Source: a virus. Taken from it: a DNA stretch of 30,686 nucleotides. Every line of letters starts with the position of its first letter. Positions within the stretch are counted from its first letter, which is position 1. The stretch spans positions 1 through 30,686 of IMG/VR virus record IMGVR_UViG_3300014050_001171; one strand, 5' to 3'. Below, one piece after another: positions 1 through 30,686 of this stretch. The position numbers and the translations under genes are program-made. The notes under the pieces were generated by a model. That model made no database searches. It was not told where the DNA came from and worked only from the letters and a program-made list of their open reading frames with translations.

Positions 1-40
1 TACTCATGGTAGTTGTAGTTTAACAGAAATTTTTCTTTTG

Positions 41-226
41 TCAATCCGGTATTCCGCTCTCTAGTCTATATAACATAGCCTCTATTTGATCGTAGTTTTG
101 CTCTATAATCATTTGTCGTGGAGTTTTATTGTAAAATGCCGGATTAGGAGAGTCCAACCAAGCATCAATAAATTCTTCTTGTACTATTCTTTTTAGTCTT
201 TCTTTAAGTTTTTCTGTAGTTATCAT
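41..226 (-). CDS. small DUF2384-like (MbcA/ParS/Xre antitoxin C-terminal) protein
   Basis: 61 residues, unknown role in the phage. The stretch AWLDSPNPAF..KTPRQMI..IEAMLYRLESG resembles the C-terminal toxin-binding domain of MbcA/ParS/Xre antitoxins (DUF2384), whose typical features are WL.tPN..l.g.tP.dll and a final hydrophobic helix ending in E.G. The N-terminal DNA-binding half is missing and no RES-domain toxin sits beside it, so a stand-alone or decoy role is possible. It is last in a seven-gene minus operon and its start overlaps the upstream stop by 4 bp (ATGA). The family call is from memory of the motif and is moderate. Confidence 0.6.
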   Translation of the reverse strand: MITTEKLKERLKRIVQEEFIDAWLDSPNPAFYNKTPRQMIIEQNYDQIEAMLYRLESGIPD

Positions 227-552
227 TGTAATCCTAATTCTTGATCTAAATCACTCAATCGTTGTAATGCCGCTAATCTTTTCTTTTGGCTTCTATAAAT
301 ATCTACTGACCTATTATGTAAATCAACAATGTATTCTGCTGTTTCTTTATCTATGCTACCATCTGGAATAATATATTCAAACTCATCAACTCTTTCAGTT
401 TCACCCACCTTATTTTTATAGAGTATCTTTTCTGTCGGCAGTATAATTCTGCACCAACATTCTTCTCCAACATTACAGGTGGTTAATTTCCAGGGTACAG
501 TTAAACTATAACTTTGGGCTTCATCGTAACTGTCAAATATTTTTTCGCTCAT
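223..552 (-). CDS. hypothetical protein, 109 aa
   Basis: I do not recognise this protein. It has a central acidic segment (residues ~45-60), a C-terminal predicted helix rich in Lys, Arg, Leu and Gln, and two Cys in the CWC of residues ~32-34. It overlaps both neighbours by ATGA junctions, so it is translationally coupled inside the 41-1750 operon. It is not a RES-type toxin despite sitting beside the DUF2384-like gene: no conserved Arg/Glu/Ser pattern is visible. Confidence 0.75.
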   Translation of the reverse strand: MSEKIFDSYDEAQSYSLTVPWKLTTCNVGEECWCRIILPTEKILYKNKVGETERVDEFEYIIPDGSIDKETAEYIVDLHNRSVDIYRSQKKRLAALQRLSDLDQELGLQ

Positions 553-764
553 TTTGATACCACAACAGTAACACCATCAAAAACAAACTTATCTAATGTA
601 TCAGTAATATACATCGGATGTTGAGTTGGTTTATTAATTACATGAAAGTGCATAATTAGTTCATTATCTAGTGATAGATTTTGCGACTCTTGAAGATATT
701 TGGCAATAGCGACTTTTACATCTTCTACGGTCAAATCTATTTCGGTTTTGTTTTGTATTTTCAT
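549..764 (-). CDS. hypothetical protein, 71 aa
   Basis: Unrecognised. I start it at MKIQNKTE rather than at an upstream in-frame codon because this ATG overlaps the preceding stop in an ATGA junction, like every other gene of this operon. Alternating hydrophobic and polar residues in the C-terminal half (residues ~45-71, ending TVVVSK) suggest beta strands. Confidence 0.75.
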   Translation of the reverse strand: MKIQNKTEIDLTVEDVKVAIAKYLQESQNLSLDNELIMHFHVINKPTQHPMYITDTLDKFVFDGVTVVVSK

Positions 765-1144
765 ATTGGTTGTGTTCCATATAATTTTTCTGCAAACCAT
801 CTTGCACGATCTTTATCAGACGTTAGATTCAAATCCACGCTCTTTCGCTCATTGTAATCTAGTTTCCAGTATTTGTCAATAGCAAACTTTTCCCAAGTGG
901 ACAAATCATAATCAGTCATAGAATTTCTATAACTTGATGGCTTGTTTTCATCATACATATGCTTAAAAACATCTCGTACAATAACAACTTTAGTATTACT
1001 ATTAAGACTATCCCAGTTGTCACTAATCCAATCTTGAACTGCTCCCGGCACATAAGTATGCCTACCTAAAGCGTACCTTAATGCTGCTGTAACCATAATA
1101 CTTCCATTAGTATCACAATTGAATTTATTTTTTTTCGTTTTCAT
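761..1144 (-). CDS. hypothetical protein, 127 aa
   Basis: Contains ALRYALGRHTYVPGAVQDWI near residue 20, a helix-rich motif I have seen in uncharacterised phage proteins without a known function. The chosen ATG lies 8 nt after AAGGA; an ATG two codons earlier is too close to that ribosome site. It overlaps the upstream gene by 20 bp and the downstream gene by 4 bp. The start at residue 17 (MVTAAL) is a weaker alternative. Confidence 0.75.
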   Translation of the reverse strand: MKTKKNKFNCDTNGSIMVTAALRYALGRHTYVPGAVQDWISDNWDSLNSNTKVVIVRDVFKHMYDENKPSSYRNSMTDYDLSTWEKFAIDKYWKLDYNERKSVDLNLTSDKDRARWFAEKLYGTQPI

Positions 1145-1313
1145 CAGCATAATCCTTATATAACTTATAATTCATTCCAGATACAAATCCACACTGAAAA
1201 TAATAAAAGTCATTATCATTTCCTTCGTGGTCGCCATCCAACCACAATTCTCTTGCTAGTTTTTTAGCACTCTCATATCTTTCTCTGATAATATCTAGTT
1301 CATCTGAACTCAT
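1125..1313 (-). CDS. hypothetical protein, 62 aa
   Basis: Unrecognised small, charged protein. The N-terminal ~25 residues (DELDIIRERYESAKKLAREL) look like an amphipathic helix; the middle carries aromatic residues (FYYFQCGF). ATGA overlap with the gene upstream places it in the 41-1750 operon. Confidence 0.7.
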   Translation of the reverse strand: MSSDELDIIRERYESAKKLARELWLDGDHEGNDNDFYYFQCGFVSGMNYKLYKDYADENEKK

Positions 1314-1555
1314 ATCATTCTTTCTACTGTTCCTCTTGGGCCTTCAATAATCTCCATCATTACCTTATTACATTCCAGAATATCTTCATAAATAGTTCGC
1401 AATTGTTCGTAGCCTTCTAACTTAGGAGGTAATCGAAATTTACCCAACCTATTTAGGCTGTCCAACTGTTCTTTGAGAATAAATTTAATATCGTCAATAT
1501 CTTGTTTATTCAGAGTTGTGGGTTCTTTTCCCATATTGGTATCTATTCTAGCCAT
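1310..1555 (-). CDS. hypothetical protein, 81 aa
   Basis: Unrecognised, mostly helical by composition (residues ~17-70 have Leu/Ile at helical spacing). It lies second in the operon, 18 bp after the stop of the 58-residue first gene and overlapping the next gene by 4 bp. Confidence 0.7.
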   Translation of the reverse strand: MARIDTNMGKEPTTLNKQDIDDIKFILKEQLDSLNRLGKFRLPPKLEGYEQLRTIYEDILECNKVMMEIIEGPRGTVERMI

Positions 1556-1573
1556 TTGTTGCCCATTACTTCC

Positions 1574-1750
1574 CTATTTACCATAATTAAAGAATTGATT
1601 ATTAGTTTTTAGGGGGTCGATTTGTCGCAAACGATTCAAAATAACGGTCAAATTTCTTGCTTCTGGAATGATTTTTTCATGTAGAGTATCACCAACAACC
1701 CTTTTCAAGAGGGCGATTTCTTTATCGGTCAACAATACATTTCTATACAT
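1574..1750 (-). CDS. hypothetical protein, 58 aa, first gene of the left operon
   Basis: Short protein beginning MYRNVLLTDKEIALLKRVVG with no recognised domain; strongly helical and basic. It is the promoter-proximal gene of the seven-gene operon and starts ~46 nt downstream of a very good promoter. The reading frame is short but open to the next gene and has the same codon style as the rest of the operon. Confidence 0.65.
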   Translation of the reverse strand: MYRNVLLTDKEIALLKRVVGDTLHEKIIPEARNLTVILNRLRQIDPLKTNNQFFNYGK

Positions 1751-1795
1751 AATTCACTATACCTATTAAGAAAAATACCCGTACTACCAGTAACC

Positions 1796-1824
1796 AGTAT
1801 ACCAGAGTAACCACTGGTTGTCAA
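1796..1824 (-). promoter_or_regulatory. strong sigma70-type promoter with operator-like repeats
   Basis: Minus strand TTGACA (1819-1824), 17 bp spacer, TATACT (1796-1801). The spacer and flanks hold four CCAG/CTGG units, giving dyads across the -35 and -10 (ACCAGTGGTT, ACTGGTTACTGGT), which look like a repressor site. It drives the seven-gene operon to the left. A similar sequence in the opposite orientation lies at 3457-3485. Confidence 0.8.
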
Positions 1825-1940
1825 CTGGGTTTATCGGCCATTTCCATTAGTGGCCTTTAATCGTTTTTTCACCACCGGCATATTCAATAAGTAAAAATAT
1901 GGCGATTTTTCTACCAAACAAGAATTATAAGGTAAAAAAC

Positions 1941-2120
1941 CTACTGATTCGGTAGAGGCTGGGATTCTTGAGAGGTATAAACGGGGGTATTAAGGTTCTT
2001 GTGACCAAGACTCATATAGTATTCTACCACAAATTTACTAGTAAACATAGTAATTATTGTGAAAACTCCCACAATTATCATGCCTTTTATGAAAGGTTCG
2101 TGAAATTCATTGTTCATCAT
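1941..2120 (-). CDS. small single-pass membrane protein
   Basis: 59 residues with one hydrophobic segment (GMIIVGVFTIITMF, residues ~13-30), then a polar Pro-rich tail ending PLPNQ. I chose the ATG 6 nt after GGAGA over an ATG four codons earlier. It overlaps the upstream membrane-protein gene by 14 bp. Paired, overlapping one-helix genes can be spanins, but no lipobox is visible, so I do not assign that. Confidence 0.6.
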   Translation of the reverse strand: MMNNEFHEPFIKGMIIVGVFTIITMFTSKFVVEYYMSLGHKNLNTPVYTSQESQPLPNQ

Positions 2121-2235
2121 CAGTTTCTCCATATTCTTGGTATAAATAGATATAAAGAATCATATAACAAATTATGCAGAGAGGAATGATAATGTGTCCA
2201 TAATCTTTCATATATCCTAGATTGTAGTGACCCAT
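2107..2235 (-). CDS. membrane micropeptide, 42 aa
   Basis: Begins MGHYNLGYMKDYGH, followed by one strongly hydrophobic helix (IIIPLCIICYMILYIYLY, residues ~15-32) and an acidic tail (EYGETDDEQ). Its end overlaps the next membrane protein, suggesting coupled translation. No strong ribosome site is visible upstream, so the start is the weak point. Confidence 0.5.
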   Translation of the reverse strand: MGHYNLGYMKDYGHIIIPLCIICYMILYIYLYQEYGETDDEQ

Positions 2236-2278
2236 AATTTGTTAACCTGTTAGTGTTCTATTCGGGGTGAGAGGAATA

Positions 2279-2422
2279 TTATTTTTGTTTATGTTCTTTA
2301 TTGTCAATTCCAAAGTATTCTAATACTGATTTGCATGTGCCACAAGTTCCTTTTTTCTTTCGGTTCTTGTTACTATTATAATTACATTTGGCTTTGTGTT
2401 TTTTCTTATTTGATTTTGTCAT
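2279..2422 (-). CDS. basic zinc-ribbon-like peptide, 47 aa
   Basis: Very Lys/Asn-rich N-terminus followed by GTCGTCKSVLEYFGID. The CGTC pair plus Cys13 could hold a metal but only three Cys are present. It starts 6 nt from a family B repeat on its 5' side, so either the promoter lies inside the repeat or the gene is read through from upstream. Confidence 0.5.
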   Translation of the reverse strand: MTKSNKKKHKAKCNYNSNKNRKKKGTCGTCKSVLEYFGIDNKEHKQK

Positions 2423-2427
2423 AAAAT

Positions 2428-2475
2428 TTCGCTGACTGTGACCATCAAATCCAAACCGAAAGGTTGGGCTGGAAC
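2428..2475. repeat. family B element, copy 1
   Basis: Begins TTTCGCTGACT like the other copies. Its hairpin is AACC-GAAA-GGTT, where other copies use AATCC-GNA-GGATT, so the pairing is kept while the bases change. It ends 9 bp from the stop codon of the gene to its right. Confidence 0.75.
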
Positions 2476-2484
2476 AATATGAGA

Positions 2485-2670
2485 TTATTCTGTATCTTTG
2501 TGTTCAAGTTTCGGAATCATGCTAGTATCATCATATGATATGCTTTTGATATCAATTACAAGAACAGGAGTTTTGTCTGGACTACTCTGTTGAAATTTCT
2601 GAACTAAACTATTAATATCAGACAATATCTTTTCGCCGCTAATCCCCTTATTCAAAACATAATATCTCAT
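2485..2670 (-). CDS. hypothetical protein, 61 aa
   Basis: Unrecognised. MRYYVLNKGISG leads into a helix (residues ~12-30) and a strand-like PVLVIDIKSI (residues ~35-44). It is flanked on both sides by family B repeats: copies 2 and 3 lie upstream and copy 1 follows its stop, so it may be a single-gene unit. Confidence 0.6.
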   Translation of the reverse strand: MRYYVLNKGISGEKILSDINSLVQKFQQSSPDKTPVLVIDIKSISYDDTSMIPKLEHKDTE

Positions 2671-2683
2671 AAGACTTCATTAT

Positions 2684-2732
2684 CTCGCTGACTACGACCA
2701 AAAAAACCAATCTTGGTATATAGGGTGATACA
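2684..2732. repeat. family B element, copy 2 (diverged)
   Basis: CGCTGACTACGACCA start, then a hairpin ACCAA-TC-TTGGT that replaces the usual stem with a different but paired one. It sits in tandem with copy 3, 19 bp apart, with no gene between them, and directly 5' of the 61-residue gene to its left. Confidence 0.65.
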
Positions 2733-2751
2733 ATTTCAAAGACCCTAAAAA

Positions 2752-2800
2752 ATTCGCTGACTACAACCACCAGAACAAAATCCGTAGGATTGGGCGAGAC
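2752..2800. repeat. family B element, copy 3
   Basis: CGCTGACTACAACCAC, then AATCC-GTA-GGATT and GGGCGAGAC. It touches the stop codon of the membrane-protein gene to its right. Confidence 0.8.
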
Positions 2801-2994
2801 TATGATAAGTCATCTTTATAATCTTCCTCAAGAATTACAGAATAATTATCTTCCATAAATTTAACATCATCATTACTCTGTTTCTCAATAAATGGTTTTT
2901 CTATAATCACATATTCTGGTTCAAAGAATATGGAATATAGTATGCAAGAGGTTCCAATTATTGTTAGGATTATAATAACGGTTAACAGAGCCAA
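2800..2994 (-). CDS. membrane-anchored small protein (TTG start)
   Basis: N-terminal hydrophobic helix (residues ~2-24, ALLTVIIILTIIG..CILYSIFF) followed by a 40-residue acidic tail. There is no ATG before residue 46, so TTG is the only reasonable start; it lies 15 bp after the upstream stop, consistent with coupled translation. It ends in family B copy 3. A lipobox is not convincing (GTSC). Confidence 0.55.
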   Translation of the reverse strand: MALLTVIIILTIIGTSCILYSIFFEPEYVIIEKPFIEKQSNDDVKFMEDNYSVILEEDYKDDLS

Positions 2995-3009
2995 TGTAGA
3001 GTCTTATGT

Positions 3010-3219
3010 TTAGGGGATAATGTCCTGATGTTCGAGTATTATAGATTGTATATATTCTTCGGTTGTTATGTAATTGTATTCCATAGTGCTTTTATTCTGA
3101 TTTAGTTGACAATCAACAACTGGCATGGTATAGTGATGTTTGTTAATATGAATGTCCAATGTTTTAACGTCGGGCAAACTTACTATAACCAATGGCCAAA
3201 TATAGTTATTGATTATCAT
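3010..3219 (-). CDS. hypothetical protein, 69 aa
   Basis: MIINNYIWPLVIVSLPDV start, no recognised domain. A longer in-frame reading from a TTG at 3285 overlaps the membrane micropeptide and is less likely. The ATG has no clear ribosome site but begins 4 nt after the upstream stop codon, which fits re-initiation. Confidence 0.6.
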   Translation of the reverse strand: MIINNYIWPLVIVSLPDVKTLDIHINKHHYTMPVVDCQLNQNKSTMEYNYITTEEYIQSIILEHQDIIP

Positions 3220-3223
3220 AGAA

Positions 3224-3304
3224 TCATGATGGCGAGCAACAATGAATCTGTTGAATACCAGCCGCGATTCCAAAACCAAAAGCAATGAAAAATGCTACGG
3301 CCAA
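3224..3304 (-). CDS. membrane micropeptide, 26 aa (TTG start)
   Basis: Reads MAVAFFIAFGFGIAAG followed by a short tail with two adjacent Cys. The TTG is placed 6 nt after a perfect AAGGAG, and a promoter lies just upstream. One hydrophobic helix fills most of it. It is too short for statistical support; the ribosome site is the main evidence. Confidence 0.45.
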   Translation of the reverse strand: MAVAFFIAFGFGIAAGIQQIHCCSPS

Positions 3305-3358
3305 AACGATCTCCTTAAAATGGTTTACTACTACTTCGAATCCACCACACTCACCCGT

Positions 3359-3387
3359 ATTGTAACATACGCGGCGTTGTGACGCAA
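3359..3387 (-). promoter_or_regulatory. promoter for the 3.3-2.8 kb operon
   Basis: Minus strand TTGCGT (3382-3387), 17 bp, TACAAT (3359-3364). The -35 lies inside a half-copy of the family A repeat. Confidence 0.6.
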
Positions 3388-3412
3388 CTCCTTGGTTCAT
3401 AAGGACTTACAA
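3381..3412. repeat. half copy of family A, inverted orientation
   Basis: The minus strand carries TTGTAAGTCCTTATG..AAGGAGTTGCGTC, which matches the right-hand hairpin that other copies show on the plus strand. The GC-rich core and left hairpin are absent. Confidence 0.6.
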
Positions 3413-3635
3413 TCACGATCCTCAATCAAAATTTTTTATTAAGATGGTTTTCGTCCTTGACAACCACTGGTTTCTCTAATACTCTTATGCAGAGAGTTAA
3501 GTAACACTATAGAGATAAGAAGTACAATAGATACAATATAGAGTATTATAGAATCTATGTATCTTACATCAACTCTAACACCACCAACTTGACAACTCTC
3601 CTCCCTGCATTACTATAAATCACACTCACAGTTGG
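3413..3635. other. non-coding gap with a start-less membrane-like frame
   Basis: No confident gene. The minus frame ending in TAA at 3439-3441 reads RYIDSIILYIVSIVLLISIV, clearly membrane-like, with a GGAGGAG ribosome site at ~3595-3603, but no ATG, GTG or TTG exists in the right place. It may be a decayed gene, a frameshifted one (an ATG at ~3608-3610 is in another frame) or chance. A plus-strand promoter lies inside at 3457-3485. Confidence 0.4.
3457..3485 (+). promoter_or_regulatory. rightward promoter related to the 1.8 kb promoter
   Basis: Plus strand TTGACA (3457-3462), 17 bp, TACTCT (3480-3485). About 23 of 29 positions match the leftward promoter at 1796-1824, including the ACCAnTGGTTnCTCT spacer. 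It points antisense into the Nudix operon; no plus-strand gene follows. Confidence 0.5.
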
Positions 3636-3836
3636 TTAGATTTTAGTCAAATCCAAATTCCAGTTTTTCTTGGCAAACCGTTTTAGAGGATGCAAACCTT
3701 TTTCACCAACATGAAATGAATAAAATTCTTTACTCTTGTCAGGATGATAAATTTTTGCAAGGCTACCTCCATTACTATATTCAATATTATAGCCTAGTTT
3801 TTCTAATTGTTTCAGTACTTGATGAACATTTTTCAT
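3636..3836 (-). CDS. HicA-like small protein
   Basis: 66 residues: MKNVHQVLKQLEKLGY, then SNGGSLAKIYHP and SFHVGEKGLHPLKRFAKKNW. The order (N-terminal helix, short strands, a His before a turn, then a basic C-terminal helix) recalls HicA/YcfA dsRBD-fold mRNA interferases. No HicB partner is adjacent, so toxin activity is not implied. It overlaps the Nudix gene by an ATGA junction and is last in a five-gene operon. Confidence 0.45.
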   Translation of the reverse strand: MKNVHQVLKQLEKLGYNIEYSNGGSLAKIYHPDKSKEFYSFHVGEKGLHPLKRFAKKNWNLDLTKI

Positions 3837-4243
3837 GATAGATATCCTTGGTCTTTAAAGTAACCCAGAGTTGTTATAAGATATGGCACAAGATTCTTGT
3901 TTCTATAAAGATTCAAGATCTCATCATAACTAGCCCAAAAGTATTCACTATGCTCATAGTTTAGAATAACATTTGGATTAAAGATTCTAGAAGCAAAAAC
4001 AACCTTGCTACTGTTGTTCTTGTAACTAATAGTACAGGATACCAAACTGTCTAATAGTAATCCTGTTTCTTCTAGCGTTTCTCTCCGCACAGTTTGCTCT
4101 AGACTTTCATCACCATCTTTTCCACCACCCGGTAAACAATATTTATTTGGTTGCCAAGGTGCTGTGCTTCCCCGCTTTAGTAACAATACTTTATTATTGT
4201 GAAAGATTCCAATAGTTGCTGATCTTTGAGTTTTAACTATCAT
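3833..4243 (-). CDS. Nudix hydrolase
   Basis: 136 residues with a complete Nudix box at residues 40-62: G40, E46, R54-E55, E58-E59, G61 (GX5EX7REUXEEXGU, with Thr at the first hydrophobic position). The family cleaves nucleoside diphosphates linked to another group, using Mg2+ held by the box glutamates. The substrate cannot be read from sequence; in phages candidates are oxidised nucleotides, ADP-ribose, NAD or RNA 5' caps. The length suits a minimal cytosolic Nudix domain. It sits in a coupled minus operon between unknown genes. Confidence 0.93.
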   Translation of the reverse strand: MIVKTQRSATIGIFHNNKVLLLKRGSTAPWQPNKYCLPGGGKDGDESLEQTVRRETLEETGLLLDSLVSCTISYKNNSSKVVFASRIFNPNVILNYEHSEYFWASYDEILNLYRNKNLVPYLITTLGYFKDQGYLS

Positions 4244-4244
4244 A

Positions 4245-4424
4245 TTAAAATTCCTTATTGGGTGGAAAATCTTTTACCGAATACAATTCCACAGTCTCAT
4301 TATAATCAAGACCCAAATATTGACTTAATTCAGTATCCACAAGAGAGTCCCAATATTCTTTAGGATCAGTACCATGTTCACTATTATAAGTAATCTTAAG
4401 TGTCACATAGGATGTTTTTAGCAT
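4245..4424 (-). CDS. hypothetical protein, 59 aa
   Basis: MLKTSYVTLKITYNSEHGTD start, then DPKEYWDSLVDTELSQYLG and VELYSVKDF. Looks like a small alpha/beta fold; no known domain recognised. The start overlaps the upstream stop (TAATG) and its stop is 2 nt from the Nudix ATG, so the five genes form one translationally coupled operon. Confidence 0.65.
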   Translation of the reverse strand: MLKTSYVTLKITYNSEHGTDPKEYWDSLVDTELSQYLGLDYNETVELYSVKDFPPNKEF

Positions 4425-4579
4425 TATTCAAACTCCTTGATTGATAGAATGTTTTCAGAACCAAAGTCACCGAAGAATTCAGGATCAGTATATAGTTTAT
4501 CATTTAAATATTCTGGAATATGACTATCCTTAATATCATCATCAATAACCAATTCCATATTAATAGTAATAACCTTCAT
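4424..4579 (-). CDS. hypothetical protein, 51 aa
   Basis: MKVITINMELVIDDDI start with alternating hydrophobics, similar in layout to the gene downstream (strand, acidic turn, helix, ending in KEFE). The two may be distant paralogues. Starts in an ATGA overlap with the upstream gene. Confidence 0.65.
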   Translation of the reverse strand: MKVITINMELVIDDDIKDSHIPEYLNDKLYTDPEFFGDFGSENILSIKEFE

Positions 4580-4734
4580 TCTTCTCCCCTTTGAATTCTA
4601 TCAAGATAAATATTTGCCGTTCTAATATAAGCCTTAAGACTCTCAAGATACTGCTGATTATTAGTATCCTGATAGAATCTCACTTGATCACCAATCTTAT
4701 TGGCCACATAAAGAAGAGCCTCACTATTATTCAT
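4576..4734 (-). CDS. hypothetical protein, 52 aa, first gene of the Nudix operon
   Basis: Helical peptide (MNNSEALLYVANKIGDQVRF..) without a known domain. The ATG lies 8 nt after AAAGGA. A family B repeat and half of a family A repeat sit in the presumed 5' leader between it and the nearest promoter. Confidence 0.65.
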   Translation of the reverse strand: MNNSEALLYVANKIGDQVRFYQDTNNQQYLESLKAYIRTANIYLDRIQRGEE

Positions 4735-4772
4735 AGAATTTTTCCTTTCTGCAAAATCACAAAGACCTTGGT

Positions 4773-4822
4773 TTTTCGCTGACTATCACTAAGACCGCCA
4801 AATCCGCAGGATTGAGTAAGAC
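4773..4822. repeat. family B element, copy 4
   Basis: TTTCGCTGACTATCACTAAG, then AATCC-GCA-GGATT. Unlike most copies it has no gene stop directly to its right; it lies in the leader of the Nudix operon. Confidence 0.8.
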
Positions 4823-4880
4823 TTATATTAGATTTGAAAAATAGAAATACAGATTATAATCCTATTATTCTATTATTATT

Positions 4881-4909
4881 CCTAAGTCCTTTAGCATCAA
4901 CCACTTACG
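4881..4909. repeat. half copy of family A (left hairpin only)
   Basis: Reads CCTAAGTCCTT..CCACTTACG, matching the left hairpin of the full elements; no GC-rich core follows. It may mark a lost unit. Confidence 0.6.
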
Positions 4910-4913
4910 TTTC

Positions 4914-4942
4914 ATTGTATCGTCTACTAGGTCGCTTGTCCA
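4914..4942 (-). promoter_or_regulatory. promoter for the Nudix operon
   Basis: Minus strand TGGACA (4937-4942), 17 bp, TACAAT (4914-4919). It would give a ~175 nt leader containing the half A and B elements. Confidence 0.5.
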
Positions 4943-4973
4943 TCACCATTTTTAAGAATCTTCGACAAAGTTT

Positions 4974-5057
4974 CGTAACCCATTGTGGATATTGGACTTA
5001 CGACAAAATTTCGCCGCCGGGTTTGTCATAAGTCCTTGTCTGACAAGCACTTACAAC
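4974..5057. repeat. family A double-hairpin element, full copy 1
   Basis: Left hairpin CGTAACCCA..GGACTTACG, core TTTCGCCGCCGGG, right hairpin CATAAGTCCTTGTC..GCACTTAC. It lies downstream of the DUF932 gene, separated from it by a terminator-like hairpin. Confidence 0.8.
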
Positions 5058-5077
5058 AAATGGCGTGAGGGTGGAAA

Positions 5078-5111
5078 CCGCCGTAGGTTATTCCCTCTTT
5101 CCCTACGGCGG
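5078..5111 (-). terminator. terminator-like hairpin after the DUF932 gene
   Basis: Perfect 10 bp stem CCGCCGTAGG/CCTACGGCGG with a 14 nt loop, 24 bp after the stop. On the minus strand it is followed by TTTCC, a weak U-tract. Confidence 0.6.
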
Positions 5112-5135
5112 CTCCACTATCTCCACGAAAGAGCA

Positions 5136-6080
5136 TCAGATTGCGTTGGCAAACTCTAGAGCAGATTCCAACGCCTTATTATTATCATTGGCATTTTGAC
5201 CGAACCACAAACTATCAAGGCGATTATCAGTGGTGCGACCCTTACCATAGTTCAGATATTCATTGAACCCGTTATAGGCGGCCCACCAAGTACCGCGAAC
5301 ATTAGCCGCAGTCTGTTTCGGGCCTTCGATACGAGCCAGAATATCATCCATAATATTACGGGTACGAGTCTTAATATCCTCGTCAGCACCCTTAATATTC
5401 AGGACAACCTTAACATACTTCTCAATATCCTTCTGGTTGAAACTCTTGCTAGCAAGGAACCGATACTGTTCCGCAGTAGCCTCAAAACCAGCGTTAATAT
5501 TATCCATAATATCGCGGACTTGTTCCAGATTCTTCTGGCTGGAGCGAGTGTGGCGAATACGGATCAGTTTGCTATCATTATGCTTGTGAGCATACGACAG
5601 CGTGTTCACGCAGACCACGCGAATCGGAGTGTATCCGACACGAATAGCCGTTGTACCGTCGTGACTATTACTCAGCAGGATAAACTTGCTAACCTCATCA
5701 CCCGGAACAATCTCGCTATTATCTCGGTTGAGTTGAGCAAGCACCCAGACCTTTTGACCGAGATGCAGCGATCCGGCAGTATGGATCGAACACTCGTTAG
5801 CGTCGAGGAAAGGCTGGAACCAATCAAACGCATCCTTATTCTGGAGCGGAGTATAACGAGGGCCGACAACGCCAAGGATGCTGCCATCGCTCTTGCGATA
5901 GGTCGCACGATGGTTCACAGGCGTACCGTCAACGGTCTGCAAATCCTTCAGACCTACTTCCCAATCCAGACCAGCAGCGACGATAGCATCATTCACATTG
6001 ATACCCTCGTCAACGCTATTGCCAAGGCCATGCCAAGGCGTCTCACCAACAAACATCATCTTTTCAACAGCAGCAGGCAT
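5136..6080 (-). CDS. DUF932 phage/plasmid-like protein (TIGR03299 type)
   Basis: 314 residues, full length for the family. The opening PAAVEKMMFVGETPWHGLGN and later GSLHLGQKVWVLAQL, ILLSNSHDGTTAIRVGYTPIRVVCVNTL are typical of DUF932 proteins, which are common on phages and plasmids and have no proven biochemical role. The ATG lies 6 nt after AAGGAG. It is a single-gene unit with its own promoter, and its GC content is clearly higher than the AT-rich left operons. A 296-residue plus-strand frame over the same DNA is a mirror-image artefact. Confidence 0.93.
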   Translation of the reverse strand: MPAAVEKMMFVGETPWHGLGNSVDEGINVNDAIVAAGLDWEVGLKDLQTVDGTPVNHRATYRKSDGSILGVVGPRYTPLQNKDAFDWFQPFLDANECSIHTAGSLHLGQKVWVLAQLNRDNSEIVPGDEVSKFILLSNSHDGTTAIRVGYTPIRVVCVNTLSYAHKHNDSKLIRIRHTRSSQKNLEQVRDIMDNINAGFEATAEQYRFLASKSFNQKDIEKYVKVVLNIKGADEDIKTRTRNIMDDILARIEGPKQTAANVRGTWWAAYNGFNEYLNYGKGRTTDNRLDSLWFGQNANDNNKALESALEFANAI

Positions 6081-6122
6081 AACTAACTCCTTCGTGTTTA
6101 ACTTCTTCGTTCCGATGCACTG

Positions 6123-6150
6123 ATTCTACCATCTAGTATCGTCTAGTCAA
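6123..6150 (-). promoter_or_regulatory. promoter of the DUF932 gene
   Basis: TTGACT (6145-6150), 16 bp spacer holding CGATACTAGA, TAGAAT (6123-6128). An A6T7 tract just upstream may act as an UP element. Confidence 0.85.
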
Positions 6151-6181
6151 GCGGCAAAACTTGTGAAAAAATTTTTTTGTT

Positions 6182-6258
6182 CTAAGTCATTGATTGGCAA
6201 GTACTTACGCTTCGGCCGCCGCCACCAACTGGACGTAAGTCCTTTAGTGATCTAGGTT
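6182..6258. repeat. family A element, full copy 2
   Basis: CTAAGTCATTG..CAAGTACTTACG, core CGGCCGCCGCC, CGTAAGTCCTTTAG. The right hairpin contains the stop codon of the phosphoribosyltransferase gene. Confidence 0.88.
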
Positions 6259-6747
6259 TAGGAGCGGAACCCCGAGATCACGCTTGCAGAGTTTAGAACC
6301 ATCCTCATCATTACGATAAGCACATTCGTTAGGCAGATAGCAATACACACCAACACAATGAGAACACGAGTATTCATCCTTGATTACTTTTTTAATATGT
6401 TTTACGGTTCCACCAGAACAGATTAAATCGTCTAATATAATATATTGAAAAGGGGCCACTCCCTCGGTACGAAACTCTGAATAGCATTGTTCCCCCTTTC
6501 TTACCACAACAATATTCTTGTTGAGTAACTCTGCGATTTGTGGAACCACCATCAATCCACTTACACCGCAGCAGGCAATACTATCAAAGTCTTTGGCAAT
6601 CTTTCGCAGATCACACACGGCCTTAATAATAATCTTATTTCTAGCCTTATGATTTAAAACGTGACAGGTATGGCTAGCACCCTGAATATATTTTCCTTCT
6701 GTAGTTTTACGAACATCCTCAATCTGATTATTCAAAATATTGGTCAT
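6244..6747 (-). CDS. type I phosphoribosyltransferase
   Basis: 167 residues with the PRPP-binding motif ILDDLICSGGT at residues 104-114 (two Asp then a Gly/Ser/Thr loop) after a hydrophobic strand, and VSGLMVVPQIAELL upstream, the usual Rossmann-like layout of adenine/orotate-type enzymes. These transfer a base to PRPP in nucleotide salvage; the base here is unknown. Two extra Cys pairs (CSHCVG, NECAY..KLC) near the C-terminus are unusual. The ATG lies 6 nt after a tRNA-like gene with no ribosome site, so translation may start on a tRNA-processed, nearly leaderless mRNA. Confidence 0.85.
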   Translation of the reverse strand: MTNILNNQIEDVRKTTEGKYIQGASHTCHVLNHKARNKIIIKAVCDLRKIAKDFDSIACCGVSGLMVVPQIAELLNKNIVVVRKGEQCYSEFRTEGVAPFQYIILDDLICSGGTVKHIKKVIKDEYSCSHCVGVYCYLPNECAYRNDEDGSKLCKRDLGVPLLNLDH

Positions 6748-6753
6748 AAAAAC

Positions 6754-6842
6754 GATGGACGGCCGGATTCGAACCGACTAAGAAAGGAAAGATAAAGCGA
6801 TATGCTTATAATAGAATACTTGTCCCACCAAGTTGCATCCAT
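6754..6842 (-). tRNA. unusual tRNA-like gene, anticodon not resolved
   Basis: 89 nt. Acceptor ATGGATG/CGTCCAT (one G-U), D stem ACTT/AAGT with a GGTGGGAC loop, and a standard T arm GTCGG-TTCGAAT-CCGGC. Between them TATTCTATTATAAGCATA forms only a poor anticodon stem and a ~20 nt pyrimidine-rich variable region does not pair. It could be a decayed class II tRNA, a tRNA with an insertion, or a tRNA-like RNA. Confidence 0.55.
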
Positions 6843-6856
6843 CAGACGAGAAAGGG

Positions 6857-7024
6857 CTATTCGTTATCTAGTTCATCCACTACATTATGATAATAGTGTT
6901 CGTACTCTTTTTCATCCTCAAAATCATCATAATCTGGTTCGTCAGAATAGTCAGCATAATCATAGAGTTCTTCTGAATCTTCCACAATACGATCATAATC
7001 AAACTCATATTCATTTTCAAACAT
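6857..7024 (-). CDS. very acidic 55 aa protein
   Basis: More than a third of the residues are Asp or Glu, with many Tyr (EEDYDDFEDEKEYEHYY style). Such DNA-mimic-like composition is common in small phage inhibitors, but no function is shown. The ATG is 9 nt after AGGAG and ~16 nt after the predicted transcript start. It resembles two other acidic Asp/Tyr-rich proteins in the window (15991-16296 and 20684-20860). The tRNA-like gene and phosphoribosyltransferase follow it, apparently in one transcript. Confidence 0.75.
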   Translation of the reverse strand: MFENEYEFDYDRIVEDSEELYDYADYSDEPDYDDFEDEKEYEHYYHNVVDELDNE

Positions 7025-7046
7025 AGCCACTTTCTCCTTTTCCACT

Positions 7047-7074
7047 ATCATACACCAACGAACACGATTGTCAA
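7047..7074 (-). promoter_or_regulatory. promoter of the acidic gene
   Basis: TTGACA (7069-7074), 16 bp, TATGAT (7047-7052). The -35 begins 2 bp after the tRNA-Lys gene ends. Confidence 0.8.
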
Positions 7075-7075
7075 G

Positions 7076-7146
7076 TAGGGGCCGAAGGTAACGCTCCTTC
7101 TTCAATAGATTAAAAGTCTATTGCATCACTTTAATGCTTGACCCCC
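7076..7146 (-). tRNA. tRNA-Lys (TTT) with non-canonical T loop
   Basis: Acceptor GGGGGTC/GGCCCCT (7 pairs with two G-U), D stem GCAT/ATGC, anticodon arm ATAGA-CTTTTAA-TCTAT, T stem GAAGG/CCTTC. The T loop is AGCGTTA instead of TTCRANY and the D loop lacks GG, so it may not form the usual elbow. It starts 6 nt after its own promoter's transcript start. Confidence 0.65.
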
Positions 7147-7158
7147 GCGAGGAAATCC

Positions 7159-7186
7159 ATTATACCAAGTATTATCGGTTTGTCAA
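7159..7186 (-). promoter_or_regulatory. promoter of tRNA-Lys
   Basis: TTGACA (7181-7186), 16 bp spacer with CGATAATACT, TATAAT (7159-7164). Confidence 0.88.
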
Positions 7187-7202
7187 GACCAAAAACTTGA
7201 AT

Positions 7203-7250
7203 CTTTCGCTGACTATCGCCAAGACTGCAAATCCGAAGGATAGGGTAAAA
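7203..7250. repeat. family B element, copy 5
   Basis: TTTCGCTGACTATCGCC, AATCC-GAA-GGAT. It touches the 3' end of tRNA-Trp, so B elements follow RNA genes as well as protein genes. Confidence 0.82.
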
Positions 7251-7321
7251 CAAAGGCGGAGGGAATCGAACCCTCATCTACGGTTTTGGAGACCGTCATT
7301 CTACCGTTGAACTACGCCAAT
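7251..7321 (-). tRNA. tRNA-Trp (CCA)
   Basis: Anticodon arm ACGGT-CTCCAAA-ACCGT, T arm GAGGG-TTCGATT-CCCTC, D arm GTTCAACGGTAGAAT. The acceptor (ATTGGCG/CGCCTTT) has two mismatches. No encoded CCA. Confidence 0.85.
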
Positions 7322-7355
7322 GTTCGTAACTCAGACCGTCAGCCTCCGGTTTGCT

Positions 7356-7383
7356 ATCATACTCTATTATCGACAAGAAGCAA
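7356..7383 (-). promoter_or_regulatory. promoter of tRNA-Trp
   Basis: TTGCTT (7378-7383), 16 bp spacer with CGATAATAGA, TATGAT (7356-7361). Confidence 0.75.
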
Positions 7384-7401
7384 GTGAATTCTTTAGTTTT
7401 T

Positions 7402-7473
7402 CTAAGTCTAATCGTACCAAGCACTTATAACTATATCGCGCCGCCATATTTTACCTAAGTCCTTTATCTATAA
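7402..7473. repeat. family A element, full copy 3
   Basis: CTAAGTCTAATC..GCACTTATAA, short core CGCGCCGCC, CCTAAGTCCTTTATC. It follows the tRNA array and abuts tRNA-Gly. Confidence 0.78.
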
Positions 7474-7543
7474 GCGGATAGAGAGAATCGAACTCTCGTC
7501 AACTGATTGGAAATCAGTGGCTCTACCATTGAGCTACATCCGC
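7473..7543 (-). tRNA. tRNA-Gly (TCC)
   Basis: Anticodon arm ACTGA-TTTCCAA-TCAGT, D stem GCTC/GAGC, T arm AGAG-TTCGATT-CTCT, acceptor GCGGAT/ATCCGC. Last gene of a five-tRNA array. Confidence 0.93.
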
Positions 7544-7546
7544 AAA

Positions 7547-7633
7547 CGGAATCTGAGGGATTCGAACCCCCGGAGGATTTTAACCCTCGGCGGTTTAGTA
7601 AACCGCTGTCTTTAAACCCCCGGGCAAGATTCC
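7547..7633 (-). tRNA. class II tRNA, anticodon reads ACT (Ser-type)
   Basis: 87 nt; acceptor GGAATCT/AGATTCC, anticodon arm GCGGT-TTACTAA-ACCGC, long variable arm GAGG..CCTC, T arm GGGGG-TTCGAAT-CCCTC. ACT would read the Ser codon AGT, normally served by GCT. The D stem (CCC with GAC) is poorly paired. Confidence 0.75.
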
Positions 7634-7636
7634 AAA

Positions 7637-7708
7637 CTGGCTCGGTAGGACTCGAACCTACAACCGGGCGGTTAACAGCCGCCAGCTCGACCATTGAGCT
7701 ACGAGCCA
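7637..7708 (-). tRNA. tRNA-Asn (GTT)
   Basis: Acceptor TGGCTCG/CGAGCCA, D stem GCTC/GAGC, anticodon arm GGCGG-CTGTTAA-CCGCC, T arm GTAGG-TTCGAGT-CCTAC. Confidence 0.95.
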
Positions 7709-7711
7709 ATA

Positions 7712-7782
7712 TTCCGGGACTACGATTTGAACGTAGAATAAAGGATCCAAAGTCCTCTGTGATACCGTTTCACCATCCCGGA
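7712..7782 (-). tRNA. tRNA-Gln (TTG)
   Basis: Acceptor TCCGGGA/TCCCGGA, anticodon arm GAGGA-CTTTGGA-TCCTT, T arm CTACG-TTCAAAT-CGTAG. Confidence 0.92.
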
Positions 7783-7783
7783 G

Positions 7784-7855
7784 AGCCGACAGAGGGAATC
7801 GAACCCCCGACAGGTTGTTTACAAAACAACTACTCTACCACTGAGTTACGTCGGC
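7784..7855 (-). tRNA. tRNA-Thr (TGT)
   Basis: Acceptor GCCGACG/TGTCGGC, D stem ACTC/GAGT, anticodon arm GTTGT-TTTGTAA-ACAAC, T arm GGGGG-TTCGATT-CCCTC. First tRNA of the array, 2 nt after the stop of the upstream protein gene, so the array is probably cut from a shared mRNA. Confidence 0.95.
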
Positions 7856-7857
7856 AA

Positions 7858-8058
7858 TCATTCATTCATCCCTTTAAGGATTCCAACAATAACAGCCACT
7901 CCAAATAAAATACCCAAACCACCAGCACTAAAACACGCTGATACAATCATAAATCCAAGAACTATCATTACTAAAGTGCCACAACCATTATTATCTGATG
8001 GTGGTAATCGTCTGGCATCTCTACCAGCGTCTCGCCAAAGTCCATACGGGAAATACAT
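7858..8058 (-). CDS. small membrane protein, 66 aa
   Basis: Begins MYFPYGLWRDAGRDARRLPP, then two hydrophobic stretches separated by a small turn (LVMIVLGFMIVSACF and GGLGILFGVAVIVGIL, residues ~29-62), so a two-helix hairpin is likely. The ATG is 6 nt after AGGTG. It lies between the overprinted gene pair and the tRNA array and is probably co-transcribed with both. Confidence 0.75.
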   Translation of the reverse strand: MYFPYGLWRDAGRDARRLPPSDNNGCGTLVMIVLGFMIVSACFSAGGLGILFGVAVIVGILKGMNE

Positions 8059-8065
8059 ATTTCAC

Positions 8066-8254
8066 CTAAATATCATACTCGTTACGCCATAGTTTGTCAA
8101 TAGCGTTTCGTGTACGGAGCCGCTTGGGCCTGTTGTCCATAGTTGTATCTCGGTATTCCTTGTGTCCCGTAGGCACTTCCCACGGTTTCTTGACCTTGAT
8201 TTTGATAACTTTGCGGCGTCGTGGAATATCGTCGTTGTTCTGGAGCGTAATCAT
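8066..8254 (-). CDS. basic 62 aa protein sharing a DNRPKRLRTR motif with another gene
   Basis: MITLQNNDDIPRRRKVIKIK, then VPTGHKEYRDTTMDNRPKRLRTR and a short tail. The gene at 16836-17006 has GKGHSS..GQHDNRPKRLRTR in the same place, so this frame is very probably real although it overlaps the end of the 8097-8453 gene in another frame by 158 bp. Its stop overlaps the ribosome site of the next gene. Function unknown; the Arg/Lys block suggests nucleic-acid binding. Confidence 0.7.
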   Translation of the reverse strand: MITLQNNDDIPRRRKVIKIKVKKPWEVPTGHKEYRDTTMDNRPKRLRTRNAIDKLWRNEYDI

Positions 8255-8453
8255 GCCATTGTCCGTTTTCGTGAAGATAAAATACTTTGTCTACATTAGG
8301 ATCGTAAGCCATTAAACAATATTGTATAGGATGCTTTACTGGCGTCAAATGCTTTTGTATTATGGGTATTTTGATATCACCCTTTTGATAATCCTTTAAT
8401 CCAGTATACGCTAGCCCTAAGACAGCAACCACTACGCCAATCCATTGTATCAT
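8097..8453 (-). CDS. membrane-anchored protein with low-complexity Gln/Tyr tail
   Basis: 118 residues. Start MIQWIGVVVAVLGLAYTG is 6 nt after AAAGGA; a longer in-frame start at 8501 would precede the likely transcript start. N-terminal membrane helix (residues ~2-18), a mid-domain with YCLMAYDPNVDKVFYL, and a tail rich in Gln, Tyr, Ser and Gly (residues ~70-118). The tail is coded by the same DNA as the conserved basic protein in the other frame, which may explain its simple composition. Confidence 0.65.
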   Translation of the reverse strand: MIQWIGVVVAVLGLAYTGLKDYQKGDIKIPIIQKHLTPVKHPIQYCLMAYDPNVDKVFYLHENGQWHDYAPEQRRYSTTPQSYQNQGQETVGSAYGTQGIPRYNYGQQAQAAPYTKRY

Positions 8454-8524
8454 ACCATTTCCTTTTGTCAATCGTCGCTTCATAGATAGTTTATCGACCA
8501 CGACGAGAAAAAACTTTAATCGTT

Positions 8525-8606
8525 CCTAAGTCATTGATTTGCAAGTACTTAGGATTAGATGGCCGGGCCGCCCTTGTCCTAAGTCGTTTAGGATCAAGGG
8601 GTTACG
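8525..8606. repeat. family A element, full copy 4
   Basis: The best left hairpin: CCTAAGTCATTG/CAAGTACTTAGG with a 5 nt loop. Core GGCCGGGCCGCCC; right arm CCTAAGTCGTTTAGG. It ends 1 bp from the next stop codon. Confidence 0.9.
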
Positions 8607-8607
8607 A

Positions 8608-8850
8608 TTATTCATTATCGTCGCGGCTTAGTTCCCATCCTGCGGCTCTCACAATACTTTTTGTAGAGATTACATTAGTTTTAGAATCAGCACTAATATA
8701 GTCTCTATATCCACGTTCATCAGCATAAAAATATTCATCAATAATATCAAACTTATTAGTCATTAGCAGTCCCGTGATACTAGCCTCAAGAGCATCCTTA
8801 CGACTAATAACAACTTCAAGAGTATTACTCTTTACATAAAACTTAGGCAT
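8608..8850 (-). CDS. hypothetical protein, 80 aa
   Basis: MPKFYVKSNTLEVVISRKDALEA start, EYFYADERGYRDY in the middle, and AAGWELSRDDNE at the end. The layout resembles short uncharacterised proteins of other phages, but no function is known to me. ATG 7 nt after GGAG; overlaps the upstream zinc-ribbon gene by 8 bp. Confidence 0.8.
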   Translation of the reverse strand: MPKFYVKSNTLEVVISRKDALEASITGLLMTNKFDIIDEYFYADERGYRDYISADSKTNVISTKSIVRAAGWELSRDDNE

Positions 8851-9016
8851 GGTTCATCTCCGTTCCCAAATACTTCATATCCTCATCACAATCCGCACAA
8901 ACCGGCGTACCAGTATCTTGATACCACCACGGCGTTACATTGATTTCATCCTCACAAGAAACACAACGCCAAACGTGACGGATTTTAGTATCATCAATAA
9001 CTTGCCAGATTTCCAT
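8843..9016 (-). CDS. zinc-ribbon protein, 57 aa
   Basis: Two Cys pairs, CVSC (residues ~19-22) and CADC (~40-43), separated by a Trp-rich loop (PWWYQDTGTP), the classic four-Cys zinc ribbon. The ATG is 5 nt after AGGAG. Related in layout to the four-Cys proteins at 12140-12268 and 14204-14386. Such phage proteins may bind nucleic acid or host polymerase; the target is unknown. It overlaps the gene downstream and lies 8 bp from the gene upstream. Confidence 0.8.
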   Translation of the reverse strand: MEIWQVIDDTKIRHVWRCVSCEDEINVTPWWYQDTGTPVCADCDEDMKYLGTEMNHA

Positions 9017-9024
9017 GATAACTC

Positions 9025-9729
9025 CTAGTGGGCAGGAAAGAGAACATTAGCCAGACCGCGAACACACAAGTCACACGATATACTATCCTTCGTGCCAGTG
9101 CAAGTAATAACAGACCGACCACGACGAATCTCGGGACAAGTTACAAACTTTGTGCCGTTCAGCACAACCAGTTTCGGCAAAGATTTACGCCAAGCCTCGG
9201 CCTTGATTTTGCTCTTGGGTCGCTTGGGTGCAATCTTCATATCGCTATCACACCATGCAAACTTTTTGAAACCTTGTGCAAGAGCCTCACCCATATCATT
9301 ATCATCATGCACACTAGCATATACATTCATATACTTTTCCAGACTAACAAGCCGGGAATCGTAGATATGAGTATAAAACCACATATCGGGCAGCGTGTCA
9401 CCATCGGCAAGAATACTCTCACACGCCCACGTTACATTAGCAACATAGTCTAGGTCAAGTTCGCCATTGAGAAACCAGTCGCCACGCTCATGCCAGCGAA
9501 TAGACTTTTTACGCTTTTTGGCGTCCAGAATCATAGCACGGATTTTGTTTTTCTCCGTGACTACGTTAGCAAAACCAGCAACGCGAGCATTTTTATACTG
9601 ATTCTCGGTAGCCTCGGCATAGCATCCATTATTGAGATAGTCACAGTCTGGAGGGCAAGTATCGCCAACCGGACGCGAAACCACAATGCAACCCTTACCC
9701 AACTTATCGTTACCGTCTGCTGTTTTCAT
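9025..9729 (-). CDS. Gp88-like phage protein
   Basis: 234 residues. Opens MKTADGNDKLGKGCIVVSRPV, then TCPPDCDYLNNGCYAEATE, IRWHERGDWFLNGELD and a C-terminal CPEIRRG..CTGTKDSISCDLC. The order (N-terminal NxKLGK, TCP..C...CYA, R.H..GD, and a closing C..C..C..C) fits the Gp88-like family first named in mycobacteriophages, function unknown. The nine or so conserved Cys suggest a metal or Fe-S site (inference). ATG 6 nt after AAGGGAG; own promoter; followed by the zinc-ribbon gene. Confidence 0.7.
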   Translation of the reverse strand: MKTADGNDKLGKGCIVVSRPVGDTCPPDCDYLNNGCYAEATENQYKNARVAGFANVVTEKNKIRAMILDAKKRKKSIRWHERGDWFLNGELDLDYVANVTWACESILADGDTLPDMWFYTHIYDSRLVSLEKYMNVYASVHDDNDMGEALAQGFKKFAWCDSDMKIAPKRPKSKIKAEAWRKSLPKLVVLNGTKFVTCPEIRRGRSVITCTGTKDSISCDLCVRGLANVLFPAH

Positions 9730-9751
9730 GGCTTTCTCCCTTGGTCTACCG

Positions 9752-9780
9752 ATTCTACATTATAGTATCGGCACGGTCAA
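9752..9780 (-). promoter_or_regulatory. promoter of the Gp88-like gene
   Basis: TTGACC (9775-9780), 17 bp spacer with CGATACTATA, TAGAAT (9752-9757). Confidence 0.85.
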
Positions 9781-9810
9781 GCGAAAAACTGTGATAAAAA
9801 TATTTTTGTT

Positions 9811-9890
9811 GTAAATCCTTGTGGCATCAGCACTTAGAGCAAAACCGGCCCTCCGAATTCGTCATAAGTCCTTATGCTTCAATAACTTAG
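9811..9890. repeat. family A element, full copy 5
   Basis: GTAAATCCTTG..GCACTTAG, core ACCGGCCCTCCG, CATAAGTCCTTATG..ACTTAG. It abuts the 3' end of tRNA-Asp. Confidence 0.85.
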
Positions 9891-9964
9891 CGAGAGCGAC
9901 GGGACTCGAACCCGCAACCTCTAGCGTGACAGGCTAGCGATCTAACCGATTGATCTACGCTCCC
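9891..9964 (-). tRNA. tRNA-Asp (GTC)
   Basis: Acceptor GGGAGCG/CGCTCTC, D stem GATC/GATC, anticodon arm CTAGC-CTGTCAC-GCTAG, T arm GCGGG-TTCGAGT-CCCGT. Its first 10 nt encode the end of the HNH gene, whose TAG stop is U8-A9-G10. Confidence 0.95.
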
Positions 9965-10335
9965 GAATTATAAATTATGATACCAGCATGTATTTCACTA
10001 TGACAATTTTTACATACTAATATACATTTATCTAATTCTTTTTTTATTTTAGTTTCATTTTTAGAGAATGACGTATTCTTTATCTTACTTATATTAAAAT
10101 CTTTTTTAGATGGATGAATATGATGAAAATCTAAAGATCCAATATATTTATTATATCCACATATAATACAAGAACTACCCTTATATTCAACACATTTTGC
10201 CTTAAAGGCTCTCTGTCGATCTAGAGTATTCTGATGATTACACTTCCTACAATAACTTTGTATTTTCCCCTTACGATTACCAGATTTTACCTTATATGGT
10301 TTCTTTTCTATTTGACCACATTTTACGCATTTCAT
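9955..10335 (-). CDS. HNH homing-type endonuclease
   Basis: 126 residues. An N-terminal zinc finger (C3, C6, C29, C32) precedes an HNH domain: CIIC (56-59), LDFHHIHP (69-75), and CKNCHSEIH (108-116). HNH enzymes cut DNA using a metal at the His-rich site. It lies between tRNA-Asp and tRNA-Arg, is far more AT-rich than its neighbours, and borrows its stop codon from the tRNA, all of which suggest a mobile, inserted gene. The ATG is 7 nt after GAGG. Confidence 0.93.
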   Translation of the reverse strand: MKCVKCGQIEKKPYKVKSGNRKGKIQSYCRKCNHQNTLDRQRAFKAKCVEYKGSSCIICGYNKYIGSLDFHHIHPSKKDFNISKIKNTSFSKNETKIKKELDKCILVCKNCHSEIHAGIIIYNSGA

Positions 10336-10345
10336 ATTTTACCTC

Positions 10346-10372
10346 ATGGATAGAATCTAAATATCTATCCAT
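10346..10372 (-). promoter_or_regulatory. 9 bp inverted repeat before the HNH gene
   Basis: ATGGATAGA/TCTATCCAT with a 9 nt loop, ending beside the HNH ribosome site. It could be an operator or an mRNA hairpin hiding the site; a TATAAT lies just upstream (~10373-10378). Confidence 0.5.
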
Positions 10373-10388
10373 ATTATACACCAATAAA

Positions 10389-10461
10389 TACTGCCGGAAG
10401 GATTTGCACCCTCGTGAGTCAACTTAGAAGGTTGATGCCTAATCTACTCGGCCACGGCAGC
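10389..10461 (-). tRNA. tRNA-Arg (TCT)
   Basis: Acceptor GCTGCCG/CGGCAGT, D stem GCC/GGC, anticodon arm TCAAC-CTTCTAA-GTTGA, T arm GAGGG-TGCAAAT-CCTTC. The T loop begins TG rather than TT. Confidence 0.9.
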
Positions 10462-10467
10462 ATAAAA

Positions 10468-10503
10468 CCGATAGCCGCCAGTTATTCACCAGCGGTCTAT
10501 CGG
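10468..10503 (-). other. leader hairpin directly upstream of tRNA-Arg
   Basis: CCGATAG(C)CGC pairs with GCGG(T)CTATCGG (11 pairs, one bulge), followed on the minus strand by TTTTAT and then the tRNA. It could be a terminator of the upstream gene or, since a promoter starts here, the first structure of the tRNA precursor. Confidence 0.6.
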
Positions 10504-10505
10504 AT

Positions 10506-10533
10506 ATTATAACATTATATTATGCTCAGGCAA
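10506..10533 (-). promoter_or_regulatory. promoter for tRNA-Arg
   Basis: TTGCCT (10528-10533), 16 bp, TATAAT (10506-10511). The -35 lies in the last codons of the upstream gene. Confidence 0.6.
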
Positions 10534-10780
10534 CAGCCTCGGCTTCCGATTCAACCTTGCCATTATGAGCATCCCCAGCCTGCTTCGCAGTCACACCAGT
10601 GACCCTAGCACGCCATACCTTATAACCCTGCTCGCTAAAAGCCTTGACTTCTCCAGCCTTGACGTTAGCATGAACGTCGCTGGGCAGAGCATCGGTCAGA
10701 CAGGTGGAGATCGAATCCACCACAACCTCACGGTCAAGATCATCGGCAACAATATCAACAACAAAAGAAAACTTCTTCAT
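10526..10780 (-). CDS. hypothetical protein, 84 aa
   Basis: MKKFSFVVDIVADDLDREVVVDSI start and an Ala/Glu-rich tail (VESEAEAVA). Alternating hydrophobic strands and an acidic helix, no known domain. I start at the ATG 7 nt after AAAGG; a longer reading frame would begin at the -10 region of the promoter. It has two promoters in tandem, at 10823-10851 and 10913-10940. Confidence 0.75.
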   Translation of the reverse strand: MKKFSFVVDIVADDLDREVVVDSISTCLTDALPSDVHANVKAGEVKAFSEQGYKVWRARVTGVTAKQAGDAHNGKVESEAEAVA

Positions 10781-10822
10781 GGTAAAACCTTTCCAAGTAA
10801 TAGTAGTAAACCCAACAAACAC

Positions 10823-10851
10823 ATTATACAAGAACCACAATCGCTTGTCAA
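10823..10851 (-). promoter_or_regulatory. proximal promoter of the 84 aa gene
   Basis: TTGACA (10846-10851), 17 bp, TATAAT (10823-10828): a consensus sigma70 promoter without the CGATAATAGA motif. Confidence 0.9.
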
Positions 10852-10912
10852 GTTGCCAATCCGAACTTTCTTAGTGTTGGGATCGGTTGGTCGCTTGTCT
10901 TGCGATGCTATC

Positions 10913-10940
10913 AGTATACCATTGTTATCGTCATTGTCAA
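10913..10940 (-). promoter_or_regulatory. distal promoter of the 84 aa gene
   Basis: TTGACA (10935-10940), 16 bp spacer with CGATAACAAT, TATACT (10913-10918). The ~60 nt between the two promoters folds CCAACCG/CGGATTGG but encodes nothing visible. Confidence 0.8.
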
Positions 10941-10971
10941 CAGCGGCTCGTGAATGTTTTTTTGCTTTTTT

Positions 10972-11053
10972 CCTAAATCATTGAACCATAAGCACTTACG
11001 TCAAAATCCCGCCGCCGTCCTTGCTCTAAGTCCTTTAGTAGCAAGGCTTTAAG
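10972..11053. repeat. family A element, full copy 6
   Basis: CCTAAATCATTG..GCACTTACG, core CCCGCCGCCG, CTAAGTCCTTTAGTAGCAAGG. Ends at the next stop codon. Confidence 0.87.
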
Positions 11054-11428
11054 TCAAGAGAGATAACCCTCACAACCCAAAGAGGTCAGATCACGCAGCA
11101 ACCCTTCAGCCGCGTCGGGAGTCTTAGCGGTGAGAGTGATGGGATTACCACCACCAATCAAGAAGCCGCCAGCGTCCCACCGACCCACCATACCATCGGT
11201 CCAATCCTTCGATTCCTTGAGTCCCCAGCCGGTGTGCTGTCGAACAGCCTTGATGCAAGAGATACGGTTGTCCAAATCCATACCCTTGGTGATCGTAACC
11301 ATTCGACGCTGGTTCACACCCAAGACCATCTCAAAAGCCTGCGTGATACGCTCTCTAATATCCTCCCTAGCATAGAAAGAAAGTTCCATAGCCTCACGAA
11401 CACTCAGTTGCAGATTGATCATATTCAA
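11054..11428 (-). CDS. ribosomal protein L7/L12 C-terminal-domain-like protein
   Basis: 124 residues. Residues ~50-124 follow the L7/L12 CTD plan: RISCIKAVRQHTGWGLKESK (cf. KI.VIK.VR..TGLGLKEAK), then a loop and AKTPDAAEGLLRDLTSLGCE (cf. K..AE..K..LE.AGA). The first 45 residues are a different helical domain. In ribosomes this domain recruits GTPase factors; a phage copy could bind those factors or simply reuse the fold (inference). It overlaps the upstream gene by 4 bp and ends at a family A element. Confidence 0.6.
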   Translation of the reverse strand: MNMINLQLSVREAMELSFYAREDIRERITQAFEMVLGVNQRRMVTITKGMDLDNRISCIKAVRQHTGWGLKESKDWTDGMVGRWDAGGFLIGGGNPITLTAKTPDAAEGLLRDLTSLGCEGYLS

Positions 11429-11850
11429 ACCCTTTCTTCCAAAATGTAAACTTGTTTGCCGTTAGTTAATAGAGTAGCATACTCGCTACCGTCCCAAATG
11501 AATTCGTTATTGTCGCTTTCTCGTCGCCAGTGCGGATCACGAAGTGGATTATAAAACAACTTCTCAAGATTGTCAACAGGCAGAGCGGGATAAAAATCCT
11601 TCCTCAACATAACTTCTTCACATCTTACCCACCCACTAACATCATGCACACCAGCCTCAAACACCTGTTTAGCCTTATTCGGCCTATTCCACAACTTACA
11701 ACCCCGCATCTCTAACTGATATTTTTTGGGGTCAACGTAGTATACATCAACTGTTTCCCCACCCTGCTTAACCTTTATTTGCCAGTGCATATAATGCTGG
11801 CCATTACTCAGGTGAAATCGAACTTCGCCATGTAGTTTGTTCTGTTTCAT
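11425..11850 (-). CDS. hypothetical protein, 141 aa, leaderless
   Basis: No known domain: an N-terminal beta-rich half (VRFHLSNGQHYMHWQIKVKQGG) and a C-terminal part with LRDPHWRRESDNNEFIWDG. The ATG comes 6 nt after the -10 box TATAGT and no ribosome site exists, so the mRNA is probably leaderless. An internal ATG at residue 21 has no better signal. It forms a two-gene unit with the L7/L12-like gene. Confidence 0.8.
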   Translation of the reverse strand: MKQNKLHGEVRFHLSNGQHYMHWQIKVKQGGETVDVYYVDPKKYQLEMRGCKLWNRPNKAKQVFEAGVHDVSGWVRCEEVMLRKDFYPALPVDNLEKLFYNPLRDPHWRRESDNNEFIWDGSEYATLLTNGKQVYILEERV

Positions 11851-11856
11851 GCTTAT

Positions 11857-11885
11857 ACTATACCTTATCGACCAATCGTTGTCAA
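11857..11885 (-). promoter_or_regulatory. promoter of the 11850-11054 operon
   Basis: TTGACA (11880-11885), 17 bp spacer ending CGATAAGG, TATAGT (11857-11862), then six bases and ATG. Confidence 0.85.
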
Positions 11886-11896
11886 GACCTTTAAAC

Positions 11897-11945
11897 TTTC
11901 GCTGACTACAGCCACTCTAGCCAAATCCGAAGGATTAGGAGAAAC
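11897..11945. repeat. family B element, copy 6
   Basis: TTTCGCTGACTACAGCCAC, CCAAATCC-GAA-GGATTAGG. It starts where the 78 nt candidate RNA ends. Confidence 0.82.
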
Positions 11946-12023
11946 AAGGCTGGCTTCCGCCATACTCGACCAGCATTTCAGATAGCCTCTTTTGATATCA
12001 TTGTGGCTATCCCCAAGCCTTGC
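11945..12023 (-). ncRNA. candidate 78 nt structured small RNA
   Basis: Its promoter predicts a start at about 12023. From there the RNA begins CAAGGCT and ends AGCCTTG, a perfect 7 bp closing stem. Inside are GATAGCC/GGCTATC (perfect, 17 nt loop) and GCTGG/CCAGC, which competes with the closing stem and could act as a switch. The only start codon opens a 7-codon frame without use. Family B copy 6 follows directly, exactly as it follows genes elsewhere. Confidence 0.6.
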
Positions 12024-12029
12024 TCCCTA

Positions 12030-12058
12030 AGTCTACCAGTATTATCGGCGTTTGTCAA
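12030..12058 (-). promoter_or_regulatory. promoter of the small RNA
   Basis: TTGACA (12053-12058), 17 bp spacer with CGATAATACT, TAGACT (12030-12035). Confidence 0.83.
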
Positions 12059-12076
12059 ATGGATTCTTTAAAAAAT

Positions 12077-12158
12077 CCTAAGTCGTTACTGGATAAGCAC
12101 TTAGATCAAATTCGCGGCCGCGGCCTCGTCGTAAGTCCTTTAATACCAATCACTTAGG
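12077..12158. repeat. family A element, full copy 7
   Basis: CCTAAGTCGTTACTGG..GCACTTAG, core CGCGGCCGCGGCC, CGTAAGTCCTTTAATACC..CACTTAGG. Its right hairpin overlaps the last codons of the 42-residue gene. Confidence 0.88.
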
Positions 12159-12268
12159 TGCCACCAACCACAAGTACCACACCAGTACCACCACACACCA
12201 TACTTATCTAGCCTATATGCCATATCATTGTTTTCACCACACACACAAATATCACTAAGAGTTTTCAT
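12140..12268 (-). CDS. Trp-rich four-Cys micropeptide, 42 aa
   Basis: MKTLSDICVCGENND, then YGVWWYWCGTCGWWHLSDWY: two CxC/CxxC pairs 20+ residues apart and eight Trp, like a minimal zinc ribbon. Starts in an ATGA overlap with the upstream gene. Its stop lies inside a family A element. Confidence 0.75.
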   Translation of the reverse strand: MKTLSDICVCGENNDMAYRLDKYGVWWYWCGTCGWWHLSDWY

Positions 12269-12519
12269 GTTGGATAATCCTCTGGATAATCTGTTGCTGG
12301 TCGCTCTGGTTTTGGTTGACCCTCGTATGGCATCCACCACGGAGCATCCATACGATCCACAAGACCGGGACTTTCTTCACAAATAAGAATATGCGGACTC
12401 ACAGGATCATCACGATGAATCTCATACCGTCCACGCCACACACCAATATCTGGCCCAAAGTAGTAAACCTTCTGGCCGTTGATAGGGCGACGATAACCAA
12501 AAAAACTAAGCCATTCCAT
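12265..12519 (-). CDS. hypothetical protein, 84 aa
   Basis: Compact, aromatic-rich: FFGYRRPINGQKVYYFGPDIG, then DAPWWMPYEGQPKPERPA, a Pro-rich end I have seen in uncharacterised phage proteins. Ribosome site GGGAGG ~9 nt upstream. Third in a four-to-five gene unit of similar small proteins starting at 13201. Confidence 0.8.
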   Translation of the reverse strand: MEWLSFFGYRRPINGQKVYYFGPDIGVWRGRYEIHRDDPVSPHILICEESPGLVDRMDAPWWMPYEGQPKPERPATDYPEDYPT

Positions 12520-12522
12520 TAT

Positions 12523-12765
12523 TTAGCCCTCCCTACGTTTTCCGGTAGCCCTTGTAATAATCAAGCACTGAGTACCAGTATCATTATCCGTAAACTTCAC
12601 ACACTCATGAGGCCCATAATACCAAACATCATTCTTTGAGAAGTTGAACACAATCTCTTCGGTTTTCAGATCGGTATCATTATACCCACCCTCATACCCA
12701 AGAGTCAATACCCTCATATCAGCCGGATAGTTTTTCAACTGCTCAATCAGTTCATTAACGGTCAT
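12523..12765 (-). CDS. conserved small phage/bacterial protein, 80 aa
   Basis: MTVNELIEQLKNYPADMRVLTLGYEGGYND belongs to a widespread group of short proteins with the opening M.V.ELI..L..YP.D..V...GYEGGY; function unknown. ATG 5 nt after GGGAGG. 3 bp separate it from each neighbour. Confidence 0.85.
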   Translation of the reverse strand: MTVNELIEQLKNYPADMRVLTLGYEGGYNDTDLKTEEIVFNFSKNDVWYYGPHECVKFTDNDTGTQCLIITRATGKRREG

Positions 12766-12767
12766 TT

Positions 12768-12938
12768 TTACCTCCCATCGTCCCTATAAAGCATCCACCA
12801 AGAGGCTGGCATATAACCTTCGTTAGCGAGTCGTGTGCTTTGCTCTCTAGTTTCACCACATGCTCGCCAACACAAATAGCGAACTTCCCAACTATCGTTT
12901 TCAGGAAACTGCGGAAATGTCCAGTATGGATCACTCAT
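12768..12938 (-). CDS. hypothetical protein, 56 aa
   Basis: MSDPYWTFPQFPENDSWEVR start and PASWWMLYRDDGR end; several Trp and two Cys (CWRAC). Unrecognised. Its ATG overlaps the upstream stop by one base (TAATG), indicating coupled translation. Confidence 0.75.
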   Translation of the reverse strand: MSDPYWTFPQFPENDSWEVRYLCWRACGETREQSTRLANEGYMPASWWMLYRDDGR

Positions 12939-13201
12939 TATTCATCCTCCGATGGAAACAGTTCATCCCAATGACTAGGGCTAATGCCAGACAGCAGAAT
13001 CTCACGATCATCCGCACTAAGATGCGGAAAACAGTTTTGGATACTCTCTCCATTTATCCAACGATTAGCATCGCTCAGTTTGGTAGTTATACTGAACGGA
13101 TGATTATCGAATAGACACTCTCCAGAGAAAGTTATATTTTCACCATCAGCACTAACGCTACGAGTAACCCGGTCAGAAAAAGCAAATCGTGTTCCAAGCA
13201 T
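12938..13201 (-). CDS. conserved hypothetical protein, 87 aa
   Basis: The C-terminal half RWINGESIQNCFPHLSADDREILLSGISPSHWDELFP matches an uncharacterised group found on phages and plasmids. The N-terminal half looks beta-rich. ATG 7 nt after AAAGGAG. First gene of its unit, 21 bp from its promoter's -10. Confidence 0.8.
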   Translation of the reverse strand: MLGTRFAFSDRVTRSVSADGENITFSGECLFDNHPFSITTKLSDANRWINGESIQNCFPHLSADDREILLSGISPSHWDELFPSEDE

Positions 13202-13221
13202 ATGTTCTCTCCTTTGGTTGT

Positions 13222-13250
13222 ATTCTACTATCTAGTATCGGCTCTGTCAA
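13222..13250 (-). promoter_or_regulatory. promoter of the 13201-12140 operon
   Basis: TTGACA (13245-13250), 17 bp spacer with CGATACTAGA, TAGAAT (13222-13227). Confidence 0.88.
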
Positions 13251-13275
13251 TAGGGAAACTTGAAGAGATTTTGCT

Positions 13276-13360
13276 TACCATAAAGCGTTTTTGCGTAAGC
13301 ACTTGCGTCAAAGCCGCGGCCTCCACCTCTCCGTAAGTCCTTACGGGACAAGGCTTTATA
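13276..13360. repeat. family A element, full copy 8
   Basis: CATAAAGCGTTTTTGCGTAAGCACTTGCG, core GCCGCGGCC, CCGTAAGTCCTTACGG. It closes the large RNA unit in the place where other copies close genes. Confidence 0.83.
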
Positions 13361-14048
13361 AAAACCAGCGAATCTTTTACGCCCCGATTCTATTACCCAT
13401 ATGGCAACCCTGTTACGGACCATAGGAAACCGCCCACGGAAACCTTCCTAAGATTGGTCATGACTCAATCTATCTGGCTCTTGGGGACGGTTACTGGTTG
13501 TGTTGCTTCGCAACTTATATTGTGTGGTATTCTTGTGTGTACTAAAAAATACCCAAAAAACCTATACTGGGAAACGGCTATCCAGTACTTGCCGACGATT
13601 TTTAACTTTTCATTGACAGAATCAGTAAAACTGTATGTTGGTCGTGGTGAGGACGCGATCCCCCATAGATTGGTACTTCTATCCAACGTATAACCCCGTT
13701 GGCAACTCCCCCAGTCTTTCAGAGAAAGTTTATCGAAATAGGTTATCCCAATCTAGTCCTAGGCATGGACCCACGAAAGTTTGTATTGTCAAGGGCGAAG
13801 GATGGAATCGAACCACCTCTAAGCATTTGGTTGCCTACTCCACCAGTTTGGTGTCTCGGACTTCTCGTGCTACCATTACACTACATTCGCCATATTTTAG
13901 GGACGGATGGATTCGTTGATGCTTTGGCGTCACAGGCAACTGCCTCAGCCCGCGCTCTCAACTTGACCATCTACTTCACTGCCGTTTTACCGGGAAGTTG
14001 CTCACGCAACCTAGCAGTCCCTATTGTATTGTCAATGATCGGCTGAAC
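13361..14048 (-). ncRNA. candidate ~690 nt structured RNA with an embedded tRNA (GOLLD/ROOL-like architecture)
   Basis: This stretch has a good promoter (14055-14082) and a family A element at its far end but no credible protein frame on the minus strand; the one 73-codon frame needs a TTG start and has no ribosome site. It is full of helices: GGGAC/GTCCC (14017-14021 with 13900-13904), GTTGC-GTGA-GCAAC (13997-14010, GNRA loop), GTTGA/TCAAC (13915-13962), TAGATTGG/CCAATCTA (13666-13755) closed by GGAC/GTCC, CCAACG/CGTTGG (13683-13702), CTTTC/GAAAG (13716-13728), TACTGG/CCAGTA (13565-13587) and GTTGC-GAA-GCAAC (13502-13514). A tRNA-like gene sits in the middle. Large size, phage setting and an internal tRNA recall GOLLD and ROOL RNAs; I cannot confirm membership. 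Confidence 0.65.
13793..13891 (-). tRNA. tRNA-like gene inside the large RNA, expanded anticodon region
   Basis: Acceptor GGCGAA/TTCGCC, D arm GTGT-AATGGTA-GCAC and T arm GGTGG-TTCGATT-CCATC are clear. Between D and T arms lie 49 nt instead of ~25; they pair as CACC-AAACT-GGTG and give no normal 7 nt anticodon loop. An intron, a large variable arm, or loss of decoding are possible. Confidence 0.6.
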
Positions 14049-14054
14049 TCTTGT

Positions 14055-14082
14055 ATTCTACAGTCTATTATCGACCTGTCAA
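14055..14082 (-). promoter_or_regulatory. promoter of the large RNA
   Basis: TTGACA (14077-14082), 16 bp spacer with CGATAATAGA, TAGAAT (14055-14060). Confidence 0.88.
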
Positions 14083-14110
14083 TAGGGTTTTCTTGAAAAA
14101 ATATTTTTTA

Positions 14111-14192
14111 ACGTAAGATATTGAGAAGCAAGCACTTACGACGATCCCGGCCCGGCGAGTTTGCCCTAAGTCCTCTTGTGCTAAGAACTTAG
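14111..14192. repeat. family A element, full copy 9
   Basis: CGTAAGATATTG..GCACTTACG, core CCCGGCCCGGCG, CCTAAGTCCTCTTGTGC..AACTTAG. 11 bp from the next stop codon. Confidence 0.85.
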
Positions 14193-14203
14193 AGCGAACC
14201 CTT

Positions 14204-14386
14204 TTAGTAGTCGGCCTCAATAGGCTCATCACACCTATAGTTAGAATCTATCAAAACTTCTGGACGAAACTTGCTCAGTTTCTCGTCTCTGCAATCCACA
14301 CAAACCCGTGCCAGCGGAATACCCCTAGCATCGCTCTCCCACCAACTATTCTTTTGAGATCCACACGGACAATACTTTGTTATCAT
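14204..14386 (-). CDS. conserved phage zinc-finger protein, 60 aa
   Basis: CPCG (residues 6-9) and CVDC (~29-32) with a WWESDARGIPLARV segment between, then EKLSKFRPEVLIDSNYRCDEPIE. The segment order W...ARGIPL..VC..C...KLS.FRPE and the final DEPIE is a repeated pattern in small phage proteins of unknown function. Four Cys imply one zinc. ATG overlaps the YubB-type gene's stop (ATGA). Confidence 0.85.
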   Translation of the reverse strand: MITKYCPCGSQKNSWWESDARGIPLARVCVDCRDEKLSKFRPEVLIDSNYRCDEPIEADY

Positions 14387-14865
14387 GCTTGTACCTCGTC
14401 ATCAGAAAAAAAGTTTTCCATGTCGAACTCATTCCATAAAGCAACAGGAATCATATCCTTACTCTTATACTCAATATAGTTGTCAACTCCATTATCATAG
14501 AGTCCACAAAAAGACATACCCGGCTCGAAATAGGATGCTTTTACATTGTATCCCAAATCTACCAGTTCGTTATACAGTCCAATAGGAGGACTCCAAGCAG
14601 AGTCAAAAGAACAACTAGCCTGATTACCAACAACAGTAGCCTTCAAGCCGTGCCATTCTTCTCGTTCCGTACCCTCGTCAGCCCCAATATCCCACTTTAC
14701 TCCCCAGTTATTCACACAAAAATCCCACCAACCATCGCCAATATCTGCGGGCATAGGAATAAACTCGTTACACACAGTTCCCTTGTTGTATGTTTTCACA
14801 AATCGGTCGAGCATAGAGGGATCGGAGTGTTCAACGGTCAACTTGTTCAAGCACCAGTTAGGCAT
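14383..14865 (-). CDS. DUF1281/YubB ferredoxin-like domain protein
   Basis: 160 residues. MPNWCLNKLTVEHSD, FIPMP, NNWGVKWDIGAD, FDSAWSPPIGLYNELVDLGYNV and YFEPGMSFCGLYDNG follow the full YubB pattern (MPNWC.N.L.V, NWGTKW, F.TAWSPP, EPG..F.G), a domain frequent on phages and conjugative plasmids with no established reaction. ATG 5 nt after GAGG. Upstream of the zinc-finger gene and 7 bp downstream of the 65-residue gene, so three genes share one promoter at 15090-15117. Confidence 0.9.
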   Translation of the reverse strand: MPNWCLNKLTVEHSDPSMLDRFVKTYNKGTVCNEFIPMPADIGDGWWDFCVNNWGVKWDIGADEGTEREEWHGLKATVVGNQASCSFDSAWSPPIGLYNELVDLGYNVKASYFEPGMSFCGLYDNGVDNYIEYKSKDMIPVALWNEFDMENFFSDDEVQA

Positions 14866-14872
14866 ATTATCC

Positions 14873-15070
14873 TCAGTTAGTAGTAGTGGTCAAAGCAGAA
14901 TACTTACCATCACGCCTAGCAGCCTCAAGAGCATCACAGAAAAAATCACTAAAATCTTCCATAACGCTCAAAGCATCTTCTCTAGTACCATCCAGAATAG
15001 CATCAGTAAATACTATCACAAAATCAGCAACCCGCTCACGAACCATCACAATCTCTTTTTTGCTCAACAT
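14873..15070 (-). CDS. hypothetical helical protein, 65 aa
   Basis: MLSKKEIVMVRERVADFVIVF.. followed by DALSVMEDFSDFFCDALEAARRD: at least two amphipathic helices, no recognised family. I use the ATG 4 nt after GGGGAG instead of an earlier in-frame codon that lies in the promoter. Confidence 0.75.
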   Translation of the reverse strand: MLSKKEIVMVRERVADFVIVFTDAILDGTREDALSVMEDFSDFFCDALEAARRDGKYSALTTTTN

Positions 15071-15089
15071 CTCTCTCCCCTTTTCAATC

Positions 15090-15117
15090 TTTATACCAAA
15101 ACCCAATCCGTTGTCAA
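15090..15117 (-). promoter_or_regulatory. promoter of the YubB operon
   Basis: TTGACA (15112-15117), 16 bp, TATAAA (15090-15095); no CGATAATAGA. The -35 starts right after tRNA-Glu. Confidence 0.8.
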
Positions 15118-15190
15118 TAGCCCCACGGAGGATCGAACTCCGATCTCCGGGATGAAAGCCCGGTATACTAAACCATTATACTATGGGGCC
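15118..15190 (-). tRNA. tRNA-Glu (TTC)
   Basis: Acceptor GGCCCCA/TGGGGCT, D stem GTAT/GTAT, anticodon arm CCGGG-CTTTCAT-CCCGG, T arm CGGAG-TTCGATC-CTCCG. Its U8-A9-G10 is the stop codon of the gene before it. Confidence 0.95.
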
Positions 15191-15339
15191 GAGACTCGCT
15201 CAATCCAAATATAGTCACCATATTTAGCCTGTGCTTTTTTCATAGCATCAAACTCGCTCAAAGCGACAATGTAGCCAGCAAACTTATTGTTTGCAAATAC
15301 ACGCCAAGTATAACCAGCATAGCAGTTAGCAGTAGTCAT
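15181..15339 (-). CDS. hypothetical protein, 52 aa, leaderless and ending inside tRNA-Glu
   Basis: MTTANCYAGYTWRVFANNKFAG.., a small beta-rich protein without a known family. The -10 box TAGAAT is followed by six bases and this ATG, so the mRNA should be leaderless. The last codons (S-A-P-stop) are the first ten bases of tRNA-Glu, so cutting out the tRNA by RNase P would remove the stop codon from the mRNA. Confidence 0.75.
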   Translation of the reverse strand: MTTANCYAGYTWRVFANNKFAGYIVALSEFDAMKKAQAKYGDYIWIERVSAP

Positions 15340-15345
15340 AGCGTT

Positions 15346-15373
15346 ATTCTAATCTATTATCGGCACTTGTCAA
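15346..15373 (-). promoter_or_regulatory. promoter of the 52 aa gene and tRNA-Glu
   Basis: TTGACA (15368-15373), 16 bp spacer with CGATAATAGA, TAGAAT (15346-15351). Confidence 0.88.
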
Positions 15374-15390
15374 GAGAAGTCTTTAGTTTT

Positions 15391-15472
15391 TCTAAGTTGT
15401 TGCAGTATAAGGACTTACAACAAATCCGGCCCCGCAGCCATGCCCTAAGTCCTTGTTTAACAAAGACTTAGA
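15391..15472. repeat. family A element, full copy 10
   Basis: CTAAGTTGTTGC..GGACTTACAA, core TCCGGCCCCGC, and a nearly perfect right hairpin CTAAGTCCTTG/CAAAGACTTAG. Confidence 0.88.
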
Positions 15473-15487
15473 GCAACTGGCCGAGAA

Positions 15488-15898
15488 TCAGAACAGAAGA
15501 CTAGCAAGGCCGGTTTTGAACGCGACCCCACCAAGGAGGGGACGACGCACATTGCGTGTACGCTCCGCGTAGAAGTTGCGAATCTTACCGTCCGGAGTTT
15601 GAGCAGTCACAAGATGACGGCTACGCTCAAAGTTCGGATCATTTCTACGATACCTACTTTTACTATTCAGTCGAGCAAGATAATCGTCAGAAAATCGGTG
15701 AACACCAATAACCCTAGCCATAAAACGTTCAGGATCACCAGTAACAGGCTGCACATATTCAAAGTTATAAACACCACCAACCCTAGCATTTGTCAGACTA
15801 TCACGAAGACCACTATACAGATGGAAAACGCTAAAAGCCACAATGCCAGAAACCGCACCAACAACCGCACACAAACCAATCAGAACTTCGTTAGTCAT
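15488..15898 (-). CDS. membrane-anchored phage protein, 136 aa
   Basis: Starts MTNEVLIGLCAVVGAVSGIV, an N-terminal membrane helix (residues ~4-27), then GGVYNFEYVQPVTGDPERFMARVIGV, RLNSKSRYRRNDPNF, RHLVTAQTPDG and FYAERTRNVRRPLLGGVAFK. The soluble part looks like a conserved single domain of unknown role facing the cytoplasm. I use the ATG 6-7 nt after AAAGGG; the longer frame begins in the leader. Confidence 0.82.
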   Translation of the reverse strand: MTNEVLIGLCAVVGAVSGIVAFSVFHLYSGLRDSLTNARVGGVYNFEYVQPVTGDPERFMARVIGVHRFSDDYLARLNSKSRYRRNDPNFERSRHLVTAQTPDGKIRNFYAERTRNVRRPLLGGVAFKTGLASLLF

Positions 15899-15940
15899 CA
15901 GACACCCTTTCGTTGTGAAAATCAAACACCTAGTACGCAC

Positions 15941-15968
15941 ATTCTACAGTATTATCGTCGTGTGTCAA
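15941..15968 (-). promoter_or_regulatory. promoter of the 136 aa membrane protein
   Basis: TTGACA (15963-15968), 16 bp spacer with CGATAATACT, TAGAAT (15941-15946). Confidence 0.88.
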
Positions 15969-15990
15969 GCCCAAACTTTAGAGATTTTGG

Positions 15991-16296
15991 TCACTCGCCA
16001 TCATCATAATAGCCGTAACCATCATCACTATGAAAATCCTCACAACAGTCTACATCTTCGCCAAAATAACCGTAATCCTCATCGGTTCCCCATCCAGCGG
16101 AAGACAATGCACTCTCAGTATCGCCATCCATACTATCATCATACGAATCATCCCAACTGTTCTCCAACTCCTCGCCATCAATCTCGCCGTAAAAATCATT
16201 GTAATCGTCATAGTTCGACGCATCAACATCATCAGCGTAGTTCATATCATCCTCATAAGAGTTATCGGGATCGAACAGGGGGTCAGGATGGCTCAT
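15991..16296 (-). CDS. highly acidic protein, 101 aa
   Basis: Opens MSHPDPLFDPDNSYEDDM and continues as an Asp/Glu/Tyr/Ser-rich chain (about 40% acidic) with one Cys pair near residue 86. It shares the MS.PDPL.D opening with the 58-residue protein at 20684-20860. Such charge could mimic DNA or bind basic proteins (inference only). ATG 9 nt after GGAG; the longer frame starts before the transcript would. Confidence 0.8.
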   Translation of the reverse strand: MSHPDPLFDPDNSYEDDMNYADDVDASNYDDYNDFYGEIDGEELENSWDDSYDDSMDGDTESALSSAGWGTDEDYGYFGEDVDCCEDFHSDDGYGYYDDGE

Positions 16297-16322
16297 CTTA
16301 GGTTTCTCCGTTGTGTGATCCG

Positions 16323-16350
16323 ATTCTATATCTATTATCGACGTTGTCAA
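16323..16350 (-). promoter_or_regulatory. promoter of the acidic 101 aa gene
   Basis: TTGACA (16345-16350), 16 bp spacer with CGATAATAGA, TAGAAT (16323-16328). Confidence 0.88.
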
Positions 16351-16379
16351 GTGTAGAACTTTAAAAATATCTTTTTTGT

Positions 16380-16460
16380 TCTAAATCCTTATATAGCAAG
16401 TACTTACGATTCGCCCGGCGGCGCCACTCTAACGTAAGTCCTTATTTTCCAAAGAGTTAG
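16380..16460. repeat. family A element, full copy 11
   Basis: CTAAATCCTTAT..AGTACTTACG, core CGCCCGGCGGCGCC, CGTAAGTCCTTATTTTCC..GTTAG. 1 bp from the next stop. Confidence 0.87.
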
Positions 16461-16461
16461 A

Positions 16462-16719
16462 TTATTTGAGAATATATTCTATTTCTTGTCCATTCGCAAT
16501 CATAGCAGCATATATCTCAATACGCTTATCTTTCTCCCGTTTCTCAATCTGATGGTCGGTTTCTGTTACATCACGAGAATCGCACTTTCGCTCAAGATCA
16601 GCCAGGGTAACACCATCGGTACGATGGTCACGAAAATCCTCCGGCAACCACGAGTTAGGCACCACCACAATATCCCGCACAACTCGCTCAAACTCAGCAA
16701 TCAGTTCATAACCGTTCAT
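16462..16719 (-). CDS. hypothetical protein, 85 aa
   Basis: MNGYELIAEFERVVRDIVVV start, a middle with DGVTLADLERKCDSRDVTE and a helical charged tail. Unrecognised. ATG 6 nt after AAGGAG; the longer frame runs into the -10 region. Confidence 0.78.
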   Translation of the reverse strand: MNGYELIAEFERVVRDIVVVPNSWLPEDFRDHRTDGVTLADLERKCDSRDVTETDHQIEKREKDKRIEIYAAMIANGQEIEYILK

Positions 16720-16742
16720 TTTCTTCTCCTTGGTTGTGAGGC

Positions 16743-16771
16743 AGTCTATCAAAATCTTTTTGGCTTGTCAA
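16743..16771 (-). promoter_or_regulatory. promoter of the 85 aa gene
   Basis: TTGACA (16766-16771), 17 bp, TAGACT (16743-16748); lacks CGATAATAGA. Confidence 0.78.
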
Positions 16772-16786
16772 CAGCAAAATCCCACT

Positions 16787-16836
16787 TTTTCGCTGACTAC
16801 AGCCACACTGACCAAATCCGTAGGATTGGCTGAGAC
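16787..16836. repeat. family B element, copy 7
   Basis: TTTCGCTGACTACAGCCAC, CCAAATCC-GTA-GGATTGG, GAGAC; touches the stop codon of the gene to its right. Confidence 0.85.
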
Positions 16837-17006
16837 TAATCGAAATCTCTCATAGCCTGTCGCTTCTGGTCACTGCGAGTGCGAAGTCGCTTGGGTCGGT
16901 TGTCGTGCTGACCAGATCCAGACATATGGCTAGAATGACCCTTACCCATCTCCCACACTGGACGAATGTTCAGCCGAATCGCGTCGTATTTCTTTCGCTT
17001 GCTCAT
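16836..17006 (-). CDS. basic 56 aa protein with DNRPKRLRTR motif, leaderless
   Basis: MSKRKKYDAIRLNIRPVWEMGKGHSSHM.. then HDNRPKRLRTRSDQKRQAM. Shares GH...DNRPKRLRTR with the overprinted gene at 8066-8254, defining a small phage family of unknown, probably nucleic-acid-related role. -10 box TAGGAT, six bases, ATG: another leaderless arrangement with no ribosome site. Confidence 0.8.
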   Translation of the reverse strand: MSKRKKYDAIRLNIRPVWEMGKGHSSHMSGSGQHDNRPKRLRTRSDQKRQAMRDFD

Positions 17007-17012
17007 ACTCGT

Positions 17013-17040
17013 ATCCTACCATATATTATCGGCTAGTCAA
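17013..17040 (-). promoter_or_regulatory. promoter of the basic 56 aa gene
   Basis: TTGACT (17035-17040), 16 bp spacer with CGATAATATA, TAGGAT (17013-17018). Confidence 0.82.
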
Positions 17041-17058
17041 TAGAGAATCTTTATTTTT

Positions 17059-17140
17059 CTAAGTCTTTGATACACAAGTACTTACGAAAAAATCGCCGCG
17101 CCCGGCTCGACGTAAGTCCTTGCCGGGGTTAGAGTTACGA
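17059..17140. repeat. family A element, full copy 12
   Basis: CTAAGTCTTTG..CAAGTACTTACG, core CGCCGCGCCCGGC, CGTAAGTCCTTGCC..GAGTTACG. The right end contains the stop of the 25-residue membrane peptide. Confidence 0.88.
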
Positions 17141-17212
17141 GTTAACCACCCATGCGGCAGCACACCCAACAACAAAACTTATTACAAATACGCAAATATC
17201 CAAAACTTTCAT
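17135..17212 (-). CDS. membrane micropeptide, 25 aa
   Basis: MKVLDICVFVISFVVGCAAA and five more residues: essentially one membrane helix. The ATG is 6 nt after AAGGGG and overlaps the preceding stop (ATGA). One of three consecutive membrane peptides. Confidence 0.65.
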   Translation of the reverse strand: MKVLDICVFVISFVVGCAAAWVVNS

Positions 17213-17313
17213 TCTTTTCCCCTTATAGGATAAACCAAATCACGAACACTATAACTAGCAAACACACCGATAATAAATCCCACACCGATTTGTACCCAGT
17301 TAATATCGGCCAT
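17209..17313 (-). CDS. membrane micropeptide, 34 aa
   Basis: MADINWVQIGVGFIIGVFAS then a basic tail (SVRDLVYPIRGKE), so the C-terminus probably faces the cytoplasm. AAAGGGG lies 9 nt before the ATG. 14 bp after the neighbouring membrane peptide. Confidence 0.65.
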   Translation of the reverse strand: MADINWVQIGVGFIIGVFASYSVRDLVYPIRGKE

Positions 17314-17327
17314 CCCTAGCCCCTTTC

Positions 17328-17411
17328 TTAAATGTTTTTCCCGTACTCAATAATAGCACACATTACTCCTGCAAAAATAATCAGGAATAGCATACTAATA
17401 AAATAACCCAT
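17328..17411 (-). CDS. membrane micropeptide, 27 aa
   Basis: MGYFISMLFLIIFAGVMCAI followed by IEYGKNI; a single hydrophobic helix. Its ATG shares one base with the stop codon of the 102-residue gene upstream (TGATG), so it is translated by coupling. Confidence 0.6.
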   Translation of the reverse strand: MGYFISMLFLIIFAGVMCAIIEYGKNI

Positions 17412-17719
17412 CACGATACCACCATCCCATCAATAAAAGGGTATTCCTTACCATTAATCTTAACATACCAAGTAAAATCCCTCTGGTAAACCCGTACCGG
17501 GCTATACTGGTTAATCCTATCCTTAGTGGTAACAGTTTGCCAACCCCCACTATTAAGGGTATAGGTGCCATCATCCCGAATCTTTACAACGTATGTACTG
17601 TGCAACTTAATAGCCACAGTATTATCGCTCAGGATTTCCGCATAGGTATTATTACCAATCTTTCGGCTATCCTTATTCCGCTTGCCACGAACCATCTTAA
17701 TCGCTTCGGCGTGTGTCAT
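17411..17719 (-). CDS. conserved phage protein, 102 aa
   Basis: The pattern KIGNNTYAEI, VAIKLHSTYVVKIRDDGTYTLNSGGWQTVTTKDRIN and VRVYQRDFTWYV is typical of a widespread uncharacterised phage/bacterial family (NNTYL...ALRLH.T.I....DG...L..GGW.T.TTK.R.N). Beta-rich; function unknown. First gene of a unit with three membrane micropeptides behind it. Confidence 0.85.
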   Translation of the reverse strand: MTHAEAIKMVRGKRNKDSRKIGNNTYAEILSDNTVAIKLHSTYVVKIRDDGTYTLNSGGWQTVTTKDRINQYSPVRVYQRDFTWYVKINGKEYPFIDGMVVS

Positions 17720-17748
17720 TTTCTTTTCTCCTTACTTCTATTATCGGT

Positions 17749-17777
17749 ATTTTACAGGCTAAACTTGAGAAAGTCAA
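17749..17777 (-). promoter_or_regulatory. promoter of the 17719-17135 operon
   Basis: TTGACT (17772-17777), 17 bp, TAAAAT (17749-17754). Here CGATAATAGA lies downstream of the -10 (17738-17747) instead of in the spacer. Confidence 0.78.
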
Positions 17778-17818
17778 GAAAATAATCCTGTGCCAAATGC
17801 GAATATTTTTTAGAATGT

Positions 17819-17900
17819 CCTAAGTCCTTATGGGGCAAGTACTTACGCAAAAATCGCCACGGCCCCCGCGTCATAAGTCTTTACGCGGAAAGGCTTTATG
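17819..17900. repeat. family A element, full copy 13
   Basis: CCTAAGTCCTTA..CAAGTACTTACG, core CGCCACGGCCCCCGCG, CATAAGTCTTTACG..AAAGGCTTTATG; immediately abuts the HU stop codon. Confidence 0.9.
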
Positions 17901-18182
17901 TCAACTGTTCAACTGTTCAGCCATAACTTTACCCGGCTTGAATCGCACCACACGCCGCTGTCCGATCATCACGGCTTCGCCCGTGCGAGGATTGCGGGCC
18001 TTGCGAGGTGCGGTCACCTTTACGGTGAACACCCCGAAGTTTCGCAGTTCGATGCGTCCAGTTTCGACCAGCGTTGCTATCATATTGTCCAGAGTAGCCT
18101 GCACGATCTCGCGTGCCTGCTGACCCGTAACGCCAACCCGCTCCGCAACCTGTTCGACCATACCACGCTTCGTTCCGATCAT
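17901..18182 (-). CDS. HU-family nucleoid protein
   Basis: 93 residues, the normal HU length. Helical dimer half (residues 1-45, MVEQVAERVGVTGQQAREIVQ), then IELRNFGVFTVK and the arm signature ARKARNPRTGEAV, ending VVRFKPGKVM. HU dimers bend DNA without strict sequence need; a phage copy could compact its genome, assist replication or act at the many hairpin-forming repeats here (inference). ATG 8 nt after GGAG; own promoter. Confidence 0.97.
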   Translation of the reverse strand: MIGTKRGMVEQVAERVGVTGQQAREIVQATLDNMIATLVETGRIELRNFGVFTVKVTAPRKARNPRTGEAVMIGQRRVVRFKPGKVMAEQLNS

Positions 18183-18208
18183 TTCACTTTCTCCGTTGTG
18201 ATGTTTCT

Positions 18209-18236
18209 ATTCTACAGCCACTATTCTAAAAATCAA
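18209..18236 (-). promoter_or_regulatory. promoter of the HU gene
   Basis: TTGATT (18231-18236), 16 bp, TAGAAT (18209-18214). The -35 overlaps the upstream stop codon; no family A or B element separates the two units. Confidence 0.75.
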
Positions 18237-18409
18237 GAGCAAAAATCTGCTGGCTCGGGATACATTTCTTCCCACAACCCAGTCACTTCGGCATAATCAA
18301 ACGGGTCGCAATCAACCTCGTCGATAGGTTCGACCATAGGCTCGATCATACCATCGTCAGCGAGTTGAGAGAGGATAGCGTTGATGGTATCGGTGTCATC
18401 GAGGATCAT
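18233..18409 (-). CDS. acidic protein, 58 aa
   Basis: MILDDTDTINAILSQLADDG then MIEPMVEPIDEVDCDPFDYAEV: a short helix followed by an acidic, Pro-containing chain. No family recognised. Upstream sequence is GGAG ~9 nt before the ATG. Confidence 0.7.
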   Translation of the reverse strand: MILDDTDTINAILSQLADDGMIEPMVEPIDEVDCDPFDYAEVTGLWEEMYPEPADFCS

Positions 18410-18437
18410 ATCGTTTCTCCGTTGGGGTGATGCGATG

Positions 18438-18465
18438 ATTCTACAGTTATTATCGACAAATGCAA
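18438..18465 (-). promoter_or_regulatory. promoter of the acidic 58 aa gene
   Basis: TTGCAT (18460-18465), 16 bp spacer with CGATAATAAC, TAGAAT (18438-18443). Confidence 0.8.
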
Positions 18466-18537
18466 GCCCACACCTTGAGAATAATCCTATGCCAAACTAA
18501 AAATATTTTCTGACACGGTATTTTCTTGGATCATTTT

Positions 18538-18621
18538 CTCTAAGTGCTTGTGCAGAAAGGACTTAGGAAAAATCCGGCCCGGCGTCCTCGCCGTAAGTCT
18601 TTACGGATCAAGGACTTGCGT
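18538..18621. repeat. family A element, full copy 14
   Basis: CTAAGTGCTTG..AAGGACTTAG, core TCCGGCCCGGCG, CCGTAAGTCTTTACGG; 2 bp from the micropeptide stop. Confidence 0.87.
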
Positions 18622-18623
18622 CA

Positions 18624-18689
18624 TTATTTAGATAACACGCAATAACATAGGCCAACATAACTAATAATAAATGTAAGTGCAGCAAGCAT
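18624..18689 (-). CDS. membrane micropeptide, 21 aa
   Basis: MLAALTFIISYVGLCYCVLS plus Lys. AAGGA stands 8 nt before the ATG, and a family A element follows the stop exactly as after larger genes, which is the best sign it is real. Confidence 0.55.
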   Translation of the reverse strand: MLAALTFIISYVGLCYCVLSK

Positions 18690-18701
18690 TATAATATTCC
18701 T

Positions 18702-18890
18702 TTATTTGGCGTGAATAAATACGTTTTTACTAGCGGTCTGATTTGTTACAGTCACAATCCAGTTTTTTCCGCTACCATCTTCCCGAAGAATACCGTTGAT
18801 GATACCAACGTGTACATTACCCTTGGGATCAGTAACAGTGCCATACTTTCCAGACCGCATAGCACTCATAATCTTATCAAGACTATTCAT
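18702..18890 (-). CDS. hypothetical protein, 62 aa
   Basis: MNSLDKIMSAMRSGKYGTVTDPKGNVHVGIINGILREDG.. KNWIVTVTNQ: a helix then a small beta barrel-like section with turn motifs (DPKGN, EDGSGKN). Unrecognised. AAAGG 10 nt upstream. Confidence 0.75.
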   Translation of the reverse strand: MNSLDKIMSAMRSGKYGTVTDPKGNVHVGIINGILREDGSGKNWIVTVTNQTASKNVFIHAK

Positions 18891-18904
18891 TATACTATAA
18901 CCTT

Positions 18905-19105
18905 TCAGTTAGCGTTAGCAGGCTCAAAAATATCCAGAACATTACACTTGTCAACATAGATTGAACGATATCCATGCTCACACTTGACGGTGAGAAGAAT
19001 ACGCTCTCCAAACTGACGCACCCTAGTCACAACGCCGTCAACAACCTCTCCGTTGTTATACTCGGCATGAACAGCATAACCAGCCATGGGAACCTTACTC
19101 GTCAT
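18905..19105 (-). CDS. hypothetical SH3-like small protein, 66 aa
   Basis: GYAVHAEYNNGEVVDGVVTRVRQFGERILLTVKCEHGYRSIYVDKCNVLDI has short strands and turns like a KOW/SH3-type barrel; this is a fold impression only. ATG 4 nt after AAAGGG. 14 bp upstream of the next gene; first in its unit. Confidence 0.75.
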   Translation of the reverse strand: MTSKVPMAGYAVHAEYNNGEVVDGVVTRVRQFGERILLTVKCEHGYRSIYVDKCNVLDIFEPANAN

Positions 19106-19137
19106 TCTACCCTTTCTTTCTCTCTTCTATTATCGAC

Positions 19138-19165
19138 ATTATACAGGCGATTCTTTAGGTTGCAA
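19138..19165 (-). promoter_or_regulatory. promoter of the 19105-18624 operon
   Basis: TTGCAA (19160-19165), 16 bp, TATAAT (19138-19143), with CGATAATAGA just downstream of the -10. Confidence 0.82.
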
Positions 19166-19219
19166 GCAAAATCTTTGGATTTTTGTGTCAAGATTTTTTG
19201 ACAAAACTTTTCTGTTTTT

Positions 19220-19239
19220 CGGTATGGTTTGGCATACCG
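19220..19239. other. 7 bp perfect hairpin upstream of the 19.1 kb promoter
   Basis: CGGTATG-GTTTGG-CATACCG. It may be an operator; the string TTTGGCA also occurs near other promoters of this part. Confidence 0.55.
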
Positions 19240-19257
19240 TTTGCTGATGCGATTTTC

Positions 19258-19340
19258 CCTAAGTCGTTACGCTGTAAGTACTTACGTCAAATTCGCTGCG
19301 CCCATATCGTCGTAAGTCCTTACGCCGTATGGGTTTGCGT
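19258..19340. repeat. family A element, full copy 15
   Basis: CCTAAGTCGTTACGC..AAGTACTTACG, core TTCGCTGCGCCC, CGTAAGTCCTTACGCC..GGGTTTGCG; abuts the next stop codon. Confidence 0.9.
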
Positions 19341-19525
19341 CAACTCTGTCCCGGATAGATTCTTCCGCTCTTGAGTCGCTGTACAAGCGTATCGTAATCG
19401 TCAGTCGTGAACAGCGTATAATAAGCATCCCGCTCCTGCACGATCCACTTGCGAGTGTATCCGTTCCACACACTAGCCACGACCACACCGAGAGAGTTAG
19501 CCAGAGATACGATTTCAGCATTCAT
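19340..19525 (-). CDS. hypothetical protein, 61 aa
   Basis: MNAEIVSLANSLGVVVASVW then TRKWIVQERDAYYTLFTTDDYDTLVQRL. Alpha/beta composition, no family recognised. I choose the ATG 2 bp after the upstream stop; an earlier in-frame start would overlap the upstream gene by 19 bp. Confidence 0.72.
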   Translation of the reverse strand: MNAEIVSLANSLGVVVASVWNGYTRKWIVQERDAYYTLFTTDDYDTLVQRLKSGRIYPGQS

Positions 19526-19527
19526 TT

Positions 19528-19743
19528 TCAAGATACTCCCATCCAAGATGCTTTTTCCACACAGTAATCATAGAATATATCGTTCAAAACTTCAAGATGG
19601 TTTTTTTCGGTCAAACGACGACGAGCAAGGATAGCATCGCACTCTGCGAAAAACTTACCCGTGGACACTTCATATACAATCGTACACGCATACGATTCGC
19701 TTCCCCAAATCCTAGCCTTAACATCAACGAACTTCTTCAACAT
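19528..19743 (-). CDS. hypothetical protein, 71 aa
   Basis: MLKKFVDVKARIWGSESYACTIVYEVSTGKFFAECDAILARRRL then a helical end. Unrecognised. A purine-rich AGAGGAG lies ~10 nt upstream. First gene of a two-gene unit. Confidence 0.75.
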   Translation of the reverse strand: MLKKFVDVKARIWGSESYACTIVYEVSTGKFFAECDAILARRRLTEKNHLEVLNDIFYDYCVEKASWMGVS

Positions 19744-19776
19744 CTGTTTTCTCCTCTTCTCTCTTCTATTATCGAC

Positions 19777-19805
19777 ATTCTATCAGACTTTCTTCAACAT
19801 TTCAA
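19777..19805 (-). promoter_or_regulatory. promoter of the 19743-19340 unit
   Basis: TTGAAA (19800-19805), 17 bp, TAGAAT (19777-19782), with CGATAATAGA directly downstream. Confidence 0.75.
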
Positions 19806-19847
19806 GAGGGCAAAAAAGATTTTTGTAGCAGCAAATATCGTGCCAAT

Positions 19848-19932
19848 CATAAGTCGTTGTCTGATAAGCACTTAGGCACAAGTCGTGCCGCCGAGTTCGA
19901 CGCAAGTCCTTACGCCACAAGGATTTACGTCG
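19848..19932. repeat. family A element, full copy 16
   Basis: CATAAGTCGTTGTC..AAGCACTTAG, core GTGCCGCCGAG, CGCAAGTCCTTACGCC..GGATTTACG. Followed by a TGTAC/GTACA hairpin (19939-19954) that recurs after copy 17. Confidence 0.87.
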
Positions 19933-19963
19933 AATTGTTGTACAGTAGTGTACAGGCTTATAT

Positions 19964-19977
19964 CCCCATAATAGGGG
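19964..19977 (-). terminator. family C hairpin after the 107 aa gene
   Basis: CCCC-ATAATA-GGGG, 5 bp beyond the stop codon. Short, without a clear U-tract. Confidence 0.5.
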
Positions 19978-19982
19978 GCTTA

Positions 19983-20306
19983 TTACCCCTCCCACCCAAA
20001 GGGGGATACTTCCTCACCGCAAGCCTGAATAGCGGCATACTGTTCGATTAGAGCCTCTACACGTTCACGCGATCCAGGTTTGCCAACCTTCACGATCATG
20101 GTATCCTCACCACCAACCATGCGAGAATCTACCTTCTCGCTCTTGCTCTTGCCGATATTCTTCAATGCGGTGCGATTGAACTTCAGCACCTTTTCGCTGC
20201 GAATCGTTCCACCATCTGCGTTAGTTTTGTCGCAAGGGATAGCGATACCAACGAAGCACATACGGGCAACTCGCTCAGCATCACGAACAATCTTAGGCTT
20301 TTTCAT
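19983..20306 (-). CDS. hypothetical protein, 107 aa
   Basis: MKKPKIVRDAERVARMCFVG.. KVLKFNRTALKNIGKSKSEKVDSRMVGGEDTMIVKVGKPGSRERVEALIEQY. A basic N-terminal half and an acidic C-terminal helix; unrecognised. AAAGGAG lies 11 nt before the ATG. Confidence 0.78.
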   Translation of the reverse strand: MKKPKIVRDAERVARMCFVGIAIPCDKTNADGGTIRSEKVLKFNRTALKNIGKSKSEKVDSRMVGGEDTMIVKVGKPGSRERVEALIEQYAAIQACGEEVSPFGWEG

Positions 20307-20333
20307 TTTCTTTCTTTCTCCTTTGGATGATGG

Positions 20334-20362
20334 ATCGTACTAAACTTTTCCCTGTGACGCAA
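20334..20362 (-). promoter_or_regulatory. promoter of the 107 aa gene
   Basis: TTGCGT (20357-20362), 17 bp, TACGAT (20334-20339); a weak match, no CGATAATAGA. Confidence 0.5.
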
Positions 20363-20363
20363 C

Positions 20364-20377
20364 CCCTCAAATGAGGG
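20364..20377 (-). terminator. family C hairpin overlapping a stop codon
   Basis: CCCTCA-AA-TGAGGG; the TGA stop of the 82-residue gene is part of the stem. Confidence 0.5.
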
Positions 20378-20615
20378 ACGCTTCGCGCTCCTTGCGAAAC
20401 TTGATGGCGTACAGTTCGTCCACAACAACGCGAACCACGGTATCCATGCTGACACTCTTGTGGGTATAGTATCCACAATGGATAGCGAACAGGCTATACG
20501 TACCGGGAACACCGGATGGTATCGACCCCACACTGTGGGGGTGAAGGGTAAAACCCGCATTGTAAGCGTAACGGCGAATACTCTTGCGAATCGTTTCAAT
20601 TTTTGGGATTCTCAT
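20367..20615 (-). CDS. hypothetical protein, 82 aa
   Basis: MRIPKIETIRKSIRRYAYNAGFTLHPHSVGSIPSG.. SLFAIHCGYYTHKSVSMDTVVRVVVDELYAIKFRKE. A basic helix, a turn-rich His/Gly section and a C-terminal helix; unrecognised. The start sits ~25 nt after the predicted -10 in a purine-rich GAGA leader; longer frames begin upstream of the promoter. Confidence 0.68.
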   Translation of the reverse strand: MRIPKIETIRKSIRRYAYNAGFTLHPHSVGSIPSGVPGTYSLFAIHCGYYTHKSVSMDTVVRVVVDELYAIKFRKEREASLI

Positions 20616-20640
20616 CTCTATCTCTCTTTCTCTTTCCAGT

Positions 20641-20668
20641 ATTATACCAAACTTTTTCGACAGCACAA
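20641..20668 (-). promoter_or_regulatory. promoter of the 82 aa gene
   Basis: TTGTGC (20663-20668), 16 bp, TATAAT (20641-20646). Confidence 0.6.
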
Positions 20669-20683
20669 CCCCCACAACGGGGG
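20669..20683 (-). terminator. family C hairpin after the 58 aa acidic gene
   Basis: CCCCC-ACAAC-GGGGG, starting at the base next to the TGA stop codon. Confidence 0.55.
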
Positions 20684-20860
20684 TCACCATCCGTTTCTCC
20701 GACACTCATCGGCCCAATCCCGATCCTCTTGACGGGTACGATCATTATACCCGTATCCACCATAGGTAAGGTAGTTATCCTTCATGGCATCGTATCCATC
20801 ATCCGAATCGTGAACATCGTCAAAATCTTCGTAATCGTACAGGGGGTCAGGGCAACTCAT
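20684..20860 (-). CDS. acidic protein, 58 aa, paralogue of the 101 aa protein
   Basis: MSCPDPLYDYEDFDDVHDSDDG matches the MSHPDPLFDPD opening of 15991-16296; then GGYGYND and a charged end (RQEDRDWADECRRNGW). A third Asp/Tyr-rich protein lies at 6857-7024. Function unknown. The short pyrimidine/purine leader gives no strong ribosome site. Confidence 0.75.
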   Translation of the reverse strand: MSCPDPLYDYEDFDDVHDSDDGYDAMKDNYLTYGGYGYNDRTRQEDRDWADECRRNGW

Positions 20861-21042
20861 TTTTCACTCTCTCTTTCTTACCTCTATATAGTGCATGTTC
20901 TGTGCCAAAAGTCGAAAAATATTTTTGTGCGACTTTCTCGACGATTTCCGCAGGCTGTCACCTTGGCACTATGTCATATTGGCAAAGTCTGCCATTTTTG
21001 GCTGCCGTATTGTTTGGCACGATATCTGCTGTGGTCATTTGA
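20861..21042. other. intergenic region with repeated TTGGCA sites
   Basis: No gene seen. It holds a TGTGCCAAA at ~20902-20910 and TTGGCA at ~20973, ~20988 and ~21014, plus TTTTGGCTGCC at ~20995. A weak promoter (TTTTGG, 16 bp, TATAGA near 20885) may serve the acidic gene. The repeats could be binding sites for a phage regulator. Confidence 0.45.
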
Positions 21043-21128
21043 TCTAAGTCGTTATGCCACAAGTACTTACGTCGAATCCGCGGCCGCGAATTTTTCGTAA
21101 GTCCTTACGCCGTAAGGGTTTGCATCAA
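21043..21128. repeat. family A element, full copy 17
   Basis: CTAAGTCGTTATGCC..AAGTACTTACG, core CCGCGGCCGCG, CGTAAGTCCTTACGCC..AGGGTTTGC. Followed at 21134-21149 by TGTAC-AGTAGT-GTACA, identical to the hairpin after copy 16. Confidence 0.9.
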
Positions 21129-21157
21129 GTCGTTGTACAGTAGTGTACAGGCGTACA

Positions 21158-21173
21158 CCCCACTACAGTGGGG
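21158..21173 (-). terminator. family C hairpin with the stop codon in its loop
   Basis: CCCCAC-TACA-GTGGGG; the TAG stop of the 48-residue gene lies in the loop and last stem base. Confidence 0.55.
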
Positions 21174-21309
21174 ATGCACAAGCGTACACTGAGCCGAATG
21201 GTACGTTATGCTGATTAGCATATACTGAACGAGCATCCGCCCAATCCTTAGCAAGTACCATGCCAAGGTAGAAATCATTTTCCGAATTGTAGATATAGTA
21301 GGTTTTCAT
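21163..21309 (-). CDS. hypothetical protein, 48 aa
   Basis: MKTYYIYNSENDFYLGMVLAKDWADARSVYANQHN.. with Trp-Ala-Asp-Ala and a short hydrophobic end (VYACASPL). It resembles in layout the 52-residue gene at 15181-15339 (strand, AGY/LGM turn, helix), perhaps a distant relative. The upstream gene's last codons supply its AGGAG ribosome site. Confidence 0.72.
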   Translation of the reverse strand: MKTYYIYNSENDFYLGMVLAKDWADARSVYANQHNVPFGSVYACASPL

Positions 21310-21311
21310 GA

Positions 21312-21461
21312 TTAGGAGATCAGTTCCATATCCTCATTGTAGCACTCGTACTCATCTCCGTCAATCTCTACGTGCCACACATCACCCTCATCGAAATGCC
21401 AGCGAATGATTCGACCAATCTTTCCGTCAACCTTCACCTTATCACCAAGAGCAAACTGCAT
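21312..21461 (-). CDS. small KOW/SH3-like protein, 49 aa
   Basis: FALGDKVKVDGKIGRIIRWHFDEGDVWHVEIDGDEYECYNEDMELI: successive short strands with G-turns (GDKVKV.GK.G.I, VEIDG) and an E.MELI ending, the plan of a tiny SH3/KOW-type barrel. Role unknown. AAGGAGAAAG lies just upstream. First gene of a two-gene unit. Confidence 0.78.
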   Translation of the reverse strand: MQFALGDKVKVDGKIGRIIRWHFDEGDVWHVEIDGDEYECYNEDMELIS

Positions 21462-21489
21462 TTTCTTTCTCCTTACTTCTTATATCGGT

Positions 21490-21495
21490 ATTCTA
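21490..21495 (-). promoter_or_regulatory. extended -10 promoter
   Basis: TGATAGAAT (extended -10) followed downstream by CGATATAAGA; no clear -35. Confidence 0.5.
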
Positions 21496-21518
21496 TCAAA
21501 TATTTTTTAGATTATCTA

Positions 21519-21533
21519 CCCCCTTATCGGGGG
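21519..21533 (-). terminator. family C hairpin with a stop codon in its loop
   Basis: CCCCC-TTATC-GGGGG; the TAA stop of the 74-residue gene is in the loop. Confidence 0.55.
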
Positions 21534-21748
21534 ATCGTAATCAGATCACCAAAATGTGAGAACGTCAACTTGAGAACCCTATTCGGATATTTCTCATCGA
21601 TATACTTCTGTGCAGTGCTTTTCCGATTATCGGTAGCACTCACACCCTGTACAACTGTACCGTTCTCATCAATCACCTTCCAAACCTTCTTTTGAACGAT
21701 ACGCGGAAGGCTTTGGATGAAATCGTTGATATGAGTAACCTTTTCCAT
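21524..21748 (-). CDS. hypothetical protein, 74 aa
   Basis: MEKVTHINDFIQSLPRIVQKKVWKVIDENGTVVQGVSATDNRKSTAQKYIDEKYPNRVLKL. Reads as a helix, a strand-turn (WKVIDENGTVVQG), a helix and a final strand. Unrecognised. The chosen ATG follows a GAGAGAAAGAAAA leader; the longer frame passes through the promoter. Confidence 0.75.
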   Translation of the reverse strand: MEKVTHINDFIQSLPRIVQKKVWKVIDENGTVVQGVSATDNRKSTAQKYIDEKYPNRVLKLTFSHFGDLITIPR

Positions 21749-21791
21749 TTTTCTTTCTCTCTTTCTTTCTTCTCTTTTCTCTTGTGCTTTC

Positions 21792-21819
21792 ATTATACAG
21801 TATATATCGGCCATTGCAA
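21792..21819 (-). promoter_or_regulatory. promoter of the 74 aa gene
   Basis: TTGCAA (21814-21819), 16 bp spacer with CGATATATAC, TATAAT (21792-21797). A TGTGCCAAA lies ~30 bp upstream. Confidence 0.82.
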
Positions 21820-21902
21820 GCGAAATCTTTTGAAAAAATAAAAAATAATTCTGTGCCAAATCAAAAAAACTTTTTGGTATACCGTTTGCTCTCTCGATTT
21901 CT

Positions 21903-21985
21903 TCTAAACCCTTATACCACAAGCACTTACACGCTCTTCGGCGTGACAAACAAGACGTAAGTCCTTATAATATCAGCACTTAGAG
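21903..21985. repeat. family A element, full copy 18 (last)
   Basis: CTAAACCCTTATACC..AAGCACTTAC, then a core ACGCTCTTCGGCGT unlike the others, then CGTAAGTCCTTATAATATC..CACTTAG. No confident gene ends at its right side. Confidence 0.82.
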
Positions 21986-22110
21986 AGAGGGGGTTTTTCT
22001 GTTTCTTCTCCAGTCTCAAAACCTCTGACCCTAAACCCGCGGTGGTCCAAACATAGTAAGCAAACCATATATAATTGGCCAGTTTAATGACAAGTTTCCC
22101 CATTATTAAA
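21986..22110. other. gap at the right edge of the early array
   Basis: No confident gene. A minus frame (21927-22103, start MGKLVIKLANYIWFAYYVW) exists but has no ribosome site, begins inside the U-tract of a terminator and runs through the A element, so I do not accept it. Confidence 0.5.
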
Positions 22111-22143
22111 TAAAAAAACAGGCACCAATTATGAGTTGATGCC
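22111..22143 (-). terminator. intrinsic terminator of the HTH gene
   Basis: Minus strand GGCATCAA/TTGGTGCC (8 bp, one mismatch, 7 nt loop) followed by TGTTTTTTTATTT. The only textbook Rho-independent terminator in the leftward array. Confidence 0.85.
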
Positions 22144-22174
22144 CGTTTCTTTAGTATTCTACAGATTCTTTACT

Positions 22175-22399
22175 TCAAACGTCCGAAACCGACTCGACCT
22201 TTGGAGCTGATGGTCTACGACCTCTTGGCTTGGCAATTGACAACTTTCGCCTCTGACGTCTAACCATTCCCACAGTAATTTGTCGGCTACCATCAATCTT
22301 GTTTAAATAAGTGGCAATTTCCTCGTCCTTCATATTTTTGCTGTTATTAGCAATAAAGTCTGTTTCTTCTTTTGTCCACTTTTTATAAGTTTTTGACAT
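22175..22399 (-). CDS. SANT/Myb-like helix-turn-helix protein, 74 aa
   Basis: MSKTYKKWTKEETDFIANNSKNMKDEEIATYLNK then TVGMVRRQRRKLSIAKPRGRRP. The KWT.EE..FI..N...... EIA..L......T...V...R pattern is that of Myb/SANT-type DNA-binding helices, with a basic tail. It starts 5 nt after AGGAGG, under the leftward half of the divergent promoter, and is a natural candidate for the switch regulator of this promoter or of the array (inference). It resembles the N-terminus of the protein at 23239. Confidence 0.8.
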   Translation of the reverse strand: MSKTYKKWTKEETDFIANNSKNMKDEEIATYLNKIDGSRQITVGMVRRQRRKLSIAKPRGRRPSAPKVESVSDV

Positions 22400-22417
22400 T
22401 TTATCCTCCTGCATAAG

Positions 22418-22446
22418 TTGCTTATTGTGTATCAAACATCTATAAT
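22418..22446 (+). promoter_or_regulatory. rightward promoter of the late operon
   Basis: TTGCTT (22418-22423), 17 bp, TATAAT (22441-22446). Its -10 abuts the -10 of the opposing promoter. Confidence 0.75.
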
Positions 22447-22474
22447 AGTATAAATGTCACAAAATTCTGGTCAA
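22447..22474 (-). promoter_or_regulatory. leftward promoter of the HTH gene
   Basis: TTGACC (22469-22474), 16 bp, TATACT (22447-22452). It overlaps the start of the late operon, so the two promoters should exclude each other. Confidence 0.75.
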
Positions 22475-22666
22475 GGTAAACCCATGAAAAATTCTAAAAA
22501 CATACATACAATATCATCAACTTTAAAAACAGTTGCTAGCGAAAACCTTGTAACAGAAGCAGAGTTACAAAACCTAGACGATAAACCGCTAGAGGAACTA
22601 CTTAATGAGCAAAAACAAGAAAACGCCCAAGAAAAAGACCAATTTACCCAACAACATAACGGATGA
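22454..22666 (+). CDS. hypothetical protein, 70 aa, first late gene
   Basis: Polar chain rich in Asn, Gln, Glu and Lys (SENLVTEAELQNLDDKPLEELLNEQKQE..), probably helical; no domain recognised. Two starts compete: this ATG lies 7 nt after TATAAT (leaderless), while an ATG at 22484 has AAGG 7 nt before it (60 residues). Its 3' end overlaps the next gene by 62 bp. Confidence 0.6.
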   Translation: MSQNSGQGKPMKNSKNIHTISSTLKTVASENLVTEAELQNLDDKPLEELLNEQKQENAQEKDQFTQQHNG

Positions 22667-23255
22667 AGAATTTATAACAGTATGGGAAAAAATTAGTAAA
22701 AAATTAGGCTATAAATTTAAGTTTGGGTATCATAGTCACGAGGATATGAAGCAACAGGCCGCCATATTCGCCTTGGAAGGACTTAAAAATTATGATAATA
22801 AAAGGCCCCTAGAAAATTTCTTATGGACCCACGTGAGAAATCGACTCTTTAATTACAAAAGAGATAACTATCAAAGGCCCGATAAACCCTGCTTCACCTG
22901 TCCTTTTTACAAACCAAATGATAGTGCTTGTTCTAGTGGTTGTTCAGAATTTAAAAACAAAAGTGATTGTGAATTATTCGCCTCATGGAGCAAACGAAAC
23001 GATACCAAAAAAAATATTATGAAACCAGTTGGTATAGATAATGTTAACGAAAATAGTACCGAAATAGTTGACTTTAATCTTCTGGACGCTATTAGTAACA
23101 AAGAAATTATTAAAATTATAGATAATAATATTAGTATTAAAAATCGCCCCATATTTCTCAAATTGCTAGGAGGCAGCAAAGTTTCTAAGCTTGAAGTTAA
23201 CAAACTAGTCAAAGAAATAAAAAAAATATTAAAAGACAATGACATCAACTCCTAA
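22605..23255 (+). CDS. sigma-factor-like transcription protein
   Basis: 216 residues. Residues ~45-92 (HEDMKQQAAIFALEGLKNYDNKRPLENFLWTHVRNRLFNYKRDNY) follow sigma region 2: a D..Q.A...AL..YD...P...FL...RNRL pattern. A Cys-rich insert follows (PCFTCPFY..CSSGC..DCELF), likely zinc-binding, then a C-terminal helical part that could be a region-4-like HTH (residues ~170-216). Similar sigma-like proteins direct late transcription in T4-type phages (gp55). Its place at the head of the late operon fits that role, but this is inference. Confidence 0.65.
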   Translation: MSKNKKTPKKKTNLPNNITDEEFITVWEKISKKLGYKFKFGYHSHEDMKQQAAIFALEGLKNYDNKRPLENFLWTHVRNRLFNYKRDNYQRPDKPCFTCPFYKPNDSACSSGCSEFKNKSDCELFASWSKRNDTKKNIMKPVGIDNVNENSTEIVDFNLLDAISNKEIIKIIDNNISIKNRPIFLKLLGGSKVSKLEVNKLVKEIKKILKDNDINS

Positions 23256-24057
23256 AAAACGTGGACAACTCAGCTTGGATGAAGAAAAATACATCCGAGA
23301 TAATATACAAACTCTTACTGTAGAACAAATTGCCGAAAGTTTAAATCGTAATGTTGCCCCGATTAAAAGATACATTAGCGAAACCAAGAACCTAGCCCCT
23401 TCTGCTGAAGACGATCTGCTAAAGCAAAAACTATATAGTAAAACCTTTTGGTTTGAAATTAAAAAGCAGTTTGATGAGGATAGTGGCGAATTAGAATACT
23501 TTGAAAATATATGGATAAATTTAATGAAGCAATTTCGAGAGGATGTGCTTCCTGCTGAAGAACTTCAGATCAAACAATTTATTACCATAGATATTCTTAT
23601 TAATAGGAGTATGAAAGAACGAAAACGACATATTGCTGAAACTGAAAAATTACAACGACTAGTTGATGCTGAATATGAAAAACCAGACGATCAAAGAGAT
23701 GTTCCTCGATTGGCCAATCTTGAAACTCAATTAAGTTTCGCACGAAATAGTATCGCTAATTACACTAACGAATATACCAAACTGCTTGGCGAACAACAAA
23801 AGATAAGTAAAGACTTAAAGGCTACCCGCGAACAACGTATTAAAAGAATAGAAGATGGTAAGAGTAGTTGGGTAGGATTAATTCGTATGCTTGAAGATGA
23901 GGATGTTAGAGAGAAAGAGGGTCGTGAGATGGAAATTATTCGTCTTGCCACAGACAAAGCACGAGAAAATCTAATGAGCTATCATGAATTTCAAGATGGT
24001 AAATTAGATATTCCACTATTAACCCCAGAATCAGTATTAAAAAATGAATCAACGTAA
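23239..24057 (+). CDS. probable small terminase subunit
   Basis: 272 residues. N-terminal helix-turn-helix (LSLDEEKYIRDNIQTLTVEQIAESLNRNVAPIKRYI, residues ~10-46), then long charged helices with heptad spacing (residues ~125-220) suited to an oligomeric ring, and a C-terminal tail. DNA-binding head plus coiled coil, directly upstream of the terminase cassette, is the standard plan of TerS, which recognises phage DNA for packaging. No direct signature confirms it. It overlaps both neighbours. Confidence 0.65.
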   Translation: MTSTPKKRGQLSLDEEKYIRDNIQTLTVEQIAESLNRNVAPIKRYISETKNLAPSAEDDLLKQKLYSKTFWFEIKKQFDEDSGELEYFENIWINLMKQFREDVLPAEELQIKQFITIDILINRSMKERKRHIAETEKLQRLVDAEYEKPDDQRDVPRLANLETQLSFARNSIANYTNEYTKLLGEQQKISKDLKATREQRIKRIEDGKSSWVGLIRMLEDEDVREKEGREMEIIRLATDKARENLMSYHEFQDGKLDIPLLTPESVLKNEST

Positions 24058-24310
24058 CTATAACGATCCACAATATAAAAAGTGGAGAACCGATGTTTAT
24101 AAAAGAGACAAATTCCAATGTCAGTGGCCAAATTGCACCTTCAAGAAAAAATTACATGCTCATCATATTTATAAATGGGCCGATTTCCCCGCTTTAAGAT
24201 TCGTATTAGACAATGGCATATCTCTCTGCAAAATTCATCATGACATGATTAAAAACCAAGAAGAAATATATGCTCCAGTATTTAGTAAAATTTTAGCGAG
24301 TAAAAAATGA
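24044..24310 (+). CDS. HNH endonuclease of the packaging cassette
   Basis: 88 residues with CQWPNC (26-31), LHAHHIYKW (37-45), NGISLCKIHH (57-66). Small HNH proteins beside terminase are a known feature of many long-genome phages, where they are needed for DNA cutting during packaging with the terminase. Overlaps the genes on both sides by 14 and 4 bp. Confidence 0.93.
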   Translation: MNQRNYNDPQYKKWRTDVYKRDKFQCQWPNCTFKKKLHAHHIYKWADFPALRFVLDNGISLCKIHHDMIKNQEEIYAPVFSKILASKK

Positions 24311-24771
24311 TAGATAATGAATTTACTATTATTGTTGATACGCGAGAGCAAAAGCCTTGGAGCTTTGAGCATCATGCTAAAGCCGTTCATAAATTAGATA
24401 CTGGAGACTATAGTATAGAAGGTTATCAGGATCTATTAGCCATAGAACGCAAATGTAATGTTTCCGAATTCGCTAATAATATTACAGAAAGTCGATTTGT
24501 TGATGTTATAGAAAGACTTAGTAAAATTAAATATGCATTTATACTGTTCGAATTTGATATGAAACACGTTATGGATTATCCTATTGGCAGCAATATACCA
24601 AAACGATTATGGGATAAAATTCGTATTAGTCCAGCTTTTCTCATTAAAAATATTGTAGATCTTCAAGTTAATCATAATATTAAAGTATTATTTTGTGGCA
24701 ATAGTGAGAATGCTGAAAAGATAGCATTATCAATCATGAGGCGTGTTTACAAAGAGAATAAAAATGTATGA
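24307..24771 (+). CDS. ERCC4/XPF-type nuclease
   Basis: 154 residues. IIVDTREQKPW (D11, R13, E14), LDTGDYSI (~30-37), LLAIERKCNVSEFANNI (E47-R48-K49) are the catalytic motifs of the ERCC4 fold (GDXn-ERKX3D-type), which cuts branched or flapped DNA with Mg2+. The usual Asp after ERK is here Glu54 or absent. There is no HhH domain, so a partner is likely. Its place between HNH and TerL suggests trimming branched DNA before packaging (inference). Confidence 0.88.
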   Translation: MIDNEFTIIVDTREQKPWSFEHHAKAVHKLDTGDYSIEGYQDLLAIERKCNVSEFANNITESRFVDVIERLSKIKYAFILFEFDMKHVMDYPIGSNIPKRLWDKIRISPAFLIKNIVDLQVNHNIKVLFCGNSENAEKIALSIMRRVYKENKNV

Positions 24772-26767
24772 TGATGCATGGCTAGGACTTGGTGAATTAG
24801 ATAAAATAGTTATACCTTCTAATCCTATGATCAGAAGACACAAAAATGATATAGAAAGTCCTGATCGCCATCTTGTTAAACTACTCAAAGATCCAGCATA
24901 TTTTGGAGCCACTTGTAAACTACTATTCGATATAGAATTGCATCCAATCCAAATTGCTATTTTACAGGAATTTTGGATTCGTCCATTTCCAATGTTTGTG
25001 GCTAGTCGCGGTTTTGGTAAAAGCTTTATATTAGCTCTTTACGCATTTTTGAAATGCATATTCGTACCCGGAACTAAAATTGTTATTGTTGGTGCGGCTT
25101 TTAGACAGAGTAAAGTTATATTTGAATACATGGAAACACTATGGCGTAATAGCGCTATTATACGAAGCATATTTAATGGGAATGATGATGGTCCACGACG
25201 AGATGTTGATAGATGCACAATGAGATTAGGTACTAGTTGGGCTATCGCTATTCCTCTTGGTACAGGAGATAAAATTAGAGGTCTTAGAGCACACATCATT
25301 ATCGCAGACGAATTTGCTTCTATATCTCCAGATATTTACGAAACGGTAGTTTCTGGTTTCGCTGCTGTAAGTGCCACTCCAATACAAAATGTTAAGAAAG
25401 AAGCTAAAAAATTAGCAATGAAAGAGGCTGGCTTATGGAATGAAGATCTAGAAAATCTTAGTCAAAGTATGGGTAACCAAGCTATTATTGCTGGAACAGC
25501 AGACTATGCTTTTAAGCATTTTGCATCTTATTGGAAAAGATATAAAACTATTATTGAAAGCAAAGGTGAACAACACAAATTACAAGAGATTTTTAAAAGT
25601 GAAGTTCCAGATAATTTTAACTGGAAAGATTATAGTATTATACGAATGCCATACGAGTTAATTCCCAAAGGTTTTATGGATGATAAACAGGTTGCACGAG
25701 CTAAAGCTACTATTCATACTGGTATTTATAATATGGAGTATGCGGCTTGTTTTACAGAAGACAGTGACGGATTCTTTAGAAGAAGTCTTATCGAAAGTTG
25801 TGTAACAAAAGACTCAGCGCCCGTAGTTATTAATAATGAGCCAATTATCTTTGACGCTAAGATTAATGGTGATCCCAATTTAAAATATATTTATGGTGTT
25901 GATCCTGCTAGTGAAAAAGATAATTTTAGTATAGTGGTTCTAGAGTTACATCCTACTCATAGCAGAATAGTTTATTGTTGGACTACTAATCGTACTAATT
26001 TTAAAGAACGTCAAAAAGCCGGATTAATTAGTGATCATGATTTTTATGCTTTTTGTTCTCGTAAGATTCGTAATCTAATGAAAACTTTTCCTTGTGAACG
26101 TATTGGTATGGATGCTCAGGGAGGTGGTATTGCTATCGAAGAAGCTTTACATGATCCAGCTAAATTACAAGACGGCGAACATTTGATATGGCCAACGATA
26201 GAAGATAAAGCTAAAGATACTGATGATCAATCTGGATTACACATTCTAGAATTGGTTCAATTTGCTAAAGCAGATTGGACAGCTCAATCTAATCACGGTT
26301 TAAGAAAAGATTTAGAAGATAAAGTTTTACTATTTCCTCGATTTGATGAGGTTAGTTTAGTATTAGCTCTTGATCAAGAAAATAGAAACATAGAAACCGC
26401 CGATTTGACTCCAATTTATGATAGTCTAAGCGAATGTATACTTGAGATAGAAGAACTCAAAAATGAGTTGACTACCATTGTTATGAGTCAGACCAGCGGT
26501 TCAGCAGGAGCAAGAGATCGCTGGGATACTCCGGATATTAAAATGCCTAATGGTAAAAAAGGTAAACTACGAAAAGACCGTTATAGTGCTCTACTTATAG
26601 CAAATATGTTAGCTAGACAAATGAATAGATCTTTACAACACGTTACTTATGATATTATTGGAACAGATGCTTCTCAAGCCGTAAAAAATAATGGTCAAAT
26701 GTATAAGGGACCAAAATGGTTTACAGAAGCTGCTAATGAGGATATTTATATGGGAATACGCAAGTAG
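24764..26767 (+). CDS. terL: terminase large subunit
   Basis: 667 residues. ATPase: Walker A SRGFGKS (81-87), Walker B IIIADE (178-183), coupling motif GTAD (244-247). RNase H-like nuclease: Asp380 in YIYGVDPAS, Asp450 in RIGMDAQGGG, and a third acidic residue near KDRYSALL. It pumps DNA into the prohead and cuts it. I use the ATG that lies in the end of the ERCC4 gene (8 bp overlap) rather than a GTG seven codons earlier. Confidence 0.96.
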   Translation: MYDDAWLGLGELDKIVIPSNPMIRRHKNDIESPDRHLVKLLKDPAYFGATCKLLFDIELHPIQIAILQEFWIRPFPMFVASRGFGKSFILALYAFLKCIFVPGTKIVIVGAAFRQSKVIFEYMETLWRNSAIIRSIFNGNDDGPRRDVDRCTMRLGTSWAIAIPLGTGDKIRGLRAHIIIADEFASISPDIYETVVSGFAAVSATPIQNVKKEAKKLAMKEAGLWNEDLENLSQSMGNQAIIAGTADYAFKHFASYWKRYKTIIESKGEQHKLQEIFKSEVPDNFNWKDYSIIRMPYELIPKGFMDDKQVARAKATIHTGIYNMEYAACFTEDSDGFFRRSLIESCVTKDSAPVVINNEPIIFDAKINGDPNLKYIYGVDPASEKDNFSIVVLELHPTHSRIVYCWTTNRTNFKERQKAGLISDHDFYAFCSRKIRNLMKTFPCERIGMDAQGGGIAIEEALHDPAKLQDGEHLIWPTIEDKAKDTDDQSGLHILELVQFAKADWTAQSNHGLRKDLEDKVLLFPRFDEVSLVLALDQENRNIETADLTPIYDSLSECILEIEELKNELTTIVMSQTSGSAGARDRWDTPDIKMPNGKKGKLRKDRYSALLIANMLARQMNRSLQHVTYDIIGTDASQAVKNNGQMYKGPKWFTEAANEDIYMGIRK

Positions 26768-26812
26768 TGTGTATATTCTATTACAATCCTATTACAATAC
26801 AAATGAAATATT

Positions 26813-29014
26813 ATGGCTAAAAAATATCCAAAAAGCGAAGCTATTAACGATGCAGAATTGGCCAATCAGGAAGCTTATGTTACTTGGGGAGATGATCTTC
26901 AAAGCAAACAAGACGCTTTAAAACAAACTTCTGGATGTTTAGAGGAATTTGGCCTTTATCAAAGCACTGCTGGTTTTAGAAATCGCAGTAATGATTATAG
27001 CAATTTACTTCCTGGCGGTATTCACGGTAAACCCGGATTAACTCGACGAGGATACGATTATTTTCGTCCAGACGAAGCTGTTCCAACAGAAATTAAATTA
27101 ATTCTTAGAAGAGCAGATGATGTTTATCAAAGAGTAGGATTAGTAAAAAATGTTATCGATCTTATGGCAGACTTTGCTGTTCAGGGAATCAAGCCGGTCC
27201 ATAAAAACAAAAGAATAGAAAGATTCTATCGCAAATGGTTTAAGAAAGTTAATGGAAAAGAAAGAAGCGAAAGATTTCTTAATAATATCTATAGAGTAGC
27301 AAATGTTGTTATTAATAGACAAACAGCAAAAATTAGTTTAAAAACCGCTGATGAATTTTTTAGATCAACAGCAGCCGCTGATACCACAGAACAAGATGAT
27401 AATATTGTTAATGTTGATAAAAGAGAAATTCCTTGGAGATATACTTTTATTGATCCTGTTTATGTGAATGTTTCAGCGGGATCACTATCCTCATTCGTTG
27501 GTCAGAAAAGATACGAACTTATGATACCAACAGCATTGAGAAGAATTATAACAGCTCCTAAAACAGATAATGAAAAAGCTATTATAGCAGGATTACCCGC
27601 ACAGATTTTAGAAGCCGCTAAAGTAAAGAAGCCATATCCATTAGATCCACAAAAAACACTAGTATTTCACTATAAGAAAGACGATTGGCAAAGTTGGGCC
27701 TATCCCATGATCTATAGCATTATGGATGATATTACAGTTATTGAAAAATTAAAACTTGCAGATATGTCCGCTTTAGATGGCGCTATCAGCAACATTAGAA
27801 TTTTTAAGCTTGGTAATCTAGAACATAAAATTGCTCCTACCAAGGCTGCTGCTAGTAAACTATCTAATATTTTACAAAACAATGTGGGAGGCGGCACACT
27901 AGATTTAGTTTGGGGACCAGATATTGAATTAATAGAGTCTCAAACTAATGTTCATCAATTTCTTGGTGAAAGTAAATATATTCCACATATGAATAGTGTT
28001 TATGCAGGATTGGGAATTCCACCCACTCTTACTGGCACGTTTGGTGCTGCTGGTACAACAAATAATTTCATTAGCTTAAAAACTCTGACACAAAGACTTC
28101 AATATGGTAGAGACACACTAATAACATTTTGGGAAAAAGAATTTGAACTAGTCCAAAAGGCTATGGGTTTTAAATATGCTGCTCGTTTAGAATTTGATAG
28201 AATGGATCTAAGTAATGAAGATGCTGAAAAAGCATTATTAATTCAACTAGCAGACAGAAATATTATAAGCGATGAACTTATTCAAAGTAGATTTGGTTTT
28301 GATCCAGAAATGGAGAAAGTAAGACTAAACAGAGAAAGCAGAGAAAGAGATTCTAATCGCATGGTACCAAAAGCTGGGCCGTGGTATGATCCAATGTTTG
28401 AAGAGAGTCTTAAGAAGATAGCTCTACAAATTGGTTTAGTAACCCCGAGTCAGGTTGGATTAGAACTCGAAAAGAAAAAAGGTGGCGAAAAAACAGCTTT
28501 GGAAATGAAAGTACCCTCGCTACCATTCGGTCAACAGCCAACCGTTAAAGATTCGCCAGAATCTTTAAAAGGAGAACCACAGCAAGGTCGCCCCAAAAAT
28601 TCTAAAGATACCATAAAAAGAAAGCCCAAAAAATTTAGTCCACAGACCGGAGCAAAGTTACAGATATGGGCCGATTCAGCCCAAGACACAATATCAGAAT
28701 TGATGAATCCAATCTTGTTAGATTTTTATAGCAAGAAAAATATGAGGAGTTTATCAAGCGTTCAATATGATGAGGCAGAAGCCACGAAAACTAAAATCCT
28801 ATTATCTGCATCACCTTTTGTTAATATTGATGATAGTTATATCTTAGATACCTTTAATAGTGTACAAAGTGCTAATATTAATGAGCTATATAATTATTAT
28901 CTTCAATTTTTGAATGGTATGAAATCTAGTCTAGCCAGAGAATTAACAGTACAGGAATTAAAAAACATTAAATCCTATTTTTATTCTACGGTGTATGACA
29001 CTTTAACCCAATGA
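26813..29014 (+). CDS. portal protein
   Basis: 733 residues, a normal large portal. After a variable N-terminus come LIL RRADDVYQRVGLVKNVIDL, a clip/stem region with PWRYTFIDPVYVNV and VFHYKKDDWQSWAYPMIYSIM, and the segment SVYAGLGIPPTLTGTFGAAG.. FISLKTLTQRLQYGRD, where the GLGIPP...G.....N..S.......R pattern is typical of portals. The C-terminal ~150 residues are an added Pro/Lys linker and helical domain. Position after TerL supports it. Dodecamer at the head vertex. Confidence 0.88.
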   Translation: MAKKYPKSEAINDAELANQEAYVTWGDDLQSKQDALKQTSGCLEEFGLYQSTAGFRNRSNDYSNLLPGGIHGKPGLTRRGYDYFRPDEAVPTEIKLILRRADDVYQRVGLVKNVIDLMADFAVQGIKPVHKNKRIERFYRKWFKKVNGKERSERFLNNIYRVANVVINRQTAKISLKTADEFFRSTAAADTTEQDDNIVNVDKREIPWRYTFIDPVYVNVSAGSLSSFVGQKRYELMIPTALRRIITAPKTDNEKAIIAGLPAQILEAAKVKKPYPLDPQKTLVFHYKKDDWQSWAYPMIYSIMDDITVIEKLKLADMSALDGAISNIRIFKLGNLEHKIAPTKAAASKLSNILQNNVGGGTLDLVWGPDIELIESQTNVHQFLGESKYIPHMNSVYAGLGIPPTLTGTFGAAGTTNNFISLKTLTQRLQYGRDTLITFWEKEFELVQKAMGFKYAARLEFDRMDLSNEDAEKALLIQLADRNIISDELIQSRFGFDPEMEKVRLNRESRERDSNRMVPKAGPWYDPMFEESLKKIALQIGLVTPSQVGLELEKKKGGEKTALEMKVPSLPFGQQPTVKDSPESLKGEPQQGRPKNSKDTIKRKPKKFSPQTGAKLQIWADSAQDTISELMNPILLDFYSKKNMRSLSSVQYDEAEATKTKILLSASPFVNIDDSYILDTFNSVQSANINELYNYYLQFLNGMKSSLARELTVQELKNIKSYFYSTVYDTLTQ

Positions 29015-29023
29015 GATTAAAAT

Positions 29024-30544
29024 ATGATTATTTATAGTCAAGAAATTAAAGATGGATTATTCCATCAAATACAATCACAAGCCAGTGTAACAACGGCTTC
29101 TGTTGCTTTTCCTGTTGAGGAAATTGGTAAACAGAATATTAAAAATATTAAAGCATTAGCCTCTTATGAGGATAGCGATCTTTATTATGTGCAATCGATT
29201 TTAGTAACATCATCTTGGAATAAAAATGATGATATATTTACTAAAGAAGAAGTTTGGGCAGCAAAAAATACTCCAGAAGACAAGCCCACCAACTTAGAAC
29301 ATGATGAAAATACTATTATTGGCCATATAGTTTCAAATTGGTCAATAACCGATGATGGTATTCTTATTTCCGATTCGACTCCGGTAGAAAATTTACCAGA
29401 AAAATTTCATATAGTTACTGGATCAGTAATATACAAAGCGTATACTAATCCAGAACTAAAAGAGAGAACAGCTAAACTAATAGCGGAAATTGAAAATGGT
29501 AGTAAATATGTTAGTATGGAATGTATGTTTAAGGGATTTGATTATGGCTTAATTAATGAAGCTACTGGAGAATATAAAATATTATCTCGTTCAGAGAATA
29601 CTGCCTTTTTAACAAAACACTTAAGAGCTTACGGCGGAAGTGGTAAATATCAAGATCATAAAGTTGGTAGAGTTCTTAGAAGCATAACTTTTTCAGGTAA
29701 AGGTTATGTTGACAAACCAGCAAATCCAGATAGTATAATATTTAATAAAGAAAATTTTTCTGGCTTTTCTTATTTAAAAAATGCTGATAAATCTTTTTCG
29801 GGTGTATCAGATAGTAGACAAAATCCTATGGAGGTCAATAATATGAGTTTAGAAAAAGAAGTCGCTGAATTACAAGATAAGGTAGAAGCTATGAGCGATT
29901 GCGCTCAAGCTACCAAAGACGCATTTGCCCAGGTCAAAGAGCTACAAGACAAAATTGTTGCTTTAGAAACAGCAATTGCAGAAAAAGATAGTGAAATTGC
30001 TTCTAACAAAGCGGCTCTTGAAGAGTTGACCGCCCAAACTGAAGCTGCTAAAAAAATGACTGAAGAAGAAATGATGAAAAAAGAAGAAGAGATGAAAAAA
30101 GCAAAATCAGATCTTGATGCTGCTTTAGAAACTGTTGCGGTCTATAAGAGTAAAGAAGAAGAGATGATGAAGAAAGAAAAGAAGATGAAAAGAATGGCAA
30201 CTCTCATCGAAAATGGCTTGGATACCGAACTTGCCACAAGCACAGTTGATAAGTTCGAAAATCTAGATGATGCTTCTTTTGACAGCATGACAGAAGTTTT
30301 TGCTGCTATGATGCCAATGAAGAAAAAGAAAATGGAAGAAGAAGCAATGATTATGAAAAAAGTTAAGTCAAACGAAGAAACCGTTGCTGAAGAAGCACTA
30401 GAGAATGCCGAGCCAAGTAATGATATTGATCTAAGCGCTGGAAGTGATTCCAGTATTGCAGAAGAGGCTGTCAGTACAACTCGTGCAGCATTAGTTGATT
30501 TTGTATGTGCTAGACTAGGTAAAAAACTTACTAAGGGAGAATAA
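29024..30544 (+). CDS. prohead protease fused in frame to scaffold
   Basis: 506 residues. Residues 1-250 form a protease-like domain with His93 in NLEHDENTIIGHI and Ser164 in KYVSMECMFKG as probable catalytic residues, and GRVLRSITFSGKGYVDKPANP near the end, as in head maturation proteases. Residues ~274-430 are a long coiled coil with Met/Lys/Glu runs (EEMMKKEEEMKK), typical of scaffold. An internal start at 29843 should give the scaffold alone, like lambda C/Nu3. It sits between portal and capsid. Confidence 0.85.
   Translation: MIIYSQEIKDGLFHQIQSQASVTTASVAFPVEEIGKQNIKNIKALASYEDSDLYYVQSILVTSSWNKNDDIFTKEEVWAAKNTPEDKPTNLEHDENTIIGHIVSNWSITDDGILISDSTPVENLPEKFHIVTGSVIYKAYTNPELKERTAKLIAEIENGSKYVSMECMFKGFDYGLINEATGEYKILSRSENTAFLTKHLRAYGGSGKYQDHKVGRVLRSITFSGKGYVDKPANPDSIIFNKENFSGFSYLKNADKSFSGVSDSRQNPMEVNNMSLEKEVAELQDKVEAMSDCAQATKDAFAQVKELQDKIVALETAIAEKDSEIASNKAALEELTAQTEAAKKMTEEEMMKKEEEMKKAKSDLDAALETVAVYKSKEEEMMKKEKKMKRMATLIENGLDTELATSTVDKFENLDDASFDSMTEVFAAMMPMKKKKMEEEAMIMKKVKSNEETVAEEALENAEPSNDIDLSAGSDSSIAEEAVSTTRAALVDFVCARLGKKLTKGE
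29843..30544 (+). CDS. nested scaffold protein (internal in-frame start)
   Basis: GGAGG 8 nt before an in-frame ATG (MSLEKEVAELQDKVEAM) inside the protease gene. The 233-residue product is the coiled-coil scaffold part plus a C-terminal basic end (RLGKKLTKGE) that could contact capsid. The same device is known in lambda (Nu3 inside C). Confidence 0.75.
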   Translation: MSLEKEVAELQDKVEAMSDCAQATKDAFAQVKELQDKIVALETAIAEKDSEIASNKAALEELTAQTEAAKKMTEEEMMKKEEEMKKAKSDLDAALETVAVYKSKEEEMMKKEKKMKRMATLIENGLDTELATSTVDKFENLDDASFDSMTEVFAAMMPMKKKKMEEEAMIMKKVKSNEETVAEEALENAEPSNDIDLSAGSDSSIAEEAVSTTRAALVDFVCARLGKKLTKGE

Positions 30545-30548
30545 TAAC

Positions 30549-30686
30549 ATGGCTCTTAAATCAGATCGTATCGAACTTTTAACTGATATTTCATTTTTCA
30601 TGAACACAATAGCAGAACGCGGCGGCGTTGCCGGTATTGCTGTTAGTGGAACAGCTGGGTCTGGGGGTTCTCTGGGTGATGGCCAA
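30549..30686 (+). CDS. probable major capsid protein, N-terminal part (runs off the window)
   Basis: Starts MALKSDRIELLTDISFFMNT 9 nt after AAGGGAG, followed by a Gly/Ala-rich stretch. 46 codons are visible. Identity rests on position directly behind the scaffold rather than on a signature. Confidence 0.65.
   Translation, partial: MALKSDRIELLTDISFFMNTIAERGGVAGIAVSGTAGSGGSLGDGQ

Follow-up and report, generated by a model that had tools for sequence, protein, structure and literature searches.

A noncoding unit of an uncultured phage as a probable array of exchangeable, self-closed RNA modules

The tRNA operon of phage T4 yields a single precursor from which two stable RNAs, species 1 and species 2, are released together with the tRNAs. 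Bacterial and phage Y RNAs (YrlA) are bound by Ro60. Among larger noncoding RNAs, GOLLD sometimes carries tRNAs in its linker region, and a ROOL example measures 659 nt (PMC12286853). We analysed a virus record of 30,686 bases (the window), which contains genes for terminase, portal, an ERCC4-type nuclease and DUF932 as well as nine tRNA genes, so that the tRNA-rich phage setting described in an earlier note on this DNA was borne out. The same note had proposed that a noncoding unit in the window is one ~690-nt RNA of the GOLLD or ROOL kind with a tRNA embedded in its middle, while allowing that it could be a new class. The unit is real, promoter-bounded and located on the minus strand. Judging from sequence, it is probably (about 0.6) a polycistronic array of small structured noncoding RNAs, in which exchangeable modules are set in A-rich linkers.

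The promoter is of the sigma-70 type and complete, as claimed earlier (14055-14082, minus strand; -35 TTGACA at 14082-14077, 16-nt spacer, -10 TAGAAT at 14060-14055), and arrays in related phages are preceded by promoters of the same type. The leader, GTTCAGCCGATCATTGACAATACAA (14024-14048, minus strand), ends in an AATACAA linker, and its GATCATTGACAA is common to other arrays led by the module M3. The assertion that the unit holds no credible protein also survived a check for frame conservation: among relatives of the modules M1 and M2, length differences fall in all three phases and nearly every frame is interrupted by stops, and a protein-coding unit is ruled out because no reading frame is conserved.

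One copy of the repeat element A (14130-14195, repeat family D2, unstranded) lies upstream of the array's own promoter. Another (13281-13357, unstranded), consisting of paired palindromes with a GC-rich centre between them, follows directly after M2. The element said to end the unit is thus present, but it adjoins the next promoter (-35 at 13250), so that "end element" is only one reading of it. Over a dozen copies of element A occur in the window (repeat families D1-D3, e.g. 6183-6259, 13281-13357 and 21045-21121), often located just upstream of promoters; in each, two TAAGTNNTT...AAGNNCTTA palindromes flank the GC-rich centre at a distance of 53 bp from each other. At two loci in relatives, L023 and L024, paired TGCCAAAA(A/T)GGCA palindromes flanking a GC-rich centre take its place, and this replacement by different palindromes suggests that element A may be an operator of changing specificity. 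A second repeat, element B, is a AATCCTNCGGATT hairpin followed by (G)TAGTCAGCGA and recurs where coding, tRNA or single-RNA units end (window 2669-2802, 4760-4824, 7190-7253, 11884-11947 and 16775-16838).

Following the leader, and likewise on the minus strand, M3 (13898-14023, ~126 nt) is closed by TAGGGAC/GTCCCTA, and tRx (13794-13891) is a tRNA-like RNA with acceptor, D and T arms, in which small hairpins replace the anticodon arm. The linker CTTGACAATACAAA (13780-13793) forms the junction to M1 (13640-13779, ~140 nt), a four-way junction closed by TCGTGG/CCACGA and bearing one exchangeable hairpin arm. Between M1 and M2 lies a weakly bounded, window-specific piece, "M20" and its flank (13502-13639), for which a search found no relatives. 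M2 (13361-13501; ~133-170 nt in most relatives) is closed by ACCAG/CTGGT and has two exchangeable arms and a 3' hairpin, GAATC-GGGGCGTAAAA-GATTC. Each of the main modules (M3, tRx, M1 and M2) is therefore closed by its own terminal stem, and their best relatives reside in different phages: M3 matches L008 (95% identical), tRx the L047 group, M1 L154/L157 and M2 L118.

In the window, 88% of the expected base pairs fall within modules, compared with 44-66% for shifted boundaries. The long-range closing stems of the earlier note fared less well: the one predicted, pairing leader CGATCATTGAC with GTCAATGA in 13639-13502, is confined to the window, and the partner of CGATCATTGAC was absent from all other arrays with the same leader. 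Since pairs are mostly intra-module, and phages differ in which modules they carry and in what order, the reading as one ~690-nt RNA was not confirmed.

The claim of many clear helices was confirmed, and their support comes from covariation and not from energy, as the folding energy of the whole stretch is only slightly better than that of shuffles (z = -1.55). A 40-sequence alignment of M1 revealed a closing stem, a short second hairpin, a long third stem containing an internal hairpin and the exchangeable arm, and a T-arm-like hairpin. Double changes were found in 14 of its 30 pairs, with 96.3% of cells paired; none of 500 shuffles scored as high, and sliding the partner by 1-3 columns lowered pairing to 33-52%. 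For M2 (25 sequences), 9 of 30 pairs are doubly changed and 96.9% of cells are paired (slid controls, 30-45%); because its outer stems hardly vary, most of this support is due to the second arm and the 3' hairpin. The covariation sought by the earlier note is thus present in homologues of both modules. Closing stems of other modules have likewise changed on both sides, as in M3, whose stem differs from that of the window yet remains complementary in L191 and L189; several of the alignments concerned, with no more than 2-7 sequences, are weak for that reason. Hairpin arms are also swapped as blocks, a pattern search returning 29 M1 arms and 24 and 34 M2 arms.

The tRNA-like module was matched by RF00005 at 13890-13794 with 28.0 bits, just under the gathering score of 29, when the unit was searched up to E = 5, and its counterpart in L067 reached 32.5 bits in a search of four array-bearing relatives. 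ARAGORN called tRx neither in the window nor in the relatives that carry it. A functional tRNA was rejected on the absence of an anticodon arm, the sub-threshold score of the window copy and the silence of ARAGORN. Other phages have tRx at the head of the array, have it behind the array under a promoter of its own, or lack it. Of the embedded tRNA, then, the tRNA-like sequence stands (13891-13794), but its central position does not hold elsewhere and its anticodon arm has been replaced. A possible chance resemblance between short motifs of M1 and M2 and 23S rRNA was set aside, the Rfam rRNA models giving no match.

Relatives were gathered through two neighbouring proteins and DNA patterns from M1 and M2, giving over 160 loci, many on the same contig. 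In blastn searches the unit fell apart into blocks that were shared, in varying combinations, with different contigs. Each array is a row of RNAs with complementary closing ends, separated by linkers such as AATACAA, and 22 module types were seeded in a catalogue that is incomplete. Arrays with both M1 and M2 show 27 distinct orders, M2 preceding M1 in none; counts are by locus, and shared contigs inflate the numbers per order but not the orders themselves, while some arrays are truncated at the end of a contig or include modules too divergent for blastn to find. M9, M17, tRx, M10, M23, M3, M19 and M5 occur upstream of M1; M11, M8, M7, M14, M13, M6, M12 and M20 occur between M1 and M2; and M21, M22, M17 and tRx occur downstream of M2. 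In the catalogued orders the first two sets do not overlap, except for M7 before M1 (L107) and M5 after M1 (L191). The 75 distinct junctions have a mean length of 8.2 nt and consist of 60% A, 19% T, 19% C and 2% G, with AATACAA in 40 of them. Some modules are truncated or chimeric (a short M1 at L009:10884-10964 and an M12/M2 hybrid at the 3' end of L191) and resemble recombination products.

A model of M1 (R1) matches 17 and a model of M2 (R2) 16 of 20 long related records (122-238 kb), mostly once each, with a second M1 or M2 match in three. As catalogued, M1 and M2 are carried by nearly every complete array, and the other modules are mixed around them. The smallest array, promoter-M1-M2-element A, is that of L164; this 4.6-kb contig was binned with an alphaproteobacterial genome from a lake metagenome, which gives only a weak hint of the host because a phage contig may be mis-binned.

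Some modules form transcription units of their own. In L023, M7 lies between a promoter of its own and a terminal element B, M9 in L190 has a promoter followed by a second one for M3-M5-M1-M2, and tRx in L004 is transcribed from its own promoter downstream of M2. M23 occurs apart from M1/M2 arrays in 46 loci and as the 5' module of arrays in L076, L082 and L108. The window itself carries a single-module unit (11944-12023, minus strand) with its own promoter (-35 at 12058) and element B after it. This RNA (12023-11944) is likely a divergent M23 homologue because both share the motifs AATGATATCAAA and GTCGAGTATGGC, on which the assignment rests, the alignment covering the 3' part only. In a more distant phage (L189/L112), M5 and RNAs resembling M3 and M4 sit apart from one another, with spacers that are longer and AT-rich, and neither the M1 nor the M2 model gave a match there. 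The existence of such stand-alone units is the chief ground for regarding the modules as RNAs in their own right, which fold and probably act alone.

The separate closing stems, the covariation of M1 and M2, the A-rich junctions and the re-ordering in relatives together argue that the unit is a chain of independently closed, exchangeable modules and not a giant RNA with an internal tRNA. The underlying sequence facts are strong. Under the array reading, one early transcript from the strong sigma-70-type promoter would comprise M3, tRx, M1, the window-specific piece and M2. Its linkers would stay single-stranded and might be cut by a host endonuclease of the RNase E type, giving separate stable RNAs as from the T4 precursor; alternatively, the modules could be left joined as beads on a string. 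The sites favoured by RNase E are single-stranded and have a uridine two bases downstream (PMC5222698), and AAUACAA could be such a site.

We infer more weakly that the RNAs may act in trans, as tRNA-like decoys or as regulators of host RNA-binding proteins or RNases; possible targets are tRNA processing, anticodon nucleases and other defences. The idea draws solely on diversity and tRNA-like shape, which extends beyond tRx to T-arm-like hairpins in some M1, M5 and M13, since such shapes and rapid exchange of parts would fit these roles. On this view, an arms race would account for the swapping of entire modules and of hairpin arms. We tentatively extend the array reading, at somewhat less than even odds, to a combinatorial cassette system: a shared pool of more than 20 RNA families, A-linked around an obligatory M1...M2, reshuffled at linkers and hairpin arms and trans-acting against RNA-based processes or defences of the host. 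The sequence CGTAAAA immediately precedes the 3' strand of a stem in M2 (window 13365-13390), M21 and M22 alike (L012:11296-11372 and L019:11170-11253), and is a possible shared binding motif. RNA ligase matches were found in 7 of 18 related records (5 over the cut-off) and RtcB in 2 of 18, both together in the records behind L070 (G003) and L154 (G020); RNA repair was rejected as a constant partner of the arrays, these genes being patchy. Pistol ribozymes are found a few kilobases outside arrays (L118:7571-7633 and 7790-7852, L016:9943-10005, and five long relatives).

The fixed M1-before-M2 order and the distinct sets flanking M1 are not needed by free-standing RNAs and count against the array reading. 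They are the best argument that M1 and M2 act in one molecule, a single multi-domain RNA of variable length in which both would be obligatory cooperating domains, usually in one copy per record, and the others optional at fixed joints; the short linkers of similar length agree with it. The mode of action of such an RNA would resemble that of the ornate large RNAs and might involve multimerisation. The modules with promoters of their own, the occurrence of M1 without a recognised M2 in L023 and L024 and the lack of conservation of the only predicted inter-module stem speak against it, and we regard it as unlikely, though the strongest competitor of the array. A role as cis-acting leader or attenuator of the downstream gene is far less probable. 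At L091:3785-3860 and on the reverse strand of L192 (about 2540-2570) the array does run directly into a reading frame, with a ribosome-binding site after an AATACAA linker; in the window and many relatives, however, an element A or a further promoter intervenes before the next gene, and a leader has no need of many exchangeable modules. The gene in L091 and L192 is placed as if it were the last cassette of the array.

A giant RNA like GOLLD or ROOL would account for the size, the phage origin, the tRNA genes nearby and the tRNA-like insert, but it is scarcely credible given the chain of self-closed modules of variable number and the outcome of the Rfam searches proposed earlier. At gathering scores Rfam 15 returned only tRNAs over the whole window, and up to E = 5 the sole match over the unit was the sub-threshold tRNA, with no GOLLD and no ROOL. 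Four array-bearing relatives gave tRNAs, the Pistol ribozymes outside the arrays, weak below-threshold matches and nothing else over the modules. A functionless, decayed remnant of a tRNA array, to which the missing anticodon arm of tRx might point, is equally implausible, being contradicted by the compensatory changes, and by the loops kept nearly invariant, across dozens of divergent phages.

The suggestion of a new class proved right in that the module families are absent from Rfam. A blastn search of 50,697 records of named phages (INPHARED) gave no match for the region or for 15 joined modules, and the open-access library searched held no description of such arrays. Judged against Rfam 15, INPHARED and open-access papers, the arrays are previously unlisted, and an earlier description elsewhere is possible. 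We know of no other noncoding RNA organisation in which closed cassettes are exchanged around a fixed pair. The arrays add a set of RNA families absent from Rfam 15, in uncultured lake-type phages, and make testable both the roles of such RNAs in infection and the evolution of RNA modules by shuffling, like that of protein domains.

Like GOLLD, the unit is a large noncoding stretch in a tRNA-rich phage region, and like ROOL it is of about the same size, from a phage and near tRNA islands; it differs from both in lacking a match to the Rfam model, and from ROOL also in its variable module content. The arrays consist of self-closed modules variable in number and order, with a conserved M2 on the 3' side, which modules can follow, and an equally conserved M1. 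Y RNAs likewise have a tRNA-like module within a noncoding RNA, but a TROVE/Ro60 gene was found in none of 20 related records (some possibly incomplete), on which ground a Ro60 link was rejected, and no Rfam match exists. Phage tRNA clusters share the tandem closed RNAs and the genome neighbourhood, but most modules here are not tRNAs and tRx lacks an anticodon arm. The T4 operon is similar in being a polycistronic phage unit with stable non-tRNA RNAs beside tRNAs, processing being presumed here; it has two such RNAs in a fixed cluster, whereas the arrays draw on 22 catalogued types in at least 27 orders around M1 and M2, joined by A-rich linkers.
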